A DNA stretch of 64,000 nt. Source: Desulfomicrobium sp. ZS1 (GTDB taxonomy: Bacteria > Desulfobacterota > Desulfovibrionia > Desulfovibrionales > Desulfomicrobiaceae). A program made the translations under genes and the position numbers. Shown here one piece after another: positions 1 to 64,000 of the stretch (within the stretch, counting starts at the first letter, position 1; each line of letters opens with the position of its first letter). The DNA is taken from NCBI RefSeq assembly GCF_024204645.1, contig NZ_CP100351.1, positions 3,250,001 through 3,314,000 of the forward strand, given 5' to 3'. Under the pieces are notes generated by a model, which ran no database searches, was not told where the DNA came from, and worked only from the letters and a program-made list of their open reading frames with translations.

Positions 1-216
1 CTCATCGCCTCCATCCCCGGACGGACCGCGGGCGGCGAGCTGTACGCCATCCCGGGCAGCGTGCCGAGCTGTCTCGCCCCTCCGCCGGGTTGCCGCTTTC
101 ATACGCGCTGCACGCAGGCCGGGCCGGACTGCCGCCGGGCTGTCCCGGAGATGGTGCGCGTGGCCTCGGACCACAGCGTGGCCTGCCACCTCTGTCCCAC
201 GGGAGGCGCGCTGTGA
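1..216 (+). CDS. Oligo/dipeptide ABC transporter ATPase, C-terminal end (partial)
   Basis: Reading frame 1 is open from the window edge to a TGA. It encodes the last 71 residues of a DppD/OppD-type ATPase. The motif GCRFHTRC and the following C/P-rich stretch (positions 91-150) are the C-terminal oligopeptide-binding domain found in Opp/Dpp ATPases. The Walker motifs lie upstream, outside the window. The stop overlaps the GTG start of the next ATPase (GTGA), as is usual for a D-F pair that forms the heterodimeric motor of a peptide importer. Only the partial status limits the call. Confidence 0.8.
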   Translation, partial: LIASIPGRTAGGELYAIPGSVPSCLAPPPGCRFHTRCTQAGPDCRRAVPEMVRVASDHSVACHLCPTGGAL

Positions 217-1187
217 ACGAGTCGCTGCTCCGCGTCCAGGACCTGTGCAAAGCCTTTGCGGTGGGTGGAAGTTTTCTGGGGGGAAAGAAGTGGCTGCGGG
301 CGGTGGACAAGGTCTCCCTGCACGTGGACCGTGGCGAGACCCTGGGGCTTGTCGGGGAGTCGGGCAGCGGAAAGACCACCGTCGGCAATCTGATCTTGCG
401 CCTGCTCTCCCCGGACAGCGGCGCGATCGTCTTCGAGGGCGTGGACATGACCCGGCTCGCCGGCTCGGAACTGGTCACGGCCAGGGCCCGCATGCAGGTC
501 GTCTTTCAGGATCCGCAGAGCTCCCTGGATCCGCGCATGACCGTGGGGTCCATCGTCTCTCTGCCGCTCAAGATTCTGGGCCTGGCCAAAGGAAGCGCGC
601 TGCGCGAGCGGGCCGTGGCGAGCCTAGCCGAAGTGGGCCTCGGGCCCGAATGCCTGGACCGGTATCCGCACGAATTTTCCGGCGGGCAGCGGCAGCGCAT
701 CGGCCTTGCGCGCGCTCTGGTCGCGAGTCCCGCCTTCGTGATCATGGACGAGCCCACCAGCGCCCTCGATGTCTCGGTCCAGGCGCAAATCCTGAACCTC
801 ATGGGCGATCTGCAGTCCCGTCACGGCCACGCCTACCTGTTCATTTCCCATGATCTGACCGTGGTCCGCCATGTCAGCCACCGCATCGCGGTCATGTACC
901 TGGGCGCCATCGTCGAGACGGCCCCCACGCAGACGCTTTTCGACAATCCGGCCCACCCGTACACGCGGGCGCTCTTGGCCTCGGTCCCCGTTCCCGACCC
1001 GCGCAACCGCCGCAACCTGGCCCTTCTGACCGGGGATGTGCCGAGCCCCGTGGACCTGCCGCCGGGGTGCCGTTTTCATCCGCGTTGCCCCGAGGCCCTG
1101 CCGCAGTGCGCCAGCCTGGACCCGCCAAGGGTGGTCCTGTCACCCGGACACGAGGTCGTCTGTCATCTTCACCAGCAAAACACGTAA
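213..1187 (+). CDS. dppF: Oligo/dipeptide ABC transporter ATPase, DppF/OppF type
   Basis: 324 residues. Cytoplasmic ATPase that powers peptide import with the DppD-like partner just upstream. Visible motifs are Walker A GESGSGKTT (about 48-56), signature FSGGQRQR (155-162), Walker B VIMDEPTSALD (176-186), switch His213, and a C-terminal GCRFHPRC segment. The GTG start at 213 was chosen because it overlaps the previous stop and gives the normal N-terminus; the frame stays open further upstream but there it lies inside the dppD-like gene. The D-aminopeptidase that follows supports a peptide, possibly cell-wall peptide, substrate. The dppF symbol is by family resemblance; oppF is equally possible. 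Confidence 0.88.
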   Translation: MNESLLRVQDLCKAFAVGGSFLGGKKWLRAVDKVSLHVDRGETLGLVGESGSGKTTVGNLILRLLSPDSGAIVFEGVDMTRLAGSELVTARARMQVVFQDPQSSLDPRMTVGSIVSLPLKILGLAKGSALRERAVASLAEVGLGPECLDRYPHEFSGGQRQRIGLARALVASPAFVIMDEPTSALDVSVQAQILNLMGDLQSRHGHAYLFISHDLTVVRHVSHRIAVMYLGAIVETAPTQTLFDNPAHPYTRALLASVPVPDPRNRRNLALLTGDVPSPVDLPPGCRFHPRCPEALPQCASLDPPRVVLSPGHEVVCHLHQQNT

Positions 1188-1197
1188 GGATACCACC

Positions 1198-2022
1198 ATG
1201 AAAATCTATATCAGCGCAGACATCGAAGGCGTGGGCGGCGTGGCCCGCCACGAGCATTCCCGCGTGGACGGCCGCGAATACCCCCTGGCGCGCCGGTTGA
1301 TGACAAACGAGGTCAACGCGGCCATTGGCGGGGCCTTCGAGGCCGGGGCCATGGATGTGACCGTGTCGGATTCGCACAACGTGGGCCTCAATCTCCTGCC
1401 CGAGGAGCTCGACGAGCGCGCCCGCCTGGTCATGGGCTCGCCGCGAACCCTGTCCATGATGCACGGCATCGACGCCACGTATTCGGCCGCGTTCTTCGTC
1501 GGCTATCACGCCATGGGCGGCACCATGGACGCGAGCATCGTGCACACCTTCACAGGCAGAATCCAGGAAGTGCGTTTGAACGGGATCAAAGTCGGAGAGA
1601 TCGGACTGAACGCGGCCCTGGCCGGACACTTCGGCGTGCCCGTGGCCTTCGTGGCCGGGGATCTGGCCGCCTGTCGCGAGGCCGAGGCCCTGCTGCCGGG
1701 CGTGCGCACCCTGGCGGTCAAGGAAGCCATCGGGGCCTACGCCGCCATCTGCGAGCACCCCGCCAGGACATGTCGGGCCATCCACGCCGCGGCCATGGAA
1801 GCGATCACCAATCCCCCCAAGGTCAAGCCGCTGGTTTTCTCCGGCGAGGTCGAGTTGACGGTGCGCTGCACCACGGCGTCAGGCGCCGACCGCGCAGGCA
1901 TGATCCCGCGCGCCGAGCGCCTGGACGACCTCACGGTACAATACGTCGGTCGCGACGTGATTGAAGCTTTCAAGGCCTTCAACACCATGAGTTGTCTGGT
2001 GGAGCTGGTGCCGTTCATCTGA
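1198..2022 (+). CDS. dppA: D-aminopeptidase, M55 family (DppA)
   Basis: 274 residues. Zinc peptidase of the DppA family, which removes N-terminal D-amino acids from short peptides such as D-Ala-D-Ala-containing ones. The family metal and catalytic residues are in place: Asp8 and Glu10 in SADIEGVGG, His60 in SDSHN, His104 in GYHAM and Glu134 in VGEIGLN. The ribosome site AAGGA overlaps the dppF stop, so the gene is the last cistron of the peptide-import operon. Together they suggest import and trimming of murein-derived peptides (inference). Confidence 0.9.
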   Translation: MKIYISADIEGVGGVARHEHSRVDGREYPLARRLMTNEVNAAIGGAFEAGAMDVTVSDSHNVGLNLLPEELDERARLVMGSPRTLSMMHGIDATYSAAFFVGYHAMGGTMDASIVHTFTGRIQEVRLNGIKVGEIGLNAALAGHFGVPVAFVAGDLAACREAEALLPGVRTLAVKEAIGAYAAICEHPARTCRAIHAAAMEAITNPPKVKPLVFSGEVELTVRCTTASGADRAGMIPRAERLDDLTVQYVGRDVIEAFKAFNTMSCLVELVPFI

Positions 2023-2038
2023 GAAGCGCGGCGCGATC

Positions 2039-2071
2039 ATCACGCTTGACGTTAATCACGCCAAGCGTGAT
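2039..2071 (+). promoter_or_regulatory. Inverted repeat, likely HigA-type operator
   Basis: A perfect 10-bp inverted repeat, ATCACGCTTG at 2039-2048 and CAAGCGTGAT at 2062-2071, with a 13-base spacer that carries a third partial copy of the half-site (AATCACGC). It ends 10 bases before the ATG of the HTH gene. This is the position expected of an autorepression operator. It is not followed by a T-run, so it is less likely to be a terminator for dppA. Confidence 0.55.
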
Positions 2072-2081
2072 TATTTAAAAT

Positions 2082-2384
2082 ATGAACGAAACGCAACGTC
2101 CCATCACTCCCGGCGAAATCCTTCTGGAAGAATTTCTGAAGCCCATGGGCGTCAGCCAGTACCGTCTGGCCAAGGAAGTCAATGTGCCCGCGCAGCGCAT
2201 CAGCGAGATCGTGGCGGGGCGACGCGGCATCACGGCGGACACCGACCTGCGCCTGTGCCGTTTTTTCGGCCTCTCCAAGGGCTATTGGCTCCGCGCCCAG
2301 GCCGCGCATGACACGGAAGTCGCTGAGCGCACGCTCAAGGCCGAACTGCAGAAGATCAAGCCATGGTCCGGCGCCGCGGCCTGA
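2082..2384 (+). CDS. HigA/VapI-like HTH antitoxin family regulator
   Basis: 100 residues. XRE-type helix-turn-helix protein with the HigA-family layout: an N-terminal PITPGEILLEEFLKPMG, then a helix-turn-helix with QYRLAKEVNVPAQRISEIVAGRR (about residues 26-48). The C-terminus SKGYWLRAQAAHD is also typical of HigA antitoxins. HigA proteins normally neutralise a HigB RNase encoded just upstream, but no HigB-like ORF is present on either side. It is therefore either an orphan antitoxin or a stand-alone repressor. The palindrome directly upstream suggests autoregulation. Confidence 0.8.
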   Translation: MNETQRPITPGEILLEEFLKPMGVSQYRLAKEVNVPAQRISEIVAGRRGITADTDLRLCRFFGLSKGYWLRAQAAHDTEVAERTLKAELQKIKPWSGAAA

Positions 2385-2400
2385 TTCCCGCATTTTCGGC

Positions 2401-3231
2401 TCAGCTTTCCGGCAACCCGCCCGTTATCGCCGATTCGGGCAGACCAAACGGCAGATAGTTCACCGCCATCCGGTCTTTCAGTTCCACTCCGCTGTTACCC
2501 AGCCGAAAGGCTTCCTCCACCAGATAACCGAGCTTGCGCACACCCTCAGGTATGCTCAGTCCCCCATCACGCACGTTGGAGATGCAGTTGCGCCGCTCGT
2601 CCGTGGTGCCGGGTCCGGGGTTCATGGTCAGGTAGATGCCCATGGAGTTGGGCGAGGACAGGCCCGGCCGCTCGCCGATGAGGATTATCGACAATCTGGC
2701 CGAGAGGAGGCTCGCGATCTCGTCGGCGATGGCCACCCGCGCGTTTTCCACCAGGCAGACCGGCGCTACGGTCAGCCCGGCCTGGTCGAAAATTTTCAAA
2801 CAGGCCAGGACAAAGGGCTCGGCGTTCTCGTGGATGGCCCTGGCCGAGAGGCCGTCGCCCACCACCAGGCAGATATCAAATCCCGTCTTCTCGCTTTCCA
2901 GAAGGGCCCGCGAACGCAGGCTGAGCCGCCGCCCCTTGTCCGGACGGGTCAGGTATTCGCTCCGGTCGGTCACGCTTGATTCCAGTTCCAGACAGGCCAG
3001 TTTGGCCCCGGCCAGCCCGACCCCGGCCAGACGCGCGGCCAGTTCAGCCCTGCGAAACGGCGAATGCACCGCGTCGCGGGCCCGGGCATGATCGAGCCTG
3101 AATGACAGACTTTCTTTGAGCGGCAGACTGGAGCCGGACCGCCCCAGGGCGATGCGGGCGGCGGTAAAGCGCTTGAGCTCGGCCCAAGGATCTTCAATGA
3201 CAGGGTGAAAAGATGAGCTCGGTTCGTTCAT
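2401..3231 (-). CDS. eutC: Ethanolamine ammonia-lyase small subunit EutC
   Basis: 276 residues. Small subunit of the adenosylcobalamin-dependent lyase that converts ethanolamine to acetaldehyde and ammonia. Family segments are clear: the region around HARARDAVHSPF, then DICLVVGDGLSARAIHENAEP, then the IGERPGLSSPNSMGIY stretch. Length is normal. Its ATG overlaps the eutB stop (ATGA), so the two subunits are translationally coupled. No microcompartment shell gene, eutD/E or regulator is nearby, so acetaldehyde must be handled by enzymes elsewhere (inference). Confidence 0.93.
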   Translation of the reverse strand: MNEPSSSFHPVIEDPWAELKRFTAARIALGRSGSSLPLKESLSFRLDHARARDAVHSPFRRAELAARLAGVGLAGAKLACLELESSVTDRSEYLTRPDKGRRLSLRSRALLESEKTGFDICLVVGDGLSARAIHENAEPFVLACLKIFDQAGLTVAPVCLVENARVAIADEIASLLSARLSIILIGERPGLSSPNSMGIYLTMNPGPGTTDERRNCISNVRDGGLSIPEGVRKLGYLVEEAFRLGNSGVELKDRMAVNYLPFGLPESAITGGLPES

Positions 3232-4586
3232 TTTCCCCCCGCAACCCCGTTCGGCAGGGCCAGAAGTCGGTTGGACTTCTCGATGGGCACAAGCCCTCCG
3301 GCCCCGTCCATGATGCCCGACGATTCAATCCACGTCGCGAATTCCGGCGCGGGATTGCGTCCCAGAAGTTTGCGCAGGTAGGCCGCGTCGTGGAAGGACG
3401 TGGACTGATAGTTGAGCATGATATCATCCGCGCCGGGCACGCCCATGACAAAGGTGCAGCCCGCCGTGCCGAGCAGGGTCAGGAGCGCGTCCATGTCGTC
3501 CTGATCGGCCTCGGCGTGGTTGGTGTAGCAGACGTCCACGCCCATGGGCAGGCCCATGAGCTTGCCGCAGAAATGGTCCTCCAGCCCGGCGCGGGTGATC
3601 TGCTTGCCGCTCAGCAGATATTCCGGGCCGATGAATCCGACCACCGTGTTGACCAGCAGCGGCTCGAACTTCCGGGCCACGGCGTAGGCCCGGGCCTCGA
3701 TGGTCTGCTGGTCCACCCCGTGATGCGCACCGGCCGAAAGCGCGCTGCCCTGGCCGGTCTCGAAATACATGACGTTGTCGCCCACAGTGCCGCGCCCCAA
3801 AGACCGCGTTGCCTCCAGCGCTTCCTGCAGCAGGGACAGGGAAACCCCGAAGCTTGCGTTGGCTCCTTGCGTCCCGGCGATGGACTGGAAACAGAGGTCC
3901 ACGGGCGCGCCGCGCTTTATGGCCTCCATGGTCGTGGTCACGTGGGTCAGCACGCAGCTTTGGGTCGGGATGGCGTACCGGGAAATGAGCCCGTCCAGCA
4001 TCTCCAGGATGCGGCGGATGTTGTCCAGGTTGTCCGTAGCCGGATTGATGCCGATGACCGCGTCCCCGCAGCCGTAGCACAGCCCGTCCAAGGTGGAGGC
4101 GGCGATGCCCTTCAGGTCATCGGTGGGATGATTGGGCTGCAGGCGCACCGAGAAAGTGCCGGGCAAGCCGATGGTGTTGCGAAAGCGGGTCACGACCCGG
4201 CACTTGGAGGCGACCAGAATGAGATCCTGCAGGCGCATCAGCTTGGACACGGCGGCGACCATCTCCGGAGTCAGGCCCGGAGCCAGTCGCGTCAGGGCCG
4301 CCCCGTCCGCCTCGTCGGTCAGTAGCCAGTCGCGCAGCTCGCCCACACTGAAGCTCCGCACCGGCGCAAAGGCTTCGGGATCGTGGGAATCGACGATCAG
4401 CCGCGTGACCTCGTCGTCCTCGTAGGGGATGACGAACTCCTCCAGAAAACGGGTCAGCGGCACTTCGGCCAGCGCCATCTGGGCGCGCACCCGCTCCTCT
4501 TCCGTCTCCGCCGCCACCCCGGCCAGGACGTCGCCGGACCGCAAGGGCGTGGCCTTGGCCAATAAATCCTTCAATGTTCGTTTCAT
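3228..4586 (-). CDS. eutB: Ethanolamine ammonia-lyase large subunit EutB
   Basis: 452 residues, the usual size for EutB. It forms the TIM-barrel catalytic subunit that holds the substrate and, with EutC, coenzyme B12. Recognisable blocks include GLCYGCGDAVIGINPATDN, SCVLTHVTTTMEAI, FQSIAGTQGANASFG and MGVDVCYTNHAEADQDDMD. The start at 4586 (MKRTLKDLL) was chosen over an upstream in-frame ATG because it matches the family N-terminus and an AGGACTTGAG-like site precedes it. The gene is the first of a two-gene leftward operon with eutC. Confidence 0.94.
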   Translation of the reverse strand: MKRTLKDLLAKATPLRSGDVLAGVAAETEEERVRAQMALAEVPLTRFLEEFVIPYEDDEVTRLIVDSHDPEAFAPVRSFSVGELRDWLLTDEADGAALTRLAPGLTPEMVAAVSKLMRLQDLILVASKCRVVTRFRNTIGLPGTFSVRLQPNHPTDDLKGIAASTLDGLCYGCGDAVIGINPATDNLDNIRRILEMLDGLISRYAIPTQSCVLTHVTTTMEAIKRGAPVDLCFQSIAGTQGANASFGVSLSLLQEALEATRSLGRGTVGDNVMYFETGQGSALSAGAHHGVDQQTIEARAYAVARKFEPLLVNTVVGFIGPEYLLSGKQITRAGLEDHFCGKLMGLPMGVDVCYTNHAEADQDDMDALLTLLGTAGCTFVMGVPGADDIMLNYQSTSFHDAAYLRKLLGRNPAPEFATWIESSGIMDGAGGLVPIEKSNRLLALPNGVAGGK

Positions 4587-4665
4587 CTCAAGTCCTTTAG
4601 GGCAAGGCGGAGCCTGAATTTTCCGTATTCGCGCCCGCGACGTGCACGCAAGGTCATGGCCGCGC

Positions 4666-5802
4666 CTATGGAACCCAGGCAAAACGGGTGTACAGCTGCT
4701 CTTTGGCGGCCTGAATGCGCTCATACGAGGCTGCAATTCTCTCGGCGGACAGGCGCCCGTCCTCCACGGCCTTGACCAGAATATCAATGGCTTTGGGTAC
4801 GATCTCAGGATCGTAATCCAGGTTGTTGCCGAAAACCAGCACATCCACCCCGGCCTCGACAGCCAGAAGAATCGCTTCGGCCTGGCCATAATGATCGGCG
4901 ATGGCGCGCATCTGCATGTCGTCGGAGACGATGACGCCCTGAAAACCCAGACGCTGCCGCAAAAGCCCCCTCAGCACAGCCTTGGACAGGGTGCTTGGGT
5001 AGGCATCGTCAAGCTGGCGCAGGAAGAGATGCCCGGTCATGATCAGCGGGCTGGCCTTCAGCGGAATCAGCATCTCGTAGGGACGCAGCTCCGCAGCGCT
5101 CCAAGTGTTGCTGATGTCGGTCAGTCCACGATGCGAGTCCGCCGAGGCGCTGCCATGCCCGGGAAAATGCTTGAGACAGGGCAGCACGCCCTGCGCCAGC
5201 AGCCCTCGGCAGAAAGCATGGGCATGGAGCGCGACGAGGTCCGGATCGGCGGAGAAACTGCGCTCCAGGGCGCCAATGGCCGGGCTCTGCGGGTTGACGT
5301 CCACATCCGCCACCGGGGCAAAATCGAGATTGACGCCAAGATCCGCCAGCAGCTTTCCGGTCCGCTCGCCCTCAAGCCGGGTCTGGGCCGGCGTGCCCTG
5401 CCCCATGGCCTTGGCCGAAGGGCTCGGCGGAAATCCCTGGGCCTCCTTGAAACGTCGCACCCGTCCGCCTTCCTGATCCACGGCGACAAAAAGCGGGACC
5501 CGGGCGTTCGCCTGCAGGCTCGCGGTCAGCGCCCTGACCTGCTCCGGGCTCTGGATGTTGCGTTCGGCGCTTTGCAGCTGCACGTCGCGATCAAAGAAGA
5601 TCACACCCCCAAGGTTGTGCTCCCGAATGTCGCGCAGGATCGGGGAGTTCCCGTCGACGGCGGTTCCGCGAAAACCGACCAGAAGCATCTGACCGATCAT
5701 GTCGCGAAGAAGCGTCTGCTCCGCCGCGAGCAACGGGCCGGGCAGCATGGCGAGCAACACCGTGCAGGCGACACCCCGACAAAAAGTTCCAAATGACGTC
5801 AT
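4666..5802 (-). CDS. GH3 beta-N-acetylhexosaminidase (NagZ-like), exported
   Basis: 378 residues. Glycoside hydrolase family 3 enzyme that removes terminal N-acetylglucosamine, for example from muropeptides. The NagZ signature KHFPGHG (211-217), with its downstream catalytic His/Asp pair (DSH), and the nucleophile Asp in VSDDMQM (about 292-298) are present. Residues 1-27 form a signal peptide ending LLAAEQ, so the enzyme is probably periplasmic, unlike cytosolic E. coli NagZ. The start at 5802 was chosen because it gives this signal. It lies downstream of the TRAP genes on the same strand with a 73-base gap. Confidence 0.88.
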   Translation of the reverse strand: MTSFGTFCRGVACTVLLAMLPGPLLAAEQTLLRDMIGQMLLVGFRGTAVDGNSPILRDIREHNLGGVIFFDRDVQLQSAERNIQSPEQVRALTASLQANARVPLFVAVDQEGGRVRRFKEAQGFPPSPSAKAMGQGTPAQTRLEGERTGKLLADLGVNLDFAPVADVDVNPQSPAIGALERSFSADPDLVALHAHAFCRGLLAQGVLPCLKHFPGHGSASADSHRGLTDISNTWSAAELRPYEMLIPLKASPLIMTGHLFLRQLDDAYPSTLSKAVLRGLLRQRLGFQGVIVSDDMQMRAIADHYGQAEAILLAVEAGVDVLVFGNNLDYDPEIVPKAIDILVKAVEDGRLSAERIAASYERIQAAKEQLYTRFAWVP

Positions 5803-5875
5803 TGTTTTTCCTCTCTTGCTGGAAGCCGGGAGGACACCCCTGACAGGGAGCCCCCCGGCTGCGTTGCTGCGTTCG

Positions 5876-7201
5876 TTACTTGGGAAAGTACAGCTCCGGC
5901 AAGTAGAGGGCAATCTGCGGAAAAGTGATGATCAGGCCAAGGCCGATGATCATCAAGGTCACGAAAGGCACGATGGAGCCGTAGATGTCGACCAGGGTGA
6001 CTTCCTTGGGCGCCATAGCCTTCATCAGGAAGAGGTTGTAGCCGAACGGCGGGGTCATGTAGGCGATCTGGCAGGTTACGGTATAAAGAACGCCGTACCA
6101 GATGGGGTTGAAGCCAAGAGCAATGATGAGCGGGATGTACAGCGGCGCGACGATGACCAGCATGGCCGTATCGTCCAGGAACATGCCCATGATGATATAG
6201 GAAACCTGCATCATGATCAGCACGCCCCAGGGTGAAAGCCCCCACTTTTCAAGAAACAGGATTTCGATGGCGTGCACCGCGCCCAGCCCATCGAAGACCG
6301 CTCCGTAACAAAGTGCCGCCAGGATGATCCACATGAACATGCAGCTCACGGACAGCGTCTTGTGCAGCGATGAATCAAGCACCGTACGGCTCAAACGCCC
6401 CTTGGCCATGGCGGCGATCATGGCCGCGGCCGCGCCCACGGCGGAGCTTTCGACCAGACTTGTCACGCCCAGCATGAAAAGCCCGGTGACCATGAAGACG
6501 ATGGCGATGGGAACAATGCCCGCACGCAGCAGGGCGATCTTCTCCCTGCCGGTGATGCTGGAACGCTCCTCAAAGGAAAGGGACGGCCCCAGAGCCGGGT
6601 TCAATTTGCAGCGGATCACGATGTAGCCCACGAACAACAAGGCCAGCAAAAGCCCCGGAAACACCCCTGCCAACCAGAGCTGGCTGACCGGCTGGCGTGC
6701 GATCATACCATAAAGGACCAGCACGATGCTCGGCGGCACCATGATCCCGAGCGAGCTTCCGGCCTGGATCACGCCGGTGATCATCTTCTTGTCGTATCCC
6801 CTTTTAAGCATCTCCGGCAGGGCGATGCTCGTACCGATGGCCATGCCCGCAACAGACAGTCCGTTCATGGCCGAAATGGCGACCATGAGCACCACCGTGC
6901 CGATGGCCAGACCGCCGTTCAGGGGCCCCATCCAGACATGAAACATCTTGTAGAGGTCGTTGGCGATGCCCGATTCGCTCAGCATGTAGCCCATGAAGAT
7001 GAAAAGTGGCAGGGTCAAGAGCGGAAACCAGTTCAGGAGCACCATGCTCGCGTTGAAAGGCATCTCCGAGCCGCCGTCGCCCCAAAGCAGGAGCGAAGCT
7101 GCCGCTCCGACAAAGCCCACGGCTCCAAACACCCTCTGTCCGGTCAGAAGCAGCACCATGAGGGTCGTGCACATAAGAAGAGCGATCATTTCATAGCTCA
7201 T
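5876..7201 (-). CDS. dctM: TRAP transporter large permease (DctM)
   Basis: 441 residues, about 12 hydrophobic segments. It is the transmembrane core of a tripartite ATP-independent transporter that takes up a carboxylate driven by an ion gradient. Family motifs include PLFIFMGYMLSESGIA, the AGSSLGIMVPPSIVLVLYG region and MFLDDTAMLVIVAPLY. The start at 7201 overlaps the dctQ stop (ATGA); the open frame continues upstream only as an out-of-family reading of dctQ. Works with the adjacent DctQ and DctP proteins. Confidence 0.93.
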   Translation of the reverse strand: MSYEMIALLMCTTLMVLLLTGQRVFGAVGFVGAAASLLLWGDGGSEMPFNASMVLLNWFPLLTLPLFIFMGYMLSESGIANDLYKMFHVWMGPLNGGLAIGTVVLMVAISAMNGLSVAGMAIGTSIALPEMLKRGYDKKMITGVIQAGSSLGIMVPPSIVLVLYGMIARQPVSQLWLAGVFPGLLLALLFVGYIVIRCKLNPALGPSLSFEERSSITGREKIALLRAGIVPIAIVFMVTGLFMLGVTSLVESSAVGAAAAMIAAMAKGRLSRTVLDSSLHKTLSVSCMFMWIILAALCYGAVFDGLGAVHAIEILFLEKWGLSPWGVLIMMQVSYIIMGMFLDDTAMLVIVAPLYIPLIIALGFNPIWYGVLYTVTCQIAYMTPPFGYNLFLMKAMAPKEVTLVDIYGSIVPFVTLMIIGLGLIITFPQIALYLPELYFPK

Positions 7202-7734
7202 GGCATCACATCTCCGTAGGTTTTGAGCATGTCCACGCCCATGGCTTTGGATATGTCCTTGATCAGGCGGGACACACACTGCAGCACCATGAGCACGATG
7301 CCGACGACCATGATGATCTTGATCGGCGAAAGCGGCGGAGCCCAGGCGGAATAGTTCTTCTGGCCGTACTCTAGGGAATAGGCGGTGCTCGATATGCCGC
7401 CATAAAGCAGCATGCCGAGATAAAAAAGCAGGAAGAAGGACGTGAACGCGTCGATGATGGCCCGGGTCTTCGGTGTCCAGGTGCTGTAGAGCACGTCCAT
7501 GCGCACATGCCCGCGCAGGATGACCGAATAGCCGCCTCCGAGAAGATAGTAGGCGGCCATGGTGAACTGCGCCAGCTCCACGGCCCAGACCACGGGTGAA
7601 TTGAGCAGGCTTCGTGAAAAAGACGCATACAGAAGGATGAGCATCATCACGAACATGAGGTACATGGCGAATTTCCCGACCAGACGATTGAGGGCGTCCA
7701 CGTATTTCGTATATGTCACCAATGCTTTGAACAC
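7198..7734 (-). CDS. dctQ: TRAP transporter small permease (DctQ)
   Basis: 178 residues with four membrane segments. The small membrane subunit pairs with DctM. The motif WAVELAQFTMAAYYLLGGGY followed by RGHVRMDVLYS matches the DctQ family (membrane helix then R-x-H-x-R-x-D). It sits between dctP and dctM and its stop overlaps the dctM start. Substrate cannot be told from sequence. Confidence 0.9.
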   Translation of the reverse strand: MFKALVTYTKYVDALNRLVGKFAMYLMFVMMLILLYASFSRSLLNSPVVWAVELAQFTMAAYYLLGGGYSVILRGHVRMDVLYSTWTPKTRAIIDAFTSFFLLFYLGMLLYGGISSTAYSLEYGQKNYSAWAPPLSPIKIIMVVGIVLMVLQCVSRLIKDISKAMGVDMLKTYGDVMP

Positions 7735-7829
7735 AGGGCACCTCGCAAAGGATTATGGCTTACCCCCAGGCGGCCGCCTTTTCGGGCGCAACGGGGGAAT
7801 CGGTCCCCTAAGCCGGGGACCGGGAAAGG

Positions 7830-7851
7830 CCCGGCTCCCTTGGAAGCCGGG
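7830..7851 (-). other. Hairpin between dctP and dctQ
   Basis: CCCGGCT at 7830-7836 and AGCCGGG at 7845-7851 form a 7-bp GC stem with an 8-base loop in the 153-base gap between dctP and dctQ. No clear U-run follows on the minus strand. Such a hairpin could stabilise the dctP message relative to dctQM (binding protein in excess), but this is inference. Confidence 0.35.
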
Positions 7852-7887
7852 CGGATTGATTTCCGGACAGGGAATTTACCGGCAGCG

Positions 7888-8943
7888 CTAGGCGTAACGG
7901 TACGGCTTGCCCGCCTTTTTCATGGTCTCGGTGTAATCCTTGAGGATCTGGACAACCTTGGCGCAACGTGGGCTGGTGGCCGCGATTTCGTCCCAGTATT
8001 TGACCGCTTCCGCCTCCACCTGGGCCCATTCTTCCTCGGGGATGGTGGTCAGTTCGAGCTTTCCGCCCTTGGTGCGGTAGTGTGCCTCTCCCCACCAGTA
8101 CCAGTGCTGGCGATAGTAGTTGGAGCTGTCCATGGTGACCTTGAAGAGAGTCTTCAAGTGATCGGGAACCTGTTCCCATTTGTCGGAGTTGGCAAAATAC
8201 GAACCCACCCAGGCGCCATTTATGTTGTTGGTCAGATAGTATTTCGTCACATCGGCCCAGCCCACGGTATAGTCCTCGGTGATGCCGGACCAGGCGATAC
8301 CGTCCAGCTCTCCGGTCTGCAGGGCCACTTCGACGTCTTCCCAGGGCAGGGTGACGGGCACCACGCCGAAACGCTGCATGAATTTGCCGCCGGTGGGAAA
8401 GGTGAAGACGCGCTTTCCCTTCAGATCCGCCAGCGAGCGGATGGGCTGCTTGGTGGCGAAGTTGCATGGATCCCATGCGCCGGCTCCAAGCCAGGTCACG
8501 CCTTTGACTTCGCTGTAGGCCTCCTGCCAGATCTCATTCAAACCGTAATGGTTGAAGAGGGTGGGCACATCGAGAGAATAGCGCGTTGCGAAGGGAAAGT
8601 ACGCGGCGAAAACGGCCACGTCGACGGGCGCGGCGATAGAGTCGTCGTCGCTCTGCACGGCGTCGATGGTGCCGCGCTGCATGGCCCTGAACAGTTCGGG
8701 CGTGGGCACGAGCTGGTCCGCGTTATAGAGTTCAATGACCATGTCGCCGCTTGCGATTTTGTTGAAGGCATCGATCTGCGGCTTGATGACATGCTCGGCC
8801 AGGGCAGGACCGGCGTACGTCTGCAGACGCCAGCGGATGGGCGTTTTTTTGGAAGCATGCACAAAGGGTGCGTTGACCACTGTCGCTGCCGCCGCGGCGG
8901 TGGCTCCCAGCCCTGCCATTTTGACAAACTCTCTTCTTTTCAT
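7888..8943 (-). CDS. dctP: TRAP transporter substrate-binding protein (DctP family), Tat-exported
   Basis: 351 residues. Periplasmic binding protein that hands substrate to the DctQM permease. The N-terminus KRREFVKMAG followed by an alanine-rich stretch to FVHASKK (about residue 32) is a twin-arginine signal. Family features include the DLKGKRVF region and GELDGIAWSGITEDYTVGWADVTKYY. The start at 8943 was chosen because it begins the Tat signal; an upstream in-frame ATG adds 25 non-conserved residues. A candidate sigma-54 promoter lies 130-145 bases upstream, and dctQ and dctM follow. Confidence 0.92.
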   Translation of the reverse strand: MKRREFVKMAGLGATAAAAATVVNAPFVHASKKTPIRWRLQTYAGPALAEHVIKPQIDAFNKIASGDMVIELYNADQLVPTPELFRAMQRGTIDAVQSDDDSIAAPVDVAVFAAYFPFATRYSLDVPTLFNHYGLNEIWQEAYSEVKGVTWLGAGAWDPCNFATKQPIRSLADLKGKRVFTFPTGGKFMQRFGVVPVTLPWEDVEVALQTGELDGIAWSGITEDYTVGWADVTKYYLTNNINGAWVGSYFANSDKWEQVPDHLKTLFKVTMDSSNYYRQHWYWWGEAHYRTKGGKLELTTIPEEEWAQVEAEAVKYWDEIAATSPRCAKVVQILKDYTETMKKAGKPYRYA

Positions 8944-9071
8944 GAGTCCAGCTCCGTGTTGACCGTTTCTGTATAAAACCAAAAAATTATCGCTTTTTTG
9001 GTGCTCCATGATTGACAATTCATTCTCATGATGCCCGCATCAGCCCAAAATCCTGCTGATAAACCTGAAAA

Positions 9072-9088
9072 AGCAATAACTCGGCCAA
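9072..9088 (-). promoter_or_regulatory. Candidate sigma-54 promoter for dctPQM
   Basis: Read on the minus strand the sequence is TTGGCCGAGTTATTGCT. It has the invariant GG (-24) and GC (-12) with correct spacing against the consensus YTGGCACGRNNNTTGCW, differing at the three less conserved bases of ACG. Transcription would start near 9060 and leave a leader of about 115 bases before dctP. Dicarboxylate transporters of other bacteria are classic sigma-54 genes, which fits. Confidence 0.5.
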
Positions 9089-9575
9089 CACTTTTCAATT
9101 TTGAATTTATTTCATTATTTCAAATTGTAATACATATTTTTATTAGCAGAAACATCACTTATGAAGAATAAAATCCTTATTTTTTGCTCAATTGAGTCAC
9201 TTTTTTTCGATCAATTTGACAAAATTGAATAAAACAACCAATAGTCCTTACGCACGATGACGTATGACACCTGAAGCTGGCTGGAAGCGAGCCAAAAACA
9301 AGCGAGACAACATCCAGTCTCGTCTTTTGAAAATATTTTCTTTCGAAAGCGAGCACTATTTTCATTTACGCTCAAATATTATTCAATTTTGTAATAACTA
9401 TTCCATCAAGCCGACCCGCGACACAAGCCGGGGTCATCAAAAAGAGACCGCAGCGGAGCTCCGAGCATCCTTTTTTTATGGACAAAAATTGCGCCATTAG
9501 GCATCAGCCGTATGACACAAAGCCCGGCCTTCCGGGCGGGTCGCAGATTCCACGCGCCGCGACTGCCGGTTCCGG

Positions 9576-9592
9576 CTGGCACGCATGGTGCT
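9576..9592 (+). promoter_or_regulatory. Candidate sigma-54 promoter for the bmp/nucleoside importer operon
   Basis: CTGGCACGCATGGTGCT matches the sigma-54 consensus YTGGCACGRNNNTTGCW at all but two scored positions, including a perfect CTGGCACG -24 block and a TGCT -12 block. It ends 48 bases before the ATG of the binding-protein gene, giving an expected start near 9604. This is the best sigma-54 match I saw in the window. Confidence 0.6.
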
Positions 9593-9640
9593 TCAACGTG
9601 TCCGGCTCATTTCCATCCAACCATGAAACACGAGGACATC

Positions 9641-10624
9641 ATGAAACGCATCCTGTTCCTGGCCGTGCTCGGCCTGGCCCTCTTCCTGGGCACCGCCGCC
9701 ATGGCCGAGAAAATCAAGGTCGCCGGCATCTACACCCAGCCCATCCAGCAGAAATGGGACGCCACCCTGCACAAGGCCCTCCTGAAGGCCCAAGAATCCG
9801 GCGAGATCGAGTATGTCTGGAGCGAAAAAGTTTCCAATACCGATTACATCCGCGTCCTGCGCGAATACTCCGAAGCTGGCGTGCAGCTCATTGTCGGCGA
9901 GGCCTTCGGCATCTCCCGCGACGTGCGCAAGGTGGCCAAGGATTATCCGAACGTGGCCTATCTCATGGGCGACACCTTCGGCCCGGACGGCGAGAACCTC
10001 TCCGTGTTCGACAACTACATCCATGAGCCCTGCTACCTGATGGGCATGATCGCCGGAGCCATGACCAAGACGAACAAGATCGGCATGGTCGGCGGCTACC
10101 CCATCGGCGAAGTCAACCGCCTCTTCAACGCATTCATGGCCGGCGCCAAGGCCATCAATCCGGCCGTAGAGTTCAAGGTCTCCTTCATCGGCTCCTGGTA
10201 TGATCCGCCGAAAGCCAAGGAATTCGCCTACGCCCAGGTCGAGGCTGGCGTGGATGTGCTTTATGCCGAACGCTCCGGCGTGGTCGATGCGGCCCGCGAG
10301 AAGGGCATCGTCGCTTTCGGCAACGTCAATGACATGAACAAAGAAGAAAACGGCGAAAACGTGGTCGTGACCTCGGCCCTGTGGCACATGGAAGCGGCCC
10401 TGAACCACGCCATCGAGCGGGTCAAGGCCGGCACCTTCGCCGCCGAAGACTACCGCAAGTGGACCATGATGGCCAAAGGCGGCGCGTCCCTGTCCCCCTT
10501 CCATGAATTCGAGGACAAGATCCCCGCCGACGTGAAAGCCAAAGTCGCCGAGACCGAAGCCGCCATCAAGGCCGGGACCCTGGTCATCGAGATCAACGAC
10601 GACGAACCCAAATCCACCTTCTGA
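9641..10624 (+). CDS. BMP-family ABC transporter substrate-binding protein
   Basis: 327 residues. Periplasmic binding protein of the basic-membrane-protein (PnrA/Bmp, nucleoside-binding) family. A signal peptide covers residues 1-22 (cleavage after AAMA). The body shows the family pattern, such as QKWDATLHKALLKAQE near the N-terminus and KIGMVGGYPIGEVNRLFNAF in the middle. The ATG at 9641 was preferred over one at 9623 because GAGGA sits at the right distance. The following ATPase and two permeases complete a nucleoside-type importer, and the downstream cytosine deaminase supports a nucleobase or nucleoside substrate. Confidence 0.9.
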   Translation: MKRILFLAVLGLALFLGTAAMAEKIKVAGIYTQPIQQKWDATLHKALLKAQESGEIEYVWSEKVSNTDYIRVLREYSEAGVQLIVGEAFGISRDVRKVAKDYPNVAYLMGDTFGPDGENLSVFDNYIHEPCYLMGMIAGAMTKTNKIGMVGGYPIGEVNRLFNAFMAGAKAINPAVEFKVSFIGSWYDPPKAKEFAYAQVEAGVDVLYAERSGVVDAAREKGIVAFGNVNDMNKEENGENVVVTSALWHMEAALNHAIERVKAGTFAAEDYRKWTMMAKGGASLSPFHEFEDKIPADVKAKVAETEAAIKAGTLVIEINDDEPKSTF

Positions 10625-10631
10625 TCCCACG

Positions 10632-10659
10632 GGGGCCGGAACCTTCCGGCCCCTTTTTT
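10632..10659 (+). terminator. Intrinsic terminator between bmp and the ATPase gene
   Basis: GGGGCCGGAA (10632-10641) pairs perfectly with TTCCGGCCCC (10644-10653) and is followed by six Ts. Because the ATPase starts only 11 bases later with no obvious promoter, it probably lets part of the transcription through. The binding protein would then be made in excess over the membrane parts. Confidence 0.85.
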
Positions 10660-10669
10660 CCGGTCACCC

Positions 10670-12199
10670 ATGTCCAACACACCCGTGCTGCGGCTTTGCG
10701 GCATCACCAAATATTTTGGCCCTCTCGCGGCCAACGACGACATCTCCCTGACCCTGAACGCCGGCGAGATGCTGGCCCTTTTGGGCGAGAACGGGGCGGG
10801 CAAGACCACGCTCATGTCCATCCTCTTCGGCCATTACGTCGCCGACGGCGGAACAGTGGAAGTGCAGGACCAGCCCTTGCCGCCGGGTTCGCCCCGGGCC
10901 GCCCTCACGGCCGGCGTGGGCATGGTCCACCAGCATTTCACCCTGGCCGGGAACATGACCGTGCTCGAAAACGTCATGCTCGGCACTGAGCCCTTGTGGG
11001 GCTTCCGCCGCAACTCGGCCCGCGCCCTGGCCAAGCTGCGCTCGCTCATGGAGCGCTTCAGACTGCACGTGAACCCGCACGCCCTCGTGCGCGGCCTGTC
11101 CGTTGGCGAGCGGCAGCGTGTGGAGATTTTGAAGGTCCTGTACCGCGACGCCCGCATCCTCATTCTCGACGAACCCACGGCCGTGCTCACCCCCCAGGAG
11201 AGCGACCACCTCTTCGCCACCCTGCGCGAACTGGTGAACCAAGGCGTGTCCGTCATCTTCATCACGCACAAGCTGCGCGAGGTCATGGCAGCCAGCGACC
11301 GCTGCGTGGTCCTGCGCCACGGCAGGGTAGTGCTTGAAACTTCGACGAAAGCAACGTCCGCCGAGGACCTGGCCAAGGCCATGGTCGGAGCGAGCATCCC
11401 CCAGGCCACGCGCACTCCGCACCCGCCCGGAGACGAAGTCCTCTTTCTGGACGGAGTCCGCGCCAGCGCCCCGGATCGCGGAGCGAGCCTCGACGAACTG
11501 CGCTTGTCGGTGCGCGCCCATGAAATTCTCGGCATCGCGGGCGTCTCCGGCAACGGCCAGGCCCTGCTGGCGGATCTCCTGTCCGGCCTTGTCGCTCCGA
11601 CCGGCGGCAGCGTCGTCCTGCGCGGCCAGATCGTGAGCCGCCTCACCCCGGCGGCCATGATCCGCGCAGGCGTTGGCCGCGTGCCCGACGACCGCACCGG
11701 CACGGGACTGGTGGCGGACATGACGGTCATGGAAAACCTGTCCACGGAGCTCTACCGCCTGCCCGGCTTTTCCCGGCGAGGTATGCTCAATTTCAAGGCC
11801 CTGGCCTCCCGCGCCGCACAACTCATGGATGTCTTCGACATCCGCTGCGCAGGCCCAGGTGCGCCGGTGCGCAAACTTTCGGGCGGCAACATGCAAAAGC
11901 TCATCCTGGCCCGGGTCCTGTCCCAGGGCCCGCACCTCATTCTGGCCAACCAGCCGACCTGGGGCCTCGACGTCGGAGCCACGGCCGCCGTGCACCAGCA
12001 TCTCCTCGACGCGGCCCGGCGCGGGGCCGGCGTGGTCCTCATCTCCGAGGACCTGGACGAGCTCTTCCAGCTCTCGGACCGCATCCAGGTCATGTACCAG
12101 GGACGCCTGTCCGACCCGGAGAACGCGGCCACCGTGGATCGCGCCAAACTCGGGCTCATGATGAGCGGCCAATCCTTCGACGCACGGGGTGCCGCATGA
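10670..12199 (+). CDS. Nucleoside-type ABC transporter ATPase (double-domain)
   Basis: 509 residues with two fused ABC domains, as in YufO/NupO and sugar importers. Domain 1 has Walker A GENGAGKTT (about 39-47), signature LSVGERQR and Walker B ILILDEPTAVLTPQE. Domain 2 has a degenerate Walker A region (GVSGNGQ, near 285), signature LSGGNMQK and a substituted Walker B (LILANQPTWGLD, with Asn-Gln in place of Asp-Glu). One likely active and one mainly structural site is the norm for this class. It overlaps the next permease start by four bases. Confidence 0.92.
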   Translation: MSNTPVLRLCGITKYFGPLAANDDISLTLNAGEMLALLGENGAGKTTLMSILFGHYVADGGTVEVQDQPLPPGSPRAALTAGVGMVHQHFTLAGNMTVLENVMLGTEPLWGFRRNSARALAKLRSLMERFRLHVNPHALVRGLSVGERQRVEILKVLYRDARILILDEPTAVLTPQESDHLFATLRELVNQGVSVIFITHKLREVMAASDRCVVLRHGRVVLETSTKATSAEDLAKAMVGASIPQATRTPHPPGDEVLFLDGVRASAPDRGASLDELRLSVRAHEILGIAGVSGNGQALLADLLSGLVAPTGGSVVLRGQIVSRLTPAAMIRAGVGRVPDDRTGTGLVADMTVMENLSTELYRLPGFSRRGMLNFKALASRAAQLMDVFDIRCAGPGAPVRKLSGGNMQKLILARVLSQGPHLILANQPTWGLDVGATAAVHQHLLDAARRGAGVVLISEDLDELFQLSDRIQVMYQGRLSDPENAATVDRAKLGLMMSGQSFDARGAA

Positions 12200-13245
12200 G
12201 ACTCGAACCCCGCGATTCCGTGGCCCTCACCTGGCAGATCGGCGCGCCGCTTTTAGCCGTCATCGCCTCCATGGCGATCTGCTCCGGCCTCATCCTCTGG
12301 GCCGGGGCCTCGCCGCTTTCCGCCTGGGGGCTGCTGCTCAAAGGCGCCCTGGGCTCGACCTTCGCCCTGACCGAAACCCTGACCCGCGCCACCCCGCTCA
12401 TCTTCACCGGGCTGGCCGCGGCCGTGGCCTTCCGGGCCAAGCTCTGGAACATCGGCGGCGAAGGCCAGTTCTACGTCGGGGCCTGCATGGCCACCTGGCT
12501 CGGAACGGGCATGGTCACACTGCCCGCATGGCTCATGATCCCCTTTCTCTTCCTGTCCGGCGCCCTGGCCGGCGGACTCTTTCTGCTCATTCCGACCTGG
12601 CTCAAGACGCAGCTCAAGGCCGACGAGGTGGTCACGACCCTGCTGCTCAACTTCGTGGTCCTGCTGGTCGTCAACTGGCTGGTCTTCGGCCCCTGGAAAG
12701 ACCCCATGGCCATGGGCTGGCCCCAGGCCGCGCCCGTCATCGATCAGGCCATGCTGCCCGTGCTCGTGCCCAAGTCGAGCCTGCACCTGGGTTTCATCCT
12801 GGCCCTGGCCTGCGCCCTGGCCGTATGGTGGATGATGCGCTTCACGGTCTGGGGCTTCGAGATTCGCGCAGTCGGCGCGAGCCTCAAAGCCAGCACCTTC
12901 GCCGGCATGCCGGTGGGCGCCACCATCATCCGCACCGCGCTCCTGAGCGGCGGCCTCGCGGCCATGGCCGGAGTCAGCGAACTGTGCGGCGTCAAGGGCT
13001 ACCTGACCCTCGATCTGTCCCCCGGCTTCGGCTACTCCGGCATCGTCGTGGCCATGCTGGCTGCCCTGCATCCTCTGGGCGTGGTGCTCTCGGCCACGTT
13101 CATCGCGGTCATCTACATCGGGGCCGATTCCATGAGCCGCGCCATAAATATCTCCAATTACATCGCGGATGTGACCACAGCCGTGAGCCTGCTCACGGTG
13201 CTGCTGGCCATGTTCCTGACCCGCTACCGCATCCGCTGGAAATAA
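12196..13245 (+). CDS. ABC transporter permease, nucleoside type (NupP/YufP-like)
   Basis: 349 residues with about nine membrane segments. First of two BPD_transp_2 permeases that form the channel. Family segments include the ALTETLTRATPLIFTGLAAA start, WNIGGEGQFYVGA and TSLHLG-type loops, and EIRAVGASLKASTFAGM. The ATG overlaps the ATPase stop, which makes the cistrons translationally coupled. The second permease follows after one base. Confidence 0.92.
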   Translation: MRLEPRDSVALTWQIGAPLLAVIASMAICSGLILWAGASPLSAWGLLLKGALGSTFALTETLTRATPLIFTGLAAAVAFRAKLWNIGGEGQFYVGACMATWLGTGMVTLPAWLMIPFLFLSGALAGGLFLLIPTWLKTQLKADEVVTTLLLNFVVLLVVNWLVFGPWKDPMAMGWPQAAPVIDQAMLPVLVPKSSLHLGFILALACALAVWWMMRFTVWGFEIRAVGASLKASTFAGMPVGATIIRTALLSGGLAAMAGVSELCGVKGYLTLDLSPGFGYSGIVVAMLAALHPLGVVLSATFIAVIYIGADSMSRAINISNYIADVTTAVSLLTVLLAMFLTRYRIRWK

Positions 13246-13246
13246 C

Positions 13247-14188
13247 ATGGATATTCTCTCCCTTTTTCTCGAAACCGGATTCTGGCTGGCCACCGTGCGC
13301 ATGGCCACCCCGCTCATCTTCGGCACCATGGGCGAACTGATCTGCGAACGGGCCGGGGTACTGAACCTCGGCATCGAAGGCATCATGGCCGCAGGCTGCA
13401 TGTCCGGCTGGACCTGGGTCTTCCTCGGCGGCACCCTCTGGGGCGGCGTGCTCTTCGCCGCCTGCGTCGGAGCGGCCCTGGGCCTCCTCCACGCAGTCTT
13501 CACCGTGCACCTCGGCCTGTCCCAGCACGTCACGGGCCTCGGCATCACCATGCTCGGCGCAAGCCTCAGCTCCTTCGTCTTCCGCATGGTCCTGCCCCAG
13601 GTCACCACCCCGCCCAAGATCATCCCCTTCGCGCCGCTGGACATCCCCGTGCTCTCCAGCCTGCCCTTCCTCGGCCCGGTCCTCTTCAGCCAGACGGCGC
13701 TTACCCTCCTGGCTTTCATCCTGGTCGGCGTCACAGCCTACGTGCTGCTGCGCACACCCCTCGGCCTCGCCCTGCGCATGGTCGGCGAAAACCCGCTCGC
13801 CGCCGAAGCACAGGGGCTCTCCGTCCTGGCCTTACGCACCGGCGCGGTCATGGTCGGCTCCGCCTTCATGGCCGTGGGCGGCGCATTCCTGACGCTCGCC
13901 GCCTTCGACGCCTATTACATCGGCATGGTCAACGGTCGCGGCTGGATCTGCATCGCGCTCGTCGTCTTCTCCTCCTGGAAACCAGGCAAGGCGCTCCTCG
14001 GCGCGCTCCTCTTCGCCGCCTTCGACGCCATCCAGATGCGCGTACAACAGCAATCCATCTCCGCCATCCCATACCAATTCTACCTGATGCTCCCCTACCT
14101 CTGCTCCATCCTCGCCCTCATCACCATGTCCAGCAAAGCCGCCTACCCCAAGGCCTTGCTGGTTCCCTTCCGCAAGGGTGAGAGGTAG
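13247..14188 (+). CDS. ABC transporter permease, nucleoside type (NupQ/YufQ-like)
   Basis: 313 residues, about eight to nine membrane segments. Second permease of the pair. The motifs GELICERAGVLNLGIEGIM, GLALRMVGENPLAAEAQGL and GMVNGRGWICIALVVFSSWKP are typical. It begins one base after the first permease ends. Structured repeats follow before the deaminase gene, so codA may be a separate or a modulated transcription unit. Confidence 0.92.
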   Translation: MDILSLFLETGFWLATVRMATPLIFGTMGELICERAGVLNLGIEGIMAAGCMSGWTWVFLGGTLWGGVLFAACVGAALGLLHAVFTVHLGLSQHVTGLGITMLGASLSSFVFRMVLPQVTTPPKIIPFAPLDIPVLSSLPFLGPVLFSQTALTLLAFILVGVTAYVLLRTPLGLALRMVGENPLAAEAQGLSVLALRTGAVMVGSAFMAVGGAFLTLAAFDAYYIGMVNGRGWICIALVVFSSWKPGKALLGALLFAAFDAIQMRVQQQSISAIPYQFYLMLPYLCSILALITMSSKAAYPKALLVPFRKGER

Positions 14189-14207
14189 AGGGGGAAGGAG
14201 AAGAGAC

Positions 14208-14295
14208 GCGGGGCGCTGCCCCGCACCCCGCAAGGGGCGCGCCCCTTGACCCGATTATTGGGATGCAGGGGATGTGTCCCCTGCCCGCCGGAGGC
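14208..14295 (+). repeat. Structured intergenic repeat, copy 1
   Basis: About 88 bases made of three back-to-back hairpins: GGGGC/GCCCC around 14210-14222, AAGGGGC/GCCCCTT around 14232-14247, and CAGGGGA/TCCCCTG around 14266-14284. The end is CCCGCCGGAGGC. A second copy starts 119 bases later in the same orientation. Such units are commonly dispersed in intergenic spaces of Desulfovibrionales (recollection, not checked). Confidence 0.75.
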
Positions 14296-14326
14296 TTTCT
14301 TAAATAGACACTGCGCGGTAGAAGAA

Positions 14327-14413
14327 GCGGGGCTCCGCCCCACACCCCGCAAGGGACTCGTCCCTTGACCCTGTCAGGGGTGCAGGGGGATTATCCCCCT
14401 GCCCGCCGGAGGC
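14327..14413 (+). repeat. Structured intergenic repeat, copy 2
   Basis: Second copy with the same order of hairpins: GGGGC/GCCCC, AAGGGAC/GTCCCTT, and CAGGGGGAT/ATCCCCCTG, ending CCCGCCGGAGGC. Several bases differ from copy 1, but the changes are paired so each stem is kept. It lies 27 bases before the ATG of the cytosine deaminase. Confidence 0.75.
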
Positions 14414-14439
14414 ACTCTTATTTCATCGAGGTGATTATC

Positions 14440-15708
14440 ATGCTGGATTTGCTTATCATCAACGCCGCCCTGCCTGGGGAGGAGGCGCTAGTCGAGATTG
14501 GCTGCAAGGATGGCCGGATTGTTGCGGTAGAACCGAGTATCAAGGCTGAGGCGGCTCAGGTCATTGACGCCAAGGGATATCTGGTGACCCCGCCTTTCGT
14601 GGACAGCCATTTCCATATGGACGCGACCTTGTCGGCGGGCTTGCCGCGCCGGAATGAGACCGGCACGTTGCTGGAAGGGATTCGGATTTGGGGCGAGCTC
14701 AAGCCTGATCTTACGCCGGAGGCCATCAAGGACCGGGCCATGAAGCTGCTGCGTTGGTCCGTGGCCAAGGGCAATCTGGCCATCCGCACCCATGTGGACA
14801 CGACGGACCCGAGCCTCATGGCCGTGGATGTGCTGCTTGAGGTGCGCGAGGAGATGAAGGATTTCGTGGACATCCAGCTGGTGGCCTTTCCCCAGGACGG
14901 GGTGTTGCGCGCCCCGCGCGGGGTGGAACTGCTGGAGCGGGCCTTAGACAAGGGCGTGGACGTGGTCGGCGGCATCCCGCATTTCGAGCGGACCATGGAT
15001 CAGGGCCGGGAGTCGGTGCGCGTGCTGTGCGAGATCGCGGCAAAGCGCGGACTCATGGTCGACATGCACTGCGACGAGTCCGACGACCCGCTTTCCCGGC
15101 ATGTGGAGAGCCTGGCGTTTGAGACGCAAAGGCTGGGGCTGCAGGGCCGGGTCACGGGCTCGCATCTGACGAGCATGCACTCCATGGACAATTATTACGT
15201 GTCGAAGCTGTTGCCGCTCATGGCCGAGGCGGGTTTGCACTGCGTGTGCAACCCGCTGGTGAACATGAACCTGCAGGGCCGCCACGACACGTACCCCAAG
15301 CGGCGGGGGCTCATGCGCGTGCCGGAGCTGATGGGCATGGGCGTCAATGTGGCCTTCGGACACGACGACGTCATGGACCCCTGGTATCCCATGGGATCGC
15401 ACGACATGCTCGAAGTGGCCCATATGGGCGCTCACGCCCTGCACATGACCGGCGTGGATGGACTGCGGAAGATGTTCCGGGCCGTGACGGAGAACGGAGC
15501 GCGAGTGATGGGGTTTGAAGGCTACGGCCTTGCGCCCGGCTGCAGCGCAGACATGGTCATCCTGCAGGCCGCAAGCGAGCTCGAAGCCCTGCGCCTGCAC
15601 CCGGCACGGCTGTGGGTCATCCGGCGCGGCAAGGTCATAAGCCGGACCCCGGAAGTGGTGGCCAGCGTGGAGTTGGGAGAAGGCGAGGAGTTGGTGGATT
15701 TTACATAA
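14440..15708 (+). CDS. codA: Cytosine deaminase / amidohydrolase (CodA-like)
   Basis: 422 residues. Metal-dependent hydrolase that converts cytosine to uracil and ammonia. The CodA metal and catalytic residues can be seen: DSHFHMD (about 55-61), HCDESDD, SHLTSMHSMDN and GHDDVMDPWYPMG. The last block is nearly the same as in E. coli CodA, where its first Asp is the metal-binding catalytic residue. The ATG at 14440 has GAGGTG upstream; the open frame further 5' runs through the repeat. It follows a nucleoside-type importer, so the two likely form a pyrimidine salvage pathway. Confidence 0.88.
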   Translation: MLDLLIINAALPGEEALVEIGCKDGRIVAVEPSIKAEAAQVIDAKGYLVTPPFVDSHFHMDATLSAGLPRRNETGTLLEGIRIWGELKPDLTPEAIKDRAMKLLRWSVAKGNLAIRTHVDTTDPSLMAVDVLLEVREEMKDFVDIQLVAFPQDGVLRAPRGVELLERALDKGVDVVGGIPHFERTMDQGRESVRVLCEIAAKRGLMVDMHCDESDDPLSRHVESLAFETQRLGLQGRVTGSHLTSMHSMDNYYVSKLLPLMAEAGLHCVCNPLVNMNLQGRHDTYPKRRGLMRVPELMGMGVNVAFGHDDVMDPWYPMGSHDMLEVAHMGAHALHMTGVDGLRKMFRAVTENGARVMGFEGYGLAPGCSADMVILQAASELEALRLHPARLWVIRRGKVISRTPEVVASVELGEGEELVDFT

Positions 15709-15747
15709 GGCAGAGATGGAGTTGCCGACCAACGGCACGGTATGGCC

Positions 15748-16068
15748 TTATTCGTCCTGCAACCAGTTCGGAACGTCGCGTCGTGTGTGCAGGACGCGCC
15801 ATACATCGACATGGGCCTCCCGGACGACGTAAAAGACCAGATACGGGAAGCGCTTCAGCGGCCAGGAACGCAAGCCCGGCAGGTCCAGTTCGTGCGCGAA
15901 ACGGGTCGAGCCGCTTTCCGGGTGCCGACCGATCTGCGTAAAGGTCCGTTCGAGGACGTCGATGAAGCCCAAGGCGGCTTCCCCTGCCCCTTCCTCCAGA
16001 TAGTGCCCGATGGCCTCCTCGATGTCCCGATGGGCACGCTCGCGAGGAACGACGGGAAACGCCTTCAC
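15748..16068 (-). CDS. parE: ParE/RelE-superfamily toxin
   Basis: 106 residues. Small ParE-like toxin: an N-terminal helical hairpin (RDIEEAIGHYLEEGAGEAALGFIDVLERTFTQI region), then ELDLPGLRSWPLKRFPYLVFYVV and the C-terminal VLHTRRDVPNWL, which are family hallmarks. ParE toxins of this group inhibit DNA gyrase (family knowledge). Its start overlaps the stop of the upstream antitoxin (ATGA). It converges on the cytosine deaminase gene. Confidence 0.88.
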   Translation of the reverse strand: MKAFPVVPRERAHRDIEEAIGHYLEEGAGEAALGFIDVLERTFTQIGRHPESGSTRFAHELDLPGLRSWPLKRFPYLVFYVVREAHVDVWRVLHTRRDVPNWLQDE

Positions 16069-16304
16069 CTGCGGTTTGAGCGCCGGACCCGGCCACGCAG
16101 CGCTTCGAAATACGCGCCATCGGCCGGTTCACGCTCCGGAGAGGACACTCCGGCAAGAAGCAGGGCGCGCAGACGCTGACGGTCCTGATCTTTGCGGATC
16201 AATTCCCGTACGTATTCGCTGCTCGTGCCGTAACCACGACTCGCAACCTGCTCATCCACAAAACTCTTGAGGGGCTCGGGGAGAGAAATGTTCATGGTGC
16301 TCAT
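16065..16304 (-). CDS. parD: ParD-like antitoxin
   Basis: 79 residues. Ribbon-helix-helix antitoxin (CopG/ParD type): NISLPEPLKSFVDEQVASRG followed by YGTSSEYVRELIRKDQD, which form the beta strand and two helices of the DNA-binding fold. The C-terminal tail would bind the toxin. Start at 16304 (MSTMNISL) or 16295 (MNISL) are both possible. First cistron of the TA pair, probably autorepressed by the complex (family knowledge). Confidence 0.88.
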   Translation of the reverse strand: MSTMNISLPEPLKSFVDEQVASRGYGTSSEYVRELIRKDQDRQRLRALLLAGVSSPEREPADGAYFEALRGRVRRSNRR

Positions 16305-16354
16305 AGATAAAACATAGCGATTTTGGCAAAAATTGGCAAGATCAGATACCAATC

Positions 16355-16708
16355 TCAGATGTTGCCGTCGTCCGCCAATTCCCCGAGCCAATGCCCGCTG
16401 ATGCGCAGACGCACCACGTGGTGCCCGTGCGCATGCCCCACCATTTCAAAAGAGCGGGCTGACGCATCGAGGCTGCCGTCAATGTCCAGATTTGCCGTCT
16501 TGAACATGCCAAGATCCGGCGGCGCTTGCGGATTCCATTTGCGCACAAGCAGATTACCGCGCACCGCCCCATCCACCGCGGCCAGACGGCCTTGCCAGAC
16601 ATAGCCGGGCCCGCCGCCGTTGACCAATCCCTGCCTGAACACCGCGACGCCTTCTTCAGTCCTGTCGTACGCCACGAAGCGCAGCCAATAGATCCCGTCC
16701 TGCATCAT
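16355..16708 (-). CDS. GrlR-like small protein
   Basis: 117 residues. The N-terminus DGIYWLRFVAYDRTEEGVAVF and the following GGGPGYVWQG and AVRGNLLVRKWN segments resemble the GrlR fold (a small beta-barrel first described as a negative regulator of type III secretion in enteropathogenic E. coli). No type III genes are here, so a housekeeping or unknown role is more likely. The start at 16708 or 16705 has AAAGGGG upstream. The assignment rests on pattern similarity alone. Confidence 0.55.
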   Translation of the reverse strand: MMQDGIYWLRFVAYDRTEEGVAVFRQGLVNGGGPGYVWQGRLAAVDGAVRGNLLVRKWNPQAPPDLGMFKTANLDIDGSLDASARSFEMVGHAHGHHVVRLRISGHWLGELADDGNI

Positions 16709-16929
16709 GAGTCCCCTTTGCTTTCCCGGACGGCTTGCGTGCCGACGGAACTTCGCATTGTGGCGCATGGAAGAGACAAAGGCAAACCGCCGCCCCCCCC
16801 TTCCGAACTTGACACCCGCCGTCAACCGTCTCATGCCGTTGCGTCGGCCATGCGTCCTGTCCTGCTCCACGACTTTCGGTCACGTAACTCAGCAACCATC
16901 AGCGCCCTGCGGCGCTTCGGGATACGTCC

Positions 16930-18066
16930 ATGAACTCTCCACAAAACAGGCCCATGTACCTGTTCCTCATCGCGCTGGCCGTATTGAGCGCCCTGGGATT
17001 CCAGGGTTGGCGCACGCTTTTCAACAACTACGCGGTGGAGGTGGCGCAGGTCACGGGCCAGCAGATAGGGATGATTCAGGGACTACGCGAGGTACCTGGA
17101 TTTCTGGCTCTGCTTGTCATCTACCTTCTGGTCTTCGTACGCGAGCACCGTCTGGCCGTGCTCTCGCTCATGGTCATGGGGCTGGGCGTGATGCTGACGG
17201 GCATGATGCCAAGCTACGGCGGCCTGATCCTGACCACCCTGGTCATGTCCTTCGGGTTCCACTACTATGAGACTTTAAGCCAATCCCTGACCCTGCAGTA
17301 CTTCAGCGTCGCCCAGAGCCCGGTGGTCATGGGTCGCCTGCGCGCGGCGGGTTCCATCGCCAATATCGCCATCGGCCTCGTCTTTCTGGTGGCCGTAAAC
17401 CATGCCGGCTACCAGACCCTGTACGTGTCGCTTGGCATCTTCATCATGGCCTCGGCCAGCCTCTTCCTGCTGGCCAAACCGACACGCACGGACCTGCCGC
17501 TTCAACGCAAAAACATGGTCCTGCGCCGCCGTTACTGGCTCTTTTACGTGCTGACCTTTTTGTCCGGCTCCCGGCGGCAGATTTTCGTAGCCTTCGCCGT
17601 ATTCCTGATGGTCTCGAAATTCGGTTACACAATCACGGAGGTCACGCTGCTGTTCATGCTCAACAACGCCGTGAACTCATTCCTGAGCCCCATGATCGGC
17701 CGAGCCGTGAACCACTTCGGAGAACGCAAGGTGCTGTCCCTGGAGTACTCCGCCCTGTTCTTCATCTTCCTCGGCTACGCCTTGGCCGACAGCAAACTCC
17801 TGGTGGCCGTTCTCTACATTCTGGACCACATTTTCTACAATTTCGCCATGGCCATCCGCTCCTTTTTCCAAAAGATCGCCGACCCGCGCGACATCGCACC
17901 GAGCATGGCCGTGGGTTTCACCATCAACCATATCGCGGCCGTGGTCATCCCCATCACGGGCGGCCTGCTCTGGATGGTGGACTACCGCATCCCCTTCGTG
18001 GGCGGCGCGGTGCTGAGCCTCGTGTCCCTGGCCTTCGTGCAGTGCATCCGTACCGAGAAGGCGTGA
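16930..18066 (+). CDS. MFS transporter
   Basis: 378 residues with 11-12 membrane segments. Major facilitator protein; the loop between helices 2 and 3 is atypical but the two-bundle layout with a central cytoplasmic loop (about 190-205, TRTDLPLQRKNMVLRRRYW) is visible. The motif VNHFGERKVLS near 270 is the duplicated A-loop of the second half. The substrate cannot be predicted. The gene stands alone: 221 bases separate it from the GrlR-like gene and another 221 from the next gene. Confidence 0.82.
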   Translation: MNSPQNRPMYLFLIALAVLSALGFQGWRTLFNNYAVEVAQVTGQQIGMIQGLREVPGFLALLVIYLLVFVREHRLAVLSLMVMGLGVMLTGMMPSYGGLILTTLVMSFGFHYYETLSQSLTLQYFSVAQSPVVMGRLRAAGSIANIAIGLVFLVAVNHAGYQTLYVSLGIFIMASASLFLLAKPTRTDLPLQRKNMVLRRRYWLFYVLTFLSGSRRQIFVAFAVFLMVSKFGYTITEVTLLFMLNNAVNSFLSPMIGRAVNHFGERKVLSLEYSALFFIFLGYALADSKLLVAVLYILDHIFYNFAMAIRSFFQKIADPRDIAPSMAVGFTINHIAAVVIPITGGLLWMVDYRIPFVGGAVLSLVSLAFVQCIRTEKA

Positions 18067-18226
18067 TCCACAGCACTGAAGAAACCGCCCAGAAAACTGC
18101 ACCATGAATGCACAACACGGCACAGTTGTGCAAAAATCAACCAGCACAAGCCCCAACGGTCGCAGCCTCGTAATGTTCAACCCATGAAGAATACTCATCA
18201 AAAATTCATCCTCAAATGCCTACCGC

Positions 18227-18243
18227 TTGGCATGATACTTGAT
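18227..18243 (+). promoter_or_regulatory. Weak candidate sigma-54 promoter for the zraP-like gene
   Basis: TTGGCATGATACTTGAT matches the sigma-54 consensus except for two bases, one of which is in the important -12 GC (here GA). It lies 45 bases before the zraP-like ATG. E. coli zraP is known to be sigma-54 dependent through ZraR, which raises the prior, but the -12 mismatch lowers it. Confidence 0.35.
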
Positions 18244-18287
18244 CTATCCTTGCATAATGGATTGCAATAACAAACCGGAGAATACTC

Positions 18288-18794
18288 ATGAAGATAACAC
18301 CCAAAATCATCCTGGCCCTGACCCTTTTCTTCGCCTTGGCCGGATTCGCTTCCGCCCAGGGACTCGGAAAGGGAATGAGCGCCTTGAGCCCTGAAAAACA
18401 GGCCATCGTGGAGAAAGCCCACGAAGAATTCGCCACCGCCACAGCAGATCTGAAAAAACAGATTTTTGCCAAGGAGTCCGCCCTCAACGCCCAAATCTAC
18501 GGCGACACCGCAGATGAAAAGAAGATCGAAGCCCTTGTCTCCGAAATCAATGCCTTGAACGCCCGTGTCTACGCCGAGCAGGTCACGCTGCACAGGAAAA
18601 TGGCCAAGGAAGGCATCACTCCCGAACCGCAGCATGGCAAGATGTCAGGCATGGGCTGTCCCATGATGAGCGGCGGCGGCATGAAGCACGGCATGATGGG
18701 TGGGATGAAGCATGGCATGCCTGATGCCGGCGCGGCCGAACAGGCTCCTGCCGAACAGAACGGCCACGACGCCCACGCCCCGACCAAGCAGTAA
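18288..18794 (+). CDS. ZraP-like periplasmic metal-responsive protein
   Basis: 168 residues. Signal peptide residues 1-23 (cleavage FASA-Q). The mature part has a long helical region (LSPEKQAIVEKAHEEFATATADLKKQI... about 32-105) typical of the Spy/CpxP/ZraP group of periplasmic chaperones. A Met- and His-rich tail follows (KMSGMGCPMM, GGMKHGMMGGMKHGM) that probably binds zinc or copper. GGAG at 18279-18282 is the ribosome site. A good terminator follows. No two-component partner is adjacent. Confidence 0.8.
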   Translation: MKITPKIILALTLFFALAGFASAQGLGKGMSALSPEKQAIVEKAHEEFATATADLKKQIFAKESALNAQIYGDTADEKKIEALVSEINALNARVYAEQVTLHRKMAKEGITPEPQHGKMSGMGCPMMSGGGMKHGMMGGMKHGMPDAGAAEQAPAEQNGHDAHAPTKQ

Positions 18795-18832
18795 CCTCCC
18801 GCGCCGACATCGGCGCACGTAAACTCCTCGAC

Positions 18833-18871
18833 AAATCCCCCAAGTTTGCAGAAGCTTAGGGGATTTCTTTT
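18833..18871 (+). terminator. Intrinsic terminator after the zraP-like gene
   Basis: AAATCCCC (18833-18840) pairs with GGGGATTT (18859-18866), extended inward by AAG/CTT after one mismatch, followed by CTTTTT. It ends just upstream of the EamA gene. Confidence 0.75.
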
Positions 18872-18894
18872 TGTCATCCTCTTACCCCACGCTC

Positions 18895-19791
18895 ATGAAA
18901 CATTCGACATCCTCAAAATCATTGCAGGGCATCCTCTTCGCCCTCGGCGCGACGGTCATCTGGTCCGGCAATTTCATCGTTGCCCGCAGCCTGAACCAGA
19001 GCATCGAACCCGCCACCCTCTCCATGCTGCGCTGGGCCACGGCCTTTGTGGGTTTGCTACCCTTCGCCTGGCGCGCCGCGTGGGCGGAGGGCGCGGCCAT
19101 CCGCAGGAGCATGCCGGCCATGATCCCCATGGCGCTCCTCGGCGTCACAACCTTCAACGCCTTGCTCTACAAGGCGGCCCACACCACCTCGACTCTGAAC
19201 CTGTCGCTCATTGCCACATCCACGCCGGTCTTCATCATCCTTCTGGCCCGGATATTTCTCCACGAACGGCTGACCACCCGCAAAATGCTCGGCCTGACCG
19301 TCGCCCTCGGGGGCGTGCTGCTGCTCATCACCGGCGGCGACCCGGGCCGCCTGGCGGGCCTTGATTTTGCCATCGGGGATCTGTGGATGAGCCTGGCCGC
19401 CGTCATTTTCGCGGGATACAGCATCCTGGTGCGCCGCTTTCCCGGAGGGCTGAGCCAACCCGTCTTCCTGCTGACGCTGTTCGGCGTCGGCATCCTGTTT
19501 CTGGCTCCATGGACAGCATGGGAACTGCTCACCACCGGAGTCCCGACAATCACCATCGGCGCGGCGGGGGCCATCCTCTACATCGGACTCGGAGCGTCGC
19601 TTGCTTCCTATGCCATGTGGAACAGCGCAGTGGCGTCCATCGGCCCCTCACTGGCCGGGCTGATTTACTACAGCCTGCCCCTTTTCAGCGGAGTCACGGC
19701 CTTTCTCTTTCTGGGGGAACCCATGGGACTCATCCATCTGCTCAGCGCGGGCTGCATCCTCGGCGGCATCGTGCTGGCCACGCGGAGATAA
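18895..19791 (+). CDS. EamA/DMT-family transporter (RhaT-like)
   Basis: 298 residues with ten membrane helices in two EamA repeats (about 10-140 and 165-297). Each repeat has the usual signature, for example WSGNFIVARSL near the start and the IGPSLAGLIYYSLPLFSGVTAFLFLGEP region near the end. These proteins export metabolites or amino acids (family knowledge); substrate unknown. ATG at 18895 was chosen; a TTG at 18871 would add eight residues inside the terminator. Confidence 0.85.
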   Translation: MKHSTSSKSLQGILFALGATVIWSGNFIVARSLNQSIEPATLSMLRWATAFVGLLPFAWRAAWAEGAAIRRSMPAMIPMALLGVTTFNALLYKAAHTTSTLNLSLIATSTPVFIILLARIFLHERLTTRKMLGLTVALGGVLLLITGGDPGRLAGLDFAIGDLWMSLAAVIFAGYSILVRRFPGGLSQPVFLLTLFGVGILFLAPWTAWELLTTGVPTITIGAAGAILYIGLGASLASYAMWNSAVASIGPSLAGLIYYSLPLFSGVTAFLFLGEPMGLIHLLSAGCILGGIVLATRR

Positions 19792-19913
19792 TGCGAGTAA
19801 CCTGAATCATGGCTCTTGCCTTTGGACGCCTACAGGCCTAAGGACGGCTCGTTCCGGCATCCGGCCGGAACCGACACGAACAGCAGCGCCGCGCGGCGCA
19901 AACGGATACAGCC

Positions 19914-20516
19914 ATGATCACTCTTTTCATCAGCCTGAGCATGAAACTCTTTTTTCTGCTCACGCCCTTTTTCGTTCTGACCGTCTTTTTGTCCATGACC
20001 GAGCTCATGACCAAGGCCGAACAGCGCATGGTGGCCATCCGCACCACCATGGCCGTCATGGTCATCAGCCTCGTCCTCTATTTCGCGGGTAACCCCATTT
20101 TCTCCACTCTCGGCATCACCCTGGACGGGTTCCGCATCGGCGCGGGCAGTCTCTTGTTCCTTTCGGCCGTGTCCCTGGTCTCGGGCAAACGCACCAGCCA
20201 GGAGGCGGCCCCGGACGTGGACTTCGCCGTGGTTCCCCTGGCCATCCCCATCACCGTCGGCCCGGCCACCATCGGTACGCTGCTCATCCTCGGCGCGGAA
20301 CTGGGCGGCCCCACGGAACGGGCAGTCGGCGCGGGGGCCCTGGTCTGCTCCTGCCTGTCCGTGGGAATTCTGCTGCGTTCGGCACGTCCCCTGAAGAGGC
20401 TCCTCGGTTCCGTGGGCCTGTCCGTCATGACCAAGATCACGGGCCTGGTCCTCTCGGCCATGGCGGCCCAGATCGTGTTCACCGGGATCAGGAATTTTCT
20501 GGTACAGGGTTCGTGA
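19914..20516 (+). CDS. MarC-family integral membrane protein
   Basis: 200 residues, six membrane segments. MarC/YchE family, function unresolved despite the old antibiotic-resistance link. Family motifs include FFVLTVFLSMTELMTKAE near the N-terminus and VPLAIPITVGPATIGTLLILGAE in the middle. It starts 122 bases after the EamA gene and converges on the glycosyltransferase gene. Confidence 0.85.
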   Translation: MITLFISLSMKLFFLLTPFFVLTVFLSMTELMTKAEQRMVAIRTTMAVMVISLVLYFAGNPIFSTLGITLDGFRIGAGSLLFLSAVSLVSGKRTSQEAAPDVDFAVVPLAIPITVGPATIGTLLILGAELGGPTERAVGAGALVCSCLSVGILLRSARPLKRLLGSVGLSVMTKITGLVLSAMAAQIVFTGIRNFLVQGS

Positions 20517-20580
20517 GGCAGGGGCGTCAGGGATATGCAGGACGCATGGCGTGACCTGCCGTTTTTGGAACAAACGGGGC

Positions 20581-21579
20581 TTAAGAATCTTTCAGCTCGT
20601 GGATAAGCGTGGCCAGAATCCCGGCCACCCGCCTGGATGAGAAACGATCGGCAATCGCGCGGGCCCGCCTGCACATGGCCGCATCCTGACCACGCCGGAT
20701 CAGACGCAACATTTCCCGCCGCAGATGCTCCTCATCGACCTTGGCCCAGAGCATCCCGGGCCGAAAATGCGGCAGCATCCCAGCCATGCGCTCTCCCACC
20801 GGCTCCACTTCAAAGCGCAAGGGAATGGAGTTGCGCTCATCCATGAACTCCATGTTCCCGGACCAGCCCGTGGCCAGCACTGGCACGCCGTGGCTCATGG
20901 CCTCGCTCAGGCCGAGCCCCCAAGCCTCGCCCCGGTGCGGGCTGACGTAGGCCAGCGCTCCCTCGTGCAGGGCGGCCATGCGGCCGTCGGTCAAATCCGA
21001 ACCCAGGCTGATCACTCCCGACAAATCATCCAGCGACACATTCTTGCGGTACTGTTTGAGCACCAGGCGAACATCCGCTCCGGCCGCCGCCCGCACGCGG
21101 ACAAAAACCCGCAGCAGGGCTTCCACATTCTTGCGCGGATTGACGGCGTCCACGATGGAAAAAAAATAGCGTCCCGCCCCCAACCTTTCCTTCGCCCATG
21201 CACGATCCGCGTCAGTCGGGACAACCGCCTCGACCACATGCGGCAGCACCCGCACCACCCCATGGCCCTGGCCCAGAGCCTGCGCGGAAAACGCAGAGGC
21301 CGTCCACACCGCACGCACCAGCTTAAATCCGGGCCTGTATATCTCGGGCAGGGTGCTCCCTTCCCATACCGCGTAACCGACCACCGGCTTCTCGCGCAGC
21401 ACGGGATTGTCGGTGAATATCCGTGGCCAGAAAACGGGATCTTCGTGCACGACGGCCAGATCTGCCTCCTCGAGCCGGTCCACGACCTTGAATCCGGCCA
21501 GGGCCAGACACCGCCGGTAGGCCTCGCCCGCACGGCGATGGCTGATGTAGTCCGAAAGGTGCCACCAGACGCGCGTCAT
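20581..21579 (-). CDS. Glycosyltransferase, GT4-like (group 1)
   Basis: 332 residues. GT-B fold transferase: the C-terminal half has YVSPHRGEAWGLGLSEAMSHGVPVLATGWSG, the nucleotide-sugar binding EX7E-type region of GT4 enzymes, and FSIVDAVNPRKNVEALL, the usual core strand. The acceptor is unknown. The ATG at 21579 overlaps the stop of the methyltransferase gene, and it is the last cistron of the leftward RND operon, which is an unusual partner. Confidence 0.82.
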   Translation of the reverse strand: MTRVWWHLSDYISHRRAGEAYRRCLALAGFKVVDRLEEADLAVVHEDPVFWPRIFTDNPVLREKPVVGYAVWEGSTLPEIYRPGFKLVRAVWTASAFSAQALGQGHGVVRVLPHVVEAVVPTDADRAWAKERLGAGRYFFSIVDAVNPRKNVEALLRVFVRVRAAAGADVRLVLKQYRKNVSLDDLSGVISLGSDLTDGRMAALHEGALAYVSPHRGEAWGLGLSEAMSHGVPVLATGWSGNMEFMDERNSIPLRFEVEPVGERMAGMLPHFRPGMLWAKVDEEHLRREMLRLIRRGQDAAMCRRARAIADRFSSRRVAGILATLIHELKDS

Positions 21580-22193
21580 CGAGCCCCACCCTTGCGCCAC
21601 GGCCAGGGGAAAAACATAGGAGTGGCGAGCTGATAGTCCCTGTACGCCTGCCCATGGACATGCAGGAGCTTTTTCTCTTCAATCCACGCCCCGACGAGCA
21701 CATAGGCGCTCAAAACCAGGCTGGTCACCAGTTCCGCCGCGTCGAAGACACCGGTTCGGGTCCACAGCAACAAAAGCGCGCCCCCGTACCACGGATGTCG
21801 AACCCGGCCCAGAATGCCCGCGGTGCGCAGCTCCGAGGCATAGGAACTACCGGCATAGGAACAGCTCGAGCGCAACTGCGCCAAACCTCCGACCACGCTC
21901 AGGTCGTATTCCCTGGCCCCGGCCCAGAAGAGCCACAGGGCCGCGCCAAGCAGGGCGAAGCGCGGCAGGGCGAGCGCGCCGCTCCAGACAAAAAGCGCGT
22001 CCCCGGCCAGGGAATGCTTGAACAGAAGCAGCGGGACAAGGGTCAACACGGCCAAACCATTGTAGGCCAGACGATAGAAGGGACAGAGCCGGGGAAACAG
22101 GCCGGAGACCAGGCGCATCCAGGAGGGGCTGATGAGCAGGCTGTGCAGGCCGCCCCAGGCGGCCCAGCCCAGGGCGAGCAGGAGAAGTTTCAT
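21576..22193 (-). CDS. ICMT/PEMT-like membrane methyltransferase (NnrU/MSR-type)
   Basis: 205 residues, about five membrane segments. The C-terminal core GRVRHPWYGGALLLLW, followed by IEEKKLLHVHGQAYRDYQ, is the SAM-binding core of the isoprenylcysteine/phospholipid methyltransferase superfamily. Many bacterial members of this type have unknown substrates. The start overlaps the end of the RND pump gene (ATGA) and its stop overlaps the glycosyltransferase start. Confidence 0.75.
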   Translation of the reverse strand: MKLLLLALGWAAWGGLHSLLISPSWMRLVSGLFPRLCPFYRLAYNGLAVLTLVPLLLFKHSLAGDALFVWSGALALPRFALLGAALWLFWAGAREYDLSVVGGLAQLRSSCSYAGSSYASELRTAGILGRVRHPWYGGALLLLWTRTGVFDAAELVTSLVLSAYVLVGAWIEEKKLLHVHGQAYRDYQLATPMFFPWPWRKGGAR

Positions 22194-25100
22194 TTCACCA
22201 GAGAATCCCCGCCCTCCAGATTGCGCCCGATCTCGTCCTTTTCGCGGTCATGGGAATGATCGCGGGCCACGAGCATGTAGATGGATGGGATGATGAACAG
22301 GGTGAACAGAGTGCCGATGGCTATGCCGCCCACCAGGACCAGACCGATGGAGTTCCGGGCCGCAGCTCCCGCGCCCGTGACCAGGGTCAGGGGGAAGTGC
22401 CCGGCGATGGTCGCGCCCGTGGTCATCAGGATGGGGCGCAGGCGGGTCAGGGCCGCCTCATGCACGGCCTCGCGCTTGGAACGCCCGAGTTTCTGCAACT
22501 GATTGGCGAACTCGACGATGAGGATGCCGTTCTTGGAGACCAGCCCCACCAGCGTGACCAGACCGACCTGGGAATAGATGTTCATGGTCGTGGTCCAGCC
22601 TGCCGTCCAGAAGGCCACGTTCGGGTCGGGCATCTTCAGGAAGGTGAAGATGAGGGACCCGAAAACGGCCAGCGGCACCGACCCGGCCAGGATGACGAAA
22701 GGATCGCGGAAACTGTTGAATTGCGCGGCCAGCACCAGAAAAATGAGCACCACGGCCAGGCCGAAGGCGGTCAGGAACTTGTTGCCCTCAGTCCTGAGCT
22801 GGCGCGAATCTCCGGTGTAATCGAGCACGTAGCCCTGGGGCAGGATCTTGACGGCCTCGTCTTCCAGAAAGCGCAGGGCTTCATCCAGGGGACGGACGGC
22901 CACACCGCTGATCTTCACGGCGTTGAGCTGCTGAAAACGGTTCAGGGAACGGGCCACGGTCGTTTCCTTGATGGTCGCCACGGAGGACAGGGGCACGAGC
23001 ACGCCATCCGGTCCGGTAACGTGGATGTTGCTCAGCTGGTCCGGAGTCAGCCGATCGATCCGCTGCACCTGTGGGATGACCTTGTAGCTGCGGCCGTCGA
23101 TGTTGAACCGGTTCACATAGTTGCCGCCCATCATGGCGCTGACGTCGCCGCCCACGGACGCGAGGCTCAGGCCCATGGCCGCGACCTTGTCGCGGTCGAT
23201 GACCAGTTCGGCCTGGGGCTGGTCGATTTTGACGTCGATGAGCGGCGGAAAGGCGAACATGCCGCTCTGCATGGCCTTGACCTGGATCTGCCGGGCGAAG
23301 TTCAGGATCTCTTCCTGATCCGCCGTGGAGGCGAGGATGAATTCCACCGGAAAATCGCCGCCACCGGGCAGGGCCGGCGGCGTGACCGGAAACATCTGGA
23401 TCCCCGGAATGGCGGCGAGGCCGGCCTGCACTTCGGGCAGGATCTCGGCCACGGTCCGTTCCCGCTGTTCCCACGGCGAAACGACCAGGCCGCAAAACCC
23501 GCTGGACGGGAACGTGACCTGGAAGGTGAACTGGGCCTCCGGCGTATCCATGAAGACCTTGTTGGCCGCCGCCGCGTACACGCTGGTCTGATCCAGGGTC
23601 GAATCGGCCGAGGCGTCGAGGATGCCGAAGATGACGCCCTGGTCCTCGGATGGGGCCAGCTCCGTGGCCGACATGATGAACATGGGTACGGTCAGTCCGC
23701 TGATGACGAGCCAGATCAGGTACACGGCCGGACGGGCATTGAGCGTCCCATCCAGCAGGCGCCCGTAGAAGCGGCGCAGCCGGGCGAAATCGCGCGAAAT
23801 GCGTCCGGCCAGTCCATGCTCTTCCAGGCCCGGCTTCAAAAGCTTGGCGGACATGAGCGGGGACAGGGTCAGGGCCACGATGCCGGAAATGGTCACGGCC
23901 CCGGCCAGGGTGAAGGCGAACTCGCGGAACAGGGAGCCGGTCAGTCCGCCCTGCAGCCCGATGGGCGCATAGACCGCGGCCAGGGTGATGGTCATGGCGA
24001 TAAGCGGCCCGATCAGCTCGCGCGCGCCAAGAATGGCGGCGTCCAGCGGCGTTTGCCCCTCGGAAATATGGCGCTCCACATTCTCGACGACCACGATGGC
24101 GTCATCGACCACAAGCCCCACGGACAGCACCACGGCCAAGAGCGTGAGCAGGTTTACCGTGAACCCGAATATCTGCATCAGGAATACGGCGCCGATCAGG
24201 GACAGCGGGATGGCGATGACCGGAATGAGCACGGCCCGAAAGGAGCCTATGAACAGAAAAATGATGACCACGACGATAAGCAGCGTGTCGCCAAGGGTCT
24301 TCAAAACCTCGTGGATGGCGCTGTTGATGTATTCCGTGGCGTCGTAGGCGATGCGGCCCTTCATGCCCGAAGGCAGAGTGCTCTGGATGGCTTCCATCTC
24401 CGTGCGCACCAGACCGATGACATCGATGGAGTTTGCATTCGGCAAGGGCCAGACGCCGATGAAGACGGCGGTTTCACCGGTGAAGCGCACCTCCGCGCCG
24501 TAGTCTTCCGCACCGAGGGCGACGTCCGCGATGTCCCCGAGGCGGACCACGGCTCCGTTCTCCTCGCGGATGGCCAGCTGCTTGAATTCGTCGGCCGAGC
24601 GCAGATCCGTATCCGCCGTGAGGTTGATCTGCACCAGCTCGCCCTTGGTCTGGCCCAGGGCGGAGAGGTAGTTGTTGGCGGCCAGGGCCTGACGCACCGC
24701 CGCCGGGGTCACGTTCAGGGCGGCCATGCGGTCGGGCTTGAGCCAGATGCGCATGGCGAAGGTCCGCGCGCCCAGGATGTCGGCCCGCTGCACGCCGGAA
24801 AGGGCGGAGAGGCGGGGCTGGATCACGCGCATGAGATAGTCCGTGATCTGGTTCTGCTCCAAATCCGGGGAGGTGAAGCTCAGGTAGGCCGAAGCGAACT
24901 GGCTGTCCGCCGACTCCACGTTCAGGATGGGCACCTCGGCCTCGGGCGGGAGGTCTCCGCGCACCTGATCGACCTTGGCGCTGATCTCGGACAGGGCCTC
25001 GATCGGGTCATAGTTGAGCTTCAGGCGAACGTTGATGGTCGACAGGTTCTGGGCGCTCTGGGACTGGATGTAGTCGATGCCGTCGGCCGCGGCGATGGCC

Positions 25101-25306
25101 CGCTCCAGGGGGGTGGTGATGAAACCGCGCACCAGCTCGGCACTGGCGCCGACATAGGTCGTGGTCACGGTGACCATGGCGTTGTCGCTGCGCGGATACT
25201 GACGGACCGAAAGGGAAAAGATCGCCTGCAATCCGGCGAGGATGATGAGCAGGTTGATGACCAGGGCCAGCACCGGACGACGAATGAAAATATCGGTGAA
25301 TTTCAT
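22190..25306 (-). CDS. RND efflux transporter, inner-membrane pump (HAE1 type)
   Basis: 1038 residues, normal for AcrB/MexB-type proton-driven pumps. The N-terminus FTDIFIRRPVLALVINLLII, the proton-relay Asp pair in VGLVVDDAIVVVENVERH (helix 4), and the C-terminal repeat GLVSKNGILIVEFANQLQ are clear. Two large periplasmic loops are present. It works with the adaptor encoded upstream; no TolC-type outer-membrane gene is in the cluster, so one must be supplied elsewhere. Substrates not predictable. Confidence 0.95.
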   Translation of the reverse strand: MKFTDIFIRRPVLALVINLLIILAGLQAIFSLSVRQYPRSDNAMVTVTTTYVGASAELVRGFITTPLERAIAAADGIDYIQSQSAQNLSTINVRLKLNYDPIEALSEISAKVDQVRGDLPPEAEVPILNVESADSQFASAYLSFTSPDLEQNQITDYLMRVIQPRLSALSGVQRADILGARTFAMRIWLKPDRMAALNVTPAAVRQALAANNYLSALGQTKGELVQINLTADTDLRSADEFKQLAIREENGAVVRLGDIADVALGAEDYGAEVRFTGETAVFIGVWPLPNANSIDVIGLVRTEMEAIQSTLPSGMKGRIAYDATEYINSAIHEVLKTLGDTLLIVVVIIFLFIGSFRAVLIPVIAIPLSLIGAVFLMQIFGFTVNLLTLLAVVLSVGLVVDDAIVVVENVERHISEGQTPLDAAILGARELIGPLIAMTITLAAVYAPIGLQGGLTGSLFREFAFTLAGAVTISGIVALTLSPLMSAKLLKPGLEEHGLAGRISRDFARLRRFYGRLLDGTLNARPAVYLIWLVISGLTVPMFIMSATELAPSEDQGVIFGILDASADSTLDQTSVYAAAANKVFMDTPEAQFTFQVTFPSSGFCGLVVSPWEQRERTVAEILPEVQAGLAAIPGIQMFPVTPPALPGGGDFPVEFILASTADQEEILNFARQIQVKAMQSGMFAFPPLIDVKIDQPQAELVIDRDKVAAMGLSLASVGGDVSAMMGGNYVNRFNIDGRSYKVIPQVQRIDRLTPDQLSNIHVTGPDGVLVPLSSVATIKETTVARSLNRFQQLNAVKISGVAVRPLDEALRFLEDEAVKILPQGYVLDYTGDSRQLRTEGNKFLTAFGLAVVLIFLVLAAQFNSFRDPFVILAGSVPLAVFGSLIFTFLKMPDPNVAFWTAGWTTTMNIYSQVGLVTLVGLVSKNGILIVEFANQLQKLGRSKREAVHEAALTRLRPILMTTGATIAGHFPLTLVTGAGAAARNSIGLVLVGGIAIGTLFTLFIIPSIYMLVARDHSHDREKDEIGRNLEGGDSLVK

Positions 25307-25349
25307 GGGGTGATCGCGTGAAAATGTTGCTCGAAGGTTTTGGCCCGCA

Positions 25350-26474
25350 TCAGGAATTTTCCGGCGTGGGCGCGATCTTGAATTCAGGGTTCAGGGCATT
25401 GTCCACAATCACGGACTGGCCGTTGCGGTACTTGAAGACTCCGGTGCTGACGACGGTCTGTCCGGGCGCGACCCCTCGGGTCACGGTCACGAAATCGCCG
25501 CGCCGCTCGCCCAGGGTCACGAACTGCTGCCGCAGCACGAGGCCTTGCGTGCCGTTCCCTTCAGCCTGCTCGACCACAAAGACCGAATCGCTGTATGCCG
25601 CGAACAGCACGGCGGTGGCGGGCACGAGCGTCACGTCCTGCCGTGCGGGCAGGAGCACTCCCGCGTTCACGAACATGCCGGGGCGCAGGATCTCTGCGGG
25701 GTTGTTGAACACGGCCTGCATGCGCACGGTGCGGGTCGCGCTGTCGGCCAGAGGCTCCATGGCCACGAGGCGGCCTTCCAGGGTCTGTCCTGGCAGAGCG
25801 TCGGAGGTCACGCGGACGGTGTAACCGGTCCGCACCTGTCCAACCTGCTGCTGGGGCAGCACGAACTCGACGTACACGGAATCGAGCCGCTGCAACGTGG
25901 CGACCTTGTCGGCATCCCCCAGATTCTGGCCCAGATTCACATGGCGCAGGCCCAAGGTTCCGGCAAAGGGGGCGCGAATGGTTTTCTTGGCGATGACGGC
26001 CCTGAGCGCGTCCATTTGCGCCAAAATCTGACGGTGCTCGGCCAGGGCCACGTCATACTCGGATTTGGCGGTGGAGTGCTGAGCCAGAAGGGTTTCGATC
26101 CTTTTCAAGCTGATGCGGGCCAGATTTTCGCTGGCCTCCAGGGCCCGCAGCTGCGCGGTTTCCTGAGAGACATCCAGTTGCACGAGCACTTCCCCGGCTT
26201 CGACTCGGTCCCCGGAGTCGAAATCTATGCGCACGACCTTGCCCGGAGTTTCGGCGGTCAGGGTCACGCCCTGCACGGGGGTGACCGAACCCACCGCGCG
26301 CAGAACCGTCTCCCAGGACGCGCTGGTGGCGTTGGCCGTGGAGATGACCGCCGGGGGCATGACAAAGGATTCGCCCTGGGCGATCATTTTTCTGATCTGC
26401 AAGGCCTTGATTCCGACCAGGGCACCGGCCACGACTGCGACAAGAAGAACGGCAAGAAGAATTTTTTTTATCAT
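25350..26474 (-). CDS. RND efflux periplasmic adaptor (membrane fusion protein)
   Basis: 374 residues. Signal anchor at residues 1-24, then the lipoyl/barrel domain with GSVTPVQGVTLTAETPGKV and VEAGEVLVQLD, a short alpha-hairpin (about 110-155), and the second lipoyl half IRAPFAGTLGLRHVNLGQ. A C-terminal beta-barrel follows. The start at 26474 was chosen because it gives the signal; the frame extends upstream without conserved content. First gene of the operon; 43 bases before the pump gene. Confidence 0.92.
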   Translation of the reverse strand: MIKKILLAVLLVAVVAGALVGIKALQIRKMIAQGESFVMPPAVISTANATSASWETVLRAVGSVTPVQGVTLTAETPGKVVRIDFDSGDRVEAGEVLVQLDVSQETAQLRALEASENLARISLKRIETLLAQHSTAKSEYDVALAEHRQILAQMDALRAVIAKKTIRAPFAGTLGLRHVNLGQNLGDADKVATLQRLDSVYVEFVLPQQQVGQVRTGYTVRVTSDALPGQTLEGRLVAMEPLADSATRTVRMQAVFNNPAEILRPGMFVNAGVLLPARQDVTLVPATAVLFAAYSDSVFVVEQAEGNGTQGLVLRQQFVTLGERRGDFVTVTRGVAPGQTVVSTGVFKYRNGQSVIVDNALNPEFKIAPTPENS

Positions 26475-26780
26475 GGGGAGTCTGCGGATTGAAGTTGGTC
26501 CATTTTCCGCCTTCCGGCGGCCAATGACGCCATCTACAGGCAAACATGCCCTCCGTAAATACCCGAGCGCGCAATATGCGTCCTGACACAAAACGCATTC
26601 GGCGCAACCGCCACCCGAACGGACGGATCATTGATTGCCCGCTCGGAATTTCCCCCAGCCCGGCGACAATCGCTTGATGTTGTGGTATTGTTCAGTGATT
26701 CTCTTCTTCACACGACGTGCGCTCAAGCCGGACTCCCGCCCCTGCGGGCAAATCGTATCGCTCCCAAGGAGGTGCCCTCA
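26475..26780. other. Divergent intergenic region, no gene seen
   Basis: 306 bases between the leftward efflux operon and the rightward lipocalin. It must hold both promoters. No regulator gene, palindromic operator or hairpin of note was found. The inverted repeat CCGCCTTCCGGCGG at about 26499-26512 is short. A strong AAGGAGG at 26766-26772 serves the lipocalin. Confidence 0.5.
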
Positions 26781-27296
26781 ATGCTGAAAAACTTCACCAT
26801 GCTCTTTGCCCTGTTTCTCGCCGGATGCGTGAGCGTGCCGGAGAATGTGCGGCCCGTGGAAAATTTCCGTTTGAATGACTATCTTGGAAAATGGTACGAA
26901 ATCGCCAGGCTCGATCATTCCTTCGAACGTGGGCTGAGCCGGGTATCGGCGGAATACACGCTCCGGGATGACGGAGGCGTCAAGGTGGTCAATCGCGGAT
27001 ACTCCGTAAAGGAAGGAAAATGGAAGGATGTCGAAGGAAAGGCATACTTCGTTCAAAGTCCGGACCAGGGCTATTTGAAGGTGTCTTTTTTCGGCCCCTT
27101 TTACGGGTCCTACATTGTCTTTGAACTTGACCAGGAACAGTACCAATACGCGCTCGTCAGCGGACCAAACACCTCATACCTCTGGATCCTGGCCCGAACA
27201 CCGAAGCTGGATGACGGCATCAGGAACGAGCTCGTCAAAAAAGCGGCGGCGCGCGGTTTTGATACGAGCGCGCTCATCTTTGTCGAACATGAATGA
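26781..27296 (+). CDS. blc: Lipocalin family lipoprotein (Blc-like)
   Basis: 171 residues. Outer-membrane lipoprotein of the bacterial lipocalin family, which binds fatty acids or lysophospholipids. Residues 1-16 form a lipoprotein signal with lipobox LAGC (Cys16). The GxW motif appears in YLGKWYEIARL and the barrel end in YLWILARTPKLDD. A strong AAGGAGG lies nine bases before the ATG; the ORF upstream of it is out of family. The PAS gene begins 100 bases later. Confidence 0.9.
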   Translation: MLKNFTMLFALFLAGCVSVPENVRPVENFRLNDYLGKWYEIARLDHSFERGLSRVSAEYTLRDDGGVKVVNRGYSVKEGKWKDVEGKAYFVQSPDQGYLKVSFFGPFYGSYIVFELDQEQYQYALVSGPNTSYLWILARTPKLDDGIRNELVKKAAARGFDTSALIFVEHE

Positions 27297-27396
27297 TCAA
27301 AAAATCACTGGCCCTGTCCGGGCCAAAACGCATACTATGACGGAAACGACGGCCAGGCGCACTCAAAGAACCGGTCGGGAATCAGGAGCACGGGGC

Positions 27397-28971
27397 ATGA
27401 AGGGATCTTGTTTCGAAGAAGCGAACTTGTTGAACGTCTGTCAGGAAAGCATCGACTACCAGGGCATTGTCAGACACATCAACGACGGCGTGCTCATTCT
27501 GCGCGAGGGTAACATCATCTTCGCCAACGGTGCGTTTTGCGAAATCGTCGGCACCGACCTGACGGGACTTCTGGGCAAGCCGTTCACGGATCTGGTTATT
27601 CCTGACGACCGGGAACGGGTGGAGATGCACTGCGTTGACAAGCTCTACACTTCCGACCTCTCAAACCGGATCGAATTCTCCATTTCACGACCCGACGAAG
27701 ACGCCATCGTGGAAATGAAGCTGACCGTGGTCGACTGCGGCGGAGGCCCGGCCATTCTCGCCGCCATCACCGACATCACCGAGCGCCGCAAGACCCGCAT
27801 CGAGTTGCAACGCGTCAAGGACCGGCTGGAAAGCATCCTGCACGCCCTGAACGACGTGGTCGTCTCCCTCTCACCCACGGACCAATCGATCCTGGCCATT
27901 AACCCGGCCGCCGAAGCCCTGTACGGCATTCCCAGACGCGCCTTCAACGCTGGCGAGATGCAACTCATGCATTTCGTGCATCCCGAAGACCGGGAGGCGG
28001 TGAGCAAGTACTACCGGTCACTGGTGGACGACGAGTTCGGCGAGATGCAATACCGCATCATCAGCAGCAACGGGCGCATCAAATGGGTCCACGATGAAGG
28101 GCACTTGGTTTACTGCACGACCAGAGCGATCCACCGCCTCGACCACGTCATCCGCGACATCACCGAGCAAAAGGAAGCCCTCGATGCCCTGACCCGCAGC
28201 GAGGAAAAATACCGCGATTTTTTCCAGAGCACCAAGGACATGGCCTATTCCGTGACCCCGGACGGAACCTTCATCGACATCAACGAGGCCGGCATCCAGA
28301 TGCTCGGCTTCGCCGATCGCGAAGAAGCCCTGGCCAGCAACCTCAAGGATTTTTACGAAAACCTGTCCGAACGGGCAGACCTGCTGGCCCAGATCAATGA
28401 AGAGGGGTTCGTCACGGACAAGCATATCCGCTTTCGCCTCAAAGACGGCCGTTCCATCGAGGTGGCCATCACGGCCCGGGCCAAGACCGACGATTCCGGC
28501 TACCTGCTCTATTACGAGGGCATCGCGCACAATATCACCCAGGCCATGGAAGACCAGCGCAACCGGGTGCTCAGAAACGCCGCCGGGGGCATGTGCCATT
28601 ATCTGAACACGCACCTCATGCACATCGTCAATGCCAAAGACGGCATCAGGGAAGAGATCGAAAGCCTCGAAGAGACCGCACCCTCCCTGCCTGAAGAAAC
28701 CAGGGAAACATGGTCGGCCGCCCTTTCTTCCCTAAACACCTATTGCGAAGGACTCGATCTTGCCTATCGCAAGATCACGGCCGTGACCAAGGCCTTCAAT
28801 TCCGCCTTCCTGACGTACAAGGAGGAATCCTATCTGGACAAGGCCATCCTGGACATCTTCAATTCCTGCCTTGGGGACCCGCTGGATTGCGCCACGCTTG
28901 CCCCCCCCGCCCAGGAAAAAGGATGCGGAGAAATGACACACGCGGCAGCTCGGCACTGCCGCCGCAGGTGA
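27397..28971 (+). CDS. Multi-PAS sensor protein, histidine-kinase-like but lacking the ATPase domain
   Basis: 524 residues, no membrane segment. Three PAS domains follow each other (about 22-130, 142-258 and 270-382); the ends of each show the typical DITER or DITEQ tails. Then comes GGMCHYLNTHLMHI (about 397-410), which resembles the H-box of a histidine kinase with His401. After that the protein runs through a helical region and ends without any N, G1 or G2 box. The ATG at 27397 has AGGAG nine bases upstream; other in-frame ATGs at 27290 and 27337 lack one. It may dimerise with or decoy another kinase (inference). The next gene starts 7 bases after it. Confidence 0.75.
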   Translation: MKGSCFEEANLLNVCQESIDYQGIVRHINDGVLILREGNIIFANGAFCEIVGTDLTGLLGKPFTDLVIPDDRERVEMHCVDKLYTSDLSNRIEFSISRPDEDAIVEMKLTVVDCGGGPAILAAITDITERRKTRIELQRVKDRLESILHALNDVVVSLSPTDQSILAINPAAEALYGIPRRAFNAGEMQLMHFVHPEDREAVSKYYRSLVDDEFGEMQYRIISSNGRIKWVHDEGHLVYCTTRAIHRLDHVIRDITEQKEALDALTRSEEKYRDFFQSTKDMAYSVTPDGTFIDINEAGIQMLGFADREEALASNLKDFYENLSERADLLAQINEEGFVTDKHIRFRLKDGRSIEVAITARAKTDDSGYLLYYEGIAHNITQAMEDQRNRVLRNAAGGMCHYLNTHLMHIVNAKDGIREEIESLEETAPSLPEETRETWSAALSSLNTYCEGLDLAYRKITAVTKAFNSAFLTYKEESYLDKAILDIFNSCLGDPLDCATLAPPAQEKGCGEMTHAAARHCRRR

Positions 28972-28978
28972 GAAGAGC

Positions 28979-30409
28979 ATGCATGTCCTGAACTGGATCG
29001 GCCTTCTGCTCCTGGCCGCCCTCGCTCTCGGCGCGGCCGGTCACGCGCTGCTGCGCAAGAGCGACTCCCGCTCGGCCCTGGGCTGGGTAGGCGTCTGTCT
29101 GACGTTTCCCCTGGCCGGTCCCATCCTCTACATCCTCTTCGGCGTAAACCGAGTCCGGCGCAGCGCATCGCGTATGCGCAAAGAAGTGGACGCCCTGTCC
29201 GCCGACGTTCCCCAGGCCGTCCCCTCGTACCCGAGCGCGGCCATCAACCCCACGGTTTTGCACCACGCATTCCAGCGCCTGGAACGCGTCGGACATAACA
29301 TCCTCGGCACGGCGCTGGTCGGAGGCAACTGCGTCGAACCGCTGTACAACGGAGACGAGGCCTATCCCGTCATGCTCCGGGCCATGGAAGACGCCCGGCA
29401 CAGCATTTATCTGACCACGTACATCCTCGACACCGACAATCTTGGCCTCAAATTCATCGACGCCCTGGCCCGGGCCGTGCACCGCGGGGTGGACGTGCGG
29501 GTCCTCATCGACGGAGTGGGCGAAAAATACTCCTGGCCCCGGGCTTCCCGGGTGCTCGCGAAGAAGGGCGTGCCCAATGCGCTCTTCATTCCGCCGCGTC
29601 TCTTCCCCCCCGACCTCCACTTCAACTTGCGCAATCACCGCAAAGTGCTGGTCGTGGACGGCAGCCTGGGTTTCACGGGCGGCATGAACATAAGCCAGAA
29701 GCATATCTTGCACGCAAAACCGCCCTGGCCGGTCACGGACATGCATTTCATCGTGCACGGACCGGTCGCGAACCTGTTGCAGGACACCTTTGTCGATGAC
29801 TGGTTTTTTGCGACCAAGGAGCGCATATACCCGCCCATACTCTTCACGGAACCAACAGGGGACTGCCTGTGCCGCACCGTTGTCGACGGGCCCAATTTCG
29901 ACGAAGACTACCTGAAGACGCTGCTCACCGGAATCATCTCCGCCGCCACGTCGAGCATCAGGATCATGACCCCGTACTTCCTTCCACCGCGCACCTTCCT
30001 AAGCGCCCTAAAGTCGGCCAGGTACAGGGGCGTTACGGTCGAAATCCTGTTGCCGGGCCGCAACAACATCCCGTTCGTGCATTGGGCTGCCCACCACATT
30101 CTCGAAGACCTGCTGCGCGCCGGGATCAGCATTGCTTTCCAACCGGCGCCCTTCAGTCACACCAAGCTCATGCTCGTGGACGGCTGCTATGTGCACCTTG
30201 GTTCGGCCAATCTGGACAGCCGCAGCCTGCGGCTCAATTTCGAACTGACCCTGGAAGTCCTCGATCAGCACCTGGCCATTCAGCTGATGCGGCATTTCGA
30301 CACCATCATGGCCAAAAGCCGCCCGGTGACACGCCAGGAACTTTCTGGACGCTCCCTGCCCGCACGGCTCAGAGACGCCTTTTTCTGGCTCTTTTCACCA
30401 TATCTTTAA
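28979..30409 (+). CDS. cls: Cardiolipin synthase, phospholipase-D type
   Basis: 476 residues. Inner-membrane enzyme that joins two phosphatidylglycerols into cardiolipin. Two N-terminal membrane helices (about 3-23 and 33-54), then two HKD motifs: His220/Lys222/Asp227 in NHRKVLVVDG and His394/Lys396/Asp401 in HTKLMLVDG. The first is followed by GFTGGMN, the second by LGSANLDSRSLRLNFE, both standard. It lies 7 bases after the PAS gene, so they are probably cotranscribed. Confidence 0.92.
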   Translation: MHVLNWIGLLLLAALALGAAGHALLRKSDSRSALGWVGVCLTFPLAGPILYILFGVNRVRRSASRMRKEVDALSADVPQAVPSYPSAAINPTVLHHAFQRLERVGHNILGTALVGGNCVEPLYNGDEAYPVMLRAMEDARHSIYLTTYILDTDNLGLKFIDALARAVHRGVDVRVLIDGVGEKYSWPRASRVLAKKGVPNALFIPPRLFPPDLHFNLRNHRKVLVVDGSLGFTGGMNISQKHILHAKPPWPVTDMHFIVHGPVANLLQDTFVDDWFFATKERIYPPILFTEPTGDCLCRTVVDGPNFDEDYLKTLLTGIISAATSSIRIMTPYFLPPRTFLSALKSARYRGVTVEILLPGRNNIPFVHWAAHHILEDLLRAGISIAFQPAPFSHTKLMLVDGCYVHLGSANLDSRSLRLNFELTLEVLDQHLAIQLMRHFDTIMAKSRPVTRQELSGRSLPARLRDAFFWLFSPYL

Positions 30410-30560
30410 AACCCTGGCTGGCGATTACTTCGTGCCGGGCCGTGCGTTTTTCTTGCCACAGACCTTTCGGAAAAATGGGATTTGACTTTGACGCGCGAGC
30501 TGCGAATACTTATGAATACAGCATTCCCGATACAGATCCATCATCAAGAGGAGAAACTCT

Positions 30561-30779
30561 GTGACCAAGGAATTCACCGTTTCCGCCACCTGTCCCGAAT
30601 GCGGGCGTAGGACGGAGGCTCATTACACCAAAGCGGCGATGCAGGAAGCGTTCGGAAATGATGCAACCATCAAGATACTGTGCTCCCATTGCCAGGCCAG
30701 TTTTGAGTTGCCCGTCGGTCTGGCCTGCGCAGAATGGGACGAGTACTGTCATGAAATCCCCCTGCCCGCCGACGTCTAG
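30561..30779 (+). CDS. Small zinc-ribbon-like protein, 72 residues
   Basis: GTG start with a strong AGAGGAGA eight bases upstream. Two Cys pairs, CPEC near residue 11 and CSHC near residue 41, spaced about 27 residues apart, look like a zinc ribbon. No catalytic motif is seen. Function unknown; such small proteins bind nucleic acid or serve as subunits. It is followed by another small Cys-rich ORF and dsvC. Confidence 0.7.
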   Translation: MTKEFTVSATCPECGRRTEAHYTKAAMQEAFGNDATIKILCSHCQASFELPVGLACAEWDEYCHEIPLPADV

Positions 30780-30810
30780 GGCTTAACCATTCATAAACAC
30801 GGAAAAAAAC

Positions 30811-30981
30811 ATGATTTTTGTCGTAACCAAATGCGCGAATTGCCCGTTACTCAGCTATGTGGAAGGCCAGCGGGTTTGCAATGTCGGCCCTCCAAGCCAT
30901 CGACCCATCGCAGAAGAAGACGAGCGCCCCACGTGGTGCAGAATGCGCAAGGAACAGATAATTATCCGGGATTTCAAGTAG
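30811..30981 (+). CDS. Small Cys-rich protein, 56 residues
   Basis: This ATG-initiated frame encodes a protein with the Cys pattern KCANCP ... VCN ... TWCRMR. The pattern of a CxxC near the start, a Cys in the middle, then RPTWC near the end recurs in short proteins of Desulfovibrionales from memory (not checked). The ribosome site is weak (CGGAAAAAAAC). It sits 31 bases after the zinc-ribbon protein and 198 bases before dsvC. A different frame over the same DNA (30831-31016) has no such pattern. Confidence 0.55.
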   Translation: MIFVVTKCANCPLLSYVEGQRVCNVGPPSHRPIAEEDERPTWCRMRKEQIIIRDFK

Positions 30982-31062
30982 CCTTCCCCCGGACAGACTT
31001 TCGTCTTTCCTGTTGAAGTATAGTCCCCTATCTGCTAGAGAGGCCGCTAGTGTTGACTTGAC

Positions 31063-31146
31063 GGGGAAGGATGGCGGGTCTCATTGACAAAAACAGTCCT
31101 TCCCCATAGGGGGAGTCTTTGCAAACTCTTTTTCCGGAAGGAAAAA
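31063..31146 (+). promoter_or_regulatory. Structured dsvC leader with mutually exclusive hairpins
   Basis: GGGGAAGGA at 31063-31071 can pair with TCCTTCCCC at 31097-31105. The same right arm can instead pair with GGGGGAG just downstream (CTTCCCC-ATA-GGGGGAG, 31099-31115), so the two stems exclude each other. A third hairpin TTTTTCC-GGAA-GGAAAAA lies at 31129-31146. All precede the AAGGAGG of dsvC. This could be a regulatory switch or a stabilising leader; no riboswitch class is recognised. Confidence 0.45.
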
Positions 31147-31179
31147 TTTTGAGGAACAACATCTAAGGAGGAATTGAGC

Positions 31180-31497
31180 ATGGCAATGATCGAATTCAAG
31201 GGTAAAAATTTCGAGATCGATGAAGACGGTTTTCTGCTGAAGTTTGAAGATTGGGGTCCGGAATGGGCTGAATACGTCAAGGAAAGCGAAGGCATCTCCG
31301 AGATCACCGAAGCTCACCAGCAGATTCTCGACTTCCTGCAGGACTACTACAAGAAGAACGGTATTGCCCCCATGGTCCGTATTCTCTCCAAGTCCACCGG
31401 CTACAAGCTGAAGCAGATCTACGAACTTTTCCCCTCCGGCCCCGGCAAAGGCGCCTGCAAAATGGCTGGCCTGCCCAAGCCCACCGGCTGCGTTTAA
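31180..31497 (+). CDS. dsvC: DsvC/DsrC, dissimilatory sulfite reductase partner protein
   Basis: 105 residues, the same length as DsrC of Desulfovibrio. Small soluble protein that accepts sulfur from sulfite reductase DsrAB as a trisulfide between two C-terminal cysteines and passes it to the membrane DsrMKJOP complex. The key residues Cys93 (GKGACKMAG) and Cys104 (penultimate, PTGCV) are both present, so it is the respiratory DsrC rather than the tRNA-thiolation TusE, which lacks the first. Strong AAGGAGG upstream and a strong terminator downstream; a single-gene unit, as in Desulfovibrio. Confidence 0.96.
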   Translation: MAMIEFKGKNFEIDEDGFLLKFEDWGPEWAEYVKESEGISEITEAHQQILDFLQDYYKKNGIAPMVRILSKSTGYKLKQIYELFPSGPGKGACKMAGLPKPTGCV

Positions 31498-31512
31498 TTC
31501 AGCTGTTTTTCC

Positions 31513-31546
31513 AAAAAAAAGCCCTGCTCACGCAGGGTTTTTTTTT
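31513..31546 (+). terminator. Intrinsic terminator of dsvC
   Basis: An A-run precedes CCCTGC (31522-31527) and GCAGGG (31532-31537), followed by nine Ts. It lies 15 bases after the dsvC stop. The flanking A- and T-runs make it potentially bidirectional, serving also the leftward malQ (stop 31576). Confidence 0.9.
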
Positions 31547-31575
31547 ATGCGTTCACACGCCCCAAAGCGCACGGA

Positions 31576-33084
31576 TCACTCCGCAGCGCGTCCGTAAATC
31601 CAAGCTTGGAAACGCATTCGTGCCGCCACATCCTTGGTGGCCATATCCGACTGCATGCGCCATCCCCAATTGCCTCCTGCAACCCCCGGCATGTTCATCC
31701 GTCCAGTTGCATCCAGATTCAAATAATCCTGCATGGGAATGATGCACAAAGCGGCCACGCTGCCAAGCACCAATCGAATCATGACGTCGGCCGCATTGTC
31801 TGCCGACACGTGCCGGCCTGCGTAGTCACGCAAACGCCCCCGGCCCTGGTCATCGAGCTCGTCTGAAAACCAGCCCCGCACGGTGTTGTTGTCATGCGTG
31901 CCGGTATAGACCGCGCTTTGCACAGGAACGTTGTGCGGAATGTAGGCATTCTTCCCCATGTCTTCCGAAAAGGCGAATTGCAGAATCTTCATGCCCGGGA
32001 ATTCAAACTCGCGCATGAGCGTAACGACATCCTCCGTAATGACTCCCAGATCCTCGGCCAGAATGGACAGACCCGGAACACGCGCCTTCATTGCGCTAAA
32101 AAACGCGGCTCCCGGCCCTTTGATCCAGAGTCCATTTTCCGCTGTCGGCTCACAGGCCGGCACCTGCCAGAACCCGCAAAAGCCGCGAAAATGATCGAGC
32201 CGAAGCATGTCGAATCGCGCACTCTCATGCCGCAGCCGCTTGGCCCACCACGAAAAGCCGTCCTTTTCCTGGAACGCCCAGTCATAGACAGGATTACCCC
32301 ACATCTGCCCGGTCTTGGAAAAATAATCCGGCGGCGCGCCAGCGCAATAAATCGGCAAGCCTTCGCGGTCGAGCTCGAACAACTCCCGGTGCGCCCAAAC
32401 ATCACTGCTGTCGAGACTGACATAGATCGGCACATCCCCGAGCAGGGCCACCCCGCGCGTGGCAGCATAATCGCGCAGATTCTCCCAGTGCCGGCTGAAA
32501 AGGTACTGAAAATACCGTTCCCGCAGGATGTCGTACCCCAGGCGCTCGCGGGCCTGTTCCAACGCACCGGGCTCGCGCAGACGCAGCCCGCGCGGCCAAC
32601 TCAGCCATGGCGCTCCTCGCTGCTCGCGCTTCAAGGCCGCGAACAGACAGTAGTCATCAAGCCAGAAGCCGGCCTTGCGGCAGAAGGCGTCAAAACACAC
32701 GTCCGCTCGCAGGCCGGGAAATGCATTGTCAAAGGCCTGCTCCAGAATTTTCTCCCGCCATGCGGCAGCCGCGGCGTAGTCCACCCGGTCCTGGGGAAAA
32801 TCGGGCGCAGGCTCCACATCCCTGGGCCTGAGCACTCCCTGACGGACCAGCAGCTCCGGGCTGATAAAAAGCGTGTTCCCGGCAAAGGCCGAATAGCTGC
32901 TGTATGGGGAATTGCCCGCTCCTGCGTTGATGGGCGCAAGGGGGAGCATCTGCCACACCCCCTGCCCGCCTGCGGCCAGAAAATCTATGTACTCGTGGGC
33001 GCACGGACCAAAATCGCCAATCCCGTGCCGACTTGGCAGAGAGGAGACATGCAGCAGCACCCCGCATCTACGCGCAAGATTCAT
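31576..33084 (-). CDS. malQ: 4-alpha-glucanotransferase (amylomaltase)
   Basis: 502 residues. GH77 enzyme that transfers maltodextrin segments between glucans in glycogen metabolism. The catalytic triad is in place: Asp in MLRLDHFRGFCGFW (nucleophile), Glu in ILAEDLGVIT (acid/base) and Asp in YTGTHDNNTVRGW. The N-terminus RRCGVLLHVSSLPSRHGIGDFG is the family start. The ATG at 33084 overlaps the glgB stop. Partner of GlgB in glycogen turnover. Confidence 0.94.
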   Translation of the reverse strand: MNLARRCGVLLHVSSLPSRHGIGDFGPCAHEYIDFLAAGGQGVWQMLPLAPINAGAGNSPYSSYSAFAGNTLFISPELLVRQGVLRPRDVEPAPDFPQDRVDYAAAAAWREKILEQAFDNAFPGLRADVCFDAFCRKAGFWLDDYCLFAALKREQRGAPWLSWPRGLRLREPGALEQARERLGYDILRERYFQYLFSRHWENLRDYAATRGVALLGDVPIYVSLDSSDVWAHRELFELDREGLPIYCAGAPPDYFSKTGQMWGNPVYDWAFQEKDGFSWWAKRLRHESARFDMLRLDHFRGFCGFWQVPACEPTAENGLWIKGPGAAFFSAMKARVPGLSILAEDLGVITEDVVTLMREFEFPGMKILQFAFSEDMGKNAYIPHNVPVQSAVYTGTHDNNTVRGWFSDELDDQGRGRLRDYAGRHVSADNAADVMIRLVLGSVAALCIIPMQDYLNLDATGRMNMPGVAGGNWGWRMQSDMATKDVAARMRFQAWIYGRAAE

Positions 33085-34982
33085 GCGCTTGCCTCCGCCG
33101 GCTGGAAGAAGATCACGCTCAAGGGAGGCAGAACCAGATTCACTGAATAGGGAAAACCGTGCACAGGGATGGATTCCGCCCGGACCTGGCCCATGTTCCC
33201 GACCCCGCTGCCTCCATAGAGCTGGCTGTCCGAGTTCAGGATCTCGCGCCATGTGCCGCCCGTGGCCACGCCCACGGCATAGTTCTCGCGCGGCACGGGT
33301 GTAAAATTGCAGACCACCATGACCGGGCGTCCCTTCGTGTCCTTGCGGAAAAAGCTCAGCACGCTCTGGTCGGAATCATTGCAGTTCTCCCAGACAAACC
33401 CCTCCGGATCAAAATCAAGCTCATGCAGAGCCCCGCATTCCCGGTAAACCCGGTTCAGATCCCGAACCCAGGCGCGGATTCCGTCGTGAGCCGGGAAGTT
33501 CAGCAGATCCCAATCCAGGGACAAATCATGGTTCCACTCCCGCCATTGGCCGAATTCCGCGCCCATGAAGAGCAGCTTTTTGCCCGGCAGCCCATACATG
33601 TAGCCGAAAAGGGCCCGCAGGCCCGCCATCTTCTGCCAGTAATCGCCGGGCATCTTCGACAGCAGCGACTTCTTTCCATAGACAACCTCGTCGTGGGAAA
33701 GGGGCAGGACAAAATTTTCGGCGTACGCATACCACAAGGCAAAGGTCAGCAGGTTGTGGTGAAATTTGCGGAAGATCGGATCAAGTTCCATATAGGTCAG
33801 GGAATCGTTCATCCAGCCCATGTTCCACTTCAGCCCGAAACCGAGTCCACCCAGGTAGACGGGCTTTGAAACCATGGGCCAGGATGTGGATTCCTCGGCG
33901 ATGGTCTGCACATCGGGAAACTCCTCGTAGACGGCCTTGTTGAGCTCCTGCAGCAGTTCGATGGCGGCGAGATTTTCGCGACCGCCGTAACGGTTGGGCA
34001 CCCACTCGTCATGCTGGCGCGAATAGTCCAGATACAGCATCGACGCCACCCCATCGACGCGCAGCCCGTCGAGGTGGAACTCCCGGATCCAATACATGGC
34101 GTTGCAGATGAGAAATCCGGCCACCTCGTAGCGGCCGTAATTGAAGATGGCGCTCTTCCATTCCGGGTGGAATCCCTGGCGCGGGTCCTCGTGCTCGAAC
34201 AACGCCGTCCCGTCAAAATTGGCCAATCCATGGACATCCGTGGGAAAATGTCCGGGAACCCAATCGAGAACGACCCCGATACCCTCGCGGTGCAGGACAT
34301 CGACCATATAGCGGAAATCCTGCGGACAGCCGTACCGGCTGGAGGGGGCGAAATAGCCCGTGCTCTGGTATCCCCAGGAGCCGTAAAAAGGATGCTCCGC
34401 CACCGGCATGATCTCCACATGGGTGAAGCCCGCGTCTTTGACGTACGCCGCCAGGTCGTGAGCCATCCGGCGATAGCCGAGGAAGTTTCCATGCTCGTCG
34501 CGCCGCCAAGAACCCAGGTGCAGCTCGTAAATGGACCAGGGGCTCTCCAGGGCGTTGTGCCTGGAGCGGCTGCGCATCCACTCTCCGTCTTCCCAGACGT
34601 AGTCCAGATCCCAGATGATGGAGGCTGTGGCTGGAGGCTCTTCACAAAGAAGAGCAAAAGGATCAGCCCGTTCGCCTTCTCCGCCGGGCCAGGAAAGATA
34701 ATATTTGTAACGCTGTCCGTGCCGCGCCTGCGGCACGAAGCACTCCCACACGCCGGAACTGTCCGCGCGCAGGGTCATGGGCGCAGCAGCGCGGTCCCAG
34801 GCATTGAAGTCCCCGATGACCGACACAAAGGCGGCATTGGGAGCCCAGACCACAAAACGGGTTCCTGCGGAATCCGGGCCCAAGGATTCAGGGTGAGCGC
34901 CGAAATGTTCGTACAGGCGGGTATGCCGCCCCTGCTTGAACAGATAAATGTCGAGATCGCCGAGACTGTGTCGTGCGTCCAT
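33081..34982 (-). CDS. glgB: 1,4-alpha-glucan branching enzyme
   Basis: 633 residues. GH13 enzyme that makes alpha-1,6 branches in glycogen. An N-terminal CBM48-like domain is present (about 35-120). Catalytic residues are visible in DGLRVDGVASMLYLDYSR (nucleophile Asp), TIAEESTSWP (Glu) and LPLSHDEVVYGK (Asp). The ATG at 34982 follows GGAGGT; an in-frame upstream ATG adds ten residues. It is followed by malQ in a two-gene operon. Confidence 0.95.
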   Translation of the reverse strand: MDARHSLGDLDIYLFKQGRHTRLYEHFGAHPESLGPDSAGTRFVVWAPNAAFVSVIGDFNAWDRAAAPMTLRADSSGVWECFVPQARHGQRYKYYLSWPGGEGERADPFALLCEEPPATASIIWDLDYVWEDGEWMRSRSRHNALESPWSIYELHLGSWRRDEHGNFLGYRRMAHDLAAYVKDAGFTHVEIMPVAEHPFYGSWGYQSTGYFAPSSRYGCPQDFRYMVDVLHREGIGVVLDWVPGHFPTDVHGLANFDGTALFEHEDPRQGFHPEWKSAIFNYGRYEVAGFLICNAMYWIREFHLDGLRVDGVASMLYLDYSRQHDEWVPNRYGGRENLAAIELLQELNKAVYEEFPDVQTIAEESTSWPMVSKPVYLGGLGFGLKWNMGWMNDSLTYMELDPIFRKFHHNLLTFALWYAYAENFVLPLSHDEVVYGKKSLLSKMPGDYWQKMAGLRALFGYMYGLPGKKLLFMGAEFGQWREWNHDLSLDWDLLNFPAHDGIRAWVRDLNRVYRECGALHELDFDPEGFVWENCNDSDQSVLSFFRKDTKGRPVMVVCNFTPVPRENYAVGVATGGTWREILNSDSQLYGGSGVGNMGQVRAESIPVHGFPYSVNLVLPPLSVIFFQPAEASA

Positions 34983-35061
34983 AAAGTACCTCCGAGGATT
35001 CTGAAATATCACGATAGGGAAGAGAGAGGACCATTGGCAAGGACGGATAAGGATTGGTCAC

Positions 35062-35090
35062 AAAAAAAAAGCGCGGTCAAAGCCGCGCTT
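35062..35090 (-). terminator. Intrinsic terminator of the 47-residue membrane protein gene
   Basis: On the minus strand AAGCGCGG pairs with CCGCGCTT (35071-35090), followed by a run of nine Ts (35062-35070). It lies 24 bases past the stop of the small ORF at 35115, which supports that ORF as real. Confidence 0.85.
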
Positions 35091-35114
35091 AGAAATCCCG
35101 CAAGGAAGCCGTTC

Positions 35115-35258
35115 TTAATGATGGCCTTCGTTCATGCCTTCCTTGATGCGGTATACCGCCGCAATGACTATGGCCGCGAGATACGTGAAAATCCCGATGA
35201 CCCCGATGAAGCCCTGCACCGTGCTGTGCATCATGTTTCCAAAAAGCTCACCCAACAT
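35115..35258 (-). CDS. Small membrane protein, 47 residues
   Basis: A near-perfect GAGGAGGGAG ribosome site precedes an ATG whose product is a single-pass protein: MLGELFGNMMHSTVQGFIG, then a hydrophobic stretch VIGIFTYLAAIVIAAVY (about 19-35), then a polar end RIKEGMNEGHH. An intrinsic terminator follows. Function unknown. The AT-rich gap upstream holds the repeat CTTGAC-CAAAAAA-GTCAAG at about 35319-35337. The clear translation and termination signals make it a convincing gene. Confidence 0.72.
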   Translation of the reverse strand: MLGELFGNMMHSTVQGFIGVIGIFTYLAAIVIAAVYRIKEGMNEGHH

Positions 35259-35384
35259 GACTCCCTCCTCGTAACGTGTCCCAGAAATTCGTATGTGGAA
35301 CTTTTCACAACCATATCTTGACCAAAAAAGTCAAGGAAAAAGGACTTCACCGCATCCAGGACCGACGGGGACGCCAGCGCAGGC

Positions 35385-36467
35385 CTACAGTTCTGCAAAA
35401 AACGTATCCCGCTCAACCGGGGTAAATCCCGTGGCGGCGATGGTCTCGACCAGTTCGGAGATAGTCATGCCCTTGGGCGAGTCGGCGCCCGCCGCATGCC
35501 CGATCTTTTCCTCCACGATGGTGCCATCGAAATCGTCGGCTCCGGCCCACATCGCCATCTGCGCAGCCTTGATCCCGGAAAAAGCCCAGTAGGCCTTGAT
35601 GTGCGGGATATTGTCCAAAAAAAGACGCGACACGGAAATGGTGCGCAGATAATCCTCACCCGTGGGACCGGCAGCGCCCAGGGCGTTGTTGCGCGGCTGA
35701 TAGGCCAGGGGAATAAAGACGATGAATCCCGGCTTCTCGTCCTCTGCGGCGCGCAAGCGCTCCATGTGATAGATGCGGTCTTCCCAGGACTCGATGTGGC
35801 CGAAAAGCATGGTGGAATTGGTTCTTATGCCCATGTCGTGCGCCAGCCCGTGAATATATAGCCAGCGATCGGCGGTGATTTTTTCCGGGCACAGCTGCTT
35901 GCGCATGGCCGGGGAAAAAACCTCGGCGCCACCGCCGGGCAACGCGTCCAGGCCCACGGCCTTCATCTCGCGGAGCACCGTGGCCTCATCCGTGCCCAAG
36001 GTGTCCGCGAAATGGGCCACCTCCACGGCGGTGAAGGCCTTGACCACGGCCTCGGGCCGCACTTCCTTGCACAGGGCCAAAAGATCGAGGTAGTATTGAT
36101 AAGGCAGATCCGGGTTGAGGCCGCCAGTGATGTGGATCTCGCGGATGGGCTCGTGGATGCGGTCCGTTAGACGCTTTCTGGCTTCTTCCAGCGAATAGGT
36201 GTATCCACCTTCCTCCCCGGCTTTCTTGAAAAATGCGCAAAAGCGACACTGGTTGCGGCACACGTTGGTGTAATTCAGGTGCTGGTTGTAGACATAAAAG
36301 GCCTTGTCGCCGTGCCGGGCCCGGCGCTGCTTGAGGGCCGCCTCACCCAGTTCGTGCACCGAGGCATTGCGTGCAATTTCCAGTGCGAACTCCGGATCGA
36401 TGCGCTCTCCGGCTTTCAACGTGTTCAGGCGCTTTTTGGCGGCGCTGTCCAGTCCACTTTCAATCAT
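35385..36467 (-). CDS. mqnE: Aminodeoxyfutalosine synthase MqnE (radical SAM)
   Basis: 360 residues. Radical-SAM enzyme of the futalosine pathway to menaquinone. It joins enolpyruvyl-benzoate and SAM to make aminofutalosine. The [4Fe-4S] motif CRNQCRFC (Cys70, 74, 77) is followed by AFFKKAGEEGGYT. HITGGLNPDLP and PGGGAEVF are family blocks shared with MqnC; the length and N-terminus fit MqnE better. Start at 36467 has AGGA upstream. It follows rpsA on the same strand but behind that gene's terminator. Confidence 0.88.
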   Translation of the reverse strand: MIESGLDSAAKKRLNTLKAGERIDPEFALEIARNASVHELGEAALKQRRARHGDKAFYVYNQHLNYTNVCRNQCRFCAFFKKAGEEGGYTYSLEEARKRLTDRIHEPIREIHITGGLNPDLPYQYYLDLLALCKEVRPEAVVKAFTAVEVAHFADTLGTDEATVLREMKAVGLDALPGGGAEVFSPAMRKQLCPEKITADRWLYIHGLAHDMGIRTNSTMLFGHIESWEDRIYHMERLRAAEDEKPGFIVFIPLAYQPRNNALGAAGPTGEDYLRTISVSRLFLDNIPHIKAYWAFSGIKAAQMAMWAGADDFDGTIVEEKIGHAAGADSPKGMTISELVETIAATGFTPVERDTFFAEL

Positions 36468-36482
36468 CTTTATCGTCCTTTT

Positions 36483-36520
36483 AAAAGAAACGAGGCCGCA
36501 CCCGTTACGGATGCAGCCTC
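36483..36520 (-). terminator. Intrinsic terminator of rpsA
   Basis: On the minus strand a 13-base stem, GAGGCTGCATCCG with CGGGTGCGGCCTC (two G-T pairs), has a three-base loop and is followed by GTTTCTTTT. It lies about 42 bases beyond the rpsA stop and just before mqnE. Confidence 0.75.
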
Positions 36521-36561
36521 GCGTCATGCTTTATGTATAGCGGGCACGAAGCTGCGCCAGA

Positions 36562-38343
36562 CTATTCTTCTTCAGTCTCGGCGTCGGTCTCGGTGTCGGC
36601 TTCGACTCCAGTCTCGGCATTCTCTTCCATCTTCTGACGGATCATATCGCCCAGGTTGCTACCGGTCATGGAACCGCTCTGCGTGGTGCGGAATTCACCG
36701 GCACCGCCGGTGCGCTTGCGCTCAGGCTCCTGAGCCTTGAGAGAGAGGCCCAGACGGCGCTCGTCGGCGCTGACGTGAATGACCTTGGCCTCGATGGCGT
36801 CACCTTCGTTGAAGGCTTCCTTGGGGCTTTTGATCTTCTTCTTGCTCATCTCGCTGACGTGGACCAGACCTTCGATGCCTTCCTCAACCTCAACAAACAG
36901 ACCGAAATCCGTGATGTTGGTGATGGTGCCGGTCAGCATGGTGCCCACGGGGTAGCGATTGGGCACGTCCAGCCACGGGTCGTCGGCCAGCTGCTTGATG
37001 CCCAGGGTGAACTTCTCGTTCTCCTTGTCCACGGTCAGAACCTTGGCGCGGACAACGTCGCCCACCTTGTAGAGCTCATTGGGGTGACGGATCTTCTTGG
37101 TCCAGGACAGGTCGGAAACGTGAATGAGACCGTCAATGCCGTCCTCGATGCCGATGAACAGGCCGAATTCGGTGATGTTCTTGACGCTGGCTTCAAGGAT
37201 GGTGCCTTCAGGATACTTCTCGGCGACCAGGTCCCAGGGATTGGGAGCGACCTGCTTCATGCCGAGAGAGATGCGCTTGCGGTCCACGTCGACGCCGAGG
37301 ATGATGACATCCACTTCGTCGCCGGGGCGCACCATCTGGGAAGGATGACGCAGCTTGCGGGTCCAGGACATCTCGGAGATGTGCACCAGACCTTCAACGC
37401 CGGCTTCCAATTCCACGAACGCGCCGTAGTCTACCAGATTGGTGACCTTGCCGCTGAGCTTGTACCCTTCAGGGTATTTTTCGGAGATGTTGGCCCAGGG
37501 GTCCATGACCAGCTGCTTGAGGCCGAGAGAGACCTTCTTCTCATCCTTGTCGAAGGACAGCACCTTCAGGGTCAGTTCGTCGCCGAGCTGGACCATTTCC
37601 TTGGGGTGCTTGATGCGCTTCCAAGACATGTCTGTGATGTGCAGCAGGCCGTCGAGACCGCCGAGGTCGATGAACACGCCGTATTCGGTGATGTTCTTGA
37701 CCACGCCGACTACGGACTGACCCTCTTCAAGGGTGGTCAGCAATTCGCCGCGCTTGCGGTCGCGATCTTCTTCAAGGAGCACGCGACGGGAAACAATAAC
37801 GTTGCTGCGGCGACGATTGATCTTCAGCACGCGAAATTCGAAATCCTGGTTGACCAGGGCATCCATGTCCGGAACCGGACGCAGATCGACATGGGAGCCG
37901 GGCAGGAAGGCCTCGATTCCCTTGATTTCAACAACATAGCCGCCTTTGATACGGCGCACGATGCGGCCGACCACGACATCGCCGGAGTCGAGCAGTTTTT
38001 CCAGTTCGTCCAGGACCTGCATACGCTTGGCTTTTTCCCTGGACAGGACGATGGAGCCTTCGCGCTCATTTTTGCGGACAACATATACGTCGACAGTGTC
38101 GCCAACTTTGACAGTCACCTGGCCGTTTTCCATGAACTCATCGAGTGGAATCTGACCTTCGGACTTGAAATTGACATCCACGAGAATGTAGCTGTCATCA
38201 ATCTTCACGACCTCGCCCGAAACGATCACTCCCTCTTCGATGTCACCGAAATCGGAGTTGAGATAGTTCTCGAGTTGAGACTCAAAATCCATCTCCATGT
38301 CGAAATCATTCATGGACTCTGGCGTGGTTTGAGTGTTGTTCAT
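36562..38343 (-). CDS. rpsA: 30S ribosomal protein S1
   Basis: 593 residues. RNA-binding S1 protein that helps mRNA load on the ribosome. Six S1 domains can be counted. The conserved phrase GLLHITDMSW appears in domain 3, GLVHISEMSW and GLIHVSDLSW in domains 4 and 5, and GLVHVSEMS in domain 6. The acidic tail (ETGVEADTETDAETEEE) is disordered. The ATG at 38343 follows AGGGGGT. Confidence 0.96.
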   Translation of the reverse strand: MNNTQTTPESMNDFDMEMDFESQLENYLNSDFGDIEEGVIVSGEVVKIDDSYILVDVNFKSEGQIPLDEFMENGQVTVKVGDTVDVYVVRKNEREGSIVLSREKAKRMQVLDELEKLLDSGDVVVGRIVRRIKGGYVVEIKGIEAFLPGSHVDLRPVPDMDALVNQDFEFRVLKINRRRSNVIVSRRVLLEEDRDRKRGELLTTLEEGQSVVGVVKNITEYGVFIDLGGLDGLLHITDMSWKRIKHPKEMVQLGDELTLKVLSFDKDEKKVSLGLKQLVMDPWANISEKYPEGYKLSGKVTNLVDYGAFVELEAGVEGLVHISEMSWTRKLRHPSQMVRPGDEVDVIILGVDVDRKRISLGMKQVAPNPWDLVAEKYPEGTILEASVKNITEFGLFIGIEDGIDGLIHVSDLSWTKKIRHPNELYKVGDVVRAKVLTVDKENEKFTLGIKQLADDPWLDVPNRYPVGTMLTGTITNITDFGLFVEVEEGIEGLVHVSEMSKKKIKSPKEAFNEGDAIEAKVIHVSADERRLGLSLKAQEPERKRTGGAGEFRTTQSGSMTGSNLGDMIRQKMEENAETGVEADTETDAETEEE

Positions 38344-38502
38344 ATGTTTACCCCCTAACAAAATAAATTTGGGCAGTCCTAGCAGAGTGAATCTACCTTG
38401 ACAACCAGAATAATCTCCGGAAAAATAACCAATTCATGCACATAATGCGTTGGCATCAAAAACCATTTTGCCATCAAACGCATTTTATGCCCCTCCCGGC
38501 GC

Positions 38503-39828
38503 TTACGCCAGGGCCACCAGATCGTACGTCTTGACCTCCTCGATCACGGCCCGGACCATCTTGCCGGGCATGGCCAACTCTCCGCTGACATAGGTGATTC
38601 CGTCCACCTCTGGAGCCTGAAACCAGGTCCGGCCTTCGTAAAGCCCCGGCCACTCCTCGTGAGCCCGATCCACCAACACGTCAAGCTCCTGGCCCTCGAA
38701 TCCGGCGAGCAGTTCCGCGCTAATCTCGGCTTGCATTCGCATGATGCGGTCCCGGCGCTCTTCCTTGACCTCATCGGGCAGCTGATCCGGAAGGATCGCC
38801 GCCTCGGATCCGTCCTCGGCGTAGTAGGGGAAAACCCCCAGATGCATGAATCTCGCCTCGCGCACAAACGACTCCAGCGCACGAAAGTGCACCTCGGTTT
38901 CTCCGGGGTAGCCGACGATGAAGGTCGTGCGCAGCGCCGCCTCGGGAAAAAATGTGCGCACCTGCTCCACCACGGCCCTGGGGTCGCGCTGAAAGGGCCG
39001 GCCCATGGAAGCCAGAATATCCGGATGGGCGTGCTGCAGCGGAATGTCGAAATACGGGATGAAGGGCCTACCCAGGTCGGCCAGGAAGCGCAGCAGGTCG
39101 CCGTCAAGCCCGGCCGGATACAGATACATGAGTCGCATCCATTCCAGCCCGTTCAAAGGCGCAAGTTTTTCAAGCAGACCCCGCAGGGCTTTTTGCCCCC
39201 GATCCCGGCCATAGGCGGTCACGTCTTGGGCAATGAGCACCAGCTCCTTGCGGCCCTGATCCAGACAGCGCCGCGCATCGTCCAGAATCCGGGCCTCATC
39301 CCGGCTGACCAACGGCCCGCGAATAGAGGGGATGGTGCAGAAGCGGCAGCGGTTATCGCATCCTTCGGCGATCTTCAGGTAGGCAAAGCTTTGCGGCGTG
39401 GTCAAAAGACGCGCCGCTGAAAACCCGCCAAGAGCGGCTTCCAGCCCCGGACGCGCATTTTCCCGAAGATCCGCGAGCTCCCGCAAACGCTGTCCAAGCT
39501 CGTTCTGACGGCCAATTTCCAGAAAAAGGTCCACTTCCGGCAGTTCGCCGCGCAGATCCTGGCCGTAACGGGAGACTAGGCACCCCGTGACCACAAGGCT
39601 TGGCCTGGGGCTCAGCTCGGCCAGGCGCTGGGCCATGTCGAGGATGACCTGCAGGGATTCGCTGACAGCGGGCTCGATGAAGCCGCAGGTGTTGATCAGC
39701 ACCACGTCCGCGTCCTCGGGCCCGGCGGCGTTGACAAAAGACGCGCCAAACCCGCCCAGCATCCACTCCGTGTCCACCCGATTCTTCGGACACCCCAGGC
39801 TGATAGTATGTATTCGCACTTGTTTCAT
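38503..39828 (-). CDS. rimO: Ribosomal protein S12 methylthiotransferase RimO
   Basis: 441 residues. Adds a methylthio group to the conserved Asp of ribosomal protein S12, using two [4Fe-4S] clusters. Domains are UPF0004 (residues 1-120, with SLGCPKNRVDTEW, NTCGFI and VTGCLVSRYG), radical SAM with CDNRCRFCTIPSIRGP, and a C-terminal TRAM domain. The RimO type is marked by SLGCPKNRVDTE rather than the MiaB sequence. GGAGG lies five bases before the ATG, which overlaps the stop of the upstream gene (TAATG). Confidence 0.93.
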   Translation of the reverse strand: MKQVRIHTISLGCPKNRVDTEWMLGGFGASFVNAAGPEDADVVLINTCGFIEPAVSESLQVILDMAQRLAELSPRPSLVVTGCLVSRYGQDLRGELPEVDLFLEIGRQNELGQRLRELADLRENARPGLEAALGGFSAARLLTTPQSFAYLKIAEGCDNRCRFCTIPSIRGPLVSRDEARILDDARRCLDQGRKELVLIAQDVTAYGRDRGQKALRGLLEKLAPLNGLEWMRLMYLYPAGLDGDLLRFLADLGRPFIPYFDIPLQHAHPDILASMGRPFQRDPRAVVEQVRTFFPEAALRTTFIVGYPGETEVHFRALESFVREARFMHLGVFPYYAEDGSEAAILPDQLPDEVKEERRDRIMRMQAEISAELLAGFEGQELDVLVDRAHEEWPGLYEGRTWFQAPEVDGITYVSGELAMPGKMVRAVIEEVKTYDLVALA

Positions 39829-40862
39829 TATTCCTCCAATTCCACGGCAATGTCCGTTTCGGACCAAAAATTCACATTTTCCCTGACGATGCCAAGCCTG
39901 GCCAAAGCCTCGGCGTTGTCCCGGCCGTGCCCCCAAAGCTCGCCGCCGAAACGTGAGGGCAGAAAAATTCTCGACACCCGGCCAGGCAAGCCGGAGAGTT
40001 GTTCTTCCAAAAAAAGCCTGAGGGCCAGGGAACGCGCCATGTTACCGAAGGCCGGGTGCCAGGGGCCGGCCAGAATGCGCTCAAGCAGTCCCGGCTCTCC
40101 GGCAAGGCCGAGGCGGATGACCCGCACTCCCGCCTTCCAGAAATCAAGCAAGGCCCGACCGCTCTCTTCCACGGCCGTCTCCAGCGGCCAGGGCGCGTAT
40201 TCGCCCCGGTTGTAGAGATCCGCAAGGCCCGTGCCCCGCACCACCACGCACGGATAAATGCGCACCACGTCCGGGCCCAGGGCCAGGGTCCGCCGCACAT
40301 CCTCCCGCCACAAGGGGGCATCATGTCCGGGTAGTCCCGGGAGGAGCTGGATGCCAAGCTCAAGGCCGGCCTCCCGGACCATGGCGCAGGCTCCGGCGGC
40401 CACGGCCGCGTCATAACCGCGTCCGCTTGACGCAAGCACGGACGAGGAAAAGCTCTGCACTCCGAGCTCGATCATGGACACGCCGCTCCCGCGCAACCGA
40501 CGGAGGGATTCGGCATCCACACGATCCGGACGGGTGGAAACGCGTAAATGGATCAGGCCGCCCGGTCCCGCGAAACGCGAGGCAAGCTCCAGAAAACGAT
40601 CCTGCCAGGCCAGGCTGAGGCCCGTGAACGTGCCGCCAAAAAAACCCAGGCCAAAAGCCCCTCCATCTTCCCGGGCCAGACGGTCATGCAGAGCCTCCAG
40701 GGCATCTTCGAGCCTGAACCCTCCAAGGCCGGTCTGGGCATGCTGATCACAGAAAATGCAACGGCTCGGACAACCCGCAAAAGGCAGAAAAACCGGAAGA
40801 AGCTTCAGCCTCTTTTGCACCGGTTCGGGATGAGGAAAACGATGGCTAAAAATTTTTGTCAT
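39828..40862 (-). CDS. Radical SAM protein, Elp3/HemN-like
   Basis: 344 residues. The cluster motif CPSRCIFCDQ (about 31-40) begins an Elp3-like radical-SAM core with FFGGTFTGL and LRVSTRPDRVD. IELGVQSFSSSVL and LGIQLLPGLPG are the shared HemN/Elp3 blocks. The acetyltransferase domain of true Elp3 is missing. Substrate unknown. Start at 40862 has no strong ribosome site and may be revised. It overlaps rimO, so a role near translation is possible (inference). Confidence 0.8.
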   Translation of the reverse strand: MTKIFSHRFPHPEPVQKRLKLLPVFLPFAGCPSRCIFCDQHAQTGLGGFRLEDALEALHDRLAREDGGAFGLGFFGGTFTGLSLAWQDRFLELASRFAGPGGLIHLRVSTRPDRVDAESLRRLRGSGVSMIELGVQSFSSSVLASSGRGYDAAVAAGACAMVREAGLELGIQLLPGLPGHDAPLWREDVRRTLALGPDVVRIYPCVVVRGTGLADLYNRGEYAPWPLETAVEESGRALLDFWKAGVRVIRLGLAGEPGLLERILAGPWHPAFGNMARSLALRLFLEEQLSGLPGRVSRIFLPSRFGGELWGHGRDNAEALARLGIVRENVNFWSETDIAVELEE

Positions 40863-41041
40863 ATTTGCCAAAAAGAAAAAAAAACAAGCTGTTAGGCTTG
40901 AAAAAAAAACCCACGTTGGATATTGCACATTTTAGAATAGCCATTTCAAGCGGCAACTTACGACCATTCTTCCATAAATTGCTTTTATTTCAGGAAGATA
41001 GACATACCGTCATCCGGGAACTTTCCGGGCCAGGAGGATTG

Positions 41042-41335
41042 ATGAGCAACAATACACTGACAAAAGCAGAAATTGTCGACAGCATTTACGAAAAATCAGA
41101 GCGCAATCGGGCCGAAGTCAAAGCGCAGGTCGAAACCATGCTCGACATCATGAAGGAAGCAGTCAAAAAAGACCACTCCCTTCTTATCAGCGGATTCGGC
41201 AAGTTTGAAGCCTACGAAAAAGACGCGCGCAAGGGCCGCAACCCCCAGACCAGCGAATCCATAATCCTGTCCGAGCGGAAGGTTGTGGTCTTCCGCATTT
41301 CGCGCAAGCTGCGAGCCGAGCTCAATCCGCAATAA
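41042..41335 (+). CDS. IHF/HU-family DNA-binding protein
   Basis: 97 residues. Nucleoid protein that bends DNA. N-terminal helices LTKAEIVDSIYEKSERNRAEVKAQVETMLDIMKEAV, then the beta-arm region with ISGFGKFEAYEKDARKGRNPQT and FRISRKLRAELN. The KARKGRNPQT sequence fits the IHF alpha pattern, but HU cannot be excluded. AGGAGG precedes the ATG by four bases. IHF is a usual partner of sigma-54 promoters, of which there are candidates in this window. It overlaps the rlpA stop by 14 bases, convergently. Confidence 0.88.
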   Translation: MSNNTLTKAEIVDSIYEKSERNRAEVKAQVETMLDIMKEAVKKDHSLLISGFGKFEAYEKDARKGRNPQTSESIILSERKVVVFRISRKLRAELNPQ

Positions 41336-42095
41336 TAAAGCATCCCGGGCTTTCTTTGGTCAAACGAAGCCGCATTGATTCCGCTTCGCCCAGGCTGGAG
41401 AAAGCCCCGACCTGCACCCGCCAGAACGTAGTGCCGTGCAGCTCGCCCTTCGCGACCCTGGTGCCCGCAAAACCCCGGACAAGAAGACGCGATCTGAGCC
41501 TGCGCGCATTCTCTTCGACCACAAACGCCCCATACTGCACATAAAACGGCCCCACATACTGAATACGCTGACCGGCGATGGTCTGCAGACTGACCCGCGC
41601 CGTACCCGGGCCGACAACTCCCAGCACGTGCGCCGCCGCATACGACAGATCAATGATACGATTGCCCACAAACGGCCCACGATCGTTGACCCGCACTTCA
41701 GTCGTGCGCCCATTGTCAAGATTCCTGACCACTAGGCGCGTATGCATGGGCAGGATACGATGCGCGGCCGTCATCTGATACATGTCGTAGCGCTCGCCGT
41801 TAGCCGTCTTCTTGCCGTGAAAATCCGTACCGTACCATGACGCTACACCGGTTTCGGAGTATCCTTCGGCCGAGCCCAAGGGATAATAGGTCTGCCCGAG
41901 CACGGTATAGGGTTTGTACGTGCCGCCTTTGCCCGTAGACGCTGGAGGCGGCGTCTTTGAAGGAGCCGGGGGGATGCTGACTCCGGGGACATACTTAGAG
42001 CCGCATCCGCTTAAGGCCGCGCACAAAAACGCGATGGCCAGCACCGCGGCCAGCCATCCGCAACCACCACGTCCCCACAACAGGTCCGGGCTCAT
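41322..42095 (-). CDS. rlpA: RlpA-like septal lytic transglycosylase with SPOR domain
   Basis: 257 residues. Lipoprotein (lipobox LSGC, Cys31). The RlpA core is SWYGTDFHGKKTANGERYDM (about 87-106) plus the catalytic segment RVNDRGPF (135-142). A SPOR domain (about 185-257) binds denuded peptidoglycan at the division site. It cleaves glycan strands lacking stem peptides (family knowledge). Its ATG overlaps the stop of the unknown upstream gene; its end overlaps the IHF gene. Confidence 0.9.
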   Translation of the reverse strand: MSPDLLWGRGGCGWLAAVLAIAFLCAALSGCGSKYVPGVSIPPAPSKTPPPASTGKGGTYKPYTVLGQTYYPLGSAEGYSETGVASWYGTDFHGKKTANGERYDMYQMTAAHRILPMHTRLVVRNLDNGRTTEVRVNDRGPFVGNRIIDLSYAAAHVLGVVGPGTARVSLQTIAGQRIQYVGPFYVQYGAFVVEENARRLRSRLLVRGFAGTRVAKGELHGTTFWRVQVGAFSSLGEAESMRLRLTKESPGCFIIAD

Positions 42096-42700
42096 CCAGC
42101 GTTCATCCTTACAACAAGGGTGATGTCTTCGCAGGCTCCGGCCAGAATTTCACGAACCTCGGCGGGGCTTACGGGAGATTCGTTCCACTCGCAATCGCAC
42201 TGCTGCAAATCGATTTCCTGGTCATCCACATATTGCAGCACGGCCTGCGGGGAGACGACAACCCCGCGCATGAGGACAGGCTTGAAGCAGTCCAGCGCCA
42301 CGAAATTGAACATCTTGACCACAGCCACTCCGCCCGTGCGTTTCTCTTCGTCATGCCGGCTGACCAGATCGGGGCGAAAAGCCCGGATGGGGCTCGACCG
42401 ACGCAGAGCGATGCCGCAGAGGCCCGGCATGGTGCCGCTCATGCCCAATTCGTCGCCATCGCCGACAAGCTCTTCGCGCCACTCATCCACAGGCGCGTTG
42501 TTGAGAAAAAGCCCTGGAACGCTGTTGGTCGCATAATCAAGCTCCATGCCGAGAATTTCGGTCATGAAATCACGCACGCTGACCGCCTGCTCAAGGAAAA
42601 CGCCCACGCCGCGTCGCAGCAAACCGTGCCAGACCGTAGCGGAAGTTTCCGGGATTGTCAGAATCAATTGATTCGACGTCGCACAAGTTATGCCATTCAT
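42092..42700 (-). CDS. Hypothetical protein, divergent from AOR
   Basis: 202 residues, no recognised domain. Features include a hydrophobic start NQLILTIPETSATVWHGLL and VPGLFLNNAPVDEWREE. The next stretch ELGMSGTMPGLCGIALRRSS is distinctive. No signal peptide or cofactor motif was seen. AAGGAGGT lies nine bases before the ATG. It is transcribed away from the tungsten AOR gene, from a shared 106-base promoter region, and is coupled to rlpA by a four-base overlap. A role with AOR is possible but unproven. Confidence 0.7.
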   Translation of the reverse strand: MNGITCATSNQLILTIPETSATVWHGLLRRGVGVFLEQAVSVRDFMTEILGMELDYATNSVPGLFLNNAPVDEWREELVGDGDELGMSGTMPGLCGIALRRSSPIRAFRPDLVSRHDEEKRTGGVAVVKMFNFVALDCFKPVLMRGVVVSPQAVLQYVDDQEIDLQQCDCEWNESPVSPAEVREILAGACEDITLVVRMNAG

Positions 42701-42806
42701 GACATAAACCTCCTTTTTTCTTGACTTTCTGCAAAGACTGTCTGCTAACATGCCCTTAAAAGCAAGTTCAACACGCGCAAATGCGCTCAACCTTCAAGGA
42801 GCATGC

Positions 42807-44528
42807 ATGAAAGTCCTACGCATCAATACCAGAACCAAAAGCTTCAAGTTTGAAGAGCTCGGCGACCTGGCCGGTCTTGGAGGCCGCGCCCTGACCTCCA
42901 GAGTGGTCAATAAGGAAGTCCCGGCGAACTGTCACCCGCTTTCAGCTGAAAACAAGCTGATTTTCGCGGCCGGCGTGCTGGCCCCGACCAATGCCGCCAA
43001 CTCCGGCCGCATCTCCGTCGGCGCCAAGTCGCCCCTGACCGGAGGCATCAAGGAAAGCAACTCCGGCGGCCAGTTCGCGCACACCCTGCCCAAGCTGGAT
43101 ATCCTGGCCGTCATCCTCGAAGACAAGCCCGAGGCCGGCTCCCCCATGCAGGAGATTTTCATCTCCGCAGACAAGGTCGTGTTCAAGGATTCCGCCGTAG
43201 CCGGCATGCGCAACTATGCGGCCCAGGAAAAGCTCCTGTCCGCCTACGGCGACAAGGCCGTGACCGCGCTGATCGGACCCGCCGGCGAGCAGTGCCTGTG
43301 CGCCGCCACCATCCAGTTCTCCGATCCGGAAGGGCTGCCCTCCCGCTCCGCCGGTCGCGGCGGCCTGGGCGCGGTCATGGGTTCCAAGGGCGTCAAGGCC
43401 ATCATCCTTGACGGCGACGCGAACGCGAAGACCGTCTACGGCAACGAAGAGCTGTTCAAGGAAGCCCGCAAGGAATGGGTCGACGTGCTGCGCAGCCATC
43501 CCGTCACCAGCCAGGGCCTGCCCGGGTTCGGCACTGCGGTATTGGTCAACGTCATCAACGAAGCCGGCGCCTTGCCGACCAAGAACTTCCGTAGCGGCAA
43601 GTTCGATGGCGCGGAGAAGATCTCCGGCGAGACCATGGCCGCCAATATCGAAAAGCGCGGCGGCAAGACCAAGCACGGCTGCCACACCGGCTGCGTGATT
43701 CAGTGCTCCCAGGTTTACCACGACAAGGACGGCAAATACCTGACCACGGGCTTCGAGTACGAGACCATCTGGGGCTTCGGCGCGAACCTGCTCATCGACA
43801 ACCTTGACGACATCGCACAGATGGACCGCACCTGCGACGAAGTGGGCATGGACACCATCGAGATGGCCAACGCCATGGCCATGGCCATGGAAGGCGGCGT
43901 GCTCGCCTGGGGCGACAGCAAGGGCGTCCTGGCCGAACTGAACAAGGTCGGCACCAAGGATCCGCTGGGCCGCATCTACGGCAACGGCACCTCCTACACG
44001 GCCAAGGCTTTCGGCGTGGACCGCATCCCCGTGGTCAAGAACCAGGCTCTGCCCGCCTATGACCCGCGCGCAGTCAAGGGCGTCGGCGTAACCTATGCCA
44101 CCACCCCCATGGGCGCGGACCACACCGCCGGCTACGGCGTGTGCCAGAACGTGCTGAAAGTCGGCGGCGATGTCGACGGCCACAAAAAGGAAGGCAACAT
44201 CGAGATCTCAAAGAACCTGCAGATCGCCACTGCGGCCGTCGACTCCCTGGGCCTGTGCCTGTTCGTGGCCTTTGCCATCCTGGATGACGCCCGTGGCGTG
44301 CCCTGCATGGCCAAGCTGATTACCGGCCTGACCGGCAAGGAAGTGAGCGTTGACGAGATGATGAACATTGGCGTGAATTGCCTCAAAGACGAGCTGGATT
44401 TCAACAAGCGCGCCGGCTTCACCGACGAAGACGACCAGCTGCCCCGCTTCTTCCGCGAAGAACTCCTTGCTCCCCATAACGTGGGCTGGGGTTACTCCAC
44501 CGAAGAACTGCAGGCCGCCAAGGTCTAG
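42807..44528 (+). CDS. aor: Aldehyde:ferredoxin oxidoreductase (tungsten)
   Basis: 573 residues. Oxidises aldehydes to acids with ferredoxin as electron acceptor. It uses a tungsto-bispterin and one [4Fe-4S] cluster. Family blocks include the N-terminal LGGRALTSRVV and AGVLAPTNAANSGR segments and the pterin region PSRSAGRGGLGAVMGSKGVKAI. The Cys cluster region CHTGCVIQC and a final Cys in LGLCLF could supply ligands; the spacing differs slightly from Pyrococcus AOR. AAGGAG lies five bases before the ATG. EutBC upstream in this genome makes acetaldehyde, a possible substrate (inference). Confidence 0.92.
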   Translation: MKVLRINTRTKSFKFEELGDLAGLGGRALTSRVVNKEVPANCHPLSAENKLIFAAGVLAPTNAANSGRISVGAKSPLTGGIKESNSGGQFAHTLPKLDILAVILEDKPEAGSPMQEIFISADKVVFKDSAVAGMRNYAAQEKLLSAYGDKAVTALIGPAGEQCLCAATIQFSDPEGLPSRSAGRGGLGAVMGSKGVKAIILDGDANAKTVYGNEELFKEARKEWVDVLRSHPVTSQGLPGFGTAVLVNVINEAGALPTKNFRSGKFDGAEKISGETMAANIEKRGGKTKHGCHTGCVIQCSQVYHDKDGKYLTTGFEYETIWGFGANLLIDNLDDIAQMDRTCDEVGMDTIEMANAMAMAMEGGVLAWGDSKGVLAELNKVGTKDPLGRIYGNGTSYTAKAFGVDRIPVVKNQALPAYDPRAVKGVGVTYATTPMGADHTAGYGVCQNVLKVGGDVDGHKKEGNIEISKNLQIATAAVDSLGLCLFVAFAILDDARGVPCMAKLITGLTGKEVSVDEMMNIGVNCLKDELDFNKRAGFTDEDDQLPRFFREELLAPHNVGWGYSTEELQAAKV

Positions 44529-44556
44529 CCTTTCTCCGCGACCGGTCTTGAACGAC

Positions 44557-44588
44557 GAATCCCCGCTACATGGCGGGGATTCTTTTTT
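44557..44588 (+). terminator. Intrinsic terminator of aor
   Basis: GAATCCCCGC (44557-44566) pairs perfectly with GCGGGGATTC (44573-44582), followed by six Ts. It lies 29 bases after the stop. Confidence 0.92.
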
Positions 44589-44655
44589 GCGCAGACGCGA
44601 TGGAGCGCGGCCAGGCGAACCGAAGAGGCGATGGACGACGCAACGACGCACCCAA

Positions 44656-44733
44656 CTCGTTGTCATTCACGCAAAGCGGAAAATCAGCGCCATGCGTTCA
44701 AAGCCGTGGATCCCCGTCTTCACGGGGATGACG
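44656..44733 (+). repeat. MITE-like palindromic repeat with one decayed end
   Basis: The right end is a hairpin GATCCCCGT-CTTC-ACGGGGATGACG at about 44710-44733. The left end has the inverse order, GTCATTCACGCAAAGCGG, and appears to be a degenerate hairpin. The two ends read as an inverted pair (GTCATTC... and ...GGATGAC). This is the pattern of short dispersed palindromic repeats seen in many bacteria. It sits in the 284-base gap between aor and the CLC gene. Confidence 0.5.
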
Positions 44734-44812
44734 TGGTGGTGACGCGAGGGCCCTGCGCCATGCTCGCAAAGGACGATAAGCGCCAAACATGGCGCTGCTG
44801 CCGTAAAGGATC

Positions 44813-46630
44813 TCAGACCTGCTCCTTCATGGACTTCAAGGTCTTGGCATAGGCCGTAAACACGTCTTCCCTGGCCAGTATTCCGAGCACCTTGGTGGGG
44901 TCTTCGCTGTCCACCACCGGGAGCAGGGCCAGGTCCGATTCCACGAATTTGAGCAGGGCCGTATACAGGTCCTCGTCGGGCCGCAACAGAACGGCCTTGC
45001 GCGCTACATCCCCGGCCACGAGCAATTCGCACAGCGTGTCCTCGTAGAGGACCTTGCGCAGGTCCTGCACTGCCAGCATCCCCGTTATCCTGTCATCTGC
45101 GCCGCGCACCGGAAAGCAGAGCTCGTTGGAATTGACGATGATGTCGGTCAGGGCGCCAAAATGCGTTCCCTCTTCCACGATGGTCACCCGGCCTGGCTTG
45201 TAGTGCGCCTCGACCTTTTCCCGCTCCAGAATATTGATGGTCGCGTCGCCGACATGGGCCGGGGACTCGAACTTGTTGTCGACCTGATTTTCATACAACG
45301 ACACGTTGCGCCCCAAAACCAACGCAATGGCCGTGGCCAGCATCAACGGAGCGAGCAGACCATAGCCCTGGGTCAACTCGCAGACCATGACCAGAGGGCC
45401 TATGGGCGCGTTGGCCACTCCCGAGAAAAAGGCGGCCATGCCCACCAGGACATAGCCTCCCGGCTCAACCACCACGGACGGAAACAGCCGCTGAGCCAAG
45501 GTTCCGACCACACCGCCGCTCATGCCGCCCACAAAGAGGGCCGGGGCAAACATGCCCCCACTCAGGCCCGAGCCAAGGACCACGGACGTGGCCAGCGTCT
45601 TGCCCACGATCATCCCGGCCATCATGGTCACGGACAGCTTGCCGAGCATGGCCATCTCCAGCCAGCCCTGCCCGCCGCCGAGCAGTTCAGGGAACTGGTA
45701 GCCGATACTGGCCATGCCCAAACCACCCAGGGTCACTGCCGGCACAAACCCGAAACGATCGGTCAAGGGCCAGAACACCTTGAATTTGATGAAACGAAAG
45801 GTGCGCACATAGAACCAGCCCGTCGCCGCACAAACCAACCCCAGGATTGCGTAGACAGGCAGCTCGCGGATGTCGGAGAATTCGAACTTGGGAATTCCGA
45901 AAATGGGCTCGGATCCGAAAACCAGCGTAAAAAGGGAGTAGGAAACCACGGAGGAGATAATGGACGGGAGCAACGCCTCGGCCTCGAAGTCCTCGCGGTA
46001 GATGACCTCGACGGCAGTGAGCGCGCCGCCCAGCGGAGCGCGAAAAATGGCGCCAAGCCCGCCGGCGGCCCCCGCCAGAAGCAGGATGCGCCGTTCCTTG
46101 GCCGAAAGACGCAACTTGCCGGCCAGCCAGGAGCCGCATCCGGCCCCGAGCAGAGAGATGGGGCCTTCGCGTCCGGCGCTGCCGCCGGCGGCGATGGTCA
46201 GGATGGACGTGCCCACTTTCATGACCGGCACGGATGGCGTGATGTGCCCTTCCTGATGGTGGAAGGCCTTGATCATGGTGTCAGTGCCATCCGTACCGCC
46301 ATAACGGGTCTGGGGCACGAAGCGGCGCAGCAAAAAACCGGTGAGGACCCCTATCCCTCCCAGAAAAATGAAAAGCAGCCAGGGCCGGGCTGGACCGGGG
46401 GGGCCCGAAAACAATTCCTCCCCGGCCGGAACGGGCAGGGAAAATCCGGCCAGCTGCCCGAGCAGCAGATGGCTCAAGGCCTCTATGCCGACGTAGAACA
46501 GGATGGCCCCGAGCCCGGTCATGGCGCCGACCACGGCCCCAAGAGCCAACCATTTGAAGCTCAGGACGGAATGGTAGCTGTGGGCCAATTCCGTAGGAAT
46601 TTTGAACAGGGATCTAAAAAGTGCGCGCAT
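44813..46630 (-). CDS. CLC-family chloride channel/transporter with CBS pair
   Basis: 605 residues. CLC ion pathway: GGSAGREGP (about 149-157, gating Glu155) and GSGLSGGMFAPALFVGG are the selectivity motifs. About 430 residues of membrane domain precede a C-terminal pair of CBS domains (about 470-600, LLPVVDSEDPTKVLGI and PVRGADDRITGML), which sense nucleotides in other CLCs. It could be a channel or Cl-/H+ exchanger. The start at 46630 lies 10 bases after ribF ends. Confidence 0.9.
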   Translation of the reverse strand: MRALFRSLFKIPTELAHSYHSVLSFKWLALGAVVGAMTGLGAILFYVGIEALSHLLLGQLAGFSLPVPAGEELFSGPPGPARPWLLFIFLGGIGVLTGFLLRRFVPQTRYGGTDGTDTMIKAFHHQEGHITPSVPVMKVGTSILTIAAGGSAGREGPISLLGAGCGSWLAGKLRLSAKERRILLLAGAAGGLGAIFRAPLGGALTAVEVIYREDFEAEALLPSIISSVVSYSLFTLVFGSEPIFGIPKFEFSDIRELPVYAILGLVCAATGWFYVRTFRFIKFKVFWPLTDRFGFVPAVTLGGLGMASIGYQFPELLGGGQGWLEMAMLGKLSVTMMAGMIVGKTLATSVVLGSGLSGGMFAPALFVGGMSGGVVGTLAQRLFPSVVVEPGGYVLVGMAAFFSGVANAPIGPLVMVCELTQGYGLLAPLMLATAIALVLGRNVSLYENQVDNKFESPAHVGDATINILEREKVEAHYKPGRVTIVEEGTHFGALTDIIVNSNELCFPVRGADDRITGMLAVQDLRKVLYEDTLCELLVAGDVARKAVLLRPDEDLYTALLKFVESDLALLPVVDSEDPTKVLGILAREDVFTAYAKTLKSMKEQV

Positions 46631-46640
46631 GAACCGGCCT

Positions 46641-47585
46641 TCAGACCAGCCGAGCTTCAGGCAGGGCCAGGATGGTCCGGGCCAGGGCGACGTCCTTGCC
46701 GATCTGCGCTTTAAGTTCATCGAGGCCGGAAAATTTGCGCTCGCCGCGCAGACGCTGCACGAAATGCACTTTCAATGTGCGTTCATAAAGGTCCGCGCTA
46801 AAATCCATGACATGCACCTCGACGGAGAGCACGTCATTGCCGAAGGTCGGGTTGAAGCCGATATTGGCCACGGCCTGGTGAATCTCGCCGTCAAACTCGG
46901 CCCAGCAGCAATACACCCCAGTCTTGGGAAAAAGCTCGTCGACAAGATGCACGTTGGCCGTGGGAAACCCGAGCAGGCGTCCGCCACGGTTCTGGCCATG
47001 GACCACGGTCCCGGTCACGCGGTAGAAACGGCCCAGCAGCGGCTTCGCCGCCCAGACATCGCCGGCCTCGACCAGATCACGAATGCGCGTTGAGCTGACA
47101 ATGGCCTGGTCAACCATCACGGGTTCAAGCTGCTCGACCCCGAACTCCCACTGCTTCCCGAGCTGACTGAGCAAGGCGTAATTGCCGCCACGACCCTTGC
47201 CGAACGCATAGTCATAGCCGATGACCAATTCCTTGATATGCAGGCCTTCAACCAGAATACGGCGCACGAAATCCTCGGGATTCATGCTCGCCAGCTCTTG
47301 ATTGAATTCAAGACAAAGCAGGTGATCTATGCCCAGAGAACGGATGAGCTCGGCCCTTTGCTCATAAAGGGTAATGAACGGAGGGGTCTTCTTGCCCGTA
47401 AAAAAACGCAAGGGATGAGGCTCGAAGGTGATGACCACCGACGGCAGGCCGAATCCGGCAGCCAGATCCCGCACCCGGGCAATGAGACGCTGGTGTCCGA
47501 TGTGGACCCCGTCAAAATTGCCGATGGTGACGCAGGACCCTTTTTCCAGGCCGCTGATCTGATCCGGCCATGTGACGCAATGCAT
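46641..47585 (-). CDS. ribF: Bifunctional riboflavin kinase/FAD synthetase
   Basis: 314 residues. Makes FMN and FAD from riboflavin. The N-terminal FAD synthetase domain shows IGNFDGVHIGHQ (21-32) and VITFEPHPLRFF. The C-terminal kinase domain shows GFPTANVHL and GRFYRVTGTVVHGQNRGG. ATG at 47585 follows GGAGG. No FMN riboswitch was seen upstream. It is followed by the CLC gene on the same strand. Confidence 0.94.
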   Translation of the reverse strand: MHCVTWPDQISGLEKGSCVTIGNFDGVHIGHQRLIARVRDLAAGFGLPSVVITFEPHPLRFFTGKKTPPFITLYEQRAELIRSLGIDHLLCLEFNQELASMNPEDFVRRILVEGLHIKELVIGYDYAFGKGRGGNYALLSQLGKQWEFGVEQLEPVMVDQAIVSSTRIRDLVEAGDVWAAKPLLGRFYRVTGTVVHGQNRGGRLLGFPTANVHLVDELFPKTGVYCCWAEFDGEIHQAVANIGFNPTFGNDVLSVEVHVMDFSADLYERTLKVHFVQRLRGERKFSGLDELKAQIGKDVALARTILALPEARLV

Positions 47586-47786
47586 GAAATAATTTCCTCC
47601 AGGCAACAAGCTGGCTTGCGTCTATACCAAAAGACCCCAGGCTTCAACACAGACCGGAGCTTTGAAAAATCGCAGCGCATGTTCGTCAATAAGCTCAAAT
47701 CATAAAAAATAAATTTTTTTTGAAAAAAACGAAACAAAACACTTGCCAAAGCCATGCCCCTCACATAAACACGCTTCTCACGTCAC

Positions 47787-47873
47787 GCCGAAGTGGTGGA
47801 ATTGGTAGACACGCTAGGTTCAGGGTCTAGTCGGGGTTCCCCGGTGGAGGTTCGAGTCCTCTCTTCGGCACCA
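47787..47873 (+). tRNA. tRNA-Leu (anticodon CAG)
   Basis: 87 bases including the encoded CCA. The acceptor stem GCCGAAG pairs with CTTCGGC, followed by discriminator A and CCA. The D-loop reads GGTGGAATTGGTAGACAC, the anticodon arm CTAGG-TTCAGGG-TCTAG gives CAG, a long variable arm (TCGGGGTTCCCCGG) marks it as class II, and the T arm is GGAGGTTCGAGTCCTC. A strong terminator follows. It is a common integration site type for islands. Confidence 0.97.
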
Positions 47874-47880
47874 AAAGATC

Positions 47881-47913
47881 AAAGGGATTGCAGTTCGCTG
47901 CAATCCCTTTTTT
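47881..47913 (+). terminator. Intrinsic terminator of tRNA-Leu
   Basis: AAAGGGATTGCAG (47881-47893) pairs perfectly with CTGCAATCCCTTT (47898-47910) around the stable TTCG tetraloop, with extra Ts after. It lies 8 bases past the tRNA end. Confidence 0.92.
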
Positions 47914-48063
47914 CTTTCCTGCGATCGGTATTCTCGGACATCAAAGGCGTTGCTTCAAGGGTGACGCACACTCCCAAATCTAAAAACTTGCCGGAACGGA
48001 TGCCGCGAAAGGAGAGGCCTTGCCCTGCCCTTGAAAGTCTGAGCCTGACGTGCTGGCTAATCC

Positions 48064-48099
48064 TTTGTCGATCACGAAATGAATTTCATGATCGACAAA
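48064..48099. repeat. Long inverted repeat after fic
   Basis: TTTGTCGATCA-C-GAAAT and ATTTC-A-TGATCGACAAA form 17-bp arms with one mismatch and a two-base centre. It lies 25 bases past the fic stop and about 190 bases from the tRNA. No U-run follows on either strand, so it is a poor intrinsic terminator. It may be a transcript end stabiliser or a trace of a mobile element. Confidence 0.55.
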
Positions 48100-48124
48100 C
48101 AGATTTGTTGCGCAGGAGTGAGCG

Positions 48125-49246
48125 TCAAAAGGCGTCGTAGCCTTCGACGATATTGAGCAAGTCTGTAAACGCATACACGCCCGGCTTCCTTCCTGATGGT
48201 TCGGAAAGAGTTTTGAGCAGACCTGTTTCGCGGCAAAGACTCAGTATCCTTCGGGCCGTGGGGGCGGGAATGCCCGCGCTCTCCACGAAATCGCTGCTAC
48301 CGAAAATCGGCTGTTCAAAAAACCAATCCAAGGCGTGCGTGCTGTACTGGGAATGGGTCACCTCCACCAATGCGCTCTTCTTGGCATTGTAAAGATGAAG
48401 CACGCGGGAGGCCTTGTCGTTGTTTTCGGTCGCCTGGCGGATAATTCCTTCCAGGAAGAACGCGCACCATCCAGTCCAGTCGTCATCGCGAGAAACGGCC
48501 AAGAGGCGGTCGTAATACGCGTCCCGCCGCGTTTCAAAAAACGCGCTGATGTAGAACATGGGGGCCTGAATCAAGCCGGACTGCCAAAGAAAAAGCGGCA
48601 CCAACATACGCCCCAGTCGTCCGTTGCCATCCAAAAACGGATGAAGCGCCTCGAATTCCGCATGAATCAACGCCAGTTGCACCAGCTTGTCCGGAACAGC
48701 CTCGGCGTGCATGTAGGACTCCAACCTGCCCATGGCTTCCGGAACCCGATCCGCCGAAATAGGAATATACCGGGCCGTTTCCATCGTGCAGCCCGCCGGG
48801 CCGATCCAGTTCGGAATGCGCCGGAATTCCCCCGGAGCCTTGCCGTGGCCGCGCACGCCGTCCAGGAGCACCTGATGGGTTTCAAGCAGTAGGCGGTTGC
48901 ACAGCGGTATGTCGTGAAGAAGCTGCATGGCATGGCACAGCGCTTTGCGATAATTGAGGACTTCAAGAATATCCTGACGTTTTGCCTCCGGGTAGACCTT
49001 GCCCCGTTCGTTGGCCTCATATTCCAGCACTTCCCCCATGGTCGCCTGGGTGCCCTCGATCTTGGAAGACAGAACCGCCTCCTGCGTGGTCAGCGGGCTC
49101 AACAACACCTCGGCGTTGGGCAGGGCGGACAGAACGCCATCATATCGGGCCAGCGCGGCGTTGGCAGGGCCAATGAGCGGAATCAATCGCGACCAGTCCA
49201 ACTGGGCCGGTGGAAATTTTCCATCGTGGTATTTAACGGCGTTCAT
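48125..49246 (-). CDS. Fic-family AMPylase-type protein
   Basis: 373 residues. Fic domain with active-site motif HPFLDGNGRLGR (202-213); His202 and the DGNGR anion loop are intact. The N-terminal inhibitory helix SSKIEG (60-65) fits the [S/T]xxxE[G/N] rule, so it is a class II self-inhibited Fic. A C-terminal winged-helix region (about 300-370, GIPAPTARRILSLCRETGLL) is seen. Fic proteins transfer AMP to Ser/Thr/Tyr of targets. Its ATG overlaps the hsdS stop (ATGA), so it is the last cistron of the type I restriction operon. Confidence 0.9.
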   Translation of the reverse strand: MNAVKYHDGKFPPAQLDWSRLIPLIGPANAALARYDGVLSALPNAEVLLSPLTTQEAVLSSKIEGTQATMGEVLEYEANERGKVYPEAKRQDILEVLNYRKALCHAMQLLHDIPLCNRLLLETHQVLLDGVRGHGKAPGEFRRIPNWIGPAGCTMETARYIPISADRVPEAMGRLESYMHAEAVPDKLVQLALIHAEFEALHPFLDGNGRLGRMLVPLFLWQSGLIQAPMFYISAFFETRRDAYYDRLLAVSRDDDWTGWCAFFLEGIIRQATENNDKASRVLHLYNAKKSALVEVTHSQYSTHALDWFFEQPIFGSSDFVESAGIPAPTARRILSLCRETGLLKTLSEPSGRKPGVYAFTDLLNIVEGYDAF

Positions 49247-51003
49247 GCGTGCGGAGCCTCCTCAAAAATTCTCATTTTCTCAGGTCTTTCCAGTTGGCTG
49301 GTGCCGGTGAAGGAGGCGACGCAGGCTTTGGCGAAGGCTTCGGCCAGCTTGTCTCGTTCCTGCTGCTGCGCTTCGAGTTGGTCCACTAAGACCATCAGTT
49401 CATCCACTTTGGCGACGATGCGGCGTTGCTCAGCTAGAGGAGGGATAGCGACAAGAAGAGTTTCCACTCCGCCAACTCGAAGGTGCTGGACCGTCGCTCC
49501 TATTGGTTTGTCCTGAACCCGCTGCATTAGCTCTGGGTCCATGAGCGAATACAAAAGAAAATTCACATCCACAGTGTCTGGAGCAAGTCGAATTAACATC
49601 ATTCTTTGTCCCATACACAGCTTCACACCTTGAGGAATAATGCACACCTCTCCCATTGGAGCTTCGCGTGTGACAAGAATGTCACCAGGTTCGGGCTTAC
49701 ATCTTGCACTCCAGCGCTCATACGTTGCTTCTGAAACATACTTCGGCTCCAGAGCGTTAAGTTGGCCGGCCCTAATGTTGGTGGTCCGTATCAGACGAAT
49801 TCCACTTGAAACATACGGTGCAGTTTTGTTGTGACAGTCTACAACAAGTAGACTGGCTTGCATAAGTGTCGCCCACTTCCACCCAACGGGAAGATCTTGG
49901 AGTCCCTCTGGAAGGTGCTGCGCATGCTGCTTCCGTAGCTGTGATTTTGCTTCATCTGAGTTTGGATAACCGTTCTTGAGCAACTGTTCGCGCTTTACAG
50001 CGACTCTTTCGAGTAGTTTGGTTGCGGACTCTTCTCGGGGGTCTTGAGCAACGAGTTTGCCGTGAGCAGCGAGTGTGAGAATCATCCGCTTTATGTCAGC
50101 GGGTGAGACAGCGCCAACTTCGTCAAAGATGCGGTTGAGGTTGTCGGGGGTGGGGGCTTCGGCAAAGCGGGCGTGACAGGTGCGGGATAGCACGGGGAAG
50201 CGCCGTTCCCGTTCCAGCTGCTGCGCCTCCAGTTGATCGCACAAGGCCATCAACTCATCCACTTTGGCCACAATGCGCTTTTGCTCGGCGAGGGGTGGGA
50301 GTGGAAACGGGCGTGTGGCGAAATACTCGGTGGGCAAACGTTTCTGGCCAGCAGTGCCAGTCATGTGGCCCTCGCCAACTATCTTGAAATATGGGGAACG
50401 TAGAAAGACGTAAATGTAACCTGGCTCGATGACTCCAGCGATAGGGCGGACTACATGAAGCTCAGTCGTTCCAGCTCCGATTCCGTTCGTTAAATTCACC
50501 ATCACGGCGGCTTTGCCATTCTCAAAGCACGGCGTGATCTTCGCCAGTACCACGTCACCGTTCGCGAAGTGGGTATATCCCTTCTTGATGCTACCCCACG
50601 GCCTGTCTTCGGAAGTGACGGCAGAGGAGTGCATTTCCGAAATGGCGCTCATTGAGGCAAACGATGCCGTGGAATCGTCTTCAGCCTCGTTCCTTGGACT
50701 GATTTCACCGACTTCAACTAATCTGCTCCACGCCCATGTGGCCGGAACCTTTGGAAGGTTCTCGTTGTAGGCGTCGCGAAAATTTTCGAGCTTTGGGGAA
50801 CGTTTGTACTTTCCTGCGTCGCTCAACGCCTGCTTCTTCGCAGTGATTTCTTCGAGCAGGGCATGCCCGTCCCCATCACTACGCCTTTGTTCACTCAACG
50901 CGCCCGTAACGGCGAGGTTATAGATCATCTCCCGCAAGCGGCTAATCCCCCCAGGGGCGTTAACAATGTGACCGAAATCAGCCAGAAAGAGATTAGGATT
51001 CAT
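49243..51003 (-). CDS. hsdS: Type I restriction enzyme specificity subunit HsdS
   Basis: 586 residues. Recognises the two halves of the bipartite target through two target-recognition domains (about 70-240 and 360-540), each followed by the usual conserved PLPPLAEQKRIVAKVDELMALCDQLEAQQ and IPPLAEQRRIVAKVDELMVLVDQLEAQQ helices. The two helices form the spacer. Its ATG lies on the stop of hsdM (TGATG) and its end overlaps the fic start. The target sequence cannot be predicted. Confidence 0.94.
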   Translation of the reverse strand: MNPNLFLADFGHIVNAPGGISRLREMIYNLAVTGALSEQRRSDGDGHALLEEITAKKQALSDAGKYKRSPKLENFRDAYNENLPKVPATWAWSRLVEVGEISPRNEAEDDSTASFASMSAISEMHSSAVTSEDRPWGSIKKGYTHFANGDVVLAKITPCFENGKAAVMVNLTNGIGAGTTELHVVRPIAGVIEPGYIYVFLRSPYFKIVGEGHMTGTAGQKRLPTEYFATRPFPLPPLAEQKRIVAKVDELMALCDQLEAQQLERERRFPVLSRTCHARFAEAPTPDNLNRIFDEVGAVSPADIKRMILTLAAHGKLVAQDPREESATKLLERVAVKREQLLKNGYPNSDEAKSQLRKQHAQHLPEGLQDLPVGWKWATLMQASLLVVDCHNKTAPYVSSGIRLIRTTNIRAGQLNALEPKYVSEATYERWSARCKPEPGDILVTREAPMGEVCIIPQGVKLCMGQRMMLIRLAPDTVDVNFLLYSLMDPELMQRVQDKPIGATVQHLRVGGVETLLVAIPPLAEQRRIVAKVDELMVLVDQLEAQQQERDKLAEAFAKACVASFTGTSQLERPEKMRIFEEAPHA

Positions 51004-52769
51004 CAGACTGACTCAGGGGATTCAGAATGGTGTGCCAGGGCAGCGGACAGTTCAGCCTTGAGCTTGGCCTGCGTCTTGTCGATTTCGGCCAGCAGCGCCT
51101 TGTATTTGGCGAGGAGCTTGTCGGGGTCTTGGGTTTCTTCCTCGGGAGCGTTAGGGTTCTTGATGTCGAGATTGTAGATGGGCCAGAAATGGCGGTCACC
51201 TATGGATTGTTGCTCACGGGCCTGCTGGCGCAAGGCGTCGATCTGCTCGTTAAGGCTGGTGATCTTGCCCTCGACCTTGGAGCGTTTTGCGGCCTTCTTT
51301 TCGCCTTTGATGGACTCACGTAAATCTTTGATCTGGTTCACCAGGGCGGAAGCGTCGTTGTTGAGGGCTTCGGCCTTGTCCCAGTACGGCTTGGCCTTGG
51401 CTTCGGCCTCATGCTTGAGGGTCTTGAAATCGATCTTCCAGGCCTGCTCAGACTCGGTGCGGGCGGCGAAGCCGTCGGACTCACTGCCCCACCAATCGAC
51501 GATGGGATCGAACTCCTCGATGCGCAGCGGCTTGGTTTTGCTGTAGCTTTTCACGCCTGCTGGGTAGCGGTGCTCGTAGAACCAGGTGGTGTCCGTGGGT
51601 TTGCCCTTGGTGAAAAAGAGGAGATTGGTCTTGATGCCGGTGTAGGGGGCAAAGACGCCATTGGGCAGACGGATGATGGTGTGGAGGTGGCACTCCTCCA
51701 TGAGCAGCTTCTTCACCTTGGCCTTCACGCCTTCACCAAAGAGGGTGCCATCGGGCAGAACAATTGCTCCGCGCCCGCCTTTGGCAGAGAGGAGCTTCTT
51801 CACAATGAGCACGAGGAACATATCCGCCGTTTCACGGGTACGGATGTCGGATGGGTAGTCATTGCCCACGCCATCGTCTTCCATGCCGCCGAAGGGCGGA
51901 TTGGTGATGACGCAGTTGACGCGCTCGGTGAGCTTCCAGTCGTTCCAGCCTGTGGCGAGGGTATTGCGATGCTCGATCATACTGGGCACGTCGATGCCGT
52001 GAAGCATCATGTTGGTGACGCAGAGCAGATGGGGGAGCTGCTTTTTCTCGATGCCTCGGATGCATTGGGCGATGGCCTTGCGGTCTTCCGCGCTGGACTT
52101 CTTGCTGGTCTGCCCTTCCAGATGCGCGATGGTTGCTGTGAGAAAACCGCCGGTGCCGCAGGCAGGATCGAGAACGGTCTCGCGCTTCGCGAGGCTGGGA
52201 TTGACCATCTTCACCATGAACTCGGTGATGGCGCGGGGCGTGTAGAACTCCCCGGCATTGCCGGCGCTGCGCAGGTCATTGAGAATCTGCTCATACACGT
52301 CGCCAAGCTGGCCCCGGCTCTTGATGTCGTGGAAGTTGACGGCTTCGTCCAGCTTCTCGATGACAGCCAGCATCTGGGTGCCGGACTTCATGTAGTTATT
52401 GGTGTCCTGAAAGACATCGCGCACGACTTTGGCCTTGGGATTGCCGTCGATGTCGAGCTGCTGGAGTCCGGGGAAGACGATGTCGTTGACGTGCTTGATC
52501 AGCTCACTGGCCTGGATGCGGGGCTTCTTTTTGCCGTTGTCGTCTTCGATGTATTTGGCCCAGTTGCGCCAACGGCAGTCCTCGGGAATGGGTGACTTGT
52601 ATTGTTTGCGCTGATCTGCTGCGTCGTCTTCCCAGGCCTCTTCGCATTGGTCAAAGATTTTCAGGAAGAGCATCCAGGTGAGCTGGCCTATGCGCTGGGC
52701 GTCACCATCGACGCCGTCGTCTTTGCGCATGATGTCCTGGATGGATTTGATGGTACTACGGAGATTCAT
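51003..52769 (-). CDS. hsdM: Type I restriction enzyme methylase subunit HsdM
   Basis: 588 residues. N6-adenine methyltransferase. Motif I DPACGTGGF (201-209), motif IV NPPFGG (290-295), and an N-terminal HsdM_N helical domain (about 1-140) are present. A coiled-coil-like segment near the C-terminus (about 470-530) is longer than in most HsdM. Works with HsdS to modify and with HsdR to restrict. 24 bases after hsdR; overlaps hsdS by one base. Confidence 0.95.
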   Translation of the reverse strand: MNLRSTIKSIQDIMRKDDGVDGDAQRIGQLTWMLFLKIFDQCEEAWEDDAADQRKQYKSPIPEDCRWRNWAKYIEDDNGKKKPRIQASELIKHVNDIVFPGLQQLDIDGNPKAKVVRDVFQDTNNYMKSGTQMLAVIEKLDEAVNFHDIKSRGQLGDVYEQILNDLRSAGNAGEFYTPRAITEFMVKMVNPSLAKRETVLDPACGTGGFLTATIAHLEGQTSKKSSAEDRKAIAQCIRGIEKKQLPHLLCVTNMMLHGIDVPSMIEHRNTLATGWNDWKLTERVNCVITNPPFGGMEDDGVGNDYPSDIRTRETADMFLVLIVKKLLSAKGGRGAIVLPDGTLFGEGVKAKVKKLLMEECHLHTIIRLPNGVFAPYTGIKTNLLFFTKGKPTDTTWFYEHRYPAGVKSYSKTKPLRIEEFDPIVDWWGSESDGFAARTESEQAWKIDFKTLKHEAEAKAKPYWDKAEALNNDASALVNQIKDLRESIKGEKKAAKRSKVEGKITSLNEQIDALRQQAREQQSIGDRHFWPIYNLDIKNPNAPEEETQDPDKLLAKYKALLAEIDKTQAKLKAELSAALAHHSESPESV

Positions 52770-52793
52770 GGAAGTCCTTGATGTCTTGAGGTG

Positions 52794-55232
52794 TCAGGCG
52801 GCCTGGCGATCGTACAGGGCGTGTTCGAGTTCGGTGATGGCTTTGGAATAGGCTTCGTTGCTCCCGAAGATGCCGCGTCGGATGTGGGTTTTGCTGCCCA
52901 GTTCCGAGAAAGGCGGAAGTTCGAGGGTGGCGGGGTCTTCGAGGTCGGCGATGCCGTGGTCGGCATATTTCTCCAGCAGGGCTTCGAGGACCGCGCGGGC
53001 CTGGTCTCCGTATTTGGCGAAGTAGTTGCGCTTTTTCACCTTCTCCGCCCGCTCTTTGCGGGTAAGTGGCCTGGCGTCAAAGGCTACATGAGCGACAAGG
53101 TCGAAAACATCCAGCTCTTCACCATTCGGCACGGCCTGAGAGAGAATAGAAAGCGGGATACCGTGCTCTTTGAGTTCGTCGATAACAGCCTGCTTGCGTT
53201 CGGCTTCATTCCAACGAAGGAGGAAATCGTCAAGGCTGGAGAACTGCTGACGAAGGGCCTTTTGAATGTCGCCCTTCAGGTAGACGCGATAGTCCTCGGT
53301 GATGAGCTTGCCGTGCTCGTCGAGGTAGCTGGCGCGCTCGACGCCAGGGCCAACGGCGACATCGTCGAGGACATAGCGGACGCGGCCGCCGGTGGTGCCT
53401 CCGCCCGTGTCTTCACCTTCGTCACCATCCCCCTCTACTTCGCCCTCAGAGCCTCCAGGGCCATAGGGCGACGGATTTTCACGAGCCGCGCCGCTCCCGG
53501 TATTATCGTCATCTGGCGGAACGATGGGTTCATCGGTCTTTGGCTCGTAAATCATGACGGGCTCGCCATCGAAGTTCTTGTCCTGAAAGAGACGGGTGGC
53601 GCCTTTGAAATCCATGATGGTGAAGAAGAGCTTGCCGTAATCCTCACGAATGCGGGTCCCGCGCCCGATAATCTGCTTGAACTGGGTCATTGACTCGATG
53701 TTTTGATCGAGGACAATGAGCTTGCAGGTCTTGGCATCGACGCCGGTGGCGAGAAGCTTCGAGGTGGTGGCGATAACGGGGAAAGGTTCGTCATTGTCGA
53801 TGAAGTAGGAGAGCTGGGCCTTACCCTCGGTATCGTCGCCGGTGATGCGGACAACGTAGCGGCGGTTGCTGGCTGCTTCGGGAATGAGCTTCACCAACTC
53901 CTGGCGCATCCGCTCAGCATGCGGCTGATCATCGCAGAAGACAATGGTCTTCGACATGGGGTCGGTGGCCTGGAGGTACTCCCACACGCGGCGGGCGACG
54001 AACTCGGTGCGCTGCGTGAGGATGAGGTTCCGGTCGTAGTCCTTGGTGTTGTATTGCCGCTGCTCGACGAAGAGGCCGTGCTTGTCTTTTTTGCCTTTCT
54101 CCGGCGTGTAGCCGAGCGCATCGACATCGGTGACGACGCGAATGACTTTGTAGGGCGCGAGAAAACCGTCGGCGATGCCTTGCCGAAGGGAGTAGGTATA
54201 GAGCGGCTTGCCGAAATAGTGCTCGTTGGAAACGTCTTTGGTCTCCGTGGGCGTGGCGGTGAGTCCGATGTGGGTCGCGGAAGTGAAATAGTCGAGGATT
54301 TCCCGCCAAGCGGAATCTTCATCGGCGCTGCCGCGATGGCACTCGTCGATGACCACCAAGTCGAAGAAATCGGCGGGGAACTGCTTGTAAATTTGCTTCC
54401 ATTCCTCCTTTCCGGTCACGGCTTGATACAGGCAGAGATAGATCTCATAGTTCTTCTTCACTTCGCGGTTGGTGATCTTGTGCATGTTCTCGCCGAATGG
54501 GGCGAAGTCCTGCTGGATAGTCTGATCCACAAGGATGTTGCGGTCAGCGAGGAAGAGGATGCGTTTTTTGGTCTTCGACTTCCAGAGCCGCCAGATGATT
54601 TGAAATGCGGTGTAGGTCTTGCCGGTGCCCGTCGCCATGACGAGTAGGATGCGCTGAATGCCCTGAGCGATTGCCTGGACGGTGCGATTGATGGCGACCT
54701 TCTGGTAGTAATGCGCCTCTTTGTCGGTGGAGTCGGTGTGGTAGGGCTGGGCGATGAGGCTCAGCTCCTCAGGTTTGGTGAGCTTCTTCCACTGCTGGTA
54801 GATGGCCCACAGCTCGTCATGGGTGGGAAAATGGTCGAGGTCCACTTCCCAAGAAATCGGCTGAGTGATGCCGGTGCGGTCATGGATGAGAAAACCGTCG
54901 CCATTGGAGCTGATGGCAAATGGAGCATCAAGCATCTCAGCATAAGCAAGGGCCTGCTGTAATCCGTGGCCAATCTCGTAGATGCTCCGCTTGGCCTCCA
55001 AGACGGCGAGAGGGAGATTCGGCAGACCGTAGAGAACATAATCGGCACGCTTCGGGCCGCCTGTGGCGTTAGGGTTTGCAATGCGTGTGGCGATCTGGCC
55101 GCGAACAATGACGCGCCCTTTCGTCAATTTCACCTCTTCACGAAACTGATGCTGCTGCCAGCCCGCAGCCTGAATGGCCGGGGTAATAAACTTGGTGCAG
55201 ATGTCGCGCTCGCTGAGGTCTTTTTTGTTCAT
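52794..55232 (-). CDS. hsdR: Type I restriction enzyme endonuclease/translocase HsdR
   Basis: 812 residues, the shorter EcoEI-type HsdR. N-terminal nuclease with Asp64 and Glu79-x-Lys81 (LEAKR). Superfamily 2 helicase motifs follow: ATGTGKT (200-206), DECHRGS, TATPTE and IGRGTRIRE. An acidic Gly-rich linker (GGSEGEVEGDGDEGEDTGGG) joins an EcoEI_R_C-type domain (FSSLDDFLLRWNEAER). It is the first large gene of the operon; a small ORF overlaps its start. Confidence 0.95.
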   Translation of the reverse strand: MNKKDLSERDICTKFITPAIQAAGWQQHQFREEVKLTKGRVIVRGQIATRIANPNATGGPKRADYVLYGLPNLPLAVLEAKRSIYEIGHGLQQALAYAEMLDAPFAISSNGDGFLIHDRTGITQPISWEVDLDHFPTHDELWAIYQQWKKLTKPEELSLIAQPYHTDSTDKEAHYYQKVAINRTVQAIAQGIQRILLVMATGTGKTYTAFQIIWRLWKSKTKKRILFLADRNILVDQTIQQDFAPFGENMHKITNREVKKNYEIYLCLYQAVTGKEEWKQIYKQFPADFFDLVVIDECHRGSADEDSAWREILDYFTSATHIGLTATPTETKDVSNEHYFGKPLYTYSLRQGIADGFLAPYKVIRVVTDVDALGYTPEKGKKDKHGLFVEQRQYNTKDYDRNLILTQRTEFVARRVWEYLQATDPMSKTIVFCDDQPHAERMRQELVKLIPEAASNRRYVVRITGDDTEGKAQLSYFIDNDEPFPVIATTSKLLATGVDAKTCKLIVLDQNIESMTQFKQIIGRGTRIREDYGKLFFTIMDFKGATRLFQDKNFDGEPVMIYEPKTDEPIVPPDDDNTGSGAARENPSPYGPGGSEGEVEGDGDEGEDTGGGTTGGRVRYVLDDVAVGPGVERASYLDEHGKLITEDYRVYLKGDIQKALRQQFSSLDDFLLRWNEAERKQAVIDELKEHGIPLSILSQAVPNGEELDVFDLVAHVAFDARPLTRKERAEKVKKRNYFAKYGDQARAVLEALLEKYADHGIADLEDPATLELPPFSELGSKTHIRRGIFGSNEAYSKAITELEHALYDRQAA

Positions 55233-55438
55233 GCGGCGAGGGGGAGTTCGGGCTTGTGGAGCATGGACGCCCTGAAAGAGGTGAGCGGCTTGCCGTTGCC
55301 GGTGGTGAAGAAGAGTTCCTCAAATAACTCCGAACAATCTACCTGCACTTTGAGCAGCGCCTCCAGACTGAACATGACCGCTCGATGGTTCACAGCGAAA
55401 ACGGATTGTCGTGGAGTGCTCAGTGCGCGGATGCTCAT
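55229..55438 (-). CDS. Small ORF at the head of the hsd operon
   Basis: 69 residues ending in a stop that overlaps the hsdR ATG (ATGA). The composition is not random-like: FSLEALLKVQVDCSELFEELFFTTGNGKPLTSF is an even amphipathic stretch. No known domain was recognised. A weak AGGA lies about 10 bases upstream of the ATG. If real it is translationally coupled to hsdR. It could equally be a leader peptide or the end of an older truncated gene. Confidence 0.4.
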   Translation of the reverse strand: MSIRALSTPRQSVFAVNHRAVMFSLEALLKVQVDCSELFEELFFTTGNGKPLTSFRASMLHKPELPLAA

Positions 55439-55741
55439 GGCGCGAATTTTCCTGTTCGGATTTGATTCTGAAAATTGATGTGTTGCTAACTTTTTCGTTC
55501 AGTCAAGACAAGGGGCTTTTATTTTCGGGCGGTTGCCATGCGACCTGTAGGTATCCAAGCGCCTCGCCTTGCCGTACGAACAGTTGTTCCTCATGTCGTT
55601 AATAAAGGGCGAGATATTCATCGGCAGATTCAGGATGCGCTCAAATGAAATAGCCTAATGGACGAACCGACGGTACTCCTTCGATCGTTATCTAAGACTC
55701 TTCGTAAGTTAACTTTGCAGTTGTCGTTTCCATCCGCTCCC
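55439..55741. other. Gap upstream of the hsd operon, no gene seen
   Basis: 303 bases between the small ORF and the ORF6N gene, both leftward. It must hold the hsd promoter. No hairpin, terminator or conserved ORF was recognised. Confidence 0.5.
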
Positions 55742-56617
55742 TCATATCCCCGCCTTCCTCAACATCTCCATGACCTGCATCTGCATCTTTGAAAACGCGA
55801 ACCACTTCTTGCCCAAGTCTTTGAGCGATGCGCCAATGTGGTAGATATCGTCGTCGATGATCAGAAATCGGTCGTGGGCGAGTTTGAATTCTTTCACCTC
55901 GATGGTCGGGTATTGCGCGTTGAATTTGGCGATGTCCTGGGCGAGTTGGCGGCTGATGGTTTTGGTCAGCAGCATGCCCACCCCCGCGTTGCGCTTGGCG
56001 AGCAACAGCAACACGCTTTCGTCCACATAGTTGTCGATCAGGATAATCCGGCGGCGGGCGGAACGGATCAGGTCGCAGACAAACGCGTAGGCATCAAAAA
56101 CCTGGCCATCGAAGAAAATGCCTTGCTTGGGTTTAATGCTTTTGTCTTCCAAAGCCTTAAAAACCTGCTCGAACCGTTCGTCTGTCTTGAGTTCATCGGC
56201 GATCTGGCGTTTTTCGATATGGTCGAGGCGGTGAAAGATATCAGCGTTGTGTGCCAGAAACTGCCGCATTTTGACGAAAGCCCTCATAATCTCGATATGA
56301 ACTTCGATCGCTCGCGTACTCGTCAACACGGAAGAAAGCGAAGAGACTCCTTGCTCGGTAAAGGCCAAGGGCATCGCTCCACCCAACTGCTTGCGGGAAG
56401 GTATCACAGATTGTGATACCAAGACCGATATCTCATCCTCCGTCAGCTCGAACATGAAGTCGCCCGGAAATCTGGCACGATTTCTTTTCACAGCCTGCTT
56501 GAGAGCACGAGTTTCCACTCCATACAAAATGGCTAAATCGCGATCCAACATGACCTGTACTTCACGCATGGTAAGTATACGCTGCTCAATTTTAGAAGGG
56601 TGTACCAAATCACTCAT
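55742..56617 (-). CDS. ORF6N-domain protein with PLD-like C-terminus
   Basis: 291 residues. The N-terminus (about 1-95) is an ORF6N domain: VMLDRDLAILYGVETRALKQAVKRN then RFPGDFMFELTEDE, common in phage and island DNA-binding proteins. The C-terminal half (about 175-270) has ARRRIILIDNYVDESVLLLLAKR and a single HDRFLIID, a phospholipase-D-like half-site as in some nucleases. Start could be 56632; 56617 gives the family N-terminus MSDLVHPSKIEQ. Its role in the island is unknown. Confidence 0.8.
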   Translation of the reverse strand: MSDLVHPSKIEQRILTMREVQVMLDRDLAILYGVETRALKQAVKRNRARFPGDFMFELTEDEISVLVSQSVIPSRKQLGGAMPLAFTEQGVSSLSSVLTSTRAIEVHIEIMRAFVKMRQFLAHNADIFHRLDHIEKRQIADELKTDERFEQVFKALEDKSIKPKQGIFFDGQVFDAYAFVCDLIRSARRRIILIDNYVDESVLLLLAKRNAGVGMLLTKTISRQLAQDIAKFNAQYPTIEVKEFKLAHDRFLIIDDDIYHIGASLKDLGKKWFAFSKMQMQVMEMLRKAGI

Positions 56618-56751
56618 TCTATACCATTCCATTATTTTCGGCTGAAAAATGCGTCTCTAGTGACATTTTACACACAACCACGCTCGGCGAATACTTCAAA
56701 CTGGCGAATCGATTACAAACCGTGACTATACGTCCCGATTTTGGTTTGAAC

Positions 56752-56994
56752 TCATACCCCCCAAAAAACCTCAGCAATCAAGGCATCCGGCTTGGCCTCT
56801 TCCCACAACTGCACTTCAAACTCAGCCTTGAGCTAAGTGAACAGTCCCTTGAAATAGAAATCGCCTTCTTCGCCCGACAAGCCTACATTGCGGAGCGGTG
56901 TGGGTACGAAGTTGAATTCGCACACTCGTTCGATGGGAGCGGCGTCACAGAATCCCTCCACATCTTAGTAGTCACCGTCAGGGTTGCGCCGGTT
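56752..56994 (-). pseudogene. Decayed C-terminal relic of a second HsdM
   Basis: One minus-strand frame carries an HsdM C-terminus with two in-frame stops (TAA at 56965-56967 and TAG at 56833-56835). It reads RNPDGDY, stop, DVEGFCDAAPIERV, then FVPTPLRNVGLSGEEGDF, then GLFT, stop, LKAEFEVQLWEEAKPDALI and a final TGA. The pattern matches the typical HsdM ending (GYEDVPGFCKAATLEEV, then VLTPGRYVG, then the EE-rich and LTAEL..QF.E helix), residue for residue in many places. Upstream sequence no longer shows homology. The nearby intact hsdM is a different subtype. Confidence 0.65.
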
Positions 56995-57247
56995 GCAATC
57001 GGTGCTGCGAAAATGGCTAATTCTTTGGCGGTCCACCGGCCCTGCCTGGCGTATCGCTCCCGACAGTAACTTCCGCACTTTTCGTCTCCCCGTAGCGCAG
57101 GGCGGCAGGTTTCGCAATCCGCAGTAATTATAAGAGAAATAGTACGTAAGTTGTGCAAGACACGGCTTTGCAATGAACTGCTCGGCTTTTCCTGAGCCAT
57201 CTGAAAGTTAGGACTGGCGCGGCCGATCCGGCCCGTACTCGTTCACT
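56995..57247. other. Spacer past the hsdM relic, no gene supported
   Basis: About 250 bases between the relic and the AAA gene. ORFs on both strands here have no ribosome site and no conserved pattern. It may hold further decayed remains of the second restriction locus but nothing could be aligned. Confidence 0.4.
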
Positions 57248-58681
57248 TTACCCCGCCGCGACCTCCGATTGCCCAAGCCAATAGCAGGCCAGGGGCGCGG
57301 GGATCTTGAGGACGCTCACTCCATTGTCCCGACCAAGAGACAATACACCGAAATCCGCTCCATCGCGGGTGATGGCGTACCCCCGCTTCACGCCACGCTG
57401 CTCGCAAAACTGTGTCAATCCTCGCAGATCTCCAGCGCTCACGCGGGCGCCACGGTATTTGACTTCGAATGGCACCAGACGACCGCCGATATCGGCCACG
57501 ATGTCCACTTCCAAATCCTTTTTCCCCCGCCAATACGAAAAGGCGATGCTTTGCTGGTAATACCTGCTGAAGACGTGCTTAAAAAAAGCAGTCTCCACCA
57601 CGTGTCCGAGCTGAGTCGAGTCTTCCAGCATTTCCTTGCCACGCAGCATGACTGCCGGGGCAATGGCCGGGTCGGCAAGATAGATCTTGGATTTTCCACG
57701 CAACACTTCCTTGCCGTATCCGAAAGGCCGCAATCGATACACCAGATGGGTGGCTTCGAGGAGGTCAATGAAGCTGTTCACCGTCGGCTTTTTCACTTCC
57801 AGGGCACTGCACAGGGCTTGAACGTCCAGCAACCCGCCGTCGTGCAGACAGAGATAGAGAAACGTCTGCTCCAATTCGAGAACACGGCGCACGCCGAAAA
57901 GGGCGGTCATGTCCCGCTTGAGCACCTTGTCCACAATGTCTTCCCGCAAAAGCTTCTGGGCCAGGACGATGTTGGGAATGAGCGCGCTCTGCGGAAACCC
58001 GCCGCGCAGCAGGTACTCATGAAAGCGGGCTGTCAGCGGACGGGCATCCTCCGCGACCTGGCCAAACCACTCTTCAGGGCGGTCAAAAAGCACGGCCAGA
58101 GACGACAACTCCGGAAGATTATCGACGGATTCCCCCCGCAGCTGCAGATATTCATAAAACGACAGCGTCGCCAGACGCACCGTCTGCCAGCGGCCCACCC
58201 CTGACTCCACTGACTCGGAAAGCAGCGGCGTGGCCGAGCCTGTCACCGCGATTCGACGCTTTTTCTGAAAATCCACTTGATGCTTGAGCCAGACCTGCCA
58301 ATCCTTGGCCGACTGTATTTCATCCAGAAACAGATATACCTCGCCCCCGGACCGCGTCTCAAAATCACGCCACAGGTCGAGGAGCGCATCCAGCCCGATC
58401 AGTTTGAGCAGAGGATGGTCGAAGGTCGCATACAAAATGTTCGTGGCAGGAACTCCCTGGTCAAGAAGGTCCTCGATGGCCTGGAGAAAAAGCGTGGTCT
58501 TGCCTGTCTGCCGGGCCCCGGACAGCAGGAGGGCTCGCCCGCCGGGAGGCGCGTCAAGCCAGGAGCGGATATCCCTGTAAACAGCCCGCCGCCACGAAGG
58601 AAGCCCTTGAACACGACTCCCAGACCACCATGGATTGTACCTGCGCAAAACAGCGATGAGATCAGAAGTGGTTGCTATCAT
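57248..58681 (-). CDS. AAA-family ATPase with DUF4143 domain
   Basis: 477 residues. N-terminal AAA_14 domain: Walker A GARQTGKTT (55-63) and Walker B VYLFLDEIQ (115-123). The C-terminal DUF4143 part ends with a nuclease-like fold segment: LEVDIVADIGGRLVPFEVKYRG has the D-x-E-x-K order of PD-(D/E)xK enzymes. The ATG at 58681 follows GGGAG. These proteins are frequent in accessory regions; function unknown. The palindrome AAAGTATACTTT at 58713-58724 lies just upstream. Confidence 0.85.
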   Translation of the reverse strand: MIATTSDLIAVLRRYNPWWSGSRVQGLPSWRRAVYRDIRSWLDAPPGGRALLLSGARQTGKTTLFLQAIEDLLDQGVPATNILYATFDHPLLKLIGLDALLDLWRDFETRSGGEVYLFLDEIQSAKDWQVWLKHQVDFQKKRRIAVTGSATPLLSESVESGVGRWQTVRLATLSFYEYLQLRGESVDNLPELSSLAVLFDRPEEWFGQVAEDARPLTARFHEYLLRGGFPQSALIPNIVLAQKLLREDIVDKVLKRDMTALFGVRRVLELEQTFLYLCLHDGGLLDVQALCSALEVKKPTVNSFIDLLEATHLVYRLRPFGYGKEVLRGKSKIYLADPAIAPAVMLRGKEMLEDSTQLGHVVETAFFKHVFSRYYQQSIAFSYWRGKKDLEVDIVADIGGRLVPFEVKYRGARVSAGDLRGLTQFCEQRGVKRGYAITRDGADFGVLSLGRDNGVSVLKIPAPLACYWLGQSEVAAG

Positions 58682-58990
58682 GGGCAATACTCCCTAAATG
58701 ATTATTTTAGGCAAAGTATACTTTTCTTAAATAGCAATCTCAAGGATTATTCTTTGAAGTTGGGGATCGTAAATGTCAGCCGGTGACGACGAAGATCCTC
58801 CGCGCACAACGCCCCTCCGAAACATTTCTGTTCCTGGTTTGACGCTTTTGCCAGCGGGCGTCATTTACGCTTCAGGCGAAGAAATGGTTGCCGACAAAGC
58901 CGGTATGTCCGTATGATAGTCTGCATGAGAAAAAGGCAAAGCCTTGACGCGACGACCGCACTCTTCATTCCCAAGGCCCAAGGAGAGCCC
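58682..58990. other. Gap upstream of the binding-protein gene, no gene seen
   Basis: 309 bases between the divergent AAA gene and the rightward binding protein. It contains a perfect 12-bp palindrome AAAGTATACTTT at 58713-58724 in an AT-rich patch, possibly a promoter or operator of the AAA gene. An open frame from 58913 is just the upstream extension of the next gene. Confidence 0.5.
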
Positions 58991-59746
58991 GTGCTGAAAC
59001 AAGCACTGCTGTGCCTCGGCTTCCTGCTCCTGTTCATAGGGCCCCAGATCGGCATCGCCGGGACCCTCGACATCTACTACTTTGAATACCCGCCCTATTA
59101 TCACCAGCTTGAGAATGGCCAGGCATCTGGAATCATTGTCGATCTTGCCCGAAAAATCCTGGCTTCGGCCCAGGTCGAAGCCAAATTTCACTTCGTGCCC
59201 GCCAAAAGAATCCTGCACGAAATACAAAGCGACCGTCCGGCAGCCTCGCTGGGCTGGTTCAAAACCCCCGAGCGCCAGCAGTTTGCCAATTTTTCCCTAC
59301 CCATTTATGTGAACCGGCCTGCGGAAGTGTTTCTGCTGCGGGAGAATGAGCACAAATTCCGCCCGTACGATAGCCTTGAAGGGCTGCTGCAAAGCGGACA
59401 ATTCTTTTTAGGGAGAGTGCAAGGACTTTCGGAAGGCCCCCGACTCGATGCGATGCTGGCGAAATACGAACACAAGACGGTGCAGGTCGCGGCGGATACG
59501 GTCCGCCTGCTCAAGATGCTCGAATCCAGGCGCTTCGATTTCATGCTGTTGCCGCCCGAGGAAGTCGATGTCCTCCTGCACGCGGCCCAGACATCCAGGG
59601 ACAAATTCATGCTACGCGCAATGAACGACATCCCGCAGGGCAACCTTCGCCACATCATGTACTCCAAAGCCGTAGGCCAGGACCTTGTCCGCAGGATCGA
59701 CCAGGCCATTCTCACCGAAATCGGCATGCTCCCGGCCGGACAGTAG
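58991..59746 (+). CDS. Periplasmic solute-binding protein, amino-acid ABC type
   Basis: 251 residues. A GTG start at 58991 has AAGGAGA six bases upstream and begins a signal peptide (cleavage near residue 23, GIAG). The mature part has the bacterial extracellular solute-binding family 3 layout: LDIYYFEYPPYY at the start and GQASGIIVDLARKIL, the first ligand-binding helix. No permease or ATPase is near, so it may serve a sensor or an unlinked transporter. Function beyond the fold is not predictable. Confidence 0.75.
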   Translation: MLKQALLCLGFLLLFIGPQIGIAGTLDIYYFEYPPYYHQLENGQASGIIVDLARKILASAQVEAKFHFVPAKRILHEIQSDRPAASLGWFKTPERQQFANFSLPIYVNRPAEVFLLRENEHKFRPYDSLEGLLQSGQFFLGRVQGLSEGPRLDAMLAKYEHKTVQVAADTVRLLKMLESRRFDFMLLPPEEVDVLLHAAQTSRDKFMLRAMNDIPQGNLRHIMYSKAVGQDLVRRIDQAILTEIGMLPAGQ

Positions 59747-59820
59747 CGCCCCGACAGCCTGGCCCGGCCGCGATTTTTTTTGGCGTAATCCAAGACAGCG
59801 TTCATCAAGGGAGGCATCCG

Positions 59821-61074
59821 ATGGTCAAGCTGATCGACGTGAAGATTCTCAAAATTTTTGTGAGCGAGACGGTGCGACACAAAGGCGCGCCCCTCTATGA
59901 CGTCATCGTAAACGAAGCCCGCCAGCGCGGCATGGCCGGGGCTTCCGTTTCCAGAGGGGTCATGGGCTTCGGTGCGAGCAATCTTCTGCATACGGCCAAG
60001 ATCCTGCGCCTGGCCGAGGATCTGCCGGTCATCGTCGAGATCGTGGACACGCCATCGCGCATTACCGATTTTCTGCCCGTGGTCGACGCCCTCGTCGAGG
60101 AAGGAAGCATCGTGGTTCAGGACGGCCAGGCCATTTTCCACCTGCCCATGCGCATCCGCGATGTGATGACCGAGCAGGTCGTTACCGTGGGAACGCAGAC
60201 GCCCCTGGGCGAGGTGGTGGAGTTGCTGTTGCGCAGGGAAGTCAAAGCCGTTCCGGTCATGGAGGCCGGACGCCTCGTGGGCATCATCACCGGCGGAGAT
60301 CTGCTGGCCCGCGCGCGGATGCCGCTGCGACTGGACATGCACGGTCACGTGCCGATCAACCTGCGCCACAAGCACAGCCATTGCACTGAATTTGAAGGCT
60401 TACGAGCGCGCGACATCATGTCGGCACCGGTCACGACCCTGAACATCACGACCACGGTCACCGACGCCCTGAAGATGATGGCGGCCCGAAACATCAAGCG
60501 CCTGCCGGTCACGTCCGAAGACGGGACGCTGATGGGCATCGTCAGCCGCACGGACGTGCTGGCCGCCATCGGACGAACCTCCGCGGTGGCGGCGCATCTC
60601 GACGTTCTGCCCGCCGGGGTGCACGCCTGCGCCCGGGACGTCCTCTACACGAACGTGCCCACCGCCGCGCCGGACGCGCCCTTGGCCGAGGTTCTGAAAC
60701 TCCTCGTCGCATCTGCGCTGCGCCGGGTGGTTATCGTGGACGCGGACAAAACGATTCTGGGCATCATCCACGACTGGAACCTGTTGCAGTGTTTCGTGCG
60801 TCAGAATTCCCCTACGCTGGTGGCCAGACTCCTCCGCATCCTAACCCAGCGCGAGGCCGTTCCTGCATCTCTTGAAGGCACCGCCGAAGAAGTCATGTCC
60901 CGCGAGGTCTTGACCGTCAGTCCGGACGCGACGTTAAGCGAAGTCATCCAAACCCTGATGGACAAAAAGGTCAAACGTCTCGTGGTCGCCGATCAAAAAA
61001 ACCACCTGCTCGGCATGGTTGACCGGGACGTGATCCTGAAAGCGCTGGCCAAGCAGATCTCGCCCGCGCAATAG
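59821..61074 (+). CDS. DUF190-domain protein fused to four CBS domains
   Basis: 417 residues. Residues 1-105 are a DUF190 (PII-like) domain: KIFVSETVRHKGAPLYDVIVNEARQRGMAGASVSRGVMGFG and the DLPVIVEIVD strand. Four CBS domains follow: 111-165, 196-250, 270-323 and 355-410, each with the RDIM/DVM then PVV/VVI pattern. CBS pairs bind adenosine nucleotides and DUF190 proteins resemble PII signal proteins, so this should be a nucleotide sensor (inference). AAGGGAGGC lies seven bases before the ATG. Confidence 0.85.
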   Translation: MVKLIDVKILKIFVSETVRHKGAPLYDVIVNEARQRGMAGASVSRGVMGFGASNLLHTAKILRLAEDLPVIVEIVDTPSRITDFLPVVDALVEEGSIVVQDGQAIFHLPMRIRDVMTEQVVTVGTQTPLGEVVELLLRREVKAVPVMEAGRLVGIITGGDLLARARMPLRLDMHGHVPINLRHKHSHCTEFEGLRARDIMSAPVTTLNITTTVTDALKMMAARNIKRLPVTSEDGTLMGIVSRTDVLAAIGRTSAVAAHLDVLPAGVHACARDVLYTNVPTAAPDAPLAEVLKLLVASALRRVVIVDADKTILGIIHDWNLLQCFVRQNSPTLVARLLRILTQREAVPASLEGTAEEVMSREVLTVSPDATLSEVIQTLMDKKVKRLVVADQKNHLLGMVDRDVILKALAKQISPAQ

Positions 61075-61110
61075 ACTTCGCGCGGTCTTGCGATCTTGCC
61101 TGCACGCCAC

Positions 61111-61971
61111 CTACAGGGCGACCCCGACCTCCTCCGGAGCGGCCATGCGAGGGGCCTCCTCTTCGCGTTCCTGAATCTGGAAACGCTCCTTGATCCGCGC
61201 CAGGGAGACCAGCTGCCCTTCCCGCGCCGAGGGCGTAAGAAAGGATTTGAGCTTCACTTCGAGCACCCTGGGATTGAGCTCGCTCTGTATGGCCCGGACG
61301 CCTTCGATAATGATCTTCTGCAACAGCAGATCGTGGTCCGTGACCTCGCGAATCCGTGCGGCCAGGGGCAAAAAGACGAAGTTGGCCAGAATCACGCCGT
61401 AGAGGGTGGAGGTCAGGGCGATGGGAATGGTCGCCAGGACAACCCCCGTATCGTTCACGCCGGAGAGCATGCCGATAAGCCCCACCACGCTGCCAGCCAG
61501 CCCGATGGCCGGGCAGATGTCGGCCATGACCCGCAACACCCGCTCGGACTCGTCGCGGCGCTGCTTGAAAAAATACATCTCCGTGTTCAGGATGTCGGTG
61601 GTCTGCTCCCGGGAATAATTGTCGACCACGAAACCCAGGGCCCGGCGCAAAAACAGGATGGATGTCTCGCGCTCGTCCTCGACCAAAGTATGCAGCCCGC
61701 GAATCCTGCTCTTGACCGACAGGTCCACCAGGATCTCGACAATGGCGGCCGGCTCCCTCATCCGCGTACGATAGGAATTGCGCAGCACCTTGCTCACGAA
61801 AACGAGACGTTCCATGCGGAAACTGGCGATGGCCGTTCCCAGACAGCCCCCGAAAACAATCAGGAACGCGGACAGGTTGAAATACTGGCCCACATCCCCG
61901 CTGATCACAAAGCCCGCTCCGAAGATCAGGGCGCAGAGCACGAGGCCCAGAATCGATTTTCCTTCCATCAT
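61111..61971 (-). CDS. motA: Flagellar-motor-type proton channel MotA
   Basis: 286 residues with four membrane segments. MotA/TolQ/ExbB stator component. N-terminal helix pair (SILGLVLCALIFGAGFVI and SAFLIVFGGCLGTAIASF), cytoplasmic domain with FFKQRRDESERVLRVMADICPAIGLAGSVVGLIGMLS, and a C-terminal cytoplasmic tail. The overall order fits MotA (PomA/MotA class) rather than TolQ. The start could be 61971 or 61968; both overlap the MotB stop. Confidence 0.85.
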   Translation of the reverse strand: MMEGKSILGLVLCALIFGAGFVISGDVGQYFNLSAFLIVFGGCLGTAIASFRMERLVFVSKVLRNSYRTRMREPAAIVEILVDLSVKSRIRGLHTLVEDERETSILFLRRALGFVVDNYSREQTTDILNTEMYFFKQRRDESERVLRVMADICPAIGLAGSVVGLIGMLSGVNDTGVVLATIPIALTSTLYGVILANFVFLPLAARIREVTDHDLLLQKIIIEGVRAIQSELNPRVLEVKLKSFLTPSAREGQLVSLARIKERFQIQEREEEAPRMAAPEEVGVAL

Positions 61972-62849
61972 TCGCCTCCCTGTTTCGACGCCGCGAGCCA
62001 TTGCCGGAACCCTTCCCCGGCCGGTGCCTTGACCATGGGCAGCGGCTCCGTCGGATTTTCGGAACTTAAGATCAGCTCCACACGCCAACCGGCGCCGTCT
62101 CCATCCACCAGCGGGCGCTGATCGCCATACCCGGCCACGAGCATACGCTCGGCGGGCAGGCCTGCGTCCCGGATCAAAAAATCGGCCACATCGGCCGCCA
62201 TGGCCACCGACAATTCCCAGGGGCCCCTGGAACCAGCCGCAGCGCCACCGGAAGCAGCATGACCGACCACAGACAGGGCATGCGGCGCGCTGCGCAGAAT
62301 TTCACTCACGGCCAGCAGCGTTTCCTTGACATCTCCCCGCAAGACCGCGCGGCTCTTTTCAAAAAGCAGATCACCCGAAAGCACCACATGCAAAGACTTC
62401 CCCGGGACCGACTGCACCGCAACCAAATCCTGCAGCCCATCGCGCGCGATCAGGTCTCGAAGACGGTCATGAAGTCGATCCAGAATCGATCCGGCCACAG
62501 CCTGGGGTGGAATGGTCTCGGTCCCGAGCGGCACGGCCTTCACGGACAGCTCCGAAACCGATTTGTACTGAATCTTCGGCAACTGAAAAATATACAGGGC
62601 GGCGAACATGATGAACATGGTCATCATCAGATCCGACCAGCAGATAACCCAGCTGGCGGGCCGTGACTGCTGCTCGCGGGCGAAAATGTCAAAGTGTTGA
62701 CTGAATGCGCTCACCTCGGGATGTTCGCCATCCGTACCGTGAATGCCCCCAAAGGGCTCAGCCGCGCCATATTTGGGCTGCTGGCCATGCTTGGGGCGGG
62801 AAAGCCGCGCCGACACGTCGCGCATGATTTCTGGTGTTGGTTCTCGCAT
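61968..62849 (-). CDS. motB: MotB/OmpA-family stator protein
   Basis: 293 residues. Inner-membrane stator subunit. After a polar N-terminus of about 70 residues comes a single helix WVICWSDLMMTMFIMFAALYIF with the conserved Asp that carries the proton. The C-terminal OmpA-like domain (VVGHAASGGAAA, ELSVAMAADVADFLI, VAGYGDQRPL) binds peptidoglycan. The ATG at 62849 follows GGAGGAG; an upstream ATG at 62882 has no such site. Upstream partner of the MotA gene. Flagellar genes are not in the window. Confidence 0.85.
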   Translation of the reverse strand: MREPTPEIMRDVSARLSRPKHGQQPKYGAAEPFGGIHGTDGEHPEVSAFSQHFDIFAREQQSRPASWVICWSDLMMTMFIMFAALYIFQLPKIQYKSVSELSVKAVPLGTETIPPQAVAGSILDRLHDRLRDLIARDGLQDLVAVQSVPGKSLHVVLSGDLLFEKSRAVLRGDVKETLLAVSEILRSAPHALSVVGHAASGGAAAGSRGPWELSVAMAADVADFLIRDAGLPAERMLVAGYGDQRPLVDGDGAGWRVELILSSENPTEPLPMVKAPAGEGFRQWLAASKQGGE

Positions 62850-62988
62850 GGACTCCTCCGCCAGGACATGAGCCAGATTCATGCCAACGCAAAGATTCGA
62901 TCAACGCATCCCAAACACGACACGGCTTGCACGGACATGTGGAAAGCTGTATGGCAAAAACCAAACGTAACCCCAACCAGGAGGAATC

Positions 62989-63171
62989 ATGGCCATAGTC
63001 ATCGACCACGAAGAATGCATCGGCTGCGAAAGTTGTGTGGAGCTTTGCCCTGAAGTTTTTGCCATGATCGATGGCGAGGAAAAAGCCATGGTCAAGGCCC
63101 CGGACTCCACGGCAGACTGCGTCCAGGACGCCATCGACGCCTGCCCCGTGGAAGCCATCAGCAAGGAATAG
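62989..63171 (+). CDS. fdx: Ferredoxin, single [4Fe-4S] or [3Fe-4S] cluster
   Basis: 60 residues. Cluster ligands Cys10, Cys13, Cys16 and Cys52, with Cys20 and Cys44 spaced like the disulfide of Desulfovibrio gigas ferredoxin (each shifted by two). It carries electrons for AOR, pyruvate oxidoreductases and hydrogenases. Strong AGGAGG upstream and a terminator downstream; a single-gene unit. Confidence 0.94.
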
Positions 63172-63188
63172 TTCGGTTTTTCATCTTT

Positions 63189-63216
63189 AAAAAAGGGGAG
63201 CGCGGCTCCCCTTTTT
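63189..63216 (+). terminator. Intrinsic terminator of the ferredoxin gene
   Basis: GGGGAGC (63195-63201) pairs with GCTCCCC (63205-63211) around CGC; an A-run precedes it and five Ts follow. The A/T flanks also pair. Confidence 0.9.
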
Positions 63217-63311
63217 CGTTGGAGCCAACAAATGCTTGCGATTTCCCTTCGTTGTGCACAAGGTGCGGCTTTGCACGCAGTCCCCGGCATGGAGCCTCAA
63301 ACGAAGAGCAC

Positions 63312-63995
63312 ATGGAAACACGCACCGAAAAAAAATATGTCCTCGACATGGCCCAGGCCCTTTTAGCCAAGACCATCATCAGCGCGCACTGCCTGCCCGA
63401 TCCGCATTTTGCCGCAGCCACGGTGCATAGCATCTATTACGACACTCTCGACCTGCAATTCCTGAGCGAAAAGATCGACAGCACCTATTTCAAGGCCAAG
63501 GTTCGCCTGCGCTGGTACGGCGACTGGGACTTCAAGCCCGACAACGGACCGGCCTTTCTTGAGGCCAAGATCAAGGAGGGCGGATTGCAGCGCAAGGTGC
63601 GAATTCAGGTCTCCCGCAGCGGATGCGAACTGGCGCTGCTGTCCCTCGGTGACCCTGAACTGGCCACCCTGCCCGCCCTGCTCGCCACGCGCGGCGTAGG
63701 GCTTTGCGCCTCGGCCAGGCCGGTCTTCGTCATCAGCTATCGCAGGATGCGCTTCATCGATCCCATGACCGGCGTCCGCATCGCCCTTGATCAGGACATA
63801 CACGCATCGCGCCACGCCCTGTCCTGTCCCGGAGCTGCAGGGTCGCCGATGCTCTCGTGCGCCGTTATCGAAACCAAAGGAAACCTCGCAAGTCTCCCCC
63901 CGTATCTCGCGCCACTCATGACCATGGGTCTGCGGCCCGAGTCCTTTTCCAAATACCTGCACTGCTACCAAAGCCTGATGCAGCAACATATGTAA
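63312..63995 (+). CDS. VTC-domain protein (CYTH-like polyphosphate-type fold)
   Basis: 227 residues. The start ETRTEKKYVLD and the strands SIYYDTLDL, KAKVRLRWYGD, FLEAKIKEGGLQRKVRI and VISYRRMRFID are the alternate charged strands of the VTC domain, which binds polyphosphate or related phosphates. In yeast the VTC domain makes polyphosphate; the bacterial role is mostly unknown. ATG at 63312 follows GAAGAG. An AAGGAGG at the window end, right after the stop, is a ribosome site for the next gene. Confidence 0.8.
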   Translation: METRTEKKYVLDMAQALLAKTIISAHCLPDPHFAAATVHSIYYDTLDLQFLSEKIDSTYFKAKVRLRWYGDWDFKPDNGPAFLEAKIKEGGLQRKVRIQVSRSGCELALLSLGDPELATLPALLATRGVGLCASARPVFVISYRRMRFIDPMTGVRIALDQDIHASRHALSCPGAAGSPMLSCAVIETKGNLASLPPYLAPLMTMGLRPESFSKYLHCYQSLMQQHM

Positions 63996-64000
63996 GGAGG
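63994..64000 (+). promoter_or_regulatory. Ribosome-binding site for a gene beyond the window
   Basis: A strong Shine-Dalgarno AAGGAGG immediately follows the VTC gene stop. It implies a further gene downstream that is cotranscribed with it. Confidence 0.6.

Follow-up and report, generated by a model that had tools for sequence, protein, structure and literature searches.

The window (the whole stretch of 64,000 nucleotides of Desulfomicrobium sp. ZS1, genome G000, that was analysed) contains two repeat units between a set of transporter genes, encoding a Bmp-type binding protein, an ABC ATPase and two BPD_transp_2 permeases, and the amidohydrolase gene codA. The units, at 14208-14295 and 14327-14413, are each about 88 nt long and are composites of two palindromic modules, A and B, which face each other. 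Module A consists of hairpin-ACCC-hairpin-ACCC and module B, read towards its gene, of a purine-rich leader, GCCTCCGGCGG, a variable perfect stem and ACCC. The features of the site, in window coordinates, are the following:

13247-14188, + strand: upstream permease gene (BPD_transp_2), with its stop codon TAG at 14186..14188.
14189..14207, + strand: purine-rich leader AGGGGGAAGGAGAAGAGAC, between the permease stop and the first hairpin (from the sequence).
14208..14252, + strand: module A of copy 1, with hairpin 14208-14224, ACCC, hairpin 14231-14248 and ACCC (from sequence and folding).
14261..14295, - strand (its gene-sense strand): module B of copy 1, with GCCTCCGGCGG, stem 14265-14284 and the tag ATCC, a variant of ACCC (covariance-model match G000:C1:3264261-3264295, 48.8 bits).
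14327..14371, + strand: module A of copy 2, with hairpin 14327-14343 (one C-A mismatch), ACCC, hairpin 14350-14367 and ACCC (from sequence and folding).
14378..14413, - strand (its gene-sense strand): module B of copy 2, with GCCTCCGGCGG, stem 14382-14402 and ACCC (covariance-model match G000:C1:3264378-3264413, 53.8 bits).
14440..15708, + strand: downstream amidohydrolase gene (codA; Amidohydro_3), from a domain match.

Module A alone comes after a stop codon here, whereas the GCCTCC end of each B module faces codA or copy 2. On the codA side of the two B modules lie TTTCTTAA and ACTCTTAT, which hold 5 and 4 T in 8 bases, respectively. Two sigma-70-like matches (9 of 12) were also seen, against 0.2 expected, at 14365-14394 (+) and 14434-14462 (-), the former within copy 2 and ahead of codA.

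The copies are direct repeats over 49 nt (86% identity, spacing 119) and over another 35 nt (83%, spacing 118), and each folds as four hairpins, three of them strong and the central one weaker, so that the repeat search and the folding bear out the two direct copies of three hairpins each described here by a first-pass annotation made from the letters of the DNA. Their RNA-fold z-scores were -2.51 and -2.83, with 5/200 and 2/200 dinucleotide shuffles folding equally well. In the DNA fold of module B alone, a 3-bp mini-hairpin, GCC(TCC)GGC, directly adjoins the main hairpin, whose stem is lengthened by GG/CC across a bulged A, while in the RNA fold of the whole unit CCCCG of module A pairs with CGGAGG of module B, so that the hairpins are enclosed in a single structure. 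The same annotation had held that differences between the copies are paired so as to keep the stems, which is true of the pairs that it quoted (AAGGGGC/GCCCCTT becoming AAGGGAC/GTCCCTT, and CAGGGGA/TCCCCTG becoming CAGGGGGAT/ATCCCCCTG) but not of the first hairpin of copy 2, where the C-A mismatch is uncompensated and is present in 5 of 12 orthologous units. Among these 12 codA-site units a single pair varies on both sides (A-U in 6, G-C in 5, other in 1), counted on the first two hairpins alone because the alignment of the site (A2) misaligns the B stem. Since only this one pair changes on both sides, the codA site by itself offers little covariation, and the repeat family yields far more.

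Comparison of 16 genomes of the genus showed that all eight species with both codA flanks in one contig keep either two units (G000, G033, G019 and G026) or one (G025, G030, G020 and G031); the remaining eight genomes have the flanks on separate contigs, one flank alone, or none. In G035, which belongs to a different genus of the family, both flanks are present and the unit is absent. The type of the first hairpin tells copy 1 from copy 2. By eye, the centre and the B hairpin are in reversed order in G033 relative to G000, and G025 has a copy-1-like left flank joined to a copy-2-like hairpin; this exchanged order and this mixed unit suggest that swapped cassettes probably account for part of what differs between the copies. 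The elements also persist at the same gene ends between species elsewhere, as 10 of 11 tested G000 loci have both flanks matched in an element-bearing locus of G033. The eleventh, which follows a gene that we take to be secA from its last residues, corresponds to a decayed remnant in G033 and to the head alone in G020. At three G033 sites the element is absent from G000, with the spacer replaced, and the other species show mixed presence and absence. Comparison of missing sites between sister genomes revealed no clean recent insertion paired with an empty site, the differences resembling decay or spacer replacement. Other repeats, of the GGGGCGAAAAAT..CGCCCC, GGATTCCCGCCTGCGCGGGAATGAC and TATAGGTCCTATAGG types, fill spacers in which module B is absent or decayed (L333, L348, L351, L366).

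We searched the unit against this genome and its relatives and built a covariance model. DNA search and model together (E 0.01) located module B at 148 places in 11 of the 16 genomes of the genus, 14 of these places being in G000. Because other genomic copies exist and their stems are mostly intact, the outcome that the first-pass annotation had named as contrary to its proposal, uncompensated stem changes in most other copies, or no other copies together with no transcript, was not what we observed. A pattern scan of named genomes gave at least 120 loci with module B, most of them matches to a pattern in which the six outer stem pairs and the GGAGGC side are preset; the taxa among the 80 titles listed are Desulfobacterota (including Desulfomicrobium, Desulfovibrio and Desulfoluna), Alphaproteobacteria (Sphingomonadales and Acetobacteraceae), Clostridia, Puniceicoccales and a few less resolved names. 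Rows with at least 5 of 8 Watson-Crick pairs were retained, 99 from the genus, orthologous sites included, and 177 from other taxa. Under stricter filters, just 6 of 394 genomes in a phylum sample carry module B, G000 included, and in 3 of these 6 the match spans 51-57 bases, that is, with an insert. All 18 genomes picked as carriers had covariance-model matches, from 4 to at least 150 places each, and one carrier genome of 0.9 Mb holds 114. This distribution, patchy yet numerous, fits that of a mobile repeat.

Variants of the module were observed in several places. A repeat array with a period of about 273 bp and one module B in each period occupies G000:C1:655400-661500 (L289), and relatives have similar arrays; an extra hairpin is inserted in the stem region at L216:2102-2200, L221:2009-2108, L039, L299 and L300; and in Clostridia and a Desulfovibrio (L068, L107, L132, L113, L143) module B is linked in series with a further hairpin that resembles an inverted module A. 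A mini-ORF with its ATG at the leader junction was dropped because inspection by eye showed no conservation of it beyond the genus. The 531 crude ORFs lying no more than 2.5 kb from the pattern at the 120 loci listed include no gene neighbour common to four or more loci, a count that a rare autonomous locus could escape. A plasmid and phage search with E up to 1 matched 13 plasmid records and one phage record, where two plasmid places, both within annotated genes, align with 85-88% of the query (86-87% identity, E 0.9) and the phage place with 68%; we took the matches as chance. Four viral contigs match the module B pattern.

The placement of module B relative to genes is strongly oriented. 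A same-sense stop codon lies within 30 nt of the GCCTCC end in 58/90 genus rows and 71/145 others, against 3/90 and 8/145 in the mirrored test at the ACCC end, once 8 genus rows and 32 others had been set aside for lying near the end of a locus. No such stop was detected in that interval in 32/90 genus rows and 74/145 others. Under a 100-codon rule the same bias was obtained in the genus (59/91 at the GCCTCC end vs 8 at the other end), in Alphaproteobacteria (37/64 vs 4), in other Desulfobacterota (13/23 vs 1) and in loci beyond the titles listed (20/51 vs 4), with too few rows in Clostridia (2/6, other end 1) and Puniceicoccales (0/1). Gene ends were set by a simple ORF and GC3 rule rather than by annotation, and a spurious row (L026) was excluded from the stop-codon, 100-codon, stem-pair, U-run and relaxed T counts. 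A cruder first count had placed 71/155 sites within ORFs that were presumed spurious, and true intragenic copies are thus outside the count.

The leader between stop codon and module is purine-rich, with 84% purine at 53 genus sites and 68% at 66 others, for stops 5-30 nt away, compared with 52% after 1116 control stops (from overlapping loci) and with 48% and 44% beyond ACCC. Such a leader means a T-rich tail on the opposite strand, and at least 4 T of 8 follow GGAGGC there in 65/98 genus rows (random 17/490) and 66/177 others (random 55/885). After ACCC, the same relaxed threshold is reached in 11/98 and 89/177. Strict U-runs (6 T of 8) are rare on either side, both after ACCC (0/98 genus, 21/177 others) and after GGAGGC (5/98 and 5/177). 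By a strict rule, a terminator-like hairpin stands beyond the copy in 5/98 genus rows and 2/177 others, so module B is not always the terminator, and one copy itself sits past a terminator-like hairpin.

We then considered what keeps the stems paired. Because the outer pairs were preset by the search pattern, the inner pairs are the informative ones. In 135 cores of 19 bases from other taxa, the seventh pair is GC in 72, TA in 25, AT in 20, CG in 17 and GT in 1, and the eighth is Watson-Crick in 133; in 79 genus cores of 20 bases, the eighth is AT in 43, GC in 31 and something else in 5. The ninth pair of these genus cores, whose formation would leave a loop of 2 bases, is unpaired in 13/79 (9 C-A, 1 T-G) and was excluded from the G-U tally. 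In an alignment of 51 sequences (A1, selected from 73 distinct sequences for a stem of at least 5), four of five covariation measures exceed all 500 shuffles, the fifth is reached by 14/500, and all exceed slid versions. Mismatches among the retained rows comprise 6 G-U vs 12 A-C, and a hand tally of cores of 19-21 bases gave 7 vs 11 (p 0.48). RNA selection through wobble intermediates would predict an excess of G-U, the opposite of this tally, although the sample is small and not decisive.

These stems, nearly all Watson-Crick and with no G-U excess, may therefore owe their covariation to template switching in the DNA and to cassette exchange as well as to selection. The strongest alternative takes the former to its limit, with template switching and recombination keeping the palindromes perfect and no RNA selection at all, and we give it somewhat less than an even chance. 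The occurrence of all four Watson-Crick pair types and the near lack of intermediates, together with the apparent swapping of hairpin cassettes between the codA-site copies, agree with such a mutational origin, and sections of PMC8794818 describe template switching during replication as a mechanism that corrects palindromes. By itself, however, it leaves unexplained why the modules are oriented after stop codons, why their flanks stay constant from phylum to phylum and why they are retained at sites. The first-pass conclusion that there is selection on structure, and not just duplication, is consequently upheld only in part: the stems do covary across species and phyla, but the scarcity of intermediates, the mismatch tally and the apparent cassette exchange fit DNA-level correction as well.

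It is rather improbable that the modules are ordinary intrinsic terminators whose recurrence reflects convergence. Module B resembles intrinsic terminators, including bidirectional ones, in its GC-rich hairpin after a stop codon and its T-enriched flanks, and three terminator-like sites occur on the - strand of 13900-14700 vs 0.6 expected. It differs from them in the rarity of strict U-runs, in the terminator-like hairpins beyond some copies and in the recurrence in distant phyla of a sequence frame, GCCTCCGGCGG plus ACCC, that the search pattern had for the most part fixed. We recognised no description of this frame in the open-licence literature; PMC8040213 reports 250 palindromic candidate RNAs, 230 of these being predicted terminators. 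The closest Rfam family at the codA site that we considered, RF02937 (Clostridiales-2 RNA), has as its first part, GGGggUGcaGgGG..CCcCugCC, the tag and hairpin of module B as they read on the antisense strand, and scored 25.4 bits (E 0.00041 for 251 bases) against a gathering score of 58.6, whereas its 3' part (a 34-nt insert and GUCGAAGGGAAc) is not GCCGGAGGC. None of the 8 carrier genomes searched has RF02937 above the gathering score; at E 1 it also matched in 10 of 14 control genomes, always below the cut-off, and gave no match in four clostridial loci with module B.

The best likeness is to REP and BIME repeats. As described in parts of PMC3733652, the GTAG and CGTC superfamilies are dispersed palindromes of 20-40 nt with an end tag, often in opposite-orientation pairs and near the 3' ends of ORFs (in two species, most convergent REPs lie at <20 bp), where a RAYT gene (Y1_Tnp) flanked by the repeat defines GTAG REPs and CGTC REPs are without a known transposase. 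Module B is likewise a short, dispersed, many-copy palindrome near ORF 3' ends, and opposite-orientation pairs are found in the window units and as facing pairs in L066, L075, L096 and L099. It differs in that one side bears the tag GGGT/ACCC, in place of GTAG or CGTC, and the other a constant GCCTCCGGCGG. Judged from these sequence features, the module B repeats look like a new branch of REP repeats, REP-like with a new tag.

This resemblance in size, tag-plus-hairpin form, facing pairs and position might suggest a classical REP mobilised by a RAYT, the Y1 tyrosine transposase, but we consider that very unlikely. Y1_Tnp was not found in 11 of the 18 carriers, which weakens the idea, and only 1 of 29 Y1 loci scanned carries a clear element (L196), so RAYT is unsupported as the mobiliser. 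L199 has the tag string only, and L188, L201, L204 and L205 have a GCCTCCGGCGG-like string that lacks a clear stem and ACCC; L201 may be a degenerate copy. No module B was found at the two Y1 loci of G000 (L185 and L186, at G000:C1:3517917 and 2423392). L185 lies between inverted GGGGTCAAGTCTTCTTTTGACT-like flanks, which are unlike module B.

There is equally little chance that the repeat is a selected structured RNA whose job is the regulation of codA: its retention in all eight species and the T-rich bases codA-ward of the B modules speak for this, but the same modules stand at many other gene ends, no Rfam family attains its gathering score at the site, and G035 has both flanks without the unit. 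Because the same module stands at the ends of many other genes, the repeat is no dedicated codA regulator. The T-rich TTTCTTAA and ACTCTTAT after the B copies nevertheless make it plausible that read-through into codA is attenuated, and an effect on codA is thus possible, one that would not be specific to this gene. A reading of the hairpin plus ACC as RNase P-related or tRNA-like is an idea only.

We favour, with a probability of about 0.55, the reading that the feature consists of two copies of a composite built from dispersed REP-like palindromes which act as gene-end punctuation. The palindrome at gene ends, transcribed from either strand, would fold into hairpins with pyrimidine- or U-rich tails. 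These hairpins could serve as a partial terminator or attenuator of transcripts that read on, here from the transporter genes into codA, and could act likewise on antisense transcripts entering the gene. Alternatively or in addition, they may block 3' exonucleases; 3' protection is known for E. coli REPs. Copies would be spread and refreshed at the DNA level, by tandem duplication, recombination between copies and hairpin-templated repair, and not by a resident RAYT. A bolder and rather doubtful extension is that these repeats form a third superfamily of tagged palindromes, with a GGGT/ACCC frame and RAYT-free spread across phyla, placed or retained in one orientation after stop codons and guarding gene ends against read-through and antisense transcription as a small, easily moved module.

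Should the favoured reading hold, a single compact module of constant frame stands at gene ends in distant phyla, kept as a near-perfect palindrome with hardly any G-U intermediates, and most of the tested carriers are without the transposase expected for GTAG REPs. With such a family one could ask concretely how repeats of this kind spread, and whether RNA selection or DNA repair lies behind their compensatory changes.
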